64,000 nt of DNA from Boletus sp. NGJ (taxonomy: Eukaryota; Basidiomycota; Agaricomycetes; Boletales; Boletaceae). The stretch spans positions 372,001 through 436,000 of the forward strand of contig JAGTXK010000087.1 in NCBI GenBank assembly GCA_019096195.1, read 5' to 3'. Positions 1 to 64,000 of the stretch are shown piece after piece. The translations under genes and the position numbers were made by a program. Every line of letters starts with the position of its first letter. Positions within the stretch are counted from its first letter, which is position 1. The notes beneath the pieces are model-generated. The model worked only from the letters and a program-made list of their open reading frames with translations, was not told where the DNA came from and did not search any database.

Positions 1-1060
1 TATTTGGTGTGGATATAGGCTGGATAGGGATAGGCGTTGTGGAAGCTGTGCGGATGGGTTCCGTGAGTGGTTGTTGGGTGTAGGGCAGGGGTATCGGAGG
101 GTGGGTTGGAGTACTCGTTGAAGTAGATAACACCTCGGATTCGTCGGTAGCCGTTGCCTGGTTGGATTTGCTGGCTGAGTTCCGTGCTGATCTGCGTCGT
201 CTTCGTTTTGTAGGCGTAGAGACCACCAGTTCCTCGCCTCCGCTAGTGCCTCCTTCGTCGGCTTCTTTGATCCTCTCGCCGAGGGCGGTGAAGAGTTTCA
301 TGCGGGCAGCGGAGCGTTCACCACCCGAGACAGTGTTATTACGGCCAAGCTTTACCAAGCCAGGCTGTGGAGATATCGACGGAGAAGAAAACGTGGAATC
401 TTGGGGTTCTGGATTGCCACCCGTGAGCTTGTGAAGAGCCTGCATACGAGCAGCCACGCTGTTTGACCGCAAAAGACCCTTTTGTATAGCGTCTAGTGTG
501 GGCATCAACGGCGTGGGTGGTGAGGAGCCGGGATAGAGGAGGGGTGTTCCGGGAGATACGAAATTGGGGGACATGAGGACTCTGGATGTAGGGGGAGTGG
601 AAAAGTAGGAGGGTATCGGTGCAACGACGGACGGGGACGGGTGCTGGAGCACGGAGGGTGGAGGGGAGGGGGGCGAATCGTCTGGGGAAGAGTCATTGCT
701 CGGGGTGACTGAGGTTGGTACAGGAGACTGGGGAAGCTTTTTACCCTTGAAGTCTCTCGAACCCCTGGAACGGGAACGGGACCTGTTACGACGCTTGCGA
801 CCGGACGTGGATGGTTCAGGTGTGACTGACTTCTGCTCTGGGGGAGAGCCAGGTCTGGGATCGGGACTGGACGGGCGGTCGTGGGTGGGTTCGATGATAT
901 CCTGTTCGTCCTCTCCCTGGAACTTCTCCCCGTCGCTCACGGCTTCGATGTGCATTGGAGGGCGTCTGCCGTCTTTCATGCGGGGGAGGGACGCGGCGCG
1001 ACGTAGCTTTGCGACGGCATTGGCGCGCTGCTCTGCGGCCGATGCGGGGTCGCTGTCCAT
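1..1060 (-). CDS. Ser/Pro-rich disordered protein, N-terminal part, runs off left edge
   Basis: One uninterrupted leftward frame covers the first kilobase and leaves the window without a stop, so only about 350 N-terminal residues are visible. I do not recognise a named family. The start MDSDPASAAEQRANAVAKL is followed by a basic RSRSRSRGSRDFKGKK stretch and then long Ser/Pro/Thr-rich, probably disordered sequence with a TPTKRRRRRS patch that could be a nuclear localisation signal. The start is uncertain. The frame stays open about 20 codons upstream, reading FVIDPPTDSTRAP just before the chosen ATG, so a short spliced 5' exon may add residues. One candidate begins MPNDDNKDVPFTQPS at 1308, but I could not find a phase-correct splice. 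A TATA-like motif lies upstream at about 1343. Confidence 0.6.
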   Translation of the reverse strand, partial: MDSDPASAAEQRANAVAKLRRAASLPRMKDGRRPPMHIEAVSDGEKFQGEDEQDIIEPTHDRPSSPDPRPGSPPEQKSVTPEPSTSGRKRRNRSRSRSRGSRDFKGKKLPQSPVPTSVTPSNDSSPDDSPPSPPPSVLQHPSPSVVAPIPSYFSTPPTSRVLMSPNFVSPGTPLLYPGSSPPTPLMPTLDAIQKGLLRSNSVAARMQALHKLTGGNPEPQDSTFSSPSISPQPGLVKLGRNNTVSGGERSAARMKLFTALGERIKEADEGGTSGGEELVVSTPTKRRRRRSARNSASKSNQATATDESEVLSTSTSTPTHPPIPLPYTQQPLTEPIRTASTTPIPIQPISTPN

Positions 1061-1342
1061 GGGCGCCCGAGTGCTGTCGGTGGGGGGGTCAATGACGAAC
1101 TCGTAGATTTGGCAGAGAAATCAGACGTACGTGGGGATGTGCGACCGTGCTTCGAGTAGCAAAGGTGGATGTATGCGCTGTCTTTAGTTGTGTCGGACAA
1201 GCGAAAGAAGGAAGAAAAGAAAGGCAACGGACCGAGCAGAGAGAAACGAATTACGGAGACACGTGACGGCTGCGTAAATGGCACGTCCTTGTTGTCGTCG
1301 TTGGGCACGTCGAGTCAGACTGAGGGGGGAGACGGGCTCAGA

Positions 1343-1350
1343 GTATATAA
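1343..1350 (-). promoter_or_regulatory. TATA-like box upstream of the leftward Ser/Pro-rich gene
   Basis: Read leftward the sequence is TTATATAC, 35 bases before the ATG at 1308 that may open a first exon of the gene at 1-1060. The position fits a core promoter only if that exon is real. Confidence 0.35.
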
Positions 1351-1614
1351 CAAGAGTTGATCTGGATCCGCATGTCGCCCTCTGCCTCGCGGATTTGCGC
1401 TTTTTTGACGGTGAAGCCGTCCAAGCGCGTCACTCATCGATAAGGAACGCGGTGCAGACAGCGTGCTTTTCATTTCTCCAGATCAGCGCAGGTCTCTCCT
1501 GCCTTGCTTTACGGGGCATGTCTGTGCTCGGGAGCATGTCTGCTAATTCCATCCGCCCTCGGAATCGCAACAGGTCCACCCCTTCCATATGCGACACCTT
1601 CCAAAGAATGGAAC

Positions 1615-2954
1615 CTATCCAGGGCCCATCCGTCCCCTGTCACCCCCACCGCCATTCCGCCGCCTTCGTCTCGATCCATGCGCTTCCTTGATTTCACTCC
1701 AGTTCGGTCGCCTCAAGTCAAACCCTTCCCCGATCCGAGCGTACGTCGACCCCCCCACCCGCGACACAGCTCGAAGCCGAGCCGGGTCTATGCTCCCGTC
1801 CTCTCCCAACACGGACCTACGCACGTGAACTCGCTTGATGAGCCCCAGTACCATCGTTTGGGTCACAGTTCCCGTTTCTGGCTCGGGAATATCAAAAGCG
1901 TGATACAACTGTATCACAAATCGATCCATCAGCCAAGGCTACCACTCGGGTATCTCACATACCTTGCATTCGAAGCCCACCGCACTCTCTTTCACCCATG
2001 CAGGCTTCACATTAGACTGACGTTCGTCCACAATGAGTAAGCACGTGTAGTTAAACCTACGCCGATGGCGTCCGACCAACAAAAATCGACTCACACTACG
2101 TGCCATCGTTAATCCGCTCAACGCCCACATATCCACGTGTTCCGGTGCGTCAATGGATGTCATGTTTGCTGCCTCCACGAACGGCTCGCTAACAAGGCTG
2201 ACCGTGAATTCTTTGGTTGCCATTATATTCGCTCGGGTCTCTTCCGGCTTCTGCGACGTCACTGAAAATGAAGCGCTGAGGAGGGGAGGATTGTGCGCAA
2301 CCTTGCCAAATCACAAAGTTGATGACTACGTAACATTAGTGCAGAGAGAACGAGTCTAGCCCACCAGCGAAAAGTAGCTGTACCCGGCAAGGCCGAGCTT
2401 AGTACATGAGCTAGTATGATACAACCCAATGTGCCCACCTGAACAGTGTCAGGTTTGGTCTGCCCTTGGTGGAAACTGTTGAGAGCAGTGCGGTCGGCCG
2501 AGGAGTGACCGCGCTGGTCAATAATGAGTATACACGCCTGTACGAAAGTCAATTACACATGCACAGAAACAAAGTTAGATTTGATGGATCAACGCATTCG
2601 TGACTCTCCAGGTCCGGGGAACGTTCCACCCATGTTCCGCGACTGCATGGATCACACTTACCTGGAAGGCATCAGGACCGGATTCCATGTCTTCACATCG
2701 TGCAAGTCGTGTGTCCAGGTTTTGTCGAGCTCCGCGTCGCACGAAGCCCCTTGGCAAGGCTCCCATTTTGGATTGGGGGGCATCGTCCGTCGAAAGGAGG
2801 GAGCGGGATCGAAGGCCGGTAAATCTTTGCTTTCATGATGCTCCGGCTTGGACCCTGCTGTGAACCGCCTGGCTCTCTGCCATGACTTTTCAAAGATGTG
2901 CCTGTGAAAACACGGTTTCCAAGACCCAAACAGGACGCAGTGCTGGAGGTTCAT
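1615..2954 (-). CDS. flavin reductase-like (DIM6/NTAB type) FMN-binding protein
   Basis: Six exons join in frame: 2954-2662, 2537-2439, a 13-base microexon 2377-2365, 2301-2095, 2016-1963 and 1908-1615. The product belongs to the flavin reductase-like split-barrel family, which binds FMN and usually reduces flavin or uses it for small-molecule oxidation. Supporting motifs in order are LLTSAVTPRPTALLSTVS, SYFSLVAHNPPLLSASFS, EFTVSLVSEPFVEAAN, SIDAPEHVDMWALSGLT, LVLGLIKRVHVR-like sequence and GGSTYARIGEGFDL near the C terminus. All are positions typical of fungal members. The start is the weakest point: the ATG at 2954 gives a long unusual leader before the family-like KDLPAFDPAPSF, so the true start may lie in a missed exon. 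No lesion is visible in the core domain. The substrate cannot be told from sequence. Confidence 0.85.
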
Positions 2955-4195
2955 TGGTAGGCTGGCAGTATCTCACGCGGATGAGTCGGGAAATTGCCGT
3001 AGTTCGCCAACGAGACTACCACTGTTTACTAGCAACCACGAAGGTGACGCGTTGACAGGAACCTCATGGGTTCCCATGCAGGTGGTGCCCTTTACATGCA
3101 GGTCCATCCCAGCCCGATATTCAGACTCGAAAGGAGATTAAGAGGTCACCGGCTGAAGAACCCCAATTGTTCGCTCGAAACACGCGCTGTCACGAGCAGA
3201 ATGAACGCTCTGCTACCAACCTCGCCCAAGAGCAGATCAGGCTACACTGACTCAAACTCGCCCCCTCGTTTACCCCGCGTCGAATCTCGGACGCCGAATT
3301 CCTGTGGTGATGCTCTTGATCCCTGTCCTGCTCGAGTACTGGCATGCTCTGCCGCGAAGTTGTCCCGAAGAGGAAGTGGTAGCGGCAACTTGTTCTTCTC
3401 AAAAACTCGCGCGCACACCATCATGATGTGATGCTCGGGTCCCTCTCTTTGCCACAGAAATGTTCCTGAGGTGATCGTCCATCCGCCCGCCCTCTCGAGT
3501 TGGTAACTTTCCTGATCCATGGTAGGTAAGTGATATCCAATCATCAAGCTCTGAAGCGATGGGGGCCCAATGGCATCGTTACGGGACAGGTCGTTGTCCC
3601 GTGAGGCTCAGAAGTATCGAGCTTGCTTTACCTGTAACGTCGATTCAGGAGTGGTCTCTTCCACGGCGGTCATACTGATCCGTGATGAGATGCATACACC
3701 ACCTAGCGAGTGTCTCCCAGCTAATCATTCGGTCGTATCAGCTGGCGTTCCCATTTTGTTTGCATGCATCCACGCACCCTTTTTTTTCTTTCTTTCAAAG
3801 AACCCCGACTATTCGATTACCAGCATCTTCCAATAATGATCCCTGCGCATCCGAGGGGATCACGATGATCCCTTCCAGGAAATCTAAAGGTGTCAACTCG
3901 AGCTCTGCAGGTGATCCGACGGAGTCCTGCTTCATCGACGCACATGTTGATTCGCGGAGCGATCCGAACTATCTCAGACTCTGGGGCTGATGCTGACATT
4001 ACCCGTTACTCAGCTTTCGTGAAATCGGTAGACCAGATCACCCGTAGATAGTATTCGTGGCGCAGACCAATCGAATCCCGCATCCAGGACCCGGAGGAAC
4101 GTTCTATTAACATCGCGGCTATCGACCAATCCTCGTAGCGCTCGCAAACCACCGTGACTGAGCGCTGAGCCATACTTGCACTCAGCAATCCCAAG
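2955..4195. other. gene-free stretch with no convincing coding signal
   Basis: Only short overlapping frames on both strands occur here, none with a family resemblance I recognise. A leftward frame at 3547-3242 is the longest but has no plausible splice partners. T-rich runs near 3780 may belong to the upstream regions of the flanking genes. Confidence 0.4.
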
Positions 4196-5739
4196 ATGGC
4201 TGACACCTATAGCAAACTGCATGGATCCTATGCCTATCATGACACGTTGAAGGGCGTGTACTATGGACCTGGCTGTGTGCGCACAGCCCTCCCAAAATTA
4301 CTCTCCATCTTGGATGGCAAGAAGGCGTTTGTTATCACAGGCAAGTCTCTCCGGGAGAAGGTTAGCATTCATGAATCTGCATTCACCTCATTCTTGTACT
4401 CCGCGCTCACGTACAATATATCCAGACGAGTGTGGTCACAACCGTCGAAGGAATCTTGAAAGATAACGGTGCCTTTGCTGCCACCTTCTCCGAGATAGGG
4501 CAGCATGCTCCTGTCCAAGGCATCATCCGTGGCTTGGAGGCGTTACAAGCTGTGGGAGCCGACATCATCGTATCCATAGGAGGTGGCTCGCCCATCGATG
4601 CAGCAAAAGCTATCATTTATCGTCATCATCAGCAGAGTGGGGGCACTGGCAAGTTTCCCAATCATATAGCTATTCCGACCACCCTGAGTGCGGCCGAGTA
4701 CAGGGTGCGTTTCTCATAACCTACCAGAATCCTCTATCAGTTGATTCATTCACCAACAGAGCGGTGCTGGATACACGGACGAACAAGGCAACAAGGTCGG
4801 CGTTTCCGATCCCATGATTGCCCCTGCTGGCATCATTCTCGACGCTGAGTTGACGTTGGTCACCCCGGAGGAACTATGGTATGCCTCGAGGTTCCGTCTC
4901 TTCTTCTCGTGCTCAACATGAGGTACACACAGGCTCTCGACGGGCATTCGAGCATTAGACCATGCCGTTGGTATGCCGTACTCTACCCCAACATGCCGCT
5001 CCGCGTTAGAGACTCATGTTGAATCGCAGAGGGTCTCTACAGCCTACTGCCATATCCCCTGAAGGTGCTCCGTTATGCCGCTCTATCAGACCTCTTCAAG
5101 TATCTCCCAAAGAGCAAGGCACAACCTGGGGATTTGGAAGCAAGACAAAAACTATTGGTGGCTGCATGGATGAGCATTTGGCCGATGAAGGTCGAGAAGT
5201 ACGGGTAAGAAGAATATCCAGGATATGCCGCAATTCCTCACACAATCCTCCCTAGTCCCCTTGGATTATCACATTCTCTAGGTCACAAACTTGGGGCGAC
5301 CTACGGAATTCCGCACGGGATCACATCAGTGAGCGAAGGGAGTTCTTAATCCGAGGACTTGAGGGTGTTAAGCGCTTTGAAAGTGTTTGACACTTGCTTC
5401 TGTCGTCATTCTTAAAGCCGATGTCGCAAGTTCTGAAGATAAGGCTGCACTAGCAGAAGCGTTGTTCTATCTGCGGGAACCCACCACTGGTACACCCGAG
5501 GGGGATATTAGACAACTGGGGAACAAGATTGATGAGTACGCGTACCTTCCTTTCCAGCGAGCCAGGACTGACGGCCATTCAACAGACTCGTGCGCGGTCT
5601 GGGCCTGCACCGCACGCTTGCATCATACAACGTCCCAAAGGCCAACTTCTCGACCATTGCAAGGCAGGCGTTGGTAGGGGATAATCCAGAACTTCAACCT
5701 GGGGTAGAAGCTTTGCTCGAAAGCATCTATAGCGCCTAA
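4196..5739 (+). CDS. iron-containing alcohol dehydrogenase family protein
   Basis: Eight exons splice cleanly into a protein of about 380 residues, normal for iron-type (group III) alcohol dehydrogenases, which reduce aldehydes or ketones or oxidise alcohols with NAD(P)H. The N-terminal half has the nucleotide-binding part with VSIGGGSPIDAAKAI and PTTLSAAEY. The C-terminal helical half has the metal site: ILDAEL, ALDHAVEGLYSLL, and GLSHSLGHKLGATYGIPHG with the expected histidines. Exon ends match phase throughout; for example KYG|PLGLSH joins across an intron with a GTAAGA donor. The closest functional classes are maleylacetate reductase and generic Fe-ADH, which I cannot separate here. No frameshift or missing metal ligand was seen. 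The last residues are ALLESIYSA. Confidence 0.9.
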
Positions 5740-6120
5740 CCGGCTAGAATGTATCGATTCAGAGGACATCCTATGAAGTGAAGTTGTATTCATATCTCTG
5801 TACTATTCTATGTCTTCCAAGTGACCGACGGTTGAAGGGAGATAGTTGTTACTTCTGACACTGCGGTGAAAGAGGCTCGTGGGGGTTCCAAAATCTGGAG
5901 CAATACAACCGATTCCTTGGTCCACTTTTGAAGGTGAAGCTTTGAAGGGTGAGGCCTGTGTTGAAGGAGCGCCATAGCCTGAGAGTGCCACGGTGACTCC
6001 GAGTCACGCGGACCAGTGAAACAGCCTGAGCTTGAATGTACGCCATATGGTTGATTAGTACCATAGCATCGAAATTCGAAACTTGCAACGGCCCCTCTTG
6101 TTCGCCAACGGATCGGATTC
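5740..6120. other. intergenic, 3' end of Fe-ADH and 5' region of the cation transporter
   Basis: About 380 bases contain no recognisable gene. Short frames on the minus strand have no family features. I see no clear TATA box. Confidence 0.5.
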
Positions 6121-7849
6121 ATGAAGTTGGCTCTAAAACGGCCTTGGCGCTGTCCATCGCCACCAGCCGCCCTGGGCTTGATTTCCAACTCGGCTCAGTG
6201 CTTCAGGGAAACGCCAAGTCGTACTGTTTATCCTCAAACCTCCTTCTCTTACTTCTCTACCTCACCGAGCAAGGAGATCCTCTGCCGCCTGTACACAAGT
6301 CCGAGTGTGAGATCGCAGAGTGGGTTATTGCTGATAGAAAGGTACCGCGCTCCGCTTGTGTGCAGGACTCTCATAAACACGCCATGCCAACAAGTCTCTA
6401 GGCATTTCCTGGCACCCCGTTCGGTTCCACTCGCAAAAGCAGGGTTTTCCCCAACCATGTCACAACAAATGCCCAGTTCAACAAGCGCGTCCAAAGGCGA
6501 CAATGCCAGGAACACCAATAATAGCGCACAAAGCAGCGGCCGTAACCATAGTCATGAACAACCCAACGACTCCTCGCATTCTCACTCCATCTTTCATTCA
6601 CATTCGCATGATGATCATGACCATACTCACGATGCGGAACAGATAGTACGTATATTTGAAGGAAAAGGTGTGTTGTCCTTTACTGGGTGTGATGTTCTGG
6701 CTCAACACGCGTGATGCAGGCGACCGGGGCAGTCGAATAACCCTCCTTGGGCTTCTTGTTAATGTGATATTGACTGGTGCAAAAGGTGTTGCAGGGTGGT
6801 ATATGCATTCTGCATCACTGCTTGCTGATGCAGGTCACTCACTGAGTGGTGCGTGTTGTTCTTTGTGTCATGACACGTATGCTCATCACCATTTCTCAAG
6901 ACCTGTTGGGTGACTTTGTCACCTTGTTCTGCTGGAAGTTATCTAGAAAACCACCTTCCGGAAGATACCCATATGGTTTTGCCAAGTTCGAAACTCTTGG
7001 AACGACAACAGTCTCGATTCTTTTGATCGGTGGTTCACTTGGCATAGGCTTTCATTCTTACCATCTTTTGATGGAGGCTCTGTCAGGGACCGTGCCGACC
7101 CTCCCTCCAGGTCAACTGCACGACATTTTACAGCGACGTTGCCTCTCTCGGTCACCACGTCCCATCCGTCGGGCATGCACACACACATGTAGACATACTT
7201 GATCCCAACGCTGCATGGTTTGCAGCAGTTAGCGTGTTGTTGAAGGAATGGCTGTATCGCGTCACGAAAAAGGTTGCCGACGAAGAGCACAGTCCGGTGC
7301 TGTACGCGAATGCTGTGCACCACCGGAGCGACGCGTATTCGAGCGTCGTCGCGTTGTTTGCTATCCTTGGATCATCCATCTTCCCCGCCGTGCCACTCGA
7401 CCCACTTGGAGGTACGTTGACGATCCGTAATAAAGACCACTCGATCACTCATGTAAGGTTTGATCAAAGGCTTGCTCGTGTCATCTGTCATTCTTCAGCA
7501 AGGCGTGGGGCTGCTCGGAGGGGCATTCGCTGAATTGACTGACGCTGGGATATCAGCGGGTGCACGAGATAAACTCTTGCATGCGCTGGACCCTCTGCTT
7601 CGTCGTGGCGCCGCGAATGGCGACGCCACCGCCGTCCCGGAGGGTTCTCGCGTACTCGCGATCAAGGAGTTGAGAGCGAAGCGAGCTGGATCGTTGATAG
7701 ACGTCGACCTCACCGTCGAGGTACCTCACACGATGACCGTTTTGGCTACATCTGAGTTGCAGGGGATGATTACCCAGCTGCTCAAGGAGGTGAGGAGGGA
7801 GGTCTCGGAGGTCGGAGTCAAGTTCCATCCTGTAGAGGATAGCTCTTGA
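6121..7849 (+). CDS. mitochondrial-type cation diffusion facilitator (MMT-like)
   Basis: This is a cation efflux (CDF) transporter resembling fungal mitochondrial metal transporters MMT1/2, which move iron or a similar divalent metal. A long basic, Ser-rich leader with few acids fits an import signal. It is followed by a His-rich loop (HSHSIFHSHSHDDHDHTHD) and the CDF core: GDRGSRITLLGLLVNV, SASLLADAGHSLSD with the metal-binding D, PYGFAKFETLG, then ANAVHHRSDAYSS with the second HxxxD site. The C-terminal cytosolic-type domain ends KFHPVEDSS. Introns at about 6670-6720, 6851-6901 and 7411-7467 join in frame. One region is unclear: after SGTVPTLPPGQLHDILQ the frame must shift to reach DVASLGHHVPSVGHAH. 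Either a 52-base intron (about 7081-7132) removes the segment or there is a one-base shift near 7133. Confidence 0.88.
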
Positions 7850-7975
7850 TGATGTATGGACGTCCATGTCGTGTTGTACGTATATCTCACGCGTGTTGTA
7901 ATTTATCAGTAGTAGCACTTATTTACTAGCAAACTACGAGTCCTGACTCGCGTCTTGACCGACACGGTGACGCAT

Positions 7976-9366
7976 ATGAGCGAACTCGAACTCAGGTTTT
8001 CTCCCTCAACTGAACAAGATGCTGGCGCGTTCCGCCTCATAGAACTTCCGCCTGAATTATGCCAGCTCATCGATTCGGCGGTAGAGACCAAAACATCCCA
8101 ACCAATGTAAGTGATGCGACCACCAGCAACAGATGTTTTCATCAAGCACAGACTCTCCATCAAAGGACATCCAACCGAGGACGCCGTAGTATGCACAGCG
8201 GATAAAACATTCACGCTACGCTCGGTTGTGCTCTCCAACACGATGCTGGTCTTGACGCCTTCCAGGACGGACCCGGACGGGACAGTTCACCTCCGCGACC
8301 AGCTTCACGAGGTGCTGGAGTTGGTACCGTCTGTTTCAAAGCTACACAAGCTGTCTGTGCTCCTTCGAGGGACGGAGTACGACGAAGGGGATGAAGATCG
8401 ACGCGTTAGTCACGTCGAGAACGCGCTCTGTTGCATCTACTGACGATGCCCTCACTTCAGGCGACGCTTCCGAGGTACAAGTACGAGCAGGGCGCGGGGA
8501 GAGATCCAAGCGAGCGACTCTGAATTGAAACTCGGTCTCAAGGAACGGCGTATCCTCGTCCTAGATGGTCTGTCTACGTGTATTTTCGACCGTGGCGTCG
8601 TCTCACTAGTACATGTCCTTGACAAACGCAGGCTACCTTCGACCGATCGCGCCCGTGCATCTCAACACGATTCTGGAGCTCCTTCTCAACTACCTCATAT
8701 CGTTGAGCCTTTCGCACGAGGCTGCGCCAGTGGACGACTTGGTGTCTGCGCTGGCTGACGAGCACGAAATACCACGGGAGGTGTCGAACCAGGTCGTGGC
8801 CTGGTTCGGCCAAGTAGATGAGGGTACGTGGAAGATGGATGTCAATGCAGTCGTCGCAGAAATTGGACTTGGAATTCTTAGACACTACAAGGTACCCTTT
8901 TTTCCCCATCGTTCCTGCCTCCTGCAGCTGACATCACGTCGATACAAAAAAAGCACGAGCCTATACTGGAGACAGAATTCATGACCAAATGGAAGAACGC
9001 CGTCGGTGACGCATTCGAGTCGGCCGTCTCGCTACAACTGCTCTCGGTACGTTCTCTCCTACCCTCCTTCCCCGGGGTAAACTAATACTCATGGAATGCC
9101 AGGGCAACTACCTGCGAAACCCCAGCGCCATCTCAGGGGCGACTTTGAACTACCTTCCGGCTTCCACTCTCCCGACAGATCCAGCTGCACGTTTTGCGGA
9201 GTTGTTCCTCACACGCACAAAATGGAAAAGCGATGAGATTGAACCTTTCCTCTCTGACATCGCTCTGAATTCGAAAGAGCGGGATAAGTTGTTGCTCAAG
9301 TACGCGCGTGCGATGACGACACCGGAGGGTACTTGGTACACTGCAAGGGTGGGCTACAACAATTAG
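7976..9366 (+). CDS. DCC1: sister chromatid cohesion protein Dcc1
   Basis: This is Dcc1, a subunit of the Ctf18-Dcc1-Ctf8 alternative clamp loader that helps load PCNA and establish sister chromatid cohesion in the nucleus. The start MSELELRFSPS leads to FRLIELPPELCQLID, then SIKGHPTEDAVVCTADKTF, TLRSVVLSNTMLVLTP, and LHEVLELVPSVSKLHKLSVLL. After an intron comes IQASDSELKLGLKERRILVLDG, then YLRPIAPVHLNTILELLLN, ADEHEIPREV, WKMDVNAVVAEIGLGIL, WKNAVGDAFESAVSL, and the winged-helix end FLSDIALNSKERDKLLLKYARA. Six exons are needed. The second splice (about 8407 onward) is the least certain: a phase-0 join is only possible with an acceptor just before IQASDSEL, which drops a possible RRF segment. 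The gene begins 126 bases after the cation transporter and converges on the DUF262 gene. Confidence 0.9.
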
Positions 9367-9654
9367 GTTGCGACATTCAGTACGTTCCGGATGCATGAAT
9401 GATGAAACTAACGGGTTTAATGCTTTCAAGCAGCGACATCACATGGTACATATTGTATCGCTGTTGACTAGCCAGAAGTTCCAGTGCCCGGTTCTGCACT
9501 CTGGTAGAAACTGGGATGCCAGCCAGTAAGAAATCTCTGCGTGCTTGTTACCGTAAGAATGTATTACACTGAGTGATCGTCGAATAGAGGGCTACAACAA
9601 AGTATCACAGCCCAAAGCGCGGTCCAAACAATGGTCATCTCGCAACCCTTACCA

Positions 9655-11304
9655 CTACTCCTCCCTCCTTCGTCCCTTGCCTCGCGTTTTCATACCCTGG
9701 CCCAAATTCCTGACAGGCGAAGGATGGTACTCTTCCTCCTCGCTATCGTCCGCTGCCTTTTTGCGTTTTCGCTGAGAATTGAGCGTTGAGGCGGCAGCAT
9801 AGGTTTTGTTGGCAGAGAGAATCTTGAGACCCGACGGTCCCATGAGACTGTCGATGAAATTCCAGAGCGCTTTGCCGACATTCCCATTATTTCGAACATC
9901 GCGGAATTGTTCTCGGATTCGTAGACGCATGTGCAGGATGGCATTTGCCCGCTCGTGGTGCGAATGTTCTCGAAGGACGAAGAGCAGCGTCCCTAAAGAC
10001 GATAAGCATGAAAAGACATTCAGCGGGTTAGCCACGACGTACCAATAAATACAAATTCGACAGGTGCGACGCGTTTGTCGACCTGTTCAAAGGCCGCATT
10101 GAGCCCAGGCGTCATGGCGATGTATCCAAATTCGTTTAACACGTCGCCTATATGGTTCTTGAACACTTGGTTTGGTTTATCCACACGCGACATCCATTTT
10201 TCGAGTTTCTGGGCCGATGGCAGGGGGCGGTCCTGTAACAGATCGCAACAATATACCATTTGTGCGATGCATTGAAAGTCGCGGCCACGTCGAGTATCCC
10301 ACTCGAGGACTTCAGCGAGACCGCCTTCACAGTTGACGTGTCTCGTTTCGAGATCGCTTATCCAATCTGCCCAAGGTGAGGAAATTGCTTGCAATTTTTC
10401 TACGTGGCATTAGATTCTCAATCATCCTTGGGTAGCTGATTGTATACGCACCTGCGGCCGTCAAGCTCATTCCGAGTTGTACCCGTTGGAAAATTTCTCT
10501 CTCCGTGCCCGGTGGGAGGTCGTGATACTCGACTGGTGACGGCATGTGAATGATGGGGCACGCTCGTTCGGCAAGGAAACTGACCGCATGTAATCCTCGT
10601 TTCCGCAAACCGTCGTTTCCAATGGTCAGGGATTTCTAGGCGTGTGGTTTTCTGTGCATCGGATCTGACGAACCAGAAGCTCTTCTTGGTACGCGCTTCA
10701 CGATCTTGACAAAAGTTCCCTCAGCACGACCAGTTGAAACCTGCGGTGTGGCACTCACGGGGTATCTGTGACGGTACACGGATCAACAGGAAGGGGAAAA
10801 AAAAATAGACACGGATACTCACCAAACCATCGAGAAACTTTTGTATTGATGTCAGCCTCTGCTTTCCATCGACACACACCCTCACTGTCTCTCCTTCGTC
10901 GTCTTTTTGAACTGCAAATATGACGGGGGGTACGTAAAAATTGCGAAAAATAGAGTCAATGAGTCCAATCTGTTTGCTCTCTGGCCAGACTATATCTACG
11001 AACGCGCCGTGTCATGATGAACGACGGCGTTGTGGCGGGAGCAGGTCAACACACCTCGTTGGTAGCTGGGATTGAGGTCGATATACCCTTCGTGTATGAA
11101 GGCTGTGGCATATTAGGGCAAAGACAGGTCGAGGACATCGATCGGCTCACTGTGGAGTTCTTGTGCGCTGTAGCTCATTGCGGATGGTGGTGTCAACGCA
11201 TTGGTTATGCGAAACACGTTGGGATCAGCATTCTCGTTGTCCGAGCCGAAGTCATCATCGAGCTCGTCGATGTCCTTGTCCTGATTGTCGCTTTTGTTGG
11301 CCAT
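9655..11304 (-). CDS. DUF262 (GmrSD/ParB-like N-terminal) domain protein
   Basis: The product starts MANKSDNQDKDIDELDDDF, an acidic tail, followed by the DUF262 core: YIDLNPSYQR, DIVWPESKQIGLIDSIFRN, FYVPPVIFAV and VDGKQRLTSIQKFLDGL. The last is the DGQQR-type signature with K in place of the first Q. After further exons come LPPGTEREIFQRVQLGMSLT, DWISDLETRHVN, RGRDFQCIAQMVYCCDLL and a basic, acidic-patched C-terminal tail (QRKRKKAADDSEEEE). DUF262 is best known as the NTP-binding half of the bacterial type IV restriction enzyme GmrSD. The HNH nuclease half is not visible here. Homologues of this layout exist in many basidiomycetes as far as I recall, with no known role. Some exon ends in the 10.4-10.8 kb part were not resolved. 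Confidence 0.82.
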
Positions 11305-11587
11305 GGTTCGCGGCGGGGGCGCGTGTCGTGTTGTAGAGGGGTCGTCAGCCTGAAGGTGTCAGCCACACGCGTCTAATCGGTTAACGAACGTTAAGCTTCG
11401 GGTATTACTATACTTGGATTAACATGTCTTGCCAGTGATTAAATAGTACTGTAGCCTTTGCTCCCTTCATTCCAATCCCCAAACTCGTCATCATGATAAG
11501 CATCCTGTTCATGGCCGTCGTTGCGAGCAAGCGTCGCATCTGAAGACGTCGATCGTCGGTGCCGACTCCTCTCCTCCTCGTCCTGAA

Positions 11588-13265
11588 TCAATCTACGCCC
11601 TTCCTCACCCCCTCCACACCGCTATCTGCGGCTGTCTTCGAGGCAGGTTTCTGAATGGTGTCAGTGGTAACCCCATCCTCGTCGTCACTCGTGTCTCCAA
11701 TCTGCCAGAGCTCCTGGGCCGCTGATTCCCCCTCTTCTGGCACCCTTAGAGCCTGTGCTTCGTCTGCCTCATTGCCGTCTTTGTCGCCTTTCATGGTAGA
11801 TCGTGCACCCGGTGTTCGTGATAGCGCGATATTACGCTGGGATCGCTTGGGCTTCTCGTGTGTTAGAAGGACGACACCGGATATAAGGATCACGATAGAA
11901 GTAAAAATGAGGAAGAGAATCCAGGGCTTGTAGGAGTCGATCTCGTTATTAAAGACGAGCGAGTCCACGAACCTGAATGGAACGAGTAAGCAGAGGCTGC
12001 GTTGCAGATAGGGCAACATACCCCGCAGCGGTGTAGACACCATAGAATACAGGTACGACGAGCGTAGAATCATACACCTTCAGTCCACGATTTAGGCATA
12101 TGATCTGAAAGACCGCTGTGATGGTCAAGAGGATGATTGTGAAGATGGGTGCGATATGCCCAAACTGATTCCCCGGATTTTCGTGCGACAAACTACCGGT
12201 GAGCAATTTGACGCTACAAGGACTAAGAAAGACCGACGGTAACTTGAATGATGGGTACGTACGTAACCTTTGCAAATACAAGACATCCACCTGCGAGACC
12301 ACCACCACAGCATGCCCAGCCAATTCCCAGGATCCAAGCGATCTGCCTGTCGTCCTTGGGTGCGGTCCAAATCTCGAGTTTCTCCTTGATCCAAAGTGAG
12401 AAGGAGGCATAGGTGTTCTTGGCCTTTCTGAGGAAGGTGGTACTAGGTAAGGGTGGTCTGCGCACACTCATGCCTGTGAAGGGCTCTGAGGTGATATCGG
12501 AACGGGAAGCGAGGACCGCATCGAGCGAGTAAGTGAACTTGAGGACGATGAGCAAAGCAATGGACATGGCGAAGAAGAAAGCGAGCCATCCACCCCTCCT
12601 CCAGAGGGCCGTGAGATGGTCGACGTTAGTCTCTGAAGAAAGACCACTGTTGATGCCGCCGAACGTGACTATGCCAATGACACCAACAACTACGATTATT
12701 GTGCCCTAGGAGATGCTCAGTCAGACAAAGAGGGCGGACAGAGCGATGACCGACATATATATCTGTTCGGGTAACTGGAGTTCCAACCAAAAATCTGGCA
12801 AAAAGAAAATTAAAGATGAGAGATGTGGAGCCAAGAGGGGCGACGTATTCTGGATATGGATGCATGAGCGACCAGTGTGTTATGAAGGGTGAAGGACTTG
12901 CCCGCTCGCATGTAATCCAAGGCGAGGGTACTCCCTATGAGCTGTGACAAGATGTAAAGGGTCATTCCCAAGAGCCACAGTGGCCGTAGCCAGTCTCGTC
13001 GACGAGCAGACTTTGGAATGGCATTCGTGCGGACCTAGGGAGGAGCGTTGACAAGGCGGGACGATGCTCAGGCTCAGGGACTCACATGATCCAGCTTCGT
13101 GAGATTCAGACCAGCTGCGTTAAGCACGGATGCGAGAAGAATTATGGCGAGGCCGATGATGAAGGCGACGATGGGGCTGGCATGGTGTGCAGAGGCGCTG
13201 TCGGTCGGCCTCGAGGTCTCTGTCGCTGACTGTGCCAGACTCGTAGAGGTCGGGGAGGTGTCCAT
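11588..13265 (-). CDS. NIPA-type magnesium transporter (DUF803)
   Basis: A multi-pass membrane protein of the NIPA/DUF803 family, thought to move Mg2+ across plasma or endosomal membranes. Visible segments in order: IVAFIIGLAIILLASVLNA (TM1), LWLLGMTLYILSQLIGSTLAL, FVAPLGSTSLIFNFLFARFL, IIVVVGVIGIVTFGGIN, GWLAFFFAMSIALLIVLKF, ILGIGWACCGGGLAGGCLVF, APIFTIILLTITAVFQII, LVVPVFYGVYTAAG and WILFLIFTSIVILISGVVLL. This is the usual nine-helix layout with a cytosolic loop between helices 5 and 6. The tail is acidic and Ser-rich. The start is taken at MDTSPTSTSLAQ because the frame upstream overlaps the promoter of the divergent Tcp11 gene. Several short introns, including those around 12,700 and 13,030, are in frame. 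Confidence 0.88.
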
Positions 13266-13350
13266 CAACGAGGGCTGTGGTGGCCAGAAATGAAAGACTC
13301 CTATGTAAGTAAGCGATGATGATTGTTGCTTGGCTTCAGCTACGCATGTG
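13266..13350. promoter_or_regulatory. 85-base bidirectional promoter between NIPA and Tcp11 genes
   Basis: Only 85 bases separate the start codons of the leftward Mg transporter and the rightward Tcp11 gene, so both transcripts must start within or very near this stretch. A TTGTTGCTTGG run is visible; no TATA box is. Confidence 0.5.
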
Positions 13351-15440
13351 ATGAAGCCAAGGATGGAGCGCATCCTCGACCAGCTCAGAGCCCACGCCGA
13401 CGCTGCACCAGACAACGCCCTCCTCAGAGACACCATTTCTCTACTCAGAGATATTCAGCGACATCCGGACGGTCTACATACGGTCTCCTGGGATGCTCTC
13501 TACCGTGACTTTCAGCGTCTCCAAGATCGCGGGCTCTGGGAGCGCTCCACCGAGAACGAAGAGCTCCTCGATGCCCTCCGCATCCTGCTCACATCTCCTT
13601 TCAACAAGTCTGCTCAGCAACCCGCCGAACCGCACCAGAGACTTCCGTTGGGTGAAAAAATAGCCATCGCCATACCTCCCACGCAGAGCATATTATCCAA
13701 ACTCGTATCCAATCAGGATGATCTTGTTCTCCCCGTCGAACTCATCGACATCCTGAGCAATGCATACTTTCTCCATATCCTTGCCACAGACCCAGCTCAG
13801 GTGCTTCCTCCGGGAAAGTCTCTCCTGTCTGTCATGTCCGGCTCCCACATCACCGCTGACGGGGATTCAAAGCTGACGCTACACAACAAGGTCGGGGACC
13901 TCGTATACAAGGCTTTCTGGGACGAGGTGCGAACCTCACCGCTCCCATGTGCATACGGCTGAGGTTTATGCAGGCTGTGGACACCCTCTCCAATCCAGAG
14001 CCCTCTGCTCAGCTTTCTCGCATGAAGTTGCTCTACGGAGACCTCCACGTTGCACTGTCACCTCTCTTGCCCTCCAAGCATCCCGTATTGGTGACATTGT
14101 CCAGTCCCCTCTCCCCCACGTCTTCGCCCTTGGACTCTGCCCTCATGCATCTCCGCGAGGTCTTGGCTAGTCTCCGGGAACGTTGCGCCGCAGTTCGTGA
14201 TCCTGAAATCGAAGCCCTCCAACGACCGCTCGATGATCCTCCTGTTCGATCTTCTCGCCCCGTCGCACTGGCCACACTAGTATCCGAGACCGTCAGAAAC
14301 ATCCTGAGGCTCTCCGAGATCATGAAAGACGATCTTTCCCAGTTCGTCCTGGGAAGCATGACAGAACAACAGCTCAGGTCCGTCGTCGCGAACCAGGCCA
14401 GCACATCAGAGCGAGAGATCGTGATCGATGTTTGGCGTCAAGATAGAATAATGCAAAGTTGGGCGTCTTGGCTGGACAAGCTACAGCCCTCTGCCTATTT
14501 GAGCTCCGTGTCTGCGGAGCCGCGTTCCCTATGGATCGATCGTATTGTCCAGGCTCTGTGTTCGTCTTCACCTGTCTCATGCCCCCTTCCGTCGAGAACC
14601 ATCCAGATTTCTCCGACCGCATCCTCTGGTCGTGACAGCAATGAAATGACAGAGTCTTCCACACTGAATGTGAACATAAACATTCTTCCGCCCGTGTTTT
14701 TCCTTTCAGCTCCGACCCTCTTGAAGATGCAGAATTATCTACAGGCACTCGTCATCGCTGCCTCCTTGCGTATCCTTACGCGTCTCCCTGCACCGACTTA
14801 CTCTTCTAACGCCAGTTTAGACCCCCCTGATCCTGATTCATTCATGTCTCGCGTCTGGACGCTTCTCCGCGCCGAGATCGCCGGAGAACCAGACGCGAGC
14901 GATACCAAGCTCATTAACCTCGCTGACGAGGTCATCCGCGCGCGGAAACAAGCCACCGCTACTCATTCTACCCCAGCTTCGAGCCCACTGTCCAAAGAGG
15001 ACGAAGTAACGTTGCGTGCAGCCGTCGATCGGACACTTCGACCCGAAGATCCAGTGTACAAGCTGTTACAGCGTCGTCTACTGACAGAGCTCTTCAATGT
15101 ACTCGTGAAACGCCGTCAAAGGGACGCTGTTCAGGACGTGGGCGAAGGCGTTGGGCCCATGACTCTACGGACAGGGAGGGTTGGGGAGCGGGTTGAGAAG
15201 AGACCGAGGCTTATGCTCGATCTGGAGGATATGGCGGAATCACGAACCCCGCCCCGCAACTCACCTCTGATTGTCATAGACGTGAAAGGATTCGAGGATC
15301 CTGTGTTGAGTCGAGCCGCCGCGGAGGTGTTTGAACAGATGAATAGTTGCTTGGGGTGGATGGAGAGCGTCTGGGGCGATGTTATCGACACAGGACACGT
15401 CAAAGACATTGGCAGTCCCCCTAGGAAGAGTGGTGTATAG
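13351..15440 (+). CDS. T-complex 11 (Tcp11/Sok1) domain protein
   Basis: Two exons split by one 47-base intron (13927-13973) encode about 680 residues. The N-terminal MKPRMERILDQLRAHADAAP and LRDTISLLRDIQRHPDGL lead into the Tcp11 region: PLGEKIAIAIPPTQSILSKL, DLVYKAFWDE, LYGDLHVALSPLLP, and the conserved central LVSETVRNILRLSEIMKDDL followed by EREIVIDVWRQD. Tcp11 proteins (SOK1 in yeast) are linked to cAMP/PKA signalling, but the biochemical role is unknown. The last 150 residues are predicted helical with a basic VKRRQRDAV patch. The first in-frame ATG is at 13351. A second at 13363 gives MERILDQL, which is equally plausible. There are no signs of damage. Confidence 0.8.
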
Positions 15441-15584
15441 AGCAAGTATATTACGCTGCCCGAGAGTTATGCTTGTAGAGTGTTGAAACGTTGATTATAC
15501 ATATATAGTTCAGTCATTGTTTCCTTCCGTGGTTTATTCAGCGCCAACAGCACAAACAGGTCGTCTAGATTGCACACGCCCGCG

Positions 15585-17235
15585 ATGGCACCGCCAAGAC
15601 GCACGGATCCAAATTACATGGATGTGGACTCGGATTCCGACATATCATTGCTAGGGGACGATCCAGTTCGTGCCCGAGGCAAAGGGAAAGGCAAGGCCAC
15701 GGACAAGCAGAAGAAGGGCAAAGCAAAGGGCAAAGCAAAGGATGTATGTCTTTTTTCTCGCTGCCTCCAGCTTCTCCCGTCTGAGCCCTCTGTCCAGCAA
15801 GCATACACATGGGAGGCATCCTACACGCGCTCATGGGACACCGTGCAGGAAGATGAGACTGGTAGCTTGCAGGGGGCGGTCGAGGACCTGATGGCGAGGG
15901 GTAGACGGCGAAGGCACGCACACCATCTCTCTCTGTATTCGATTTGCGTTCCTCACCGCGACTGCTAGACTGCTCGCGCCAGCTGCGGCCATTCGACGCA
16001 CCATCATTCGACATCTCATCCTCCTACTCGATCTGTCGACGGCGATGATGGACCGTGACATGCGTCCAACTCGGTTTGACCTGTCCTTGCAGTATGCGCG
16101 CGAGTTTGTCGTGGAATGGTTTGACCAGAATCCCCTCGGTCAGATCGGCGTGGTTGGCATGCGTGGTGGCATTGGCGAACGTATCGGTGAAATGTCTGGT
16201 AGGATCGTGTCCCGACTTTGCGGCGTTTCCATTCACACATTGCAGGTAATCCGCAGGATGTGCTCAAGTCACTCAGTGACCGTACGAAACTTGAACCTGC
16301 TGGTGAGCCGAGCTTGCAGAATGCTATTGAAATGGCACGGAGCAGTATGAGGTGAGCGTGATGCGCCATTGTTTCTTTTTGGATTTTAAGGGCTGCAGTC
16401 ATCTCCCCATTCACTCGTCGCGTGAAATTCTCATCATCTTTGGCTCGCTGACGACCTGTGACCCGGGAAATATTCACGACACGCTTGACGCTTGCGTAAG
16501 AAGCAAAATTCGAATATCTGTGGTCGCCTTGGCTGCTGAGATGAAGATATGTAGAGATATGTGTGATAAAACAGGCGGTGAGTCGGAGCGATGAACCAGT
16601 ATTTTTCACCTCTCATGGAATGGATAGGCCAGTTTGGTGTGGCAATGAACGAGGGGCACTTTAAAGACCTATTGTTCGAGCTTGTACCCCCGCCAGCCCA
16701 ACGAGCCGTAGCTCGCGCTGTTGGAGGAGGTGCGAACCCTGCCGCGGACCTGATGATGATGGGCTTTCCGACGCGCCTCCCCGACTCGTCACCACCGAGC
16801 CTTTGTGCATGCCACTCAGAAATGAAGAGCGAGGGCTTTCTCTGCCCGCGGTGCATGGCCAAAGTGTGCGACGTGCCCACTGATTGTGACATTTGCGGCC
16901 TGATGATCGTGAGCTCTCCGCATCTTGCGCGGAGTTATCATCACTTGTTTCCCGTCAAGCCCTATCAAGCCGTGTAAGTGATGGTCTTGTTTCGATGCCG
17001 ATGGCTTTGTTGAACAAAGGTTTGCAGGACGTCGGTGGAGGAAGTCGGAGAGCGAGCAGGCATGTGTCATGCTTGCGGACGAGCATTTCCAGCGACGCCG
17101 TCTACTACGCCTGCCTCGGAGGGCATCAGCCCTCTGGGTCGGTATCGATGTCCGGACTGCAGTCACGATTTCTGTACGGAATGCGACGTGTTTGTCCACG
17201 ATGTGGTACACTGCTGTCCTGGGTGTGGCAAGTAG
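15585..17235 (+). CDS. SSL1: TFIIH core subunit Ssl1/p44
   Basis: This is the p44/Ssl1 subunit of general transcription factor TFIIH, which binds and stimulates the Rad3/XPD helicase in transcription initiation and nucleotide excision repair. A basic, Lys-rich leader ([19 protein letters not shown]) precedes [17 protein letters not shown]. The von Willebrand A domain follows, with [52 protein letters not shown] and [15 protein letters not shown] hydrophobic [19 protein letters not shown] follows. The C-terminal zinc region has a C4 ring-like block ([22 protein letters not shown]) and the final [18 protein letters not shown] with CCPGCGK at the end. At least six exons are required. All family landmarks are present, so the gene looks intact. 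Confidence 0.93.
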
Positions 17236-18427
17236 TACAGGGTTAATTGTACCGAAAAGGACGCGGCTATTAATCAGCGAGACCAAGTGCGCGCCGCTTT
17301 TTGTACTCCATCCACCTCTAAGTTACGAAGTACATGTTCTCCCTCACACTCGTGTTCTTTTCCTGCCTCGTCAGTGCCGTGTTCAGAACTTTTCTACACT
17401 CGACAGCAGCACGCACCAGCTCTAGCGATGTGATACCCAGAACCATTACCTGCCGGGCCCAGGCATATGCGAGCCCAAGGGCTGTAGAAGGGATCAGTAT
17501 CCCATTGGTTACACCCAGTCCGACGATCTTCCTCAACTGGCCAGTTCTGTCCTGACGAAGCCGACGCGTGCCAGTCCTCCTTTCGGTCGGCAATCCATAT
17601 CAACTGAACCATGACGGGCGCGCTGCAACTCACGTTTCGCGTGTCCGTCCCACTGATCACCCTTTCAGACCAATGCGAGCCTCCGCCAAACTGGCGCGAG
17701 CTCGTCGATACCCGTTGTCTGTCCTTGGGATTTTCCATTCCGATATACCTTCTCATCTCGACAATCAGGTGGGCTAATCTCACGCGTCGGCGAATCCTGC
17801 CAAGTAGGGCGTCCAATTCAACCGACTTTCCAGACGCGCGTTGTCCTGGACCGACGTCAACGCGAGAAACGTCTGCAGTACTGGCGTGAACAGGCAAGTG
17901 CATGTCGCTCTCCACTCACCCCACACCCTCAACATGATCACCGCCATTGCAGCATGGTTTCCGGCAGAATATCCACCAGATGCAGGAGACGGCGCGCATG
18001 TCGATCCTATCGCACACTGGTGGGACAGCGTGCGGAGTGCGATGCACAGCCGCGCTGGCTGATGCTGCAGCCAAGTTGTCGGGGTTGCGTCGTTAGACGG
18101 ACGTGTCCGACGAGGGGGCGAGCGCCGTGAATTAAGGTCTCGCATGGCCATGGACGGATCACTATTTTTTCTTCATTGCGGACGCCGACTATAATTTACG
18201 CATTGGTATTCATATAAAGAACCTCATGACCTGTTAATATGGTACTTGGATACGCCTGGTAATAAGTAAATACAGGACGTGTAGACAAGAGACAAGTGTA
18301 GGCTGGGAAGCTGCGGTCGTAATGCAGTAACGAGCGTCTAACTGGGTCGCGGGGAGCCGAGTCCGACCACATTTGGTTCCACCGGCACTCAGCGCGCGGA
18401 ACGACGACGACGACGACAGCGAGGAGA
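17236..18427. other. unresolved 1.2 kb, possible short spliced gene
   Basis: No clean model was found. On the minus strand a frame near 17,560-17,330 encodes LRKIVGLGVTNGILIPSTALGLAYAWARQ, a plausible membrane helix. Another near 17,700 reads RARASLAEARIGLKG, which together suggests a small spliced membrane protein. On the plus strand RVVLDRRQREKRLQYWREQ (about 17,850) and AWFPAEYPPDAGDGAHVDP (about 17,950-18,000) also look protein-like. I cannot choose between strands, and I do not recognise the family. Confidence 0.3.
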
Positions 18428-19776
18428 ATGACTGCATCGTTCTCACCGCGCCCCGAGCCTGCAGTACTGCCCTCGCTCCCGCCCTCCCCGTCATTGCTAG
18501 ACGAGGTTTTCAGTCACCCACGTCCTTGGAGCGTCCGTCAGGAGGAATTCGAGTTTCAAGGTTTACGACGGACCTTCTCGCCTGGATCTTCGGGCAGTCA
18601 TACCAAAGGAAAGGAAAAGCGAGCACTAGAGGACGAGGATGAAGACAGAGACGACGAGGATGCCCAACACCGTGTGAGCACGCACGAAGCATACCCTCCC
18701 ATGACCGACGGAGCGGCTGAAACGCGAAGAGTCGAAGAGGTACGTTGCCCGACCACCCACCCCCATTCCTCGTAGGCAGGCTCGTACGCCTGCTCCTTTA
18801 TCTCCCCCTTGCTCCGTCGACGACATTCGTGTATTCCGCGTTTTCCGTTCACGTTCCACGAGCACACACTGACGATCTTTTTATCCTTTACTTTTTTTTC
18901 GGTGACGAACAGACTCTCAAGCGCTGGGAACTTGCGGAACGACAGCGCCGGAAATCAATCCGGGAGTCCACACGGCACACTGCCAGTCCTTCCCTCCTCA
19001 CCAGCGTCACTCGTACCGCCAGCCTTGTTCTCTCGGGCCGGACCGCCCCTGTCGGGGCCTCCGTGGGCCCAGGCGGCACTGGCACCTTTAAATCGCATGA
19101 AACCGTCGACATCGCGCGGGAGGGGTACGCAGTCCCCCTCGATGACATCGATCATACTCGAAGTTCGTCCGGGGACATCGTAGTGCACTCGCCAAGCCCT
19201 TCTACATTCGACCGCAGCACGAGCTTGGACGTGGGCACGGACACGGGGACGAGAACAGCGTCAAGCTCGCGTATGTCCGAAGACCCGTTTGTACACCCCT
19301 CCGAGCGCACGCCCCCCCACACCCCTGTAACGCCGACGCCAAAGTTACTGCCCTCCACCCCGTCTTCACCCTCCCCATTTTCAGACGCACGCGCGCAACA
19401 CGCCCTACACGCAGATCTGACGGTGCGCGTTGACGCTGAGAGCAAAACACATGTTCGCAAGCGGTCCTCGAGGACTGGGATACCCTTTGTTCCACCACCT
19501 CGCCCACTCGGCCTGCCTCCCCCACCCGAGGACATACCACACGCGACCCCGCTCCAACCGACATTACAACCGGTCCTTCGGCCCCCACGGCGCGAAGATC
19601 CAGAAGAGAGCCAAGAGGTCCGGTGGTGGCATGACTGGTTGTGTGGATGCGGCGAGGGTCCCGATCGGGGAGGCGACAATCAGGTACGCAGCTTTGCCAT
19701 AAGGAACGCCATCTCCTGACGCACCATGTATATTTCCGTCGCAACACAGGCTGGCCGTACGAATCCGTTTGAATAA
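18428..19776 (+). CDS. uncharacterised Ser/Pro-rich protein ending in TNPFE
   Basis: Three exons: 18428-18738, about 18911-19682 and 19750-19776. The protein opens MTASFSPRPEPAVLPSLPPS, runs through an acidic block (EDEDEDRDDEDAQ), then a helical TLKRWELAERQRRKSIRES and long Ser/Thr/Pro-rich sequence. The C-terminal end is the most distinctive part: EVRWWHDWLCGCGEGPDRGG, then NQAGRTNPFE after a tiny last exon. I believe this tail recurs in other Agaricomycetes but know no function for it. There is no signal peptide or membrane helix. The final intron (GTACGC to AACACAG) is needed to reach the TNPFE end; without it the frame ends a few residues later in a non-conserved tail. Confidence 0.65.
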
Positions 19777-20245
19777 TTCTAGGGTACACGCTGCCGTTCA
19801 TGTTCATTTTCTCCATATACTATTCATCCTTCTACGCACACAATCACTATGGTCTCGTACGTTTCTCCAACTATTTTCATGCTCCTTGTCCTTCGTTCGG
19901 TCCTCTCCACTTTACATACCCTGCTTATGGTTTATTCTTTTTTCGTTGATCAGCACATCACAATATATATGAGAAGATGACACAGTAAATTCTGGAGGGT
20001 GAATTATCTAAAGTGCACTCTGAATCATTGACAAGCACCCAGTCACAATCACGATATCTCGTCTTTACGATCGTGCTCATGACATCTGAGTCGGATGCCG
20101 TCATATGGTAAATGTTATTGAGGGATTGCTACTATCTTGGGTTGCAGAGTCCTTTTGTCTAGTTCAGTACTGTCAGGATTCTGTTCTTCAACCTAGAAAA
20201 AAAAAAGCCACAAAAAAAGTATTCAGCGGATCATCAGCAGGAATA
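19777..20245. other. intergenic between the disordered protein and antiporter copy 1
   Basis: T-rich and A-rich sequence with no coding signal; presumably the convergent 3' ends of the two neighbours. The segment ttcagtactgtcaggattc near 20,162 recurs at about 26,330, next to the antiporter scrap between copies 2 and 3. Confidence 0.5.
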
Positions 20246-22507
20246 TCAAGCTGTGAAACGAACTTCTGTGGGTTCGGTGACTTCATCTCCGCCGCTATTC
20301 CCAGGATTACGGTCGTTTCTGATAGCTACCACTACTTCTTCCGCCGTGACAACAGGATTCGCGACTTGCGCTGCTGAAGGTGGGCTGTTGACCGTCTGGT
20401 CTGGTACTGCTCCAGTCTCGGGGTCGGCTTTTCCACTAGCTGCCATTCCATGTTCAACATCACCACCGGTGCCAGTAGCAGTGAGAAAACCTGTTGCGTT
20501 TTCTGGACGGCGAGCGTACAATAACCAGTCGGGAAGAACTCCACCAGTTCTTGTACGGGTCCATGTATAGGTAAAGGTAGCAGTGCGAGACTGCACACCT
20601 CTTCCCAAGTTGAAGAACGGGATGGAGAGGCCATCTGTCATGATGTGTGACACTCCAATTGCCGTACAAAAGACAAAGAGTACCTACGGACGATGATAGA
20701 ACCAAGTACTATGAACGATACCAGGGGCTGGATCATTGCAGCAAGCAACTGCCCCTGGTTCGCTGGCGGATTTGCGGGTGTCGGCAACTGTGTGAGAGCC
20801 AAGGCAGAAACGAAAACCGCGCTGACACCCATCTATACAAGAAGGAACACTGGATCATCGTCGTACCTGAGAACAAAGCGAGGTACTCACAGGACCTATG
20901 GAAGAAACATAAGTACTGAATCATGGTACACCATATTACGTTGTCGTACCAAAATGTCCGCAAAATAGCGCTTCCTTCCAAGACGTCACCTCAGGCACCC
21001 ACCTATAAAGCAGAAGCAGAGGCGGAATGCGTCGCAGGACAAGGATTGCAATCATCAATACGACCAATCGCCATGGAGTAATGCCCAGTTCAGGTGAATT
21101 GTACGACTCAAAAGGAAGCCAGGCACCAATGTAAATGAAGCAGCCACAGTTTAAAACATAGTCAATCACGGACGAAAATGAATCGTCTGCCGTTTGGACA
21201 TTGAAGTGGCCATCCCATGAGATAGCACAACCTATCGAGGTGAGCCTTGACTTGTCACAGAACTGAACAAACCCACTAACCTGCTGCAAAGGATGCCAAG
21301 AGATCATCGACACCGATGGAACTGGCCACACCGATTGTGAATATAGCAAGCGCCAAGTACTGCGCGATGAACGACTCGCGATCGATGAAGCCCTTGCGAT
21401 GACTCAATTTCATCAATTTAGAGAAGAGTATCCCTGTAAACAAGTTAGCCAGAGGCACTCTCGAGTAGTGAATGGCAGCTCACCCAGAACGGCTCCGAGA
21501 ATGGTGCCCAGGATGACTTGATCTGCGTCGTGCAACCAAATCAGGAAGTCGAGGTGAACATCCAACTGGAAACAACTCACACAACCATCCAATAAGGAAC
21601 CACTTCCCAATGGCCGCACGAGTTGAAGTTTCAACAGTCAGATAGATTGCAATACTGAGAAAGGGGTATGCCAGACCATCGTTCGCCGCAGATTCGGCCG
21701 AAAGAATGCGACGAATGTCGACAGGAACGTGCTTGGTAGCAAATCTTCCACCTGTATAGAAGATTATGTGAACGCTAAGATGGGTAACAGGAGAGACGAA
21801 CGGGTGATGGCAGCACAAGTGACTGGATCAGTTGGGGTGAGGCAAGCGGCAATACAGAGGGCCGATACTTGACCCAAAACAGGGAAGAGTGCGTGCAGGG
21901 CCGCTATGTGACAGGAGAAGATGTGAGGGAGTGAAATGATTGAGGCTGAGAAGCGTACCAGAAACGACAACCCACCCGAAAGCCATGGTAGGTACAACCA
22001 TGACGAAGAGACTTTTAGCATGCTGTTTCATGTAAGCACACGGTAATTCAACCCCTACGGCGAATAACCCGGTGGCAAGAACAATGCGCATGACCTCAAG
22101 GGTGATTCTGTTCTCTTCAGCGCCACCCCAGCCTCGAGGATCAAACACATTGGCTACGTAAGGGCCAACAATTACACCGAACCCAGTGCCCAGGACGACT
22201 TCGTTGATGTACAACTGAGGATGATTACTGGAAGAATGAGACTACAGGGATGAGAGGAACATACGGTTTCCTTTACTAGGAGGGATACCATAGAAAACTA
22301 AATAATGCACGGTGAGCTCGGGGAATGCGCTGGGCTCGCTGCACGGACGGAGGGAGAGAATCGCAGATCGGAGAGACTTACGAGGACAACGAAGCCGCCG
22401 AGGCATATATACGCCAAACTTGGCGCAGACACCTGTGATTCTCAGCGAGTTTGTTTGTCGATTGGGAGGAGAAATAGAAAACGAACTTGCAAAAGAGCCA
22501 TGGTCAT
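20246..22507 (-). CDS. Na+/H+ antiporter (CPA1/NHA type), copy 1
   Basis: A plasma-membrane Na+(K+)/H+ exchanger of the fungal NHA/CPA1 kind. It exports alkali cations in exchange for protons. The start MTMALLQ is spliced to VSAPSLAYICLGGFVVL, then FSMVSLLVKET, then LYINEVVLGTGFGVIVGPY. Core motifs are GLFAVGVELPCAYM, CIAACLTPTDPV (the conserved DP site), ILSAESAANDGLAYPF (the ND site), HRKGFIDRESFIAQYLALAI and IGVASSIGVDDLL. Later come SVIDYVLNCGCFIYIGAWLP, ITPWRLVVLMIAILVLRRIP, the five-base microexon 20891-20895, VSAVFVSALALTQLP and HGLSIPFFNLGR. The tail ends VRFTA. About twelve introns of 40-65 bases all keep frame, so this copy looks intact. The 5' end faces copy 2. Confidence 0.9.
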
Positions 22508-23281
22508 TGTACTAGACGAAGAGGTGGATCGGGCTGATTGTGCGGAGCGGAGGCATTGCTTATGTAATTGATGGGGGCAATCCTCTTCATCCACCATTCT
22601 GAGCTGGTCTGTTGGCCAACTTTGCGCAGCCGCATTGAATGAGATCAGTCAGTCACATCAGACAAAGTTTGTGGAACTTGGACTTGATTTCAGAATCTAT
22701 GTGGATTTCACACGGGGAGTATCAACATGCTCGTAATGCTTGTGGTATGTAATGCTGCAAATACGCGTCGTAACTGCGTTGTGTATTCATAAATCTCGTT
22801 TCATCTGGACTGACAGAGGCATGCCTCTGCCGCACTCCGTATTTCCAGCATTGAAACTCCACCACTCTGATCCCCAATGGTGGCCTAACTCCTGAACCAC
22901 TACTTAATTAACACGCCCTAGGGCTGATTCGCCGTATCCTGGTATGTAAATTACCCTAAATTCAGGTGTTAATTAGCCGTGGTAGTTTACACCCCCGTGC
23001 ACTAGTCCCGTTGGGGTTACTCAGAGTCGTTGTTTACATACTTCGAAAGCTTGATGGGGCTTCCAGAGAAGGTATGCTCTGCTCCTGCTATCAATCATGC
23101 TGTACTAGGATGACGTTCTCAGGGGTGTATACCATGATAGTGATAGCGCGGTGCGTGGACAGAGAGGGTCAAAAACCCTGGTCAATGTGTCTCACCCTCT
23201 GCATCTTCCATCGAGCTACCCCAGCTGTCGCCCTAGTAGCGTCGAATCATAATCTGCCCGATTTTCGCCTCGATAGCTACA
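22508..23281. promoter_or_regulatory. divergent promoter spacer between antiporter copies 1 and 2
   Basis: About 770 bases lie between the two outward start codons. They contain no gene. The part nearest copy 2 (ggtcaaaaaccctggtcaat, about 23,167) is matched in inverted orientation upstream of copy 3, so it probably belongs to the ancestral promoter. Copy 1 does not keep a clear match there, which suggests its promoter was replaced or truncated at duplication. Confidence 0.5.
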
Positions 23282-25647
23282 ATGATCATAGTTGTCTTGC
23301 AAGTTCGTTTTTCATTTCTCCCCCTAATCGACAAACAAACCCGCTGAGAATCACAGGTGTCTGCGCCAAGTTTGGCGTATATATGTCTCGGTGGTTTCGT
23401 TGTCCTCGTAAGTCTCTCCGATCTGCGATTCTCTCCCTCCGTCCGTGCAGCGAGCCCAGCGCATTCCCCGAGCTCACCGTGCATTATTTAGTTTTCTATG
23501 GTATCCCTCCTAGTAAAGGAAACAGTATGTTCCTCTCATCCCTGTAGTCTCATTCTTCCAGTAATCATCCTCAGTTGTACATCAACGAAGTCGTCCTGGG
23601 CACTGGGTTCGGTGTAATTGTTGGCCCTTACGTAGCCAATGTGTTTGATCCTCGAGGCTGGGGTGGCGCTGAAGAGAACAGAATCACCCTCGAGGTCATG
23701 CGCATTGTTCTTGCCATCGGTTTATTCGCCGTAGGGGTTGAATTACCGTGTGCTTACATGAAACAGCATGCTAAAAGTCTCTTCGTCGTGGTTGTACCTA
23801 CCATGGCTTTCGGGTGGGTTGTCGTTTCTGGTACGCTTCTCAGCCTCACATCATTTCAGTCGGCCGACGTCTTCTCCTGTCACATAGCGGTCTTGCATGC
23901 ACTCTTCCCTGTTTTGGATCAAGTATCGGCCCTCTGTATTGCCGCTTGCCTCACCCCAACTGATCCAGTCACTTGTGCTGCCATCACCCGTTCGTCTCTC
24001 CTGTTACCCATCCTAGCGTTCACATAATCTTCTATACAGGTGGAAGATTTGCTACCAAGCACGTTCCTGTCGACATTCGTCGCATTCTTTCGGCCGAATC
24101 TGCGGCGAACGATGGTCTGGCATACCCCTTTCTCAGTATTGCAATCTACCTCACTGTTGAAACTTCAACTCGTGTGGCCATTGGGAAGTGGTTCCTTATT
24201 GGATGGTTGTGTGAGCTGTTTCCAATTGGATGTTCACCTCGACTTCCTGATTTGGTTGCACGACGCAGATCAAGTCATCCTGGGCACCATTCTCGGAGCC
24301 GTTCTGGGTGAGCTGCCATTCACTACTCGAGAGTGCCTCTGGCTAACTTGTTTACAGGGATACTCTTCTCTAAATTGATGAAATTGAGTCATCGCAAGGG
24401 CTTCATCGATCGCGAGTCGTTCATCGCGCAGTACTTGGCGCTTGTCTATATTCACAATCGGTGTGGCCAGTTCCATCGGTGTCGATGATCTCTTGGCATC
24501 CTTTGCAGCAGGTTTGTAAGTTGTGTAGTGACAAGTCAAGGCTCACCCTCGATAGGTTGTGCAATCGCATGGGATGGCCACTTCAATGTTCAAACGGCAG
24601 ACGATTCATTTTCGTCCGTGATTGACTATGTTTTAAACTGTGGCTGCTTCATTTACATTGGTGCCTGGCTTCCCTTTGAATCGTACAATACGCCAGAACT
24701 GGGTATTACTCCATGGCGATTGGTCGTGTTGATGATTGCAATCCTTGTCCTTCGACGCATTCCGCCTCTGCTTCTGCTTTATAGGTGGGTGCCCGAGGTG
24801 AAGTCTTGGAAGGAAGCGCTATTTTGCGGACATTTTGGTACGACAACCCAATATGGCATGATTCAGTACTCATGTTTCTTCCATAGGTCCTGTGAGTACC
24901 TCGCTTTGTTCTCAGGTACGACGATGATCCAATGTTCCTTCTTGTATAGATGGGTGTCAGCGCGGTTTTCGTTTCTGCCTTGGCTCTCACACGGTTGCCG
25001 GCACCCGCAAATCCGCCAGCGAACCAGGGGCAGTTGCTTGCTGCAATGATCCAGCCCCTGGTATCATTCGTAGTGCTTGGTTCCATCATCGTCCGTAGGT
25101 ACTCTTTGTCTTTTGTACGGCAATTGGAGTGTCACACATCATGACAGATGGACTCTCCATCCCGTTCTTCAACTTGGGAAGAGGCATCCAGTCTGGCACT
25201 GTCACCTTTACTAATACGTGGACCCGTCCAACTGGGGGAACTCTTCTTGACTGGAAATTGTCCGCCCGCCGTCCGAACAAGAGTACATGTGCTATCAGTG
25301 CTACAGCGACTGACGTTGATGTTGAACATGCAATGGAAACCCACGGAGAAGCTGACCCCGAGACTGAAACCAGAGCTGACCAGACGGGTATCGGTCTGTC
25401 TTCAGAAGCGGATGTCGCAATTCCGGCTGCTACGGTGAGGTGGTAGCCGTCATCGACGATCGTATTCCTGGCAGTGGGGGCGGTGACGAAGCCACGGAAC
25501 CACACAAGTCCGTTACCCTCTTTTGTCATCCCTGATCCTATGAAAAATTTCTTCTTTTTTCTGCATTTTTCTAGGTCGTTGAGGAAGAGAACCCGGGCAA
25601 TGCTGGACCAGATGCCCAAGCTGGTGGGATTCCACTTTGTTGAATAA
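23282..25647 (+). pseudogene. Na+/H+ antiporter copy 2, frame disrupted twice
   Basis: Start MIIVVLQ joins VSAPSLAYICLGGFVVL through an intron with a GTTCGT donor, then FSMVSLLVKET and LYINEVVLGTG as in copy 1. Introns and key motifs (CLTPTDPV, SAESAANDGLAYPF) are kept. Two differences break the frame. At about 24,442 the copy reads cttgTctatattc where copies 1 and 3 read cttgctatattc, an extra base inside the QYLALAIFTIG helix. Near 25,435 about four bases are missing relative to the 26,350 scrap, giving a stop at 25,446 in the C-terminal tail. Everything between these points otherwise follows the intact copies, including the five-base microexon at 24887-24891. Unless the first change is a sequencing error, copy 2 cannot make the full exchanger. 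The sequence after 25,446 follows the tail of an older longer form. Confidence 0.8.
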
Positions 25648-26334
25648 AATTTACCGGTGACCGCATGACCGCATCGGAGATGTTTTTTTTTTTTTTTCAT
25701 CACATGTGTACTTCTGTGAGTATCTCCAGATAGAACACCTGTGTTTGCAAGTAAAAAAAACTCTTGTTTCCATTCTTGAGTTTCATTAGGGTCATTTTTC
25801 CAGAATAATTATGTCCCAGGAAAGAATACTCCATTTTTTCAATGGAACATGCAGCCTCAGGTCTCACATCTTTTATGTATCCAATTTCATCATGTCGTAC
25901 TGCTCCTGCTTCAGAAACTCTGATTTTGTGGCTCAAAAGACACAGAAACACCTCCAAAGCTGCAATGGCATGTGGTCCCAAAGCAAAGTACAGGTTGGTT
26001 TTGTTTTGTTGGGCAGTCGAAATAGAAATATTTTATTTTAGTCCGGTGGCTCCAATCCCATTCCTCAGAACATCACAGTGAACATTGTAATATAAGCAGA
26101 AACACATTGTATTTGTAGAGTGACCCACAAGTCGTGATTCATTTATAGAATAAGTCAAGGTCAATGGTTGTGAGAATGATGCAGGAATACTTAAAGTATA
26201 TTGCAAATCAGCAGCACGAGAGGCCAAAAGCAACCAGTATCAGTCATGATGTCTCGTAGTTATGCTCGGTATCATAAAGACTGGTGCCAATGCGGTCATG
26301 CGGCAGATGTCATTCAACGAGCATCTGGTTCAGT
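25648..26334. other. spacer between antiporter copies 2 and 3
   Basis: AT-rich sequence with T and A runs and no convincing gene. Minus-strand frames at 25,981-25,700 have no family features. Confidence 0.5.
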
Positions 26335-26500
26335 ACTGTCAGGATTCCCGTTGCTACAGTGCAAGAGGTGGTAACTGTCATCGGCGATCGAAGTGGGGGC
26401 GGTGAAGAAGCAACGGAATCCACACACGTCCGTTTCTCTGTTTTGTTATCCCTATTCATTATCCGCTGAAGAATTTGTGTGTGTTTTCTAGGTCAATAAG
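26335..26500 (+). pseudogene. C-terminal scrap of an antiporter copy, orientation of copy 2
   Basis: The segment reads IPVATVQEVVTVIGDRSGGGEEATES on the plus strand. It matches the C-terminal tail of copy 2 and of copy 1 (EEVVVAIRNDRNPGNSGGDE), followed by the same last-intron remnant and the first bases of the last exon. It runs directly into the leftward 3' end of copy 3. It is too short to be functional and marks a rearrangement junction. Confidence 0.75.
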
Positions 26501-28657
26501 TTGAAGAGGATCGCGACATCTTCTTCTGAAGACAGACTGATACTACCTATCTGATCAGCTCTGGTTTCAGTCTCGGGGTCAGCTTCTCCGTGGGTTTCCA
26601 TTCCACGTTCAACATCAACGTCAGTTTCCGTAGCACTGACAGCACACGTAGCGTTTTCCGGACGGCGGGTGTAGAATACCCAGTCAGGAAGTGCTCCCCC
26701 AGTTCTTGTACGGGTCCACGTATTGGTAAAGGTGACAGTGCCAGACTGGACGCCTCTTCCCAAGTTGAAGAACGGGATGGAGAGTCCATCTGTCATGATG
26801 TGTGACACTCCAATTGCCGTACAAAAGACAAAGAGTACCTACGGACGATGATGGAACCAAGTACTACGAATGATACCAGGGGCTGGATCATTGCAGCAAG
26901 CAACTGCCCCTGGTTCGCTGGCGGATTTGCGGGTGTCGGCAACTGTGTGAGAGCCAAGGCAGAAACGAAAACCGCGCTGACACCCATCTATACAAGAAGG
27001 AACACTGGATCATCGTCATACCTGAGAACAAAGCGAGGTACTCACAGGACCTATGGGAGAAACGTGAGTACTGAATCATGCCATATTGCGTTGTCGTACC
27101 AAAATGTCCGCAAAATAGCGCTTCCTTCCAAGACTTCACCTCGGGCACCCACCTATAAAGCAGAAGCAGAGGCGGAATGCGTCGAAGGACAAGGATTGCA
27201 ATCATCAACACGACCAATCGCCATGGAGTAATACCCAGTTCTGGCGTATTGTACGATTCAAAAGGAAGCCAGGCACCAATGTAAATGAAGCAGCCACAGT
27301 TTAAAACATAGTCAATCACGGACGAAAATGAATCGTCTGCCGTTTGAACATTGAAGTAGCCATCCCATGCGATTGCACAACCTATCGAGGGTGAGCCTTG
27401 ACTTGTCACTGCACAACTTACAAACCTGCTGCAAAGGATGCCAAGAGATCATCGACATCAATGGAACTGGCCACACCGATTGTGAATATAGCAAGCGCCA
27501 AGTACTGCGCGATGAACGACTCGCGATCGATGAAGCCCTTGCGATGACTCAATTTCATCAATTTAGAGAAGAGTATCCCTGTAAACAAGTTAGCCAGAGG
27601 CACTCTCGAGTAGTGAATGGCAGCTCACCCAGAACGGCTCCGAGAATGGTGCCCAGGATGACTTGATCTGCGTCGTGCAACCAAATCAGGAAGTCGAGGT
27701 GAACATCCAATTGGAAACAGCTCACACAACCATCCAATAAGGAACCACTTCCCAATGGCCACACGAGTGGAAGTTTCAACAGTGAGGTAGATTGCAATAC
27801 TGAGAAAGGGGTATGCCAGACCATCGTTCGCCGCAGATTCGGCCGAAAGAATGTGACGAATGTCGGCGGGAACGTGCTCGTTAGCAAATATCCCGTCTAT
27901 ATAGAAGATTATGTGAACGCTAGGATGAGGCATGGGTAACAGGAGAGACGAACGGGTGATGGTAGCACAAGTGACTGGATCAGTTGGGGTGAGGCAAGCG
28001 GCAATACAGAGGGCCGATACTTGATCCAAAACAGGGAAGAGTGCATGCAAGACCGCTATGTGACAGGAGAAGACGTCGGCCGACTGAAATGATGTGAGGC
28101 TGAGAAGCGTACCAGAAACGACAACCCACCCGAAAGCCATGGTAGGTACAACCATGACGAGGAGACTTTTGGCGTGGTATTTCATGTAAGCACGCGGTAA
28201 TTCAACCCCTACGGCGAATAACCCGGTGGCAAGAACAATGCGCATGACCTCAAGGGTGATTCTGTTCTCTTCAGCGCCACCCCAGCCTCGAGGATCAAAC
28301 ACATTGGCTATGTAAGGGCCAACAATTACACCGAACCCAGTGCCCAGGACGACTTCGTTGATGTACAACTGAGGATGGTTACTGGAAGAATGAGACTACA
28401 GGGATGAGAGGAACATACGGTTTCCTTTACTAGGAGGGATACCATAGAGAACTAAATAATGTAGTGAGCTTGGGTAATGTGCTGGGCTCGCGCCAAGGAT
28501 GGAGGGAGATAATCGCAAATGAAGAGGCTTACGAGGACAACGAAGCCGCCGAGACATATATACACCAAACTTGGTGCAGACACCTGTGAATGTGAGCAGG
28601 TTTGTTTGTCGATTGGGGGAGAAATGAAAAACGGACTTGCAAGAGAGCGATGGCCAT
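26488..28657 (-). CDS. Na+/H+ antiporter (CPA1/NHA type), copy 3
   Basis: The third copy begins MAIALLQ and splices to VSAPSLVYICLGGFVVL, then LYINEVVLGTGFGVIVGPYI. Frame is kept through the DP site (LTPTDPV), the ND site (SAESAANDGLAYPF), the FIDRESFIAQYLALAIFTIG helix, the microexon 27046-27050, VSAVFVSALALTQLP and FFNLGRGVQSGTVTF. It differs from copy 1 by scattered substitutions, for example PYIANVF for PYVANVF and RAYMKYH for CAYMKQH. The C-terminal tail is altered: it ends SSEEDVAILFNLLT at the junction with the inverted scrap, so the last 30 or so residues of copy 1 are lost. The membrane core is complete, and transport activity is plausible. The upstream flank keeps a TATA-like box. 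Confidence 0.85.
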
Positions 28658-28735
28658 TATAGCTGTTTATGATGAAATTTCAGCTGATGATGATTCGATG
28701 CTACTATGGCGATAGCTTGGGAGTGGGTCAATGGA

Positions 28736-28743
28736 ATATATAG
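28736..28743 (-). promoter_or_regulatory. TATA-like box upstream of antiporter copy 3
   Basis: Read leftward it is CTATATAT, about 80 bases before the ATG at 28657. The neighbouring GGTGAGACACATTGACC is shared, inverted, with the region upstream of copy 2. Confidence 0.4.
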
Positions 28744-29511
28744 AGGGTGAGACACATTGACCGAGTTTTTGACCTTCTCCATCGCACCCCATGATCAGGT
28801 TCCTTCCCAGTGGCGCTGTTCATGTGAGGGGCGATGTACTAGGGCAAGCTGTAAGATTCCCGTGAATGGTGGATGGATTCGCATGAGGGCTACCTAAGTA
28901 GTAACTTGAAGTACCTTGGGCGCGAGAGCGGGCAAACATTTCATAAGACCGGCGATTGCCCTCACTCTTTTGATAGTAAAGAGGTTACATTTCACGGGCC
29001 CTCACACACTCAGCGACTCCTGGAATAACATTTGGAACAGTGAGAAATTAATTAATTATGGTTGGAAAAATCTTACCGAGTTATGTCCGCCGATCAATTC
29101 CCTAATAGAGCAGTTCCTCCTTCAGGCGTTCACGCACTCACGCCTCAACCTGACATAATCATCGCGATAACACCCTGGGAATGGCAAACCCTGTGGCGGG
29201 AATCAGAATCAGACACGGGATCATCTGGCACGTGATAGTAAGGGACAAGACGTTTGAAGTCGGCAAACGGAGGATCGGTTGGTCCGACAGTGTCCAAGCT
29301 TCCGACCAACAGCTGAAGCAGTCGGTTCGGTGAATCCGTTCTCCAAAGTCATAGCACAATATACAGTGACCATATATTCACAAGGGTAATATTACAAATA
29401 GTGCAGCGGTATACCAGGGAAAAACGACGTCCATATTATGATATATGCACAACACACCGTAGACACCTCAACAATTGAAACTGGGCAGTGATCAGCTCGA
29501 TGAGAGGATGC
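28744..29511. other. intergenic upstream of antiporter copy 3
   Basis: No gene is recognised. A GAGACACATTGACC-like block near 28,750 is shared with copy 2. The rest, including the short rightward frame at 28,916-29,158, has no coding features. The 3' flank of the bleomycin hydrolase gene lies at the right. Confidence 0.5.
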
Positions 29512-31408
29512 TCATGCCAATGCTCCCTGCAGAATAAAACATTAGGCCATCGGGTAAGCCTGAGGTAAACACATGGTAGCACGTACCATAGGATCCCAAG
29601 CCGGCAAGACGACCGCATTGCCTGCCTCAAACACCTTCACAAGGTCTTTCGGTGCAAACGACTTATGCACTACGACCTGGTACACGAACCTGAGCGGATA
29701 GTCGCGTCACGTCAGTAATAACGCGACATGAGATACACGTACTCGTCAAACCACTTCTCACTCATGACCATGAAACCCTTGTGGCCGCTGTCGTCGCCCC
29801 ATGAGTTTTCAACTTTAAAACGAACCGGGCGCCCAGTCTTCTCGTCGATGTGTACACCAGAAATGACCATCGCGTGGGTCATTGCCGACTCGTTGGTTTG
29901 CAACCGTTGGGCTTTGGTCAACGATAGGGAAATGTTGAATGCTTGCTAAAGTTGCCCCATGGGAATCAGCATCAAGCATAACTGCGAAGCGCCGTTAACT
30001 GACCTCGTACAGGTGATAGGCAGTGTCCATGATGCCGACGTCTTTCAACGAGGACGAGAATTGACCAACATCACACCCGAAGAAGATTGGTTGGCCAGCC
30101 TTGATCGTCCGAACGACTGCGGCTTTGAGATCATCGCTCGTCGTGTTAACGTCTGGAAACATGTCAAATTCGCATGTAGACTAGAGAGGCCGCACTCACA
30201 AAGAACAGGACGACCACTCCAGATATTACCAAGCTTGTCGACGGTATAGAGCTTATTGTAGGTATTTCTGGGATCGTTGATAAGCGAGAAGCATTCCGCC
30301 GGCTAAATGAACGTGGTAAATACCACATCTCGCAAAGATAAAGCAAAACGACCAACGGGGTATTTGGTGGTAAACGCCCGATAGAATTCAACAGGTGTAC
30401 CCTCCCATTTGGAATATTTCCCCTCCTCGTTATAATATTCCCAGACGAACGGAACATCTGGTCTCGGCGGGACACCGAGAGTCGCGGACATGATGGTGTA
30501 GATTTCTTGCATAAGTTGTTCTTTCTTCGCGCGAAGGGTCGCCTGTACCTCTTCGGATGACAAGGTTGCATCAGCGCGAAGGGAGACGGAGAGTGATCGA
30601 AGGGTAAGGGCATGCTCGCGGAGCTTGGTCTTTAAGAGGCCATTGATGGGACTGGAAGCACTAGAATGCAACGACTCGGGGCATACAGGTTGAGGAACGA
30701 GACCATAGGTCTAAGATACCAAACAGGTGGAGCTAATAACTCGAGGAATGGGATTGTACCGACCTCGAGGATGTTCACGGCCATATCCCATTGACCACCA
30801 TCGCTAATGAGGTCGTCTGCAAGGAAATTGACGAGTCGGTCGTCGACGGGAAGGCTAGCGTTCTCGATAGACAGTTCAAGGTAGTAGTTGGACTTGTTGA
30901 GCTTGTCCCAGAAGAAGAGGTATGACTGTGAAAAGTAATGTCTCAGAAACGCCCTCGATGCGGAAGAACATTTGCCAACTTGGGAACACTGAAAGTCGTT
31001 GAGCTTGAGCTTCTTCATGACTTCGTACCTGATGACGTTGGTCGTTGCGAAGAGCCAGCAACGGCCGCTCGACTTCTGGTTGGTGACGGGCCCAGTCTTG
31101 AACTCGATTTCGGTGTTGAAAACATGGGGAATGGCAATCTGAGCTTCACGGGAAACCAGGGTGGTCCTGATGTTGCTGTGGGTGCAGATGTTGCGGGCAA
31201 GCTGTATCTTCGGATCGGCAGCTGCAGTAGATTCCCAGGCGTCAAGGTTTGCGAGCTGGATGGAGCCGTTGCCGGACCTGGGTAGTGACAAAGATGTGTC
31301 TGTGCCCCGCGGGACGTTGTTCAAAAGAGTTTTCTCGTCGGTGGACTTGCTGGCACGGTCGGCTGGTCTGGTGCCGTGAGAAGAGACTTTTGAACTTACG
31401 GAGCCCAT
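29512..31408 (-). CDS. LAP3: bleomycin hydrolase / cysteine aminopeptidase C1B
   Basis: A papain-fold (peptidase C1B) protein of about 500 residues, homologous to yeast Lap3/Blh1 and human BLMH, a cytosolic hexameric aminopeptidase that can inactivate bleomycin and homocysteine thiolactone. The start is MGSVSSKVSSHGTRP. The catalytic Cys lies in NQKSSGRCWLFATTN, the His in SAMTHAMVISGVHID and the Asn in FKVENSWGDDSGHKGFMVM. Other landmarks are SQSYLFFWDKLNKSNYYLE, SDGGQWDMAVNILE, and the C-terminal VLPAWDPMGALA. The last five residues come from a small final exon after a GTACGT-to-CTGCAG intron. The terminal Ala after the DPMGAL motif is the residue that sits in the active site in known family members. 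At least eight exons. The gene looks intact. Confidence 0.92.
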
Positions 31409-31802
31409 TGTGCAGTTAGCAGGAGTGAGAGATAGAGTGGTGGGGGATCTGGATGGCACTTGTCCGTATCCATTCATTTTTATACAACAACGTCTTATCT
31501 CCCGGGCGAGCACACGATTCGGTCTCAATAACAGCAGCTCAGTACCCATGCTTTCTGAAAACAGATGCAGCTGTGGAGTATGTACTCTCCTGTCTTGTTC
31601 ATCGACGATAACGAATACAGTAAGTAAGATATGGCGACACGGCAGATCGAACACGACAAAAGTTCCGGACGAACATCGCACGAACCATCCCCATGATACA
31701 TTGCACAGGACCAGTCTTCAAGGTTTAGTTTTCTCATTTCAGGTACAGAATGCCGTCAAGCAAGAGCGTTTCAAACGTGTCTGGGTAGATATATCTCCCG
31801 CT
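31409..31802. other. intergenic between bleomycin hydrolase and the paraoxonase-like gene
   Basis: About 390 bases upstream of bleomycin hydrolase and downstream of the next leftward gene. No further coding signal and no obvious TATA box. Confidence 0.5.
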
Positions 31803-33299
31803 TCACAGCCTGCATACTGTTAAATGTGGGGACATGAGGCCTCCAAGGGGAATGGATGTCACTGTCAATACAGGACGGCAATTAGGTAAACGACACACCA
31901 TGCATGAAAAGTTGCCCCCTTTGCGCGTCATACACAGCAGAAGTGCTGCCAGACGCCAAGTCGCCAGGGTCTTCGAATACCTTTCGAACGAATCAGCTGC
32001 ATTCCCTTTGGCCAAATTTAAATTCATGTACCTTGTTGGTGTTATATTTTTCCCCGTAGAAAGAGCCGAGGCCATGGTTGACTGTGATCCTCAACGCAGA
32101 AGAAGCTACCAACACAGAGGGATCGTTAATTTGCCGCGTGACCATGCCAAGAGCATCAGATAGTCCTTTGTAGCCGCTTATTGTTGTTGTTCGGTGATAT
32201 AGTGTAGAGCACGGTTAGCCTACCTGCAGCCCAGAGCGCTCCGTTGGCATCAATGGCCAGGTTGTCCAATCCCCGGTCTGCGCACGGAAAAAGGTCAAAC
32301 GTGTAATCAAAGTGACGAGTGGAACTCAAACCGGTCTTGATAACCTCCGTAAAAGCGAGGGTGTTGTCGGACTGTCTTTCCAGCACTGTGACACCGCCGA
32401 GGACGCAGTCTGCGACATAGAACGTATCATTACCGGGATTCGTCCCTTTCACTATGCCATTGCTAGCATGCAGTCCAGTGTAAGCAAACTTGCACCCCTG
32501 ACCGGCGTGACAAAAGCCAACGGATGTGTCATGGGTCAGTGCTAATAAACTCACAACTCTTCTCTGAGAGTGATATCAGACTCTGAGGTGCAAGGTGCAA
32601 GAGAGCGTACAAAGCCAGTCTTATGTTTGTGATCGTTGGTGAAATGGACACTTTCTCCGTCTGGAGAACCTACAACGTCATTGGGGGTAACAACGACAGT
32701 AGGGTCCTGGAAGGTCCTGACGTGCTCTAGGGTGGTGTTATCGATGTGGGTTCGAAAGACCTCGATGACAGAGTCCGCGCCAACTTTTCGTGGGTCTGCT
32801 GATTCAGGTATCCTGTGGTTGACGAGATATACATAGAGAACGGAAGGGTCATCGAGAGAGGGCACGACGTCCATTCCGTGCAGGGAAATTCCGCCTAGAG
32901 ATGGGAGTCCGGAAAGCTCGAGACGATTGATGGCATCGGTGTGGGGGTCATAAGTTGCCACATAGTCCAATTCAGACCTTCCAGATGCATTTAACCGGTC
33001 GAGAGCTGGCGTCCAGTGGATGCGACTGTGTGGTGTCGAGCAGGCAAGATAAATGAGGCCAGTGGGTTGGTGGAGCACGAGTTCTGCATTCACGTAAGCG
33101 TGAGATGAACAGTAACCAAGTGGGGGAAATTGGACCCACTCTCACACGCCTGGAGTTGGGGCACTGTCTTGCAATTGCGATTCCCGACCGTGTCGATGAC
33201 CCTGCCCACACCGCCTGCAAACAAGGCGGGGCTTAGATGGACGTAAAATGCACCCAAGATTGCAAACAAGGCGACTGCGGATGCGAGCAACATTGACAT
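31803..33299 (-). CDS. paraoxonase/arylesterase-like lactonase
   Basis: A six-bladed beta-propeller protein of the serum paraoxonase/arylesterase family, calcium-dependent lactonases and esterases. The N terminus MSMLLASAVALFAILGAFYV is a single hydrophobic signal anchor, as in PON proteins. The propeller includes LVLHQPTGLIYLACSTPHSR, HGMDVVPSLDDPSVLYVYLVNHR, VTPNDVVGSPDGESVHFTNDH (the metal-binding FTNDH-type motif), GIVKGTNPGNDTFYVADCVLGG, DLFPCADRGLDNLAIDANGALWAAG, and the late VFEDPGDLASGSTSAVYDAQRGQLF. A short final intron leads to the C-terminal SPHLTVCRL. Exons join around 32,555, 32,215, 31,970 and 31,890. It is probably secretory or membrane-bound. Substrate unknown. Confidence 0.85.
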
Positions 33300-36200
33300 C
33301 TTGTCAGCCCATGGCCATGGAAAACTTGATAAACCGGCGATTCCCTAGCACGTGACTGAGTTGTCACGCAGAGGTATACCAATATTTTATGGAGTTGCCA
33401 ACGAATTAAAACACGATCTAGAGACTCGTCAGCTGAAGGTGCACGAGAAAATGCACTTGCCAGTTCATACAATCGCGTCAATTGGGCGGTATCCACGCGC
33501 GCTAATGGCATGCAAACGAGCCGTGACTTACCATATCGGGTAACCGCTCGACAGAACAAGTGAACTTCACACCCTGAGCCATGCAAACCCCAGTACACTA
33601 CATAATATTAGCCTCACACCAAACCACGTCTGCAACTCCCGGTGGTACAGTAGGGCTGACGAATGCCGGATTGCTACTTACAACGTTATGAAATGGGCTG
33701 TGAAATGAGTATTATTCGGTCGCCAGATAAGTTCGGAGCCACTCTAGCCATGAGTTTCTTTTTGAGGGGGGGCACTATCATAAATTTGCTAAAGCTCAAG
33801 GAGCTTTAGGAAGGAATTCACCGGGCGCAAACGGCATGCTCACATCCAGATCACCAGATGGACTACAGAATCCGTCTCTCTGAATTCTAAGGCCCGACAA
33901 GGGACCGTCCTAGACTGACGGCTCCCAACCGAGGTTGCTTCCCAGTCCCAACGCAAGCGAGACTTTACGAAGAAAGGACTCGGCATGTCTGGCCCCTGGT
34001 CCCAACCCTTGCCCGATCTGCTAGGCTATACGATTAGGTTATTATCGTACGAGCGGTTGCGCTCTGTTCGCAAAGCACCCGCAATTTGTTCCCTGGTCGA
34101 CCAATTTGGCCATGGCGGTTTGGGTTCGTGTCATATCTCTTCAGGGTGTTCTGTGACGAAACGTATACAACCTGCATTCGATTCCCGCTGGCATCGGGGG
34201 TAAGCCAGTGCGTGTCTCTGCGGACAATATCAATATCACCGTCCCTCTTGGGTAATCCATCAAGTCTTCTCTTGATGTCAGGCTTGCGGTCAGTGCGATG
34301 ATCATCGCCCTTTGCCCAGGGTTCCGAGGTCGTCTGCGCGTTTCTACTCCGTACGCAAGACAAAGACACTTTAACGTCTCGGCCATGATGATTTTTGGTA
34401 AAAATACTCTGAGGATGGCATCCACCTGCGTGCAAGCGTGTCGATGAGAGACAACGGGGTAGACGCGCAAGTTGTCTGTTCCCCCGCTGGGCTCATGAAC
34501 CGAATCAACTCTACGAGTGAACCCGAGATATGATCCAGCTCCCTTGGTGAAATCCGAGCCAGGACATTCGTCCGTTGAAACCCGACGCGGCTGGTTTAGT
34601 AGTCGGCCGATATCAGCATTAATGCCGAGGGACACGAGCATCTCCACCGCGAAAGCGGATGCAATCGCCAACCCACTTGGGTAGGGAGGCAGACACATCG
34701 AAAGTCTTATTCCCCTCGAATGGACTGGGATTCATGAATCGTTGAACTCTTTCATTTTTAAGGGTTCGATCCTATCCGTTTATAATACAAGGGTTTGATA
34801 GAACCGAACACTCGAGTTCGGTTCCAGATGATGTTATCAAGATAAATTGAACAACACCAGGCCTTGATCGTCTCGTCTATACAGAGGAACTGAGTTCGAT
34901 GAAATAAAGAGTGGTAAATTAGCCATTATCGATGTACAGGCATGTCCGGCACAGACGAAGGGTTGACCTTTTTACCAGTACACGAGGCTTGAAAGGTCGA
35001 CGTTATGGTTTCATCCATCCCACAATGCCTGCACAACACTGTCCACGGCGTCCGATCAGGTTCTGGTAAATGAAAGAACAGAAAAGAAAACGTTACTGGT
35101 GCGTCCGTTTTTACTGAATGTTTACAGTATCTTGACGTCTTCGGGGCTACTCTGGACGCATGCCCTGTCACCGGAAACGATAGGCACACTCCGTGTGATC
35201 GACCAGGAGGTTTGCCCTTGTTCCACTGGCGCACCATGCTGTGATACGACGCATCCATCACGATCGTCGTATCAGGTGCTTCATTTGCCATTTCCCTTCT
35301 CTCTGTCGTCCGTTATCACATGCGTCGCGCCAAACTTACAGACGAATGAATCTATGGTTTCGAAAGTTGAGACGTCGCAACATGTGGTTCACCCTCTACA
35401 GACCAGAATGTCAGATTTGACAAGCAGTAATGGGATCCATGCTGGATCACGCTTTTCAAACTGACATAATGTGGGCACAACGATGTGGCTCCAAATCTGC
35501 ACCATATGATCTGGTCCGTCGTCCAACCGACAAGACGGTGGTTCCGCATGCGTCGGGGAGTGTCACATCAGCTTGTTTCATCCCGTATTTAGGAAAGGAC
35601 GATACACCAGACGCGGACACGGGGATGAATCCATGGTAACATGCGGACTGGGTCCGAATTGGAAACCTTGCATGTGTCCTTGTGATCGGCCGGGATGATG
35701 CCGCGCAAACGTTTAACCCGACTTCCAAATGGGAGGGCGGGATTCAACTTTTACGGATCCGCTGATTTCGTTATAGAGCATACGGCGAGGCGTGAATGAT
35801 CAGCGGAGCGGGGCTTGCGTGAGATGGGCAGCTCCTTAAACAAGGCATCGAGGGTGCTTCGGGCAAACCAGGAAGTGAACGGATGGTGAGAATGGGACCC
35901 TTTTGCAATGCAACGAGGCATTTCCAAGTCCGTCAATAAGAGAATTTGGGGGTTCATTCTGACAGTGAAGGAGATATTGGAAGCGCGGTACCTTTTCCCT
36001 CTGTTTTGGCGCTTTCCTCTGAAGCTGCACGAGTGTCGCGGCTCTTTTTGTTTGCGGGAAATGGGTAATGGTGTTCCTGGCAGATTTTTCCAAAACAGCT
36101 AAAACAGCTTTATCGATGAGCAAAGGATCCCTATGTAGTGCTCAGCACAACGCGATCGAACCGCCGGAAACGAATTTGGTTTAGCTCTGTACAGAGCCGA

Positions 36201-36352
36201 GAGGGCTTACCCATTGGCCAGGAATCACCGCAGAACCAATATTCAGGAAGGCGTCATGACGAACCTTGGGAGAAACACCAATTGAATCCGCTTTTCTGCA
36301 AAGACGCTGAGACAGCCCAGACCGCGCACGTATTTTCTATGTAGTTCTTTGA
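33300..36352. other. 3 kb gene-poor stretch
   Basis: Short frames occur on both strands (for example minus 34,698-34,141 and minus 35,291-34,926) but none shows a family motif, codon-like bias across neighbouring frames, or a splice pattern that makes a longer protein. The stretch may hold decayed genes. I saw no long terminal repeats, terminal inverted repeats or reverse-transcriptase-like motifs. Confidence 0.4.
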
Positions 36353-37756
36353 TCAAGGTATCCGTGGATACAGGTGTACTGGTACAAGATTATTCCGAGA
36401 AGGCACGGAATCTGAGGGTATAGTTGTAGATGGAGGGTGACGGCGAGGTTTGAAGATCAGGACGACTATTAACCCGAATATAATGAGCAGGAGAAGAAAA
36501 ATAATTTTGCGACGACCAGTATTTTTCTGATACCTATCCGATGGATTTAGTTCATCTTAGTGGGACGCGGGGGGCGGAGGGAATGCGACATACTGGGTTG
36601 CAACATTTAGTTCCTTGACTGCTTCAGAAATATGCACTGAAGTTTGTTCGATATTGTATTCAACACTGTCTAGGAGAGTCCCTTGATCGATCACGAGAAC
36701 AGACAAGTCTTTGAAAAGCTCGGCCAAGGAGGCAATGGAATTAGCAATCTCCGTCAGCTCACGGTCACGAAGCCGTATGTCGTGTATCTGATCAGTGTCT
36801 TGGATCTGTGCTTGCTGGAACATGAGGTGGGCTGACATGCACGAGGTGATGGGAACACTGCACGCTTACTGCTGCCTGAACATCCTCGTCGACTGCTGTC
36901 AAACCTTCCGAGCCTTTGGATGTGATCGTGCCCGAGGCAATAAGAAGGTCTTGGTTTTTGATGGCATGGCCCTGAAGACCTGGAAGAGGGTGTGGAATTG
37001 AGAAATGACGTCATATATGAGTTCTAGAGGCCTCACGTTCCATGTACACACGTTGCTTCTTCCGGAAGGTTGAGCTGAGTCCTTGTACCCTGGCTGCAAG
37101 CCCTCTCTGTACATTTTTCGCTGCAAGCACCCCATGTTGATTCCTGTTCGAGGGCGGGAATGTATGGTCCTGGTCTGAGGTAATGTGTTGTATCAGAGTG
37201 TGACACCGCCGAAAGTCCTATTGAAACAGAAGGACGTGTCAAAAGGTGGACGGTGGAAATAACGGAACAAGATCATGTACTCTTGTTATATCGACAGTCG
37301 CTGCCTCGATTTCCTTCTCTTCAGCTGTCCGGTCCGCAAACCCGGGGAGAACATGCTTTGCGTGAAGTTTTTCGAGGGCGCCGACTTGGTTACAGTAGTT
37401 GGTATACGAGACGAGGGATATTGCAGGAGGAACGCACTTTTAGCCTGGGTGTTAGCAAGTAATTCCTCTACCTGGTCTGAGAGGTCGACCCTACAATCGC
37501 GTGACGAATGAGACATGGGAACTCCCAACTGGACAGGACGAGAGTACCATTTCGGAGGCAACTGGGCGTCTAGTGTGACGTGTCTCGCACCGGAGGTTAT
37601 GAGGTGTTCATGTTCGTCGCTGGTTTGGTACGGGTCGTCGTAGGACGACAGTGGACGTGAGAAACGAGACGACCTTGTTCTCGAGTCGCGATACGAGATG
37701 AATAGGAGGGTCCGCGAGCGCGTTGTGGGTGACGAAGACGACGCTGGGGTCGACAT
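36353..37756 (-). CDS. TLG2: t-SNARE Tlg2/syntaxin-16
   Basis: A Qa-SNARE of the trans-Golgi/endosome that drives fusion of endosome-derived vesicles. The N terminus carries TTRSRTLLFISYRDSRTRSS, a typical Tlg2 opening. The Habc region includes VDLSDQVEELLANTQAK, LHAKHVLPGFADRTAEE and VQRGLAARVQGLSSTFRKK. LQGHAIKNQDLLIASG leads into the SNARE helix: QIHDIRLRDRELTEIANSIA, AELFKDLSVLVIDQGTLLD with the central Gln, and VEYNIEQTSVHISEAVKEL. After the last intron comes YQKNTGRRK, the membrane anchor IIFLLLLIIFGLIVVLIF and a short lumenal tail. Several introns are in frame; the join PPKW|VDLSDQ removes about 62 bases. The gene appears complete. Confidence 0.92.
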
Positions 37757-38400
37757 TCGAGGATGCGACCATGGAGAGAACTGGCGTATGTGTCATCGGT
37801 GCTGTGACGCAAACAGATGTCAATATTGACACCGGCCGGCCGGGAAGCATGCACCGGCGCCCCATTGCATGGCAGTGAGTCGTCAGGTGGTTGGGTGGGT
37901 CGGGGTGGTGGTGGTTGTGAGGGTGGGGAGGAGGGCGAGTGTGGGTTGAGATCCGAGAGTGAAGAGGTGTGGCTCGAACGTGGGATATCCGGCCACACAA
38001 TTGAACAGAGCTGTTTCATCAAGTTCATCATCTTCCATCAGCTTTATTCTTTATCGTCCGTCAAATCTCGGAACTCTATACACATCTGAATCTAGCTCGC
38101 CTCCTGCGATTCTTATCGTATCTCGTCCGATCGTTTTCTTATGGTCTTGTGACTGCGCCGACTCACCGTCCACCCATCCACATTCCTTCATTACACCCAC
38201 TTCTCGTTTTCGCTACATTCGGGGCGATCGTTCTGCTGAGATATAAAGTCAACCGTCACCCCGCTGTCATCCCCATCCCCGCTCCCCACACCCCCTGCTG
38301 ATTCGCCATTGCACCGGTATGCTGTGCTAGCTGTGGTCTGCGCTATGAAACTGACGCCCTGCCACTGCAAGCCACTCTTATCCTAATCGACGCATCCGTC
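37757..38400. promoter_or_regulatory. divergent intergenic region between TLG2 and the Cys-rich gene
   Basis: About 640 bases between outward start codons. The sequence is C/T-rich nearest the cysteine-rich gene. Proline-rich frames here are short and not supported. No TATA box was identified with confidence. Confidence 0.4.
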
Positions 38401-38863
38401 ATGTGTAATCTCGAAACGTGGGTCTTCTATTTGCCATGCCTTTCTTTGGATGGCTAACCCCGCCTTCTTTGCCAGCGAAGGCACCAAGTACGGTTGCGGG
38501 GTCAGTGTCTCACGCTGCTTCTTCCCTCGTCGTATGGCTCACTTTGTCGTGCCTCGTGTAGCACTACAAAATGGTGAGCACTGCGCACTCTGTCGAAAAA
38601 GTGCCCTGACCGTCGCCCAGACCCGCAAAGTCAGAAAAATTGACTGTTCAAGCCCTTACTGTGTTCATTCCATTCGCCATCCCCGAAACTGTTCCGATTG
38701 TCGCTGCGAAAGGGTGCGTCGTCGCGGCGTCACGAAAACGATCTACGCTCATCGTTTGCAGTACCTTGGACCCGACTCGAAGGAAACCATCACGTTCACG
38801 ACCCCCGAGTACTGTGTCTCGTGCCAGTACTGGTTTAAAGGCGGTGCCCAACACCGTCGATGA
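38401..38863 (+). CDS. small cysteine-rich protein (about 80 residues, five exons)
   Basis: I do not know a function. Five small exons splice in frame: 38401-38417 (MCNLE..), then TEGTKYGCG, HYKM, a 93-base exon TRKVRKIDCSSPYCVHSIRH and onward to RCER, and YLGPDSKETITFTTPEYCVSC to the end QYWFKGGAQHRR. Intron ends are GT-AG throughout. Nine cysteines occur, with CGHY, DCSSPYC, CSDCRC and YCVSC spacings that suggest structural zinc binding. Similar tiny proteins with a CGH motif and a C-terminal CxxC-WF end occur in other basidiomycetes to my recollection. There is no signal peptide, so it is probably intracellular. Because the exons are so short, gene finders may miss it. Confidence 0.65.
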
Positions 38864-39001
38864 GCCACCGATTTATACGCCCGCATCTAATGACACAGTA
38901 CCTTAGAGCTACTATTGTTGCTACCCATTCATTGCTTTGTTGTACCACGACATCACTTGTATGTAAAAAAAAAAAAAAAAAAGTCTAAATCGATGACGTC
39001 G

Positions 39002-40933
39002 TCACCATTTCACTGTCAGGCCGATGACCTCACTCTCAACTGCCCGGTAATCGGTCCGGAACAGCTCCCGTCGCCGCTTCTCTGCGCCGGTATCCATGTC
39101 CACATCCCACCCGGTCCGGCCCGCTTCCCCTGGCCGACACATGTCCACTTGCACCGTCAGTGCAACATGGTTCGCGTAATCCAACTCATCTGAGCCCATT
39201 CCCCATGGTGGTGGCGTTGGTAACTTGCGCCAGTACGCCTCCTCAACTTCTTTTGTCCATTCCCGATTTCCCCATTTTGGCCCCTCCCCTGACATCGAAA
39301 CCCCATTCTCCTCCCAACTCCTCGCATACCCCTCCTCGTCTTCCGTCCGCTCGGATGCCTTGCCAATTCCGCGCAGCTGCCCACCCCCGTTCACGCACCC
39401 CCCTGGGCACGCCATCACCTCCACGTAATCATACCGCTTCTCGTCCCCCTCAGCCCCATTCTTCTTCGCTTTTGCTCTTATCCCAACCATGCGTCCCGCA
39501 GCACCCCTTCCGACCTGCACTCCAGCCTCTTTTCCAACCTTCCTCACCACGTTTTGTAGATTCCGGAATCCATAACACTTTGCCCCCTTGAACACGACCT
39601 CGCCATTGCTCTGCTTGTGCAGCATGTACTCTTCGTAATCTGATGTGCGCACCGTTTTCACGCTGAGATCCAATGGTTCTGGGCAAGCGTGCCTGACGGC
39701 GGACATGAGTGAATGGAGGTAGGAACCCGCACTCGTACCCGGGTGAAGCAGCAGCTCGGGAATATCTTCCAGGTTTTGTGCGTTGTCTTCTTCGGGAACT
39801 GGGACAGACAGATCCCAGCCCTTCTCGTGCATGAGTAGCTCAAGTTCCCCGGTCGTGATGACGCAGTCAACATCCCGCGTCGAATATACGTCGTTGTAAA
39901 AGTCCTGGCGCGATGCTTCGAGCTTTTTGTCATAACACGGCATCACAGCAACGTGATATATCTGATCAGGTCTATAGAACGTTGGTCAAAAATATTCTCT
40001 GTTGATGCCAACACGCACTGTTTTCCCCAGATGCTCGCTAGCCACGACTTGACCAATGTCCCCATCACTTGCTGGGGGCTTTTTGTCCGAGAGATGAAGG
40101 GTAACATTTCGGAATGCGTCTTTTCGGCATAGCATATCCATCCAGGACATGCGCTCGCCAACATCGGCAGCTTACCGTCCCTTTTGCGTTCCCAAAACTC
40201 TCGCGCATGCTCCAGTAGGGAGATATGTCGTGCAAAAGTCGTGTCATAGACATGTTCAAAGCCCAATACTTGCGTGCAAAACCCACCCACTCGCCGCATG
40301 ACCTGCCTCAGTCCGACAGGTCCACTTGAGCTCGATGACAACGTCGCCGAGAGCGACGCCAGACATTGGGGTGCGATCGACAACACCGGGACCTTGTGCG
40401 CCGGTGAACTCGCGGGCGGATTTCCCTCGAAGAAGTTGAGCACCTCCGTGTGTGACTGCAGAGTGATCAAGACTGATTCGGCCGACGTGATGCATCCACT
40501 TTGGGGCATGTAAATTGGGGTCACGGAATGCACGGAATGCGGACGACGTGCCTGCACGCAAGGCAATCGTTGAGACTGATCTGTGCCTGTTGTAATTTGC
40601 GTTCCGATGATTTGGGCGCAGTTGCGTCCTGTACAGAGGGGGTGGACGACACTTCATAATAAGATCCGAACGAGTCAATTCGGATATCCGTCTGGCAGGG
40701 CGAAGGGCGTTTTCCATGAACGGGGAATAGAAAGGGCGAGGAAGAACACGTACAGATGCGGATCCTGCATCATTCACTGTCTCTGGGGCGTTGAGTTGCT
40801 CGACTGGCTTGATGCATGCTTGTGAAGGAGTGAGGAAGTCGTTGAGGTCTGTTAGTGTCTATTTCGGTGTTGTGAGTCCCCGAGTGCACATCGTGGTTGG
40901 CTGATCACCCACCAGAGCACCAGAGAACGCCAT
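39002..40933 (-). CDS. NAR1: cytosolic Fe-S cluster assembly factor Nar1
   Basis: Nar1 is the [FeFe]-hydrogenase-like scaffold protein of the cytosolic iron-sulfur assembly (CIA) machinery, passing clusters to the targeting complex. The start MAFSGAL joins TLTDLNDFLTPSQACIKPVE. The N-terminal cluster ligands are the Cys of SQACIKPV and those in NDCLACSGCITSAES. The hydrogenase-like domain follows: PVLSIAPQCLASLSA, VGGFCTQVLGFEHVYDTTFA, MLASACPGWICYAEK, KSPQQVMGTLVKSW, MPCYDKKLEASR and MACPGGCVNGGGQL, giving the second cluster site. The C terminus ends EVIGLTVKW, a conserved aromatic end needed for CIA targeting in family members. One intron (40499-40551), between the Cys and Ser of LACSGC, uses a GC donor. 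The gene looks intact. Confidence 0.93.
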
Positions 40934-41588
40934 AACGTCAAGGGTGAGGAAGAAAGGGGGGTGGGGGGGACCCGAAATGAAAACGGAGGCCTGATCCGTA
41001 CTGATAGCAGTTGGCAAAGAGCGGAAATCGGAAGACGACCGACAAATCAGGAAGGTCAAGTTAGTCAACGCAAGTCCACTCCGTTGATTGCTCATTACTT
41101 TACAATATTGATAACAGGTAAGAGACCCTTGACCCGCGAGCTTGCATGGTTCGACGGTGACGAGCCGCCGCGAAGCCGGAAACTTCGAAAGTACGTCTGA
41201 GGCGTCCGTCACCCAGCTGCTATCCGACTTACGACAGAGTCTCAGCTTGTATCGGCGGGAAGGGAAAGAAGAAATAATGAGGCTCAAATACCATCAATGT
41301 CAACATTGGTCGCGCAGGTCTCTGAGTCAGCGCTAACCCATCATTGAAGTTAAGTGTCGTGAGACACCACAAACATCAAAAGTAGGCTACTACAACATGA
41401 GGGATGATTCATCTGAATACGGCTCCACCTAAAATGTGACAGACTGGCAGGTGGTTCAGAGGCAAAACGACACACTCACTGTCCAGTGGTGAAACCAGAG
41501 GATCCTCTGCTAACTGATGCCATAGTGTACCTACCTTCGCCGGTGCCGTGCTCCCTCCACATCAGACGTGCACTAAAGTAATCGATCA
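40934..41588. other. intergenic upstream of NAR1
   Basis: About 650 bases including the NAR1 5' flank. I see no coding signal apart from scattered short frames. Confidence 0.5.
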
Positions 41589-42065
41589 TTACCGAACGAC
41601 TGGGCGCCTATCATCATCCGGGTCAAGCTTGCCATCTTGGTCCCACTGGAAATTCGGATCAAAGGTGATTTTGTACAACAGGAGCATACTGTTAAAGCTA
41701 GAGCCATCGGTCGTATTCCAAAGGGAGTACCACTGTACACCGCCTGCGCCTTGCGAGTAGCTGCAAGCAAGGTACGTGATTCGCAACACAGGTCTGGAGG
41801 ACGAGGTGTTTCCTGGGGATCCGTCGGTGGGATCGTTTGGGAAAGGGTCGTCAGCGAATGAAATGTCGGCCGCGCTGTTTGACATATGGCCGTTGTTGAG
41901 GGACCATTTCGATGTAATGAAGAACTGTGCGTCTGTTGATGCGAGAGTGCTCGTTGGAAATGACACGGTGGTGCTGGTACTCAAGGAGTATTGTGCACCA
42001 ACGTTGGACGGGGACACGAGCCTGGTGGCAAGCGCCTGCAGCGCGTTGCTAGGACGAGGGCAATA
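41589..42065 (-). pseudogene. fragment of a PL14-type polysaccharide lyase
   Basis: A leftward frame reads QALATRLVSPSN, FPTSTLASTDAQFFITSKWS, NNGHMSNSAADISFADDPFP, SRPVLRITYLACSYSQG, GGVQWYSLWNTTDGSSFNSM and LLLYKITFDPNFQWDQDGKL. This matches my memory of the N-terminal half of basidiomycete polysaccharide lyase family 14 proteins. The expected continuation (GLRGG and the rest of the beta-jelly-roll) is missing: the frame runs instead into DPDDDRRPVVR and a stop. The upstream signal-peptide exon was not found either. I read this as a truncated remnant, though a short expressed form cannot be excluded. Confidence 0.5.
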
Positions 42066-42396
42066 CTGCAAAATCGTTCATCAAAAGTTCATCTGCAAGA
42101 CGGTGTGTAACGTTATCGCTTGACTACTCTACCTCCAGCCATTTGCGAGCTGTGGTTGGAGGATGGCTAGAAAAAAATGCAATAATCAATCCAAAACGGG
42201 GGTTAGTTACCCTCGGGGAGGCTGCCTCCCCCTCGGGTAGTTTTTCAGAGGTTGCTTCAATGAGTCCTTGACGTGTTCTAGTCACGTGTTGCCAGTTATA
42301 TCGCCACGTGAGACTGTACCGCTGAGGCCGCTCCATAAACGCGCGTGAAACTTGGAAATTGTACACGACAACGTTCATGGGCGGACGCTGCTAACA
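42066..42396. other. intergenic upstream of the amino-acid transporter
   Basis: About 330 bases without a gene. A short hairpin-forming palindrome, GGGGAG-GCTGC-CTCCCC, sits near 42,215. Confidence 0.5.
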
Positions 42397-44559
42397 ATGT
42401 TTTCACAACACTCAAAGCAAAAAAACGGCAACGCGGTTGGCGATGGAGAAGCCAGCCAACCATTGCTCAACGGGTCACTCGAGGATCTCACTGGAGGAGG
42501 CTCGGAGGATCACCCACACCTTTTGTTCGCAGCGCCGGATGATGAAGTTTCCGAAGGTCATAGAAGCCGTTCCGTCACACCTCGCCGCGGGGAACACACC
42601 GTCAGATTCCGAGAGGAGGTGCAAGTTATAGGTCCACCACTGAAGTCTACCATGCAGAGCCGAGAGACCGGTGCGTGCTCGTAACAGATTCCTTTAACTC
42701 GTCTCAGAAACTCCGATACAGAGTATGAACTTGACTCGGATGATTTCGATGATACTGCTCTGGCAGAAATCGAGCGTAACCAACAAAGAACGTCACGGAC
42801 ATCGGGACGAGGGCGGCGGGGGCGGCGACCCCCGCCATTGCTTGTGGGTCTCATGGACTCGTCGGCCGCTCGGATGACTCCCGACACGACCATCCCGATG
42901 TATGAGTCCGGAAATCAAGGTTCCTCCTCCAGCCTCGATCTCAGCGAGGTAGCCGCAAAACAACATGCTGGTGGTGGAATGTTAGACTCTGTCGCAAACA
43001 TGGCCAATTCAATCCTCGGGGCTGGTAAGCCTTATTCAATTCATTTTGTTATAGACTAACAGACACGACAGGTATCATTGGTGTGTACTTTCTCAGAGTA
43101 ACCGGACGTTTCACGCATTCAGAACATAGGTCTACCATATGCTGTCAGTCAAGCTGGTTTCTTCCTCGGAATAGTCTTGCTGGTTTTTCTCTGCGGTGTC
43201 ACAGATTGGACTATCCGTCTTGTCGTGATAAATGCCAAGCTCAGTGGCAGAAATTCTTACATTGAAATCATGCACAGTTGTTTTGGCCCAAGTGGTCGTG
43301 CTGCTGTGTCACTCTTCCAATTTTCTTTCGCATTCGGCGGTAGGTCTGTTCCTCACGATAGTGATAATCATCTGATTAGTATGGTTAAAGGAATGTGTGC
43401 ATTTGGTATCATCATTGGTCGGTCTTTCCCTCATTCTTCTTTGCAATCTCCAACGACTGCCCACAGGGGATACGATACCCCACGTCATTCGTTCGCTATT
43501 CCCAACACTCTACAAGATACCCGTCGTGTCCATATTCACCAACCGACAATTCATCATAGCACTCTGCACTATCTGTGTATCCTATCCACTCTCCCTCCAT
43601 CGTGATATTCACAAACTCTCTCGAGCATCTGGCCTGGCACTCGTCGGCATGCTGATAATCGTCACTTCCGTTCTGGTCGAAGGCCCGCATGTGGATCCAG
43701 AGCTAAGAGGAGATCCTTCAAAACGGCTCACATTCGTTGGCCCAGGTGTGTTCCAGGCGATCGGCGTCATCAGCTTCGCATTCGTTTGTCACCACAACTC
43801 CCTCCTCATATATGGTAGCCTGCGCACGCCGACGCTCGATCGCTTTACGCGCATCACCCACATATCGACCGCGATCTCTCTCGTCGCGTGTACTGTCCTC
43901 GCCATCTCCGCTTACTGGGTATTTACCGATAAAACACGAGGTAACATTTTGAACAATTTCTCGCCTGTAAGTACCTTTGCACTGGAGACACGTTCGAGAC
44001 ACTGAGGGGATGGACCCAGAGCGATACCTTGATCAACGTTGCCCGATTTTGTTTCGGATTGAACATGTTTACCACACTCCCTCTAGAATTGTTTGTCTGT
44101 AGAGAGGTAGGGAACCTCTCGACTGGGTCGGCTTGGGTGGTCTGACGACGATGGCGACAGGTCATCGAACAATACTTTTTCTCGCATGAAAGCTTTAGCC
44201 CTCAACGCCATTTATTCTTCACCAGCACTATCCTCTGCGCGGCGATGCTCCGTACGTAACGTCTCTCTCGCCATGCCCACCGAGAATCTATGCTTACATC
44301 TGAACTAGTTTCTCTCATCACGTGCGACCTGGGTGTGACGCTGGAGATTACAGGTGGTGTCTCAGCGACAGCCCTCGCCTTCATCTTCCCCGCGGCATGC
44401 TACCTCAAACTCACTGATCCTCGCGTGCCGTTTTACTCGCCAGCAAAGCTCCCCGCAGTCGCCTGTCTCGTCTTTGGGGTCCTGGTCATGGTCGTGTCAC
44501 TTTTCCTCGCGTTGGGTAAGGCATGGACGCCCGAGGGCGAAGCTAGGATATGCGCGTGA
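42397..44559 (+). CDS. AVT/SLC38-type amino-acid transporter
   Basis: An amino-acid/auxin permease family transporter, probably vacuolar like yeast Avt proteins. A long disordered, basic cytosolic N terminus (MFSQHSKQKNGNAVGDGEAS onward, with RTSGRGRRGRR) precedes MLDSVANMANSILGAG, then the 9-base microexon IIG (43072-43080) and LPYAVSQAGFFLGIVLLVFL. TM segments follow: CGVTDWTIRLVVINAKLSG, HSCFGPSGRAAVSLFQFSFA, CAFGIIIGDTIPHVI, FIIALCTICVSYPLSLHRDI, GLALVGMLIIVTSVLVEG, PGVFQAIGVISFAFVCHHN, STAISLVACTVLAISAYWVF, INVARFCFGLNMFTTLPLEL, SLITCDLGVTLEITGG, ALAFIFPAACYLKL and LVFGVLVMVVSLFLALG. This gives eleven helices, typical of the family. The acidic region EYELDSDDFDDTALAEIE lies just upstream of the core. 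Several introns are in frame. Confidence 0.9.
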
Positions 44560-44669
44560 TATTCACACGGAGTTGTATATTTAATTCGTCTAGAATAGTC
44601 ATACACAGCGGACAGGAATCTCTCTCTAGATAGCAACAGAACGGGAAATAAATAAATAAATCAAACTAA

Positions 44670-46564
44670 TTATCGACGCAGCTGCACGACTGCACGCAAT
44701 CCGGGGACCTGATCGATGTCTTCGACCTTTGCCCCTCTGTCTTTGGACTCGGTCGCTAGCAGAGGTGACACGTTCGGGAATCCCTCCCAAAGCTTCTCGA
44801 CCGCGTTCAGGGGCTCCAGAGTGCCATCGTTTGGCTCAAACACGAGAAGCCAGATGGCGTCGTACCCGCCCGCTGTGTGGCAGTGAGGAACACATTCAAT
44901 TGATCGACTCGCAAGAGAAAGCGCCACGCACCACCGGGTACACCACCGCAAATAACCCCTTTCTGCGCAATAGATGCGTCCAAAAGCTCGGTCTGTGCAT
45001 CAGGTTCGATATGCACGTCTTCGCCCGCCGCTTTACCCATCTGTCGCATGAGCGCACGCGTATTCTGTACCGGGGATGAACGGGGCAGATTCGACAGGTA
45101 GCCCATCTGTGCGCTTACCTCGTTCGTCTTTCGGAGATCCAAAAACGCCTGGACGACGGATCGCTCTGATTCAGCACCGCCGAGCCACTAGGTCACACGC
45201 AACATCAGTTGGATTTAGCCACCGAACAGCGGAGTGAATAGCGTCCCCCTTACCTCGGACGATGGTGCGCAAGACATGCGTTTCACAGCGGACGCGTACA
45301 GCTCCAAATGTTGTTCGCACAGGTCGGAAAGGCATCGAAGATGCGTGGCGAGGGCTTGATTCGATGCGTCGATCGCTGCCCACAGCGCGTCGGCTGAGAG
45401 ATTCGGTTATCAGTGTCGTCATGGAGAGGGAGAGGAGCCCGTGCGCGCGTGCCTTCGTTGGCTTTCTCTCGGCGCCACTTCAACACCCTGCTCACGAGGG
45501 ACGGAGTATTGCTTCCCGCAGAGACATCCGCCAACATGAGCTTGACAAGCGGCGGGAGTTGAATCGCGACCGTGCGATAGTTCCAGTGATCGCCAGGACT
45601 AAGCACCGGCGATAACGAGGGTGTTCCAGACACGCTCTGAAAACCAAAGTTGACATTATGATGAGCGTTTCCATGCCTGTCTACGGGCTTACATCGCCTC
45701 CCTTCATCAGATCGTCCAACAAGGCGGGACTGAACCGTGTGTACAACTGACTCCCGAACACGGCGGCGGATACGTCGAAGCCGCTGCCCACCTTGCCCTG
45801 TGCGAAGCAGTGCACGAATTGAGCGGTGTTGTGCGCCAGCTTACGTGCGTCGCTGTCGGGTTGGCTAAACTCTTCCCGGGTGATGACACCGAGTCTGAGC
45901 AGGAGCGCGGAGACGACGGAAGTGATCAACGCTGCTGACGATCCCATCCCAGTCTTGCTGACATTGTCCAGTTGGACGTCCTGAGGGCAGAAAGGGGTGA
46001 TACTAGCCAGAGACGCGACCGTCGAGGGCAACTTCAACTCTTGAAGCTAACGGGAAAGCATCAGTAAAAAAGAAGCGCCGTGCGTCAAGCTATTTGAAAG
46101 TTCCCAATGACCTTGGCTTGTTGAGAGTAAAAGTCGTTATCACCCACGGCAGCGATGTCGAGGCCGTTTTGCAACGAGTCCCGCAACGATCGAGCGGAAC
46201 CCACGGACGATAGACGTTCCGAGGCCAATATCAGGGTATATTTCAGTGCGTAATACACGAACTTGTTCTTGCTGTCGGCAGGGGTCACTTCGATGAAGTA
46301 TGCACGGACGAAGACGCACCTTGCTGACACTTGATTGACGTCCACCTTTCCGTCATCATGGATGGTCACGGAATACGTCCACTCAGCTCCGACAAACTGA
46401 GGCGATCGAACGATAATCTGGCCTGATTGCTCGCAGTCCCGGATAACAGCGTAAAATCTAGATGATGCTGAGATCACCAAACCTGTAAATTTTTGGTCGA
46501 GAATGAGGTATCCTCCTGCAATCAGAACTTTTCCTGGGGCTGAAACAACTGTTGTGGACGACAT
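44670..46564 (-). CDS. ERG8: phosphomevalonate kinase
   Basis: Converts mevalonate-5-phosphate to the diphosphate in the mevalonate (sterol/isoprenoid) pathway. It belongs to the GHMP kinase superfamily. The start is MSSTTVVSAPGKVLIAGGYL, followed by ILDQKFTGLVISASSRFYA. The ATP-binding motif is KTGMGSSAALITSVVSALLL, preceded by VASLASITPFCPQDVQLDNV. HCFAQGKVGSGFDVSAAVFG comes next, then QLPPLVKLMLADVSAGSNTP, and the C-terminal GVICGGVPGAGGYDAIWLL with the third GHMP motif. The end is VPGLRAVVQLRR. Short introns occur around 45,165-45,190, 45,620-45,710, 46,045 and 46,320. The convergent AVT gene ends 110 bases away. No damage seen. Confidence 0.92.
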
Positions 46565-46701
46565 CAATGATAGCAGCATCACACCGCTTTCGTGTCTTCC
46601 CAACGAGACAGTAGCTGACTAATCTGATCATGATAGGGGTAACTCTGCTGGGTAGGCAGGGACTTGCTTCTGCGTTTCAAGGGGTTTTAATACATCATGT
46701 A

Positions 46702-48150
46702 TCATGACTGCCCTGCACGAGCAAACCAGTGCTTTTGCTGGCCACATGTCGCATTTTTACAGCCAGGACAGCGAAGTCCCATTTGCACACTCATGGGTCC
46801 GCTCCTCCCGGCAGTGCAGTCACGAAGATGCTGTGCTGCAATGTCAGCCAGGGCGCGGATAAACACCGGTGACTCGTTCATAGATTCTGCGCGTTGCATC
46901 TCCATCCCGAGCTGTAAAAATATTATCAGCAACAAGGGGAACTTGGGGAACACGAGGCTTTACCTCTCTGCCCTCCTTCATGTACTCCAGGTCGAGTTCG
47001 TAGAGTGTCTCTATATGATCGCTTGTGAAAGCAATCGGAATGAGGATAGCCTTCTTCTTTCCGAGGCGCGCGAGTCCCTTGACAGCTTCACCAGTTTGCA
47101 TACCCATCCATGCAGAGGGCCCAACTTGGGATTGCCAAACCAAGCGATAAGGATTTGAGTGCCCCAAACGATCCATAACGGCATTCACAGAAGCTGACAC
47201 TTCGAGGACATATGGATCTCCACGGTTGACCACTGACATGGGTAACGAATGTGCAGTGAATAGCAACACCACGTCAGAGCGATCGGACGGCTGAAATTTT
47301 TGTAGCGCGGCCTCGGTGTTTTGTGCCATGGCCTGGATAGAGATACAGTGTGAAGCGGCAAACGACGACATGTCACACGTACTCACCTCGACGAAACCGG
47401 AGTGGGTGCCCCAGCGGTCAATCACACTCCATTCAACGTCTCCCATTTCACCCGCTCTGCCTCGTCTGAAGAGTTCGTTCAAACTGCTTCCCGTCGTACT
47501 ACAGCTATACTGGGGGTACTGTGTGAACGCTACGGCACGCTTCACACCGTCGGCTTTCATGCGGCGGGCAGTCTCCTGCGTGAGTGGGTTCGCATAACGA
47601 AAGGCGACGTATGGCTTGTGGGGAGCGGTCTCTGGATGGAGCTCGTCGAGCAACGTGCACATCCCAGCACCTTGATACTCAGTATACCGAAGGATGGGCG
47701 ATCCTCCACCTATCGCGGCATATTGCTTTTCGATTTGGGGTGTCCGTCGTTTAGCAATGAAGGGTGCAAGAACACGCTGGAATGGTAATGGTATGAGGTC
47801 TCCGTCCATGAACAAGTTCTTTAGAAAGTCATGGGTCTCCGGTACCTATAAGAACGCACGCGGAATGATGAGGTGGGTAGGCGTGTATGTAGTCGCTGTC
47901 CGCATACCGTGGATGGTCCGCCCATGTTTAGCATAACGATAGCTGGTAAGGTGTCAAAAACGCTGCACCAAGACTAGGTAAAATGAGCTGGGCACCTGTG
48001 GGACTATGGCGCTGAGTGAGATATGTTGTGAGACTCCCAGACAAATTCACAAGCCCACCTCTTGTGCTTGACTAAAGGGCCATGCACGGTGGCCATACGA
48101 CGAACGTGAAAGGCGGCCAAGACTTTTGCTCTAGATACTTGGCACAACAT
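46702..48150 (-). CDS. HEM15: ferrochelatase (mitochondrial)
   Basis: Inserts Fe2+ into protoporphyrin IX, the last step of haem synthesis, on the matrix side of the inner membrane. The start [20 protein letters not shown] is basic and amphipathic, a likely targeting peptide. A 5' splice using a GTGGGC donor joins [24 protein letters not shown]. Core: [79 protein letters not shown] (the catalytic His), [20 protein letters not shown], and [19 protein letters not shown] (the Glu/His acid pair). The C terminus [19 protein letters not shown] carries Cys residues spaced C-x2-C-x4-C, like the [2Fe-2S] site of animal and many fungal enzymes. Complete. Confidence 0.92.
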
Positions 48151-48349
48151 CGTTCGCTGTACAATCAAGGACGTCGGCACGGCTTAAAGCGCCGGAGCGA
48201 CATGGATGCAAGCGTGGGAAGTCGAATTGAGAAGTACAGCTATATTACAGTAGTAAATGATGTAGATTCTAACAATAAGTGAGATATAGATACGCTGAGC
48301 TAGAGTACTGTGCATTGCGAACTCGCAACCAGTCCGATGTATAAACTCT

Positions 48350-49181
48350 TCACCGTGCAGCTTGACAAAGAATGGATAATGGGGGATACGGACCCAAGAC
48401 ATCGGACGCGACGGGGAAGCGTGGCCGACGCTGGTCGAAGCGCGAATAAGCAGGGAGTGGTTCAGTATCTTCCAAGACATCTCCGCCCGAGGCGATGACG
48501 GTAGGATTGAGTTGAGCTGGCGGGACTCTACCGGAAGGAGTACCAGGAGATGGGACTCCAGTGAGTGAAGGGTTCTGTGCTAGCGGATCAGGGCGGCTGC
48601 GTGATGGGGGGATTCCCTCAGACTCGATGCTGGTTGTCGGCGAGGATATTAACGGAGAGACCTCTGCGCCATCCCCTCGAGCATGAAAATCACTCGGGGA
48701 GTACGATGGGGGATCAGGAGAGGGGCGAGGGGTACCCAAATACGACGGCGGGTATAACACTTGCACGATGCTGCGAGTTGAAGGCAACATACGATGAGCA
48801 TAGCTCGAAGGCGTAGGTCCGGGACCTGCATCATCGTCGATTTCCTTTGACAAAATGTGAGCAGCAACACGACCATAAGCGGCACTGTGCATACAGAGTG
48901 CCTAGTGCAGAAAGCACAAGTGCAGCTCGGAACATATACTGTCTCTACCATGGCGATGGTGCAATGTCGTTGGGCGACGACGTCGTCGGTCTGATCAGGA
49001 TAGTCAGTGTCGAATGTGAATGCGTCAGCCTGAGATGCAAATGATTAATGCGGATTGCAAGCTGGGTAGGACACCGTCATACCTGAGACCCCGTGGGGGA
49101 CAGCAGCGACTGTTGCTCTTGGTGAGGGGGAGAGCGATAGACGAGAGGGTCTAGGAATCTTTGCCGAAAGTTGGACATCAT
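48350..49181 (-). CDS. uncharacterised Pro-rich protein with PY motifs
   Basis: Unrecognised. Start MMSNFRQRFLDPLVYRSPPH, then an intron with a GTATGA donor and ADAFTFDTDYPDQTDDVVAQ, another intron, and MHSAAYGRVAAHILSKEIDD. The last 150 residues are Pro/Ser-rich with PPSYLG, DPPSYSP and EPLPAYSRFD. These PPxY/LPxY motifs could bind WW domains of Nedd4/Rsp5 ubiquitin ligases. In the middle exon the stretch VPLMVVLLLTFC is in another frame and is not used. The role is unknown. The gene is divergent from the HAC1-like gene, with a clear TATA box 50 bases upstream of the start. Confidence 0.6.
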
Positions 49182-49230
49182 GGAGGAAGATATTGAGGGG
49201 TACCGGTGTCGGCGAGGGATTCATCGTGGA

Positions 49231-49240
49231 GTATATATAC
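49231..49240 (-). promoter_or_regulatory. TATA box of the PY-motif gene
   Basis: The palindromic gtatatatac lies 50 bases upstream of the leftward start at 49181 and about 260 bases before the HAC1-like ATG, so it most likely serves the leftward gene. Confidence 0.6.
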
Positions 49241-49498
49241 GATTGGGGTCAGGAGAGAGTTGGAGATTTTGAATTGAATTGGTTCCGTGCAATATTCAAA
49301 TGACCCCCTATAAGGTTCCGGTCCGTTGGCGGTCCGATAGCTTGGTCGTATTTGTGTGTGTATTATTGAGTGTATAAAGTGCTACGTGTCCTGTCGACGT
49401 GTCTCTTTTGCAGCTCTTCCTCTCCCAGCAGCCACCAAGACATGCGCAGTCCCTCTTAACCATAACCATATTCCTCTTCCCTTGTCTGTCCTTCCACC

Positions 49499-50847
49499 AT
49501 GACACAACACTGTGCTTATGTCGACCCTTCCTCCCTCTCCCTCCCTTCGTCTTCCCTCAAGCGCCCTGCTTCTCCCGCCTCTTCCACTGATGATTCCACC
49601 CCTCGCCCATCCGACGAGCCTCCTCGCAAACGTTCTCGCTCCGCCGTCACACCCGAGGAGCGCAAGGAGGCTCGTGCACATCGCAACAGAATAGCAGCGC
49701 AGAACTCCCGTGACCGTCGAAAGGCACAGTTTACCCTTCTTGAACAAAGAGTCGCCGAGCTCGAAGAGGAGAACAGGCGTCTCCGTGCTGGTATCCACGT
49801 CAGCCCGTCCCCGTCGATCTCTGCTCTCTCCGAGCCAGACGTCACCAACATCGAGCGTGAGCAAGAACAGCTGCGCAAACGTCAAGAGGAGCAACGTGAG
49901 CGCGAGAACCAGGAACTGCGCGAACGAATACGCACGCTAGAAAAAGGCTATGAAGTCGTCGTACGAGCATTGGCCGCGCAGGGTAATCCCTCTGTTATCT
50001 CAAGCATACCTACACCTGCAACAAGCCCAGTTCCAATTGCCCCAACGTATTCCCCATTGTCTTCGCAACCAGCATCAAGTCCAGAATCCTCCAAGACTCC
50101 ATCCGCTCCATCAAATATCACTTCCTTATCCTCGGCACCTTCCTTGCCACTCTCACCATCCTCGCCAAACTCGACCCTTGTCGACACACCACTTCTTTTC
50201 TCGAGTGGCGATTCGTTCGAATTTTCTCAAAGCCCCGCTCTCCCAGCGACTGACTTGAGTCTTGCCCTGCCCGAAAAGTCGCTCGACCTCTCCCTAGCCA
50301 ACAACACCCCCACTCGCCACCTAGCACGGGTGGTGAACACTGTCGACCATTCGACAGTGTCCCTGCAGCGGGTGGGCGGTGTACAGATGGTGATGGGGCC
50401 GGCGAGCACAACAAAATGTTGGGCAGTGAATCGACCAAGGTTTGTTCTTTGCACAGGGGCTTTGCATCTCGTTGACACTGCCTCCAGCCCGAAGACGAGG
50501 CAGCATCAGATGCGGCCATCACGCGTTTGTTCGCGGAGATCCTCGCGTCGCCGCCGCTTGGCTCTTGCCCTCTTCCAAGCTCTTGCACTTCGTCAGAAGA
50601 TGCACTCAGCAAGGAGGTGCTGACCAACACAGATCGACCCTTTGACGATGGGTCTGGTCTGAGGGGTATTGATACTATCGACTGGGTAGAACAAGTCCGC
50701 GCAGAGATGGATATGGAGAAGCTACTAGAGATGCTTCCGAATGCGGAGGATGTCGCTATCGATGCCATCCTGCACTCGAACGTCAATTTTGATACCGATA
50801 TGGATTTCTCAAGTGCCCTCACATGGGACGGGGTCAGTGTCTCTTGA
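49499..50847 (+). CDS. bZIP transcription factor, HAC1/Cib1-like
   Basis: A nuclear bZIP factor resembling the basidiomycete unfolded-protein-response regulator (Hac1, Cib1, Hxl1). The start is MTQHCAYVDPSSLSLPSSSL. The basic region is ARAHRNRIAAQNSRDRRKA, with the bZIP N-x7-R signature, followed by the leucine zipper FTLLEQRVAELEEENRRLR and a long Gln/Glu-rich coil (EREQEQLRKRQEEQREREN). A Ser/Pro-rich middle follows. A second exon encodes EDEAASDAAITRLFAEILAS, DWVEQVRAEMDMEKLLEMLP and a final FSSALTWDG, like the C-terminal activation domain of these factors. A 62-base intron (GTGAAT donor at about 50,427) puts both parts in one frame. Whether an Ire1-type non-canonical splice also exists cannot be told; a hairpin and one CTGCAGC motif lie just upstream. 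Confidence 0.78.
50337..50360 (+). repeat. perfect 10-bp hairpin in the HAC1-like gene
   Basis: ACACTGTCGA, a four-base CCAT loop, and TCGACAGTGT form a perfect stem inside the coding sequence, two bases before CTGCAGC. Confidence 0.8.
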
Positions 50848-51599
50848 TTCCTACTACCCCGAGCGCACTGAGATTCCATTGCGCTCGGAAAGTCAAAACA
50901 TCCGCTGCAGCATTCACGCTGTGTCCTTAATGTTTCTCTAGGTCATTATGCTTTCTCATCCATTGAACGCATGGACTGCATCTCATAATCGGGCTCGTCA
51001 GTCGGTCCTATCTATTTACTACTCTACTTGTCCTATTGGTCTCGTCATCCCTTTTTTTTTTTTTTTTCCATTGGCGTTGGATACTCGGCATATCGTGGAC
51101 ATGCACGCCTTTGGATCACCTGCCTCCGTGTCCCCCCTTGTTTTCCCCACGAGAGCTCCATCGATCCAAGTCATTCATACTCTTGATGCTGTTCTCCCGG
51201 TGCCACCCGTTCGTTTGTTTCTCCCCGCGAGGGTTTGATGAAATAGATGAAACGGCGTGTGCTCTGGTGAGCGCTTGGGATGTATGGTGCTGGTGAACTG
51301 ACTTGTAATGTGGGTTGTAAATTTTTGTGACTCGGATACGTTGGCTGGTCTGTCTGTAGTCTGTGCAAATAAAAGGTGGTTCGATTCTGATGTCTATCGG
51401 ATAGAAAATTGGTCGCGTCATTGATTGCGTCGGTAACTTGAGAAAAAGGGCAGAAAAGAAATTTTTATCTCGAACCATACGGGTCGGCTATTCTGCTAGC
51501 AACGTCGCCATGACGTACACTCGACTGAAAAGACATCACGATGCATTTCTTCACCATCTTACGGATACACTTCTTGGCTGACCACGAGGAGATCACCGA
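50848..51599. other. intergenic, convergent 3' regions of HAC1-like gene and CHZ1
   Basis: About 750 bases with long T and pyrimidine runs (about 51,049-51,070) and no coding signal. It probably holds a long 3' UTR. Confidence 0.5.
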
Positions 51600-52017
51600 C
51601 TACTTCATCTCATCTTCCTCTTCCTCTTCTTCCTCTGGGCTGAGACCAGCTTTTTCGAGCGCTTCCTTGGAGGTGTAGTCGACTTTCACACCCCGCGTAC
51701 GCCGACCTACGATCACGGACGGGTCAATCTCCTCGTATTCTTCTTCTTCCTCTTCCTGAAACATATGATATTGTGGATAGAAACAGACGAGGGGCGTTTC
51801 ACAGACCTCTTCCGTTTCTTCGTCTTCGTCCTCCTCGTCTTCGTCCTCGTCTTCTTCCATGGACACGTCAGGTGAAGCGACGACGCCCTTTCCCTTGCCT
51901 GTTTTTTTGCTGTCTGGGGATTTTACGCCTCCGTTTGAGGGTGCTCTGATGAATAGTGCCGAGTTCACGTCAAGTGCATATGGAGTAAGCAAAAACGCAC
52001 CCAGCTGCGGTAGACAT
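51600..52017 (-). CDS. CHZ1: histone H2A.Z chaperone Chz1
   Basis: A small, very acidic nuclear chaperone that binds H2A.Z-H2B. Exon 1 is MSTAAG, followed by a 55-base intron. Exon 2 runs APSNGGVKSPDSKKTGKGKG and VSMEEDEDEDEEDEDEETEE. A second intron leads to EEEEEEYEEIDPSVIVGRRT, RGVKVDYTSKEALEKAGL and a Glu-rich tail ending DEMK. The RRTRGVKVDY block is the CHZ motif that contacts H2A.Z-H2B. The protein is about 110 residues. I rate the assignment good but not certain because acidic low-complexity sequence makes up most of it. Confidence 0.8.
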
Positions 52018-52508
52018 GATCCGGAAATTACTAGGGGTTACGGGGAACCAATTATGATGGTTTGGCGTGATGGACGGACAACAACAAGAACCGACGCGTT
52101 AGAGATGTTTGTTTGTGTTTGGCAATGTTGGTGTAGAGCAAGAGTACTACACGTACACTATTACACTAACAATCCGTCCACCAAGGTCGCGCTGGATTCG
52201 ACGCTGTTTCCGCGCAGTCCAACTAGCGTCGGTGCGATCGCCACGAGGGTGATCCGGTGATCAAAAAAACAAGTGTCGACGCTGGTTGCGACATTGTTGA
52301 GTAGCGGGTATCTCCGTGCGACGACCGCGGGTGGGAGATTCGGTGATGTGCCTTGCTACATGGACTCGGCCACGTCCTTGGCCTCTAAGCGAGCGTGTTA
52401 TTACCATCTCTCCTTCATCTCTCCCTCTTACAACGACAACCACCCGTCCTCCTCGCTGTCCCCAGCGTCTCCCTTCCCGCGAGCCTGTTATCATCCAGCT
52501 TCCATTCA
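52018..52508. promoter_or_regulatory. divergent intergenic between CHZ1 and the DUF6593-like gene
   Basis: About 490 bases with a C/T-rich tract (52,400-52,500) next to the rightward gene, common upstream of fungal start codons. A non-ATG frame extending leftwards from the CDS is not supported. Confidence 0.4.
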
Positions 52509-54726
52509 ATGGCTCGACCGCTGGCCACACCCTCCCCCGGTGATGTAGACAAGCCCACAATCCCATCCTTTGTCCCACCACCCGTACAGAGGTTGTCCCG
52601 ATCCTTCCTTGGCTTTGCCGTCCCACCTCATCACTCCCCATCGGATCGCACCTCATCCCTCCCTTCGCAATCCACCCCCCCTCCCCTTCCCGGTCCCAAC
52701 AGAGCGCCCATCCCAGACTCACTCTATTCTCAATCGTCCTCCTCGAAACCCTCAAATATATTTCCGCGTCTACACCGTCTCGAAATCGCAGATGACACGA
52801 CCACCAACCAGACAAGAACACCACTCCTAGACCTCAAACTCTCCTCCTCCTCCTTTCTCGATGCAGTCGCGACGGACATCGACTCGGACAAACCGCTCTA
52901 CGCCGTCGAGACCGTCGGCTCGTCTACCACAATTTGGCGCTCAGATCCTTGGGACTGCTCCGCCAAAATCGCCGATATACGCTGGCCCAAGGATCTTCCA
53001 CTCAAGGGCAAGGGCAGGGATCACACGCAAGGCGCAACCGTACAGATGGATGGCCCTCACTGGAGAGAAACAACGAGCTTGCTCAAGTCTAGAGGCCTAG
53101 GAAGGTGCGTGATCTACTATTGTGTGTATTTCCGCACAGCTCTTGATCGTCGTTTGCTGTACCAGCTCACGCAAGTTCCACATACCATACCATCCCCATG
53201 CGCTCAAGTGGAAGCGAGCCGGGAACATATACACTGTATGTGTCTCCTAGCTAGGGTACCCCCGCGGTCTGACCAGTATGCCCTAGTGCACGACACTGAC
53301 TTGCAAGGGTGCTGTAGCAACCTTGGAGTCCTTTAACGATGCCGACACAGCTCCCAGACTAAAGGTGTTCGAGACCTTGGGTAGCTTCCATCGATCTGTG
53401 CCTCAGCTCGACCATGCGGGTATATCTCTCTCCCTCCTCGACCGCCTTTTCGTTACCGCCCTATTGCTTGTCACCGAACCCGAAGACTGGATGACCGTCG
53501 CTCGCAACCCAACCTCCCTCGACGGTCAGACAGCTGACGCCCCTTGCGGACCCGCTTTCGCTACCCGTGCCTCCGCTCGGCAATGGAGGAAAGTCATGTA
53601 CGGAGAGCCCTTGTATCCCTCGCTTAAAACGCCAGCGCTTGACAAAGGCACTGTCAACGGCAGTGAAGATGCCGACGTCCTCGACACCTCCGAACCGCCC
53701 CAATTGTCGACATCCATACGACAATGGCGGAAAATTGTATATGGGGAACCACTTTACCCTTCCCTGCGCCCACAGTCGGTGGATAGTTTTGATCTTCCAC
53801 CGCGACCCAGTACGGCAACTAGTTTTTCATCCGAGTCGGCATATTCCTCTCCCACTCCCTCCTCTGCCCCATCAACGGGATTTTATGACACGCCATCACT
53901 GTTTGATGACATCGACAAAGCTGCTCCTCGCAGCGGTGCTGAGACTAGCCAGGTTGCTTCACCGCTAGTACACTCTCCAGGCACCCTTTCCCCGATGCCT
54001 TCTTCCGAATGCATACCAATTTCTGTATTTCGCACGTTAACACCACCCGGTGCTCGGCGGGAACTGCCTTCTCCCCCGTCATCCTATCAGCCTCCGCCGT
54101 CGATTCAGCCTTGGTTACATCGTTCACGTTCGTCACCAAAGCTCAGCCACACCCAATCTCCGATGCCACCTGCAGATGATCAAGACGATCCCATCAATCA
54201 AAGTTTGCTCATGCGGATATCCTCGGGTTGGAACGTACGGCAGCTGCCAACTCCCCCACTTCGAGAGTCGCCTATTCAACCTCCGCAAACCAAAGTTCAG
54301 CCTCCGGAGGTGAGGCGGCATTCACAAACCCACCAACGCAGCCTGCCACCAACGCCGGCGTTGAACTCTCGAACGTCGTCGTCGATGACAGAACCACACC
54401 ATGGGCACTCGCAGTCGCAGGTGGTAGCTTCCCAACATTCGCCCATCTCGACCGTGGTTCGGCCATCCACTGCCCAACCGGGGCCATCCACGCCAACACA
54501 GAATGATCGTAGCCGACGAGCGCGACTTGAAAAAGATCCCGACCAAGTCATCACCTGGATGCGGAACATCACTCGTGCACACCGTCGGCGCGCCGTTGAC
54601 GAGGACGAGGACCAAGCTTCTGGTCCATACGAGCCCAGTTACGAACATCCACCGCCAGCATACAATGCTATCGACTTCTCCACACCTCCACAAGCACGCT
54701 CACCACCCCAAGGTGCTCGCGGCTGA
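52509..54726 (+). CDS. DUF6593-like protein with a duplicated RQWRK..YGEPLYPSL motif
   Basis: The start is MARPLATPSPGDVDKPTIPS. The folded region reads LSSSSFLDAVATDIDSDKPL, YAVETVGSSTTIWRSDPWDC, SAKIADIRWPK, then after an intron KFHIPYHPHALKWKRAGNIY, and after another GAVATLESFNDADTAPRLKV with ISLSLLDRLFVTALLLVTEP. This pattern fits the basidiomycete DUF6593 beta-rich domain; function unknown. Downstream an 18-residue element, SARQWRKVMYGEPLYPSL (53572-53625), recurs as SIRQWRKIVYGEPLYPSL (53713-53766). The remaining 300 residues are Ser/Pro-rich and disordered with a PPPAY motif near the end. The frame upstream of the ATG is open but begins only with a GTG. Introns at 53,104-53,170 and about 53,236-53,309 are needed. 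Confidence 0.72.
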
Positions 54727-55186
54727 ATGGACCCACTGTAGCACTGATTTCTCCATCTGTTCTCTTCGGGAGCTGGATTCCACGGTCAATGTATCAACCA
54801 TAGTACTGTTTTTGCGCCATTGATTCAATTATATCTGTTTTGCATTTTACCCATTTACTCCTCATAGCATACGTGCATCTTATTTCATTTCTACGCGACC
54901 TAGCTCCCCCGTTGAACATCCTGGTATAATTTCTCCCGGGTTCCCATCTGATAATCTTGTCCGTCGTTTTCCCCGTCTCGTCCGGGAAAAGACTGCACGT
55001 TTCTCCTTGCAAGTCGACGCCCGTCATGACATGTGGCATTCCATGATGTTGTACCTTTAGAGGCATTAAAAGATAGATGTATACACTTTGAGACTTTTAA
55101 TTCGTTGGGCACTGTGCCAGATCGTCCACACTGCCCAAGTGGTAGTGCACGAAACACACGCAGCACATGCTCTGCAACTTCCCACC
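54727..55186. other. intergenic between the DUF6593-like gene and gluconokinase
   Basis: About 460 bases, AT-richer than the flanks, with no gene. Confidence 0.5.
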
Positions 55187-56015
55187 ATGGCGCGCTCGGA
55201 CGACCGCTTCGTGACCAAGACACCCAATGGACACACCTTTCCGGTTTTCGGGACCGCAGAAGCAGCTCAACGTTCTTCCCCCAGCAGCTCAATATTTATC
55301 GTCGTGATGGTGGGTACATGCTCAGAGTTGTCCCATGTAGACAATCGGCACGTCGATCTCGATGCTCGCTTCCTGCTTTCCGTATGGCACCACCTGACGA
55401 ACGGTATCACAGGGCGTGTCCGGGACGGGTAAATCCACGCTAGGTGCAGCCCTCTCCAAGACATTCCACCTCCCCTTTATCGACGGCGACGACCTCCACC
55501 CCGCCGCCAACGTGGCCAAAATGTCGCGCGGCGAACCCCTCGAGGATGTCGACCGCCTGCCATGGCTCGATACGATCCGGGAAACCGCGATCGCGCGCGT
55601 GCTGGGGGGTGGGGGACAGACCGAGATGGAGAGGAAAACTGGGACGGAGGAGAGGGAGCTGGAGATGCGAGACGAGGCGTGGCGGCCGGGGGTGATTGTT
55701 GCGTGTTCGTCGTTGAAGAAGGCGTACCGTGCGGTGTTGCGAGGGGAGGGGTCCGCCTTGGACGCGTTTTCGTTGCCCACGTATTTCGTGTATTTGAAGG
55801 GCGACAGGGACGTGTTGATGGCGCGCATGCAGAATCGAGAGGGACATTTCATGAAGGCGGGCATGTTGGGGAGTCAGCTGGACACGCTGGAGAGTCCGGA
55901 GGACGAACCTGGGGTGGTGACGGTGTCGGTAGAGATGTCCACGAGGGAGCAGGTTCAGAGGGTCGTTGAGATGTTAATTGGGTCTCGAGGGATTGGCTCG
56001 ATACGCATACCGTAA
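55187..56015 (+). CDS. gluconokinase
   Basis: Phosphorylates gluconate to 6-phosphogluconate, feeding the pentose phosphate route; cytosolic. The start MARSDDRFVTKTPNGHTFPV is followed by SSIFIVVM and, after one intron (about 55,310-55,411), the P-loop GVSGTGKSTLGAAL. Then come FIDGDDLHPAANVAKMSRGE, PLEDVDRLPWLDTIRE, IVACSSLKKAYRAVLRG, TYFVYLKGDRDVLMARM and GHFMKAGMLGSQLDTLE, all standard for the gluconokinase/shikimate-kinase-like fold. A Glu/Arg-rich insert (EMERKTGTEERELEM) sits between the P-loop half and the CSSLKK motif. The frame is open to the stop at 56,015. The gene is followed 70 bases later by the CTR transporter gene on the same strand. Confidence 0.9.
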
Positions 56016-56038
56016 TTCGTTATCGACCGTGTCAGAGA

Positions 56039-56048
56039 GTATATATAG
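56039..56048 (+). promoter_or_regulatory. TATA box of the CTR copper transporter gene
   Basis: gtatatatag lies 38 bases upstream of the CTR start codon and just after the gluconokinase stop. Confidence 0.6.
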
Positions 56049-56085
56049 TCACCTCGAACATTTCTCAGCTCAACGCACACTCACA

Positions 56086-56708
56086 ATGGACCACGACATG
56101 CCCCCCATGTGTTCCATGAATATGCTCTGGAACACCCAAATCGTCGACACATGCATCGTCTTTCCTTCCTGGCACATCCACTCCAACGCTCAGTTCGTCC
56201 TCTCGTTTGCCGCTCTCGTCCTCCTCAGCGTCCTGTACGAATACCTCCGTCTCTTCCAAACCAACGTGGACGTGCGGATCCGAGAAAAGGTGAACAAGGG
56301 AAGGAGAGCTGCCACTCCCGTCAGCGGGCGGAGTACGCCTGACCGCGGGAGGGAAGATACGGGATTACTGAGTGGGAGAAGTGCGAAATATCCTGGGTGA
56401 GCTGCGATAACAAAGAAAGCGCGTTCGTGTGCTGACCTCGTTCTGATAGGAGAGCGGCGATCCCCGTGCACTATCGTACGTTGCGCGCCGTCTTGTACGG
56501 TACTTCAGTGCTGTTGTCGTGTTTCCTCATGCTGGTGTTCATGACCTACAACGTGCGTCGTCAAATCATTCACTCTCGTGTCGTCGTTGGTTTCTGAAAT
56601 CCGTCCCAGGCATACCTTATCTTTGCGGTCGTCGCCGGCGCTGCCATCGGGCATTTTCTCTTTAGCGGATTCGTAGAGTCGGAGAGCAAGGGCGCCTCGT
56701 GTCATTAG
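56086..56708 (+). CDS. CTR-family copper transporter
   Basis: A high-affinity Cu(I) importer that works as a trimer in the plasma or vacuolar membrane. The start MDHDMPPMCSMNMLWNTQ is Met-rich, the usual outer copper-collecting tail. TM1 is NAQFVLSFAALVLLSVLYEY. A cytosolic loop (VNKGRRAATPVSG, SGRSAKYPG) leads through an intron to VHYRTLRAVLYGTSVLLSCF with the MxxxM motif MLVFM in TM2. After a second intron comes AYLIFAVVAGAAIGHFLF, with the GxxxG packing motif in TM3. The end SKGASCH holds a Cys-His. Length about 165 residues, normal for fungal Ctr proteins. Strong promoter signal nearby, consistent with copper-regulated expression, but no copper-response element was identified. Confidence 0.92.
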
Positions 56709-56854
56709 TGTACGTTACAACAATGTTGGAAGGATCCTCCCATTTCATGTATACACATTCTTACCTCGTATTCTGGATTTTGTTTATTTGGAACCATAGC
56801 GACAACATGGACGCATTGTGAGAGTAAAAAAAAAAAATTGTACAAGGAGTCCAT

Positions 56855-58042
56855 CTATGACTTCATCTCTGCATCTGCGTCCTTTTTCGCCAGATCATGC
56901 GCCTTGAGGAGGGCATCGATCTCGGATGGCTTGTATACCTTTGCCTTTGGTTGCTTGGCTACCTCGTCGTACGTCAATACGGCAAATTCCACTGTATAAC
57001 CCGACCGTCAATGAATCAGTGCCATGCTCAGCAAGGACGAGACTGACGTTTCTCGCTCCCCAAGGTGGTACTGTCCATGGTCCTGCTCATCACCCTCAGA
57101 ACGAGTCCGATGGCCTCGTCGACACCAATGTCGTCTTTATACTCTTGTTTGAGAAGGCTTTGGGCAGTTCCGTTGTTCGCGCCAATGCTGGTTGCTTTCC
57201 ACCCGGAATAGTTGCCTGAAGGGTCTGAATGGTACAGCTGGAAGCGATAGTGTGGGTCATATCCAGCATAGAGGAGGGAGACACCAAAGGGTCGAAGACC
57301 TGGAAAGGAAAGCTGTGGAGGGAATGAAGCGGGTGCGCGAGCGTGGACATACCACCGTATTGAGTGTACCCTTGTTTCATGTCGCAAAGCCGCTGCGCGA
57401 GCAACTCGACGGGTATATCTTCGTTGTACTGCAGCAAATGTTTCTGCGCCACTATCCGCGCAAAGTTGACGAGCGAGTTGGCATCGGACGTGATCCCAGC
57501 GACACCACCAATCACGTTTCTGTATCCGACGAGATCCGCGACCACAAGTGTCAGCGGGGACCGTGTGTCAAAGGAAAGGGACGCACGAGTTGAGCAGGAA
57601 CATCTTTTCCCCGCTGCCGCCGTACCCACCACCTTCTTTTGCGATGGAGAGATCGAGGAGCTTGCCTGTGATACGTTTTTCGGCGGCAAGGACGACGCCG
57701 TCTTTGGCGAGGACACCGAGGACGGTGCCAGCGTGCGAGATGGCTTCCATCGCATACTCGACTGTGAAGGCGGTGATCGTGCTCTAGCGCAGTTGATGGG
57801 AGAGATGAGACGGACGTACTCTGATATAGGCGACCTGTGGGATAGAAATGAGCATGTCGTTGGTTGTGAGGATGATCAAGGACGTACCCTCTGGGGAGAA
57901 TATCGTCGTTCGGCCTGTAGATGATCGAGTTAGTCGTTGTATATAGAGAGGGATATTACGCACTGTCGTATCTTCTGGCCTGGAGAGGTCAACGAGTTCC
58001 ATTAGCTATGAGTTGAGTTGAATGTGAATTGGAGCATACCAT
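56855..58042 (-). CDS. PRE9: 20S proteasome subunit alpha 3
   Basis: An alpha-ring subunit of the 20S proteasome (yeast Pre9, human PSMA4). The first exons are tiny: ATG alone, then ARRYDS, then RTTIFSPEG, then [20 protein letters not shown]. Exons 5 onward give [120 protein letters not shown] and [20 protein letters not shown]. The C terminus is charged ([15 protein letters not shown]). The N-terminal intron phases (0, 1, 1, 1) all check. Head-to-head with YSH1, 179 bases apart. Confidence 0.92.
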
Positions 58043-58221
58043 GGTTGTCGTTGAGAGATTCAGTCAGTGACGCGTACTCGGGCGTACGCGTCGCGCAAGG
58101 ACAACTCGGTAATTACCGACTGCTCTTCGTCAACGACCATATCTTGTTCTTTGTGTTTTCGAGCGATTCGCAATAAGTTGTAAGAGAATCATCATCCCCA
58201 CCAACCACCGTTTCCGCAGCA
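58043..58221. promoter_or_regulatory. 179-base bidirectional promoter between PRE9 and YSH1
   Basis: Short intergenic region between outward start codons of two housekeeping genes. No TATA box; a cagtgacgcgtactcgggcg segment near 58,066 is GC-rich. A shared regulator is possible but not shown. Confidence 0.5.
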
Positions 58222-60876
58222 ATGTCAGACCGACCTACTTTACGACTGACACCCCTTGGTGCTGGCCAGGAAGTCGGCAGATCCTGTGTTGTGCTACAGT
58301 ACCACGACAAAACTGTCGTTTGTGATGCAGGGATCCATCCCGGTCACTCTGGAATGGCAACTCTGCCCTTTGTGGATTATCTGGACTGGAGCACCGTCGA
58401 CGCTATACTGATCACGCAGTACGTCGAGGGGTCATTTCGTTCTGACTGTGTTGGTATCTTACTATCTCTAGCTTTCATCTTGACCATGTGGGCGCACTGA
58501 CGTACATTACGGAGAAGGTCGAGTGAGGAGCGTGTTGCATGACCTATTGACTCTGACATGTCCATAGACCAATTTCAGACAAGGAAACGGCAAAGTCTAC
58601 ATGACTCACCCCACGAAAGCGGTGTACAAACTCGTGATGCAGGACCTTCTCAGTGCCAAGTGCGTCGTCAACTTGATTCTCTTGTCTTGTTCCTAACCGA
58701 GGGCTCAAGTCTGTCTTCTCTTGGGAGCCTCTTTACGACCACCGAGGTATCCCAGTCATTATCTTCTATCATCCCAGTATCAGTGCATCAGCAGGTTTCG
58801 CCGTGTCCCGGCGTCTCATTCACACCCTACCATGCAGGACACGTTCTCGGCGCTTGCATGTACATGATCGACATCCTAGGCATCAAAAGCCTATACACTG
58901 GCGACTACTCTCGCGAAGAAGACCATCACTTGGTGAAGGCGGAAATCCCCCCCCATCCGACCCGACGTGCTCATCGTCGAAAGCACCCACGGCATCATGC
59001 GCACCATTGGGACAAGGGCAGAGAAAGAGCTGCGATTTACGACGCTCGTACATGCGGTTCTCCGACGCGGTGGACATGTGTTGCTGCCCGTATTCGCGCT
59101 CGGGACGGCGCAGGAGTTACTTCTCATCTTGGAGGCGTATTGGGAGGACCATCCTGACCTGCATTCTGTCCCGATCTATTATACGTCGAGTCTTGCGCGA
59201 AAGTGCATGGCTGTGTATCAGACCCATGTACATGCGATGAACGCCAACATTCGATCGCGATTTGCCAAGAGGGAGAATCCTTTTGTGTTCAAGTACGTCT
59301 CTTGGGCGCGCTTGTGTATCGTGTTCATAGATTCCCGCAGACATGTCTCGAGTGTTCCCCCGCAGCGGGGCTGGATGCAGATAATCGCTCAGGGCCCTCC
59401 TTGTGTCGTACTCGCAAGTCCTGGATTTATGGACTCTGGTAGCAGCCGAGAACTACTTGAACTTTGGGCCCCGGAACCTCGGAATGGTCTCGTCATTACC
59501 GGATACTCTATTGAAGGTACCTTGGCCAAGGTAAGTGGTCTTCGTGGTTGCAGAGCGTTCATAGTAATTGTTAGAACGTGTACTTTACTTGCAACGCAAT
59601 GTATATACTCATTGATTCTGCTCGAGTGACTCTAAATCATCCATCTCACCCTACTGATTCGCAGGGCATTCTCAACGAGCCCGACGAAATCTTGTCGTTG
59701 AAAGGTGGACGGATCCCACGCAAGCTCTCAGTTGACAGTCTATCCTTCAGCGCCCACGTCGACTACTCGCAGAACTCGGAATTCATCGAACTCGTCGACG
59801 CAGAGCATGTGGCAAGTGAAACATTGTTCGCAAGGCAATCGTAAAGTGATGTCCTTTCTAGGTCCTGGTTCACGGGGAGAAAACCACCATGGGACGTTTG
59901 CACGCAGCTATGGAGGGTCGGTACGAAGAGCGAGGGATCGACCGCAAAGTTTACACTCCCGGAAATCTCGAGACATTGGAGCTCTCGTTTCGACATGGGC
60001 GCATCGTGCAAGTCCGTTTTTTTTCGTCCGATTCTAGCGTGTTGGGGGTAACATTCATGCTAGGTCGTCGGGAAGGCTTGCGACCAAGGTACCAAGGGAA
60101 GGTGACATCTTATCTGGCTTGTTCGTCGCGAAGAAGGATTGCTCCTATACACTCGTCGATGCACAGGACCTCGATAAATTTACAGGATTGAAACATCCCT
60201 GTCGTGACACAGAAACAGAGGCTCGTGATAGGTGTCGCTTGGGAGTTGGTGCGATGGCACCTGGAGGGAATGTTTGGAAAAATCGAGGAGCGAGTGGACA
60301 GAGACCTGGTGAAAACGATAAGGGTTTGCATTCATGTGAAAATCGACGGGAACGTTCGCTGATGGTGACCAAGGTGCTGAAGATGGTGGACGTGAAGCAG
60401 ACGGGAGAGGACGAAGTGACGCTGGAATGGGAATCGAGCGCCAACAATGACATGGTCGCTGATGCGACGCTGGCTCTGTTAGCGGGTATGGACAAGAGCC
60501 TGGCGTCGGTCAAGTGTAAGATTTTATTTTATTTTTCGTGTGGTGTTTCGGTAACTGTCTGTAGTGACAAGCTTGCACGCGCATGTCCACGCGGACGGGT
60601 CTGCGCAGACCGACAAGATCGGTTGGTTCCTCGAGGCCCACTTTGGCGACGTGGAGTTGCAGGACACCGTCTTGGTCGTCCGTGTCGACGAGGAGGAAGC
60701 ACACGTCAATTTGACGTCGTCGGTGCGTCGTCAAGTTGGGGCGAGTGCGTGTGTTGATTGGGCATTATAGGTGGTGACTTGCGTGAGTGATACGCTTTAG
60801 ACGGCGCGTCGAGTCGGTGCTTGAGATGGCAGAGCTGACTGTGCGATCGCTGGACGAGCAAGCGGGTGTGTTGTAA
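58222..60876 (+). CDS. YSH1: polyadenylation endonuclease Ysh1/CPSF-73
   Basis: The metallo-beta-lactamase/beta-CASP endonuclease that cuts pre-mRNA before polyadenylation. The start MSDRPTLRLTPLGAGQEVGR leads to VVCDAGIHPGHSGMATLPFV and the metal motif HFHLDHVGALTYITEK, whose first His codon is split by an intron. Later: TPYHAGHVLGACMYMIDI, YTGDYSREEDHHL, LIVESTHG, HVLLPVFALGTAQELLLILE, PIYYTSSLARKCMAVYQTHV, CVVLASPGFMDSGSSRELLE, VITGYSIEGTLAK, RKLSVDSLSFSAHVDYSQNS, VHGEKTTMGRLHAAMEG and LFVAKKDCSYTLVDAQDLD. The C-terminal CPSF100-binding half follows to SAQTDKIGWFLEAHFGDVEL. The very end is uncertain: an extra T near 60,798 puts the expected RRVESVLEMAELTVRSLDEQ out of frame, so the protein either stops about 30 residues early or uses an unusual splice there. 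I give the longer end. Confidence 0.88.
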
Positions 60877-61035
60877 TTAAGACTAGGGTACAATGGGGAG
60901 AGTATTTGGCTATGTTTGTATTGAGCGGTGTGGCTGGCATGAGGCAGATCGAACATGAACATGAACTTTGCGAGTTTATGACCGTATCTTGAACGTTTGA
61001 ACTCCTGCGATACCTCTCTTCCTTTTATCTTTATC

Positions 61036-64000
61036 ATGTCTTTCGCCGACGCTACCTCAGAGTCTCTCAGACCAATCCTCCTTCGCTCAAGCACCCCTGG
61101 TCAGTCCTCCTTGCATTCACCACCCCATCCGCGCACTCACACTTCTTTTCTCGTAGCTCCCAACGAGAAAGGTATACTTTTCATCACTCATACGTCCTCC
61201 CTCACTCACCATTGTCGTCAAGTTCTACTCTACCTAGAGGGTCTCCGAGAATCACAAACGATCAGTTCTCCCAACTCTTCTGGTCTTCCCAACCTCCCTA
61301 TGCCGTCCCTCGGGGCTCAGCGCTCTCGGGCACGATCAGGATTTCGATGACATAAATTCAAACGTGCAAGACGGTCGCAAAACGGACATCTCCGTCGCTG
61401 GTCGCCCACCCGTCGTGAGTATCCATTGCTCCTCCTTTGCTTCTCTCGGCGTTCGCGCAGTCTTTAACGACGTGTTCATAGCATCAACCTGGTCCCCATG
61501 ACCCGCCAGGTCCTCACTACGAGTCTTTTGGTTCTGGCCCTTCCTTTGGCAACTTTGGCCCACTCCCAGATCATGCCCCTCACAACGGTGGTCCCGCCTG
61601 GGCGAACTCATGGGAGGTACGTTCCGATCCATCCGGCTTCTTTTCTTGTCACGTCATACGAACCCCGTGCTCATGACACACCGATTTCCTAGTCCCAAGT
61701 CAATGGTACAACGTTTACCGGTGCCGGAGTCCCTCTTCCTACTTCCGTCGCTTCTCCGGTAACGGTGCCGTTGCATATCAACGTGGAACCTCCTTCGACC
61801 TCGAGTGGTTCAAAGTCGCATTCGCGTTCCCACTTGAGCGCTGCACAGTACAAGCCTCAGAAATCTGTCGTTTCCGTTGTCGACAGCGAGTCTCGTGAAA
61901 CAGTCACCGCACGTGGAGTATGTCACATACTGTCACGACTTGTGTGCTATATCTAACTTGCTTCCTTCTCACAAGCAAATAAAGACCTCGAGCAAGGCCC
62001 GCAGCACTGCCCCCGAAGAGCCGCCTATGTCACCCTCACGACGGTCCCGTGCCGGTTCCAAATCACACTCCCAGTCCCGCGCTGGAACCGATTATCCTCC
62101 TTTGCCACCCAGTACGCTGCTAAGTCCGTCTGGACGGACAAGCCAGCTCCCGACATCCCCACGTTCGCACCACCGTGCACCTAGTATATCTCCTTCTGAT
62201 TCGCCAAGCCAAGCGCCTCTAAAGGCGATGCGCAAAGCTTACCACGAAGAAAGGCAAAAGCTCCGTTCGGTCGTCACCACGTCCCAAGTGAACGATGAGG
62301 CTGTCGCGTCGAAACATGGCAGCCCTACGATTATGCCCGGAACCCCCATGTCACCTTCGCATCAAAGCAGGCCTTTCTCACCCTACCGTCATGCCCCCAC
62401 GAACGAGGATCTCCTCTACGCTGCATCTGCTGCGGCTGCACAGACCCAGAAAGCGGGGTCTCAGATCGGCTCTCAAGTGGCTTCGCAAGTTCATTCACAG
62501 GTGAATGGTGGGGGAAGCAAGATCTCGCATGCTTCACAGCATACACACATCACCCAGCAATCTCATCATACACAGTTGACGCAGCGCACTCATCATTCTC
62601 GCCACTCTCATTCTCAGCGTTCTCAAACTCCCGGTGACGACGACGGTGCAGCTACTCCCACGCCTTCGCGTCCTCCCTCCCCCTCTTTCTCGCTGAACGC
62701 AGCCGAAGAGGAAATGGTGGCTCAGGCGCTAGCCGCACGTGGTGCTGGTGATCGCACGTCATATGCGCCGAGTACTTTGGAACCTGAGGTTGTGAACTCT
62801 CACTTCCATGATATGGACCTTTGTATTCTTCTCCATCAGATGGACGATCTAAACACGCACGAGGTCGTCAAAAAGGCTCTCCGTAAAGCTGTTCGACAGC
62901 GTGTGAAGAGGTTGGGTATGAAGCACGATGCCGAGGTATCAATGCTCTTTCTTTTTCAAAGTTTCCAACATTTATCATGTTTTCTCAGTCGATCAAGCAG
63001 TATCGTAAGTCGTTCCATGACCACGACCCCAGTGTCCACCTCGACGGGGACTGGGAACCTACAATCCCGGTAAGTACGCTCTGAATTATGCTTTGTCGTC
63101 CATATGTTCAGCCCATTGTTCAGCAGGAGCCTCCTGAGTGGGCCAAAGAATTGATAAGTGGAATGATCAAGATGCACGAGCGCCTTGACGTCTTGAGCCC
63201 TCAGTCTTTCAATGCATCTATTCCACCTCGCAGCCAGCAGTCGTATGCCGAATCCTCCGATTCACATCAGCAGTACCGCGGTGGGGACACCGAGTACACT
63301 GAAGGCGGTGACCAATACGGACAGACGCCTCGTACGCAGACTGTCAACATCAACACGCAAGTGGCAAGCACGACGGCCGAGTCGATGTACCAAGCTAACG
63401 AGACTGAAATAGTTGGTGAGTGGTGATAAGCGGGTTTGTGAGGCACATTCTCATGATAGCTACTCCGCGCAGACGAGTATACCACTGGCGAGAACAGCAC
63501 TCAGCGATTCGGAGCACACACCTTGATGGGAGGCCGTGAATTTTTGAGCACGGATCGTGATGACTCTCCTGGACAACAATTCCTAGAAGAAGAGTTGTAT
63601 AAATTGAGAGTGAAGCCTGGAGGAAGCCAATCCGCGGTCACCCACAAAACATGGGAAGTCGCCCGAGACGATCAAGAGGAGTACGAGGTGGGCCAGGGTG
63701 CGTTTACCGAGTCCGGTCTCCCAGAGATTCCGGACAGCGGTAACTATACCGAGCGCCGAATCCCATCTCCTCCCTTGCCACCCATCCCACAAGAAGGGAA
63801 CAGACGGGATCTTGTTCCTTCACAAAACTCGCAGCTATGGAACTCTGGGCATGAGTCTACTGAAGCGGCGCCACCGCCGTGGCAACGCATTCACCAACGA
63901 TTGCTCAATTGGGCTATCATCTGGCCAATGAGCGAAATTGATGGGGCCCTCAAGAGCACCACTCGAGGACAACAGGTAGATGAGGTCGCTTTGAGCGTTT
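61036..64000 (+). CDS. uncharacterised Ser/His/Gln-rich protein, runs off right edge
   Basis: I do not recognise the family. The start is MSFADATSESLRPILLRSS. Several short exons follow and the reading frame is not fully resolved near 61,200-61,500. Then come a long Ser/Pro part (HSRSHLSAAQYKPQKSVVS), an Ala/Gln stretch (YAASAAAAQTQKAGSQIGSQ), and a His/Ser/Gln run (HTHITQQSHHTQLTQRTHHS). A conserved-looking helical block is next: LNAAEEEMVAQALAARGAG, DLCILLHQMDDLNTHEVVKK and ALRKAVRQRVKRLGMKHDAE. After further introns come YRKSFHDHDPSVHLDGDWEP, EWAKELISGMIKMHERLDVL, FLEEELYKLRVKPGGSQSAV and WQRIHQRLLNWAIIWPMSEI at the right edge. The last part, with INGALK-like and QQVDEVALS sequence, looks folded. 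It is probably a cytosolic scaffold-like protein. Confidence 0.6.

Follow-up and report, generated by a model that had tools for sequence, protein, structure and literature searches.

Guppy LWS opsins, as presented in the part of PMC2527612 available to us, include an inverted tail-to-tail pair and a hybrid gene. The locus described here likewise combines tandem duplicates in inverted orientation with a mosaic copy, which follows one paralogue in its 5' part and another in its 3' part. The guppy has two linked inverted genes plus the hybrid, whereas here three linked genes alternate in orientation and the mosaic is the frameshifted middle copy. Conversion of closely linked inverted genes, extending into introns, has been reported for the Dlx pair of Capitella teleta (PMC3199776) and for Caenorhabditis paralogues (reviewed in PMC3966223); the accessible portions of both sources deal with pairs or pairs of pairs, and we found no alternating triplet in them. 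Three copies with the middle one inverted, involving a transporter gene of a fungus, are known from the SUL1 ODIRA triplication of baker's yeast, which the excerpted text of PMC4689423 describes as a product of laboratory evolution with an amplicon carrying a replication origin and inverted-repeat junctions. The present array differs from it in its unequal divergence, its unit of about 2.5 kb and the lack of residual fold symmetry.

Among fungal antiporters, the genus Wallemia has two NHA1 homologues in each of two species (table in PMC3849046, the part of that source used here). The array genes share the PF00999 membrane core of fungal NHA1, including its DP and ND motifs, and differ from the other fungal NHA1 antiporters in being present as three copies in alternating orientation. 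Compared with the other NHA1-like gene of the same genome, on contig C109, they are 43-54% identical depending on the stretch; their translated tails have about 90-120 residues, whereas open frames at the C109 gene would allow a tail of far greater length. The literature on inverted duplicates and triplications and on fungal antiporters, in the portions accessible to us, yielded no alternating antiporter triplet, which does not prove that none has been published. The locus clearly exemplifies the joint evolution of inverted duplicates, for which there are precedents, and is no new kind of system. Its value lies in its compactness: in a natural locus of 8.5 kb, one gene has an inverted neighbor at its head and a second at its tail, which allows the influence of orientation and distance on gene conversion to be followed at one place.

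Array structure and predicted proteins

The window, a stretch of 64,000 nucleotides of Boletus sp. NGJ, contains three copies of an NHA1-like Na+/H+ antiporter gene (Table 1). The first-pass annotation had claimed three copies in minus, plus, minus order with exons and introns in common, and both self-BLAST and the spliced models agree with it; the triplet is real. Self-BLAST aligned copies 1 and 2 in inverted orientation (20257-22511 with 25514-23278, 92.1% identity), copies 2 and 3 also inverted (23162-25421 with 28779-26510, 93.8%) and copies 1 and 3 directly (20413-22511 with 26568-28661, 92.6%). This is the layout of an inverted triplication, in which two direct copies flank an inverted middle one. 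Copy 1, used as a DNA query against the 32.8 Mb assembly, matched only the three array positions. The alternating orientation, called unusual before, is indeed so for this genome as far as sampled: all other local duplicates found in 244 kb (184 kb of contig C3 and 60 kb of contig C109) were direct.

Table 1. Features of the antiporter array (positions in the window)
Feature	Position	Strand	Description	Evidence or remark
Copy 1	20246..22507	-	NHA1-like antiporter, 12 exons, 548 aa, intact model	PF00999 E=1e-49; introns GT-AG 11/11
Copy 2	23282..25446	+	Inverted middle copy, same 12 exons; 3' end set by the end of the tail ORF	One-base insertion in exon 8 (about 24446)
Copy 3	26488..28657	-	NHA1-like antiporter, 12 exons, 519 aa, shorter tail	PF00999 E=5.2e-48; introns GT-AG 11/11
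3' flank of copy 1	20033..20245	-	Pieces 20181-20158 and 20119-20033	Homologous to 26347-26324 and 26314-26228 of the copy 3 3' flank
Promoter stretch of copy 2, common to copy 3	23162..23281	+		0/500 shuffles
Promoter stretch of copy 3, common to copy 2	28658..28779	-		
Head-to-head spacer	22512..23161	.	Unique sequence, copy 1 upstream region	Unmatched by copy 3 upstream
Tail-to-tail spacer	25678..26227	.	Unique sequence	Left boundary tentative
Inverted tail segment of copy 3	26340..26510	+		Boundaries approximate

The exon set of the spliced models is identical in the three copies, down to an exon 10 of only 5 bases, and the introns were GT-AG in 33 out of 33 cases. PF00999 was matched over profile positions 4-371 of 375, with 169.8 bits for copy 1 and 164.2 for copy 3 (cut-off 26.2). 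The DP and ND sites that had been claimed for these two copies are present in their spliced translations, within TPTDPVTC and ESAANDGLAY; we take them to be the ion-site motifs of NHA1-like Na+/H+ exchangers. We infer a transport function for the array proteins. A functional antiporter is the most likely product of copy 1 and a probable product of copy 3, whose tail is shorter and whose upstream sequence differs. In its present state copy 2 is disrupted by a single frameshift, and its frame stops after 267 residues. A phmmer search for a PDB relative of copy 1 gave none at E 0.001. When bacterial and archaeal contigs were scanned with one unspliced frame of copy 3, 14 stretches matched a pattern and none was confirmed.

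Divergence of the core, the tail and the flanks

Synonymous divergence in the core (exons 1-11) was 0.081 for copies 1-2, 0.088 for 1-3 and 0.057 for 2-3. In the tail (first 90 codons of exon 12) the values were 0.449, 0.546 and 0.128, from small counts (about 65 synonymous sites) and an alignment with some gaps. The contrast gave Fisher p values of 2e-7 for 1-2 and 5e-9 for 1-3, and was borderline for 2-3 (p 0.052). Core introns, computed without the splice consensus, diverged by 0.043 (1-2), 0.076 (1-3) and 0.045 (2-3), no more than the silent sites, and introns 7 and 11 were identical across all three copies. The comparison of dN/dS and introns that the first-pass annotation had proposed finds a core low in silent and intron divergence and a tail with far higher silent divergence. 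Its statement that the exons differ by only a few residues is correct for exons 2-11 and fails for exon 12, which differs at 24-34% of sites between copies, the inverted stretch of copy 3 included.

Core dN/dS ranged from 0.15 to 0.44. Between copies 1 and 3, 26 of the 50 core changes were synonymous (p 3e-5), as were 16 of the 23 changes private to copy 1 (p 9e-6). For copy 3 the figure was 9 of 24 private coding changes, indistinguishable from no constraint (p 0.12). Private core differences numbered 14 in copy 2, 42 in copy 1 and 46 in copy 3 (p 1e-4).

About 170 bp of the copy 3 tail are inverted relative to the rest of that copy. Self-BLAST matched 25420-25533 to 26344-26453 on the same strand, and in comparison with copy 2 the segment had 132 of 198 columns matching in the inverted orientation, compared with 102 of 209 in the uninverted one. 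The promoter stretch, about 120 bp with 96 of 123 alignment columns identical, is common to copies 2 and 3; copy 1, to which a part of the promoter had also been attributed, has an upstream region without it. The upstream regions of copies 1 and 3 had no match at the 95% shuffle level. For copies 1 and 2, of which the near halves of the spacer were compared, the sole match was one of 15 bases, located beyond the promoter stretch, and 13 of 500 shuffles reached it. A looser-scoring alignment of these last two (4/300 shuffles) was discarded, the spacer having met its own reverse complement, for which the shuffle control is unfit. Because the copy 1 upstream region is unrelated, the two outer copies may differ in regulation. 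At the other end, copies 1 and 3 have a longer 3' flank in common than copy 2 has; both matches were reached by 0 of 500 shuffles, and the longer has 61 of 88 columns identical.

Used as a query against the genome, 22505-23290 matched itself and the promoter stretch of copy 3 and nothing else, and 25520-26480 matched itself and the tail piece at 25420-25533 and nothing else. A transposon- or repeat-mediated origin was rejected on these grounds, the spacers having no other genome matches beyond the shared pieces in a search that skips very common words.

Probable gene conversion between inverted neighbors

The 102 informative sites of the core were clustered, with 33 runs against 63 expected (p 2e-5). 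This core-only test supersedes a first version (0/20000) that took in the tail and the inverted piece of copy 3. The longest shared tract was significant for copies 1-2 (p 0.0005) and 2-3 (p 0.012) and not for 1-3 (p 0.18), uncorrected across the three. Of the 46 sites where copies 1 and 2 agree, 40 fell in the 5' half, compared to 20 of the 42 where copies 2 and 3 agree (p 9e-5; p 0.0014 with silent sites only). Copy 2 is therefore a mosaic, nearer to copy 1 in its 5' half and to copy 3 in its 3' half, and the tracts pair it in conflicting ways. Together with a core silent divergence far below that of the tail, these tracts support the earlier suggestion that the copies convert each other. 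Linked copies on opposite strands with less silent divergence in the core than in the tail are what concerted evolution would leave, and are found here, with pair 2-3 borderline as given above. The direction of conversion is our reading of this pattern, and recombination among diverged alleles could yield a similar mosaic.

Between the direct pair, copies 1 and 3, no conversion signal was detected, which may reflect their distance (6 kb) and not their orientation. An antiporter array in direct orientation in the same genome also had conversion-like clustering (315 runs against 391), and such clustering is therefore not peculiar to the inverted layout. Since conversion seems to keep rewriting the central parts, the duplicates probably have a greater age than their similarity implies. 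High identity is not evidence for a young duplication, a warning that neighbors 92-94% identical can stem from duplications less recent than such identity would imply.

Origin of the array

The explanation that we favor, and hold to be rather probable, is a stepwise duplication in which copy 1 separated first and the core was then homogenized by conversion between inverted neighbors. A small family of NHA1-like (PF00999) genes would have grown stepwise into the alternating array. The order of events, read from divergence within one genome, would start with the split of copy 1 from the lineage leading to copies 2 and 3, followed by the origin of copy 2 as an inverted duplicate of copy 3. Conversion between inverted neighbors (1 with 2, 2 with 3) would maintain the similarity of exons 2-11 and their introns, the promoters, tail exon and flanks would meanwhile diverge, and the frameshifted copy 2 would act as a sequence bridge between the outer copies.

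It is quite conceivable, if short of probable, that ordinary tandem duplication first produced the direct pair (copies 1 and 3) and that the insertion of copy 2, derived from copy 3 and reversed in orientation, followed. The shared orientation and longer common 3' flank of copies 1 and 3 fit this sequence of events, as does the resemblance of the copy 2 promoter and tail to those of copy 3, but nothing here sets it apart from an inverted first duplication. It is a narrower form of the stepwise explanation and overlaps with it.

We regard as unlikely that one replication error (ODIRA, DUP-TRP/INV-DUP or iterative template switching) produced all three copies, the junctions being later blurred by conversion and decay. 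The inverted middle copy does reproduce the inverted-triplication layout in the cited part of PMC4689423, and the head-to-head spacer contains a perfect 16-bp palindrome (22814-22829) of a kind held by 18 of 2000 shuffled spacers. However, parts outside the converted core, expected to be equally diverged after one event, are not so, the tail values for copies 1-2 and 1-3 being far above that for 2-3 (a difference that conversion between these two tails might also produce), and the promoter stretch is missing from copy 1. Repeated fold-back, which the first-pass annotation had proposed as the cause, is not supported as the visible cause either: palindromic symmetry did not exceed that of shuffles in the head-to-head spacer (44/200 and 19/200 shuffles reached the score, for two cuts) or in the tail-to-tail spacer (178/200). 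A single fold-back or ODIRA event is thus unsupported, divergence being unequal and the spacers lacking symmetry. The repeat unit, moreover, falls below the size of the SUL1 amplicons (median 16.5 kb when ARS228 is present, in the excerpt of PMC4689423) and exceeds that of the typical small inverted triplication of 148/160/148 bp, although the inverted part of the latter can span several kb (both from the accessible part of PMC13334657).

More doubtful still is the idea that the alternating layout is itself a maintenance device, in which pairing of inverted neighbors leads to partner-specific conversion, copy 2 serves as a bridge despite its frameshift, and crossovers between the arms can flip spacers and swap the promoters of copies 1 and 2. 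The partner-specific conversion would here join the head halves of copies 1-2 and the tail halves of copies 2-3.

A misassembly that joined alleles or haplotype versions of one or two loci with a wrong orientation is very improbable; the one-base frameshift of copy 2 does resemble a sequencing error, but tails, spacers and flanks are distinct, copy 1 has its own upstream region, pairwise identity is 92-94%, no N occurs across the 184 kb surrounding the array, and alleles would be expected to have flanks in common over longer distances. Strong purifying selection as the sole cause of the similarity of the core would fit its dN/dS values and is scarcely credible, given that core introns and synonymous sites are close too, introns 7 and 11 to the point of identity, and that the informative sites cluster in tracts with conflicting pairings.

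Structure of the triplet

The window lies on C3, a contig of 608,764 bp (positions 372001-436000), and the assembly searched has 32.8 Mb in 141 contigs. Its short introns, gene structures and complement of antiporters suggest a fungal genome, probably that of a basidiomycete. Self-BLAST of the window bore out the triplication in alternating orientation described in the first-pass annotation: one unit is present three times, in the order minus, plus, minus, with 92-94% pairwise identity. When copy 1 was used as DNA query against the whole assembly, the three triplet loci were listed and none besides. Anchored splice junctions showed that the three copies share one structure of 12 exons and 11 introns, and all the introns (33/33) are GT...AG. 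Dropping exon 10, of only five bases, breaks the frame, and including it produces a GHFGPMG stretch that aligns with GHFGPIG of the other NHA1-like gene of this genome, on contig C109.

Features of the triplet, its surroundings and related loci
Feature	Location	Strand	Remarks
Copy 1	window 20246-22507	minus	
Copy 2	window 23282-25446	plus	
Copy 3	window 26488-28657	minus	
Exon 10, 5 bases	window 20891-20895, 24887-24891, 27046-27050		kept in 3/3 copies
Exon 7, intron 7, exon 8	window 21281-21522 and equivalents		
Region with the start of copy 3 exon 6	window 28113-27726		
Inversion, ~170 bp, copy 3 tail	window 26340-26510		approximate
Peptidase C1-like frame	window 30632-31717		PF03051
Two open frames	window 39002-40653	minus	PF02906, iron-only hydrogenase large-subunit C-terminal domain
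Ferrochelatase frame	window 46844-47845		PF00762
bZIP frame	window 49466-50623		PF00170
Other NHA1-like gene	C109:671876-673274		
Direct antiporter array	C109:424.7-479.2 kb	plus	four copies, by self-comparison

The spliced models code for 548 residues in copy 1 and 519 in copy 3, and both proteins match PF00999 over nearly the entire profile. The reading frame of copy 3 terminates within the tail inversion, which shortens the C-terminus; judged by eye, the inversion perhaps occurred between very short inverted repeats. In copy 2, one additional base in exon 8 leads to a stop after 267 residues. This insertion aside, no stop and no second indel were found in its aligned core. The lesion looks recent, or else a sequencing error, because 7 of the 11 private coding differences of copy 2 are synonymous, against a quarter expected without constraint (p 0.008). 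Copy 1 is constrained, since 16 of its 23 private core changes are synonymous (p 9e-6). Between copies 1 and 3 the figure was 26/50 (p 3e-5), and the changes private to copy 3 gave no significant constraint (9/24 synonymous, p 0.12). The upstream and tail differences between copies 1 and 3 may leave room for different regulation.

Probable gene conversion in the core

Synonymous divergence over exons 1-11, the core, was 0.081 (copies 1-2), 0.088 (1-3) and 0.057 (2-3), and that of the introns, with splice consensus removed, 0.043, 0.076 and 0.045. Exon 12 was compared over its first 90 codons, the part ahead of the copy 3 inversion, and there the synonymous values were 0.449, 0.546 and 0.128 (Fisher tests of core against tail: p 2e-7, 5e-9 and 0.052, respectively). 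The few differences noticed before between the copies are a property of the core and not of the tail. Selection on the protein does not account for the contrast, because introns and silent sites are also low, and gene conversion would explain the low divergence of the core.

Conversion-like tracts, suggested for testing by the first-pass annotation, were indeed found. The 102 two-against-one sites of the core (46 joining copies 1 and 2, 42 joining 2 and 3, 14 joining 1 and 3) form 33 runs where 63 would be expected (p 2e-5). For pairs 1-2 (p 0.0005) and 2-3 (p 0.012; three tests, uncorrected) the longest tract was significant, and for pair 1-3 it was not significant at these core sites (p 0.18). 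Copy 2 is closer to its head-to-head neighbour, copy 1, headward and to its tail-to-tail neighbour, copy 3, tailward, as site positions and introns 2 and 4 show. Specifically, 40 of the 46 sites joining 1 and 2 are in the 5' half versus 20 of the 42 joining 2 and 3 (p 9e-5, and p 0.0014 when limited to silent sites). In intron 2, copies 1 and 2 have no differences (0/84) and either differs from copy 3 at 12/81; in intron 4, copies 2 and 3 have none (0/57) and either differs from copy 1 at 5/55. The mosaic is not clean, given those 20 sites in the 5' half and a copy 3-private patch that opens exon 6: nine private differences within about 45 bases, near 27880, in an otherwise near-identical core. 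From exon 7 to exon 8 the three copies are the same save two copy 3 changes and the base inserted in copy 2, perhaps the most recent conversion.

Concerted evolution of inverted neighbours is known from PMC2527612, PMC3199776 and PMC3966223. The triplet is a good example of it, in an unusual three-copy alternating form.

Origin of the array

The ends of the units are unequal. An upstream stretch of ~120 bp is common to copies 2 and 3 (96/123 columns identical), and upstream of copy 1 nothing matched the copy 3 upstream region beyond the 95% level of the shuffles, so the shared promoter proposed earlier stands for copies 2 and 3 only. The 3' flank common to copies 1 and 3 reaches 20033 and 26228, respectively. 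In copy 2 the 3' homology to copy 1 stops near 25612 and that to copy 3 near 25677, this second limit resting on a 17-base match that 9/500 shuffles also reach. Copy 3 has the union of the shared parts, and we infer from this that it is the likeliest parent of copy 2. Judging from the tail and flank differences, copy 1 would have split off well before copies 2 and 3 parted, unless the 2-3 tails were themselves converted.

These sequence comparisons suggest that the array grew stepwise, which would fit better than one triplication event. ODIRA and template switching are described, in PMC4689423 and PMC13334657, as models for inverted triplication. A single event of either kind matches the three-copy layout, with weak hints from a 16-bp palindrome (18/2000 shuffles; one other of 16 bp in the window) and a 15-base inverted match (13/500 shuffles), both in the head-to-head spacer. 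However, it predicts equal divergence, a promoter common to all copies and symmetrical junctions in the spacers, none of which was found, and it fits less well than stepwise growth.

The inverted orientation is unusual in this genome, within a small and partly chosen sample. Self-comparison by blastn of the 184 kb surrounding the triplet on C3 gave seven pairs of 150 bp or more: three are those of the triplet, and the other four are all direct (one of them a 168-bp repeat that overlaps itself). On C109, in a 60-kb stretch selected for its antiporters, 8/8 rows were direct, all from one antiporter array. At the protein level, opposite-strand pairs appeared only inside the triplet among the sampled stretches of both contigs.

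Other antiporters and neighbouring genes

A genome search with PF00999 gave 13 stretches, seven on C3 (the triplet, exon by exon), five on C109 and one on contig C10. With the copy 1 protein as query, 26 stretches were listed, and the three outside the triplet belong to a single gene, the other NHA1-like gene, 45-54% identical by stretch (43% over the longest tblastn stretch). Canonical NHA1 has a long tail, and this gene has open frames suited to a predicted one.

The C109 array, which may resemble KHA1-type antiporters, is a natural counterpart to the triplet in direct orientation, with clustered two-against-one sites in three copies. These are 84-85% identical to one another and the fourth 65-67%. 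In the genome profile search each of the four copies has a single PF00999 match above cut-off; when four frames from the array were scanned, two passed, one was below cut-off and one had no match. Its sites form 315 runs versus 391 expected (0/2000 shuffles), in an alignment that takes exons and introns together and to whose clustering selection may contribute, and identity falls at the array edges. Since this direct array is also clustered, the clustering among neighbouring copies is not due to the inverted layout alone.

Among the other genes of the window, the two frames with the hydrogenase domain presumably code for a NAR1-type protein.
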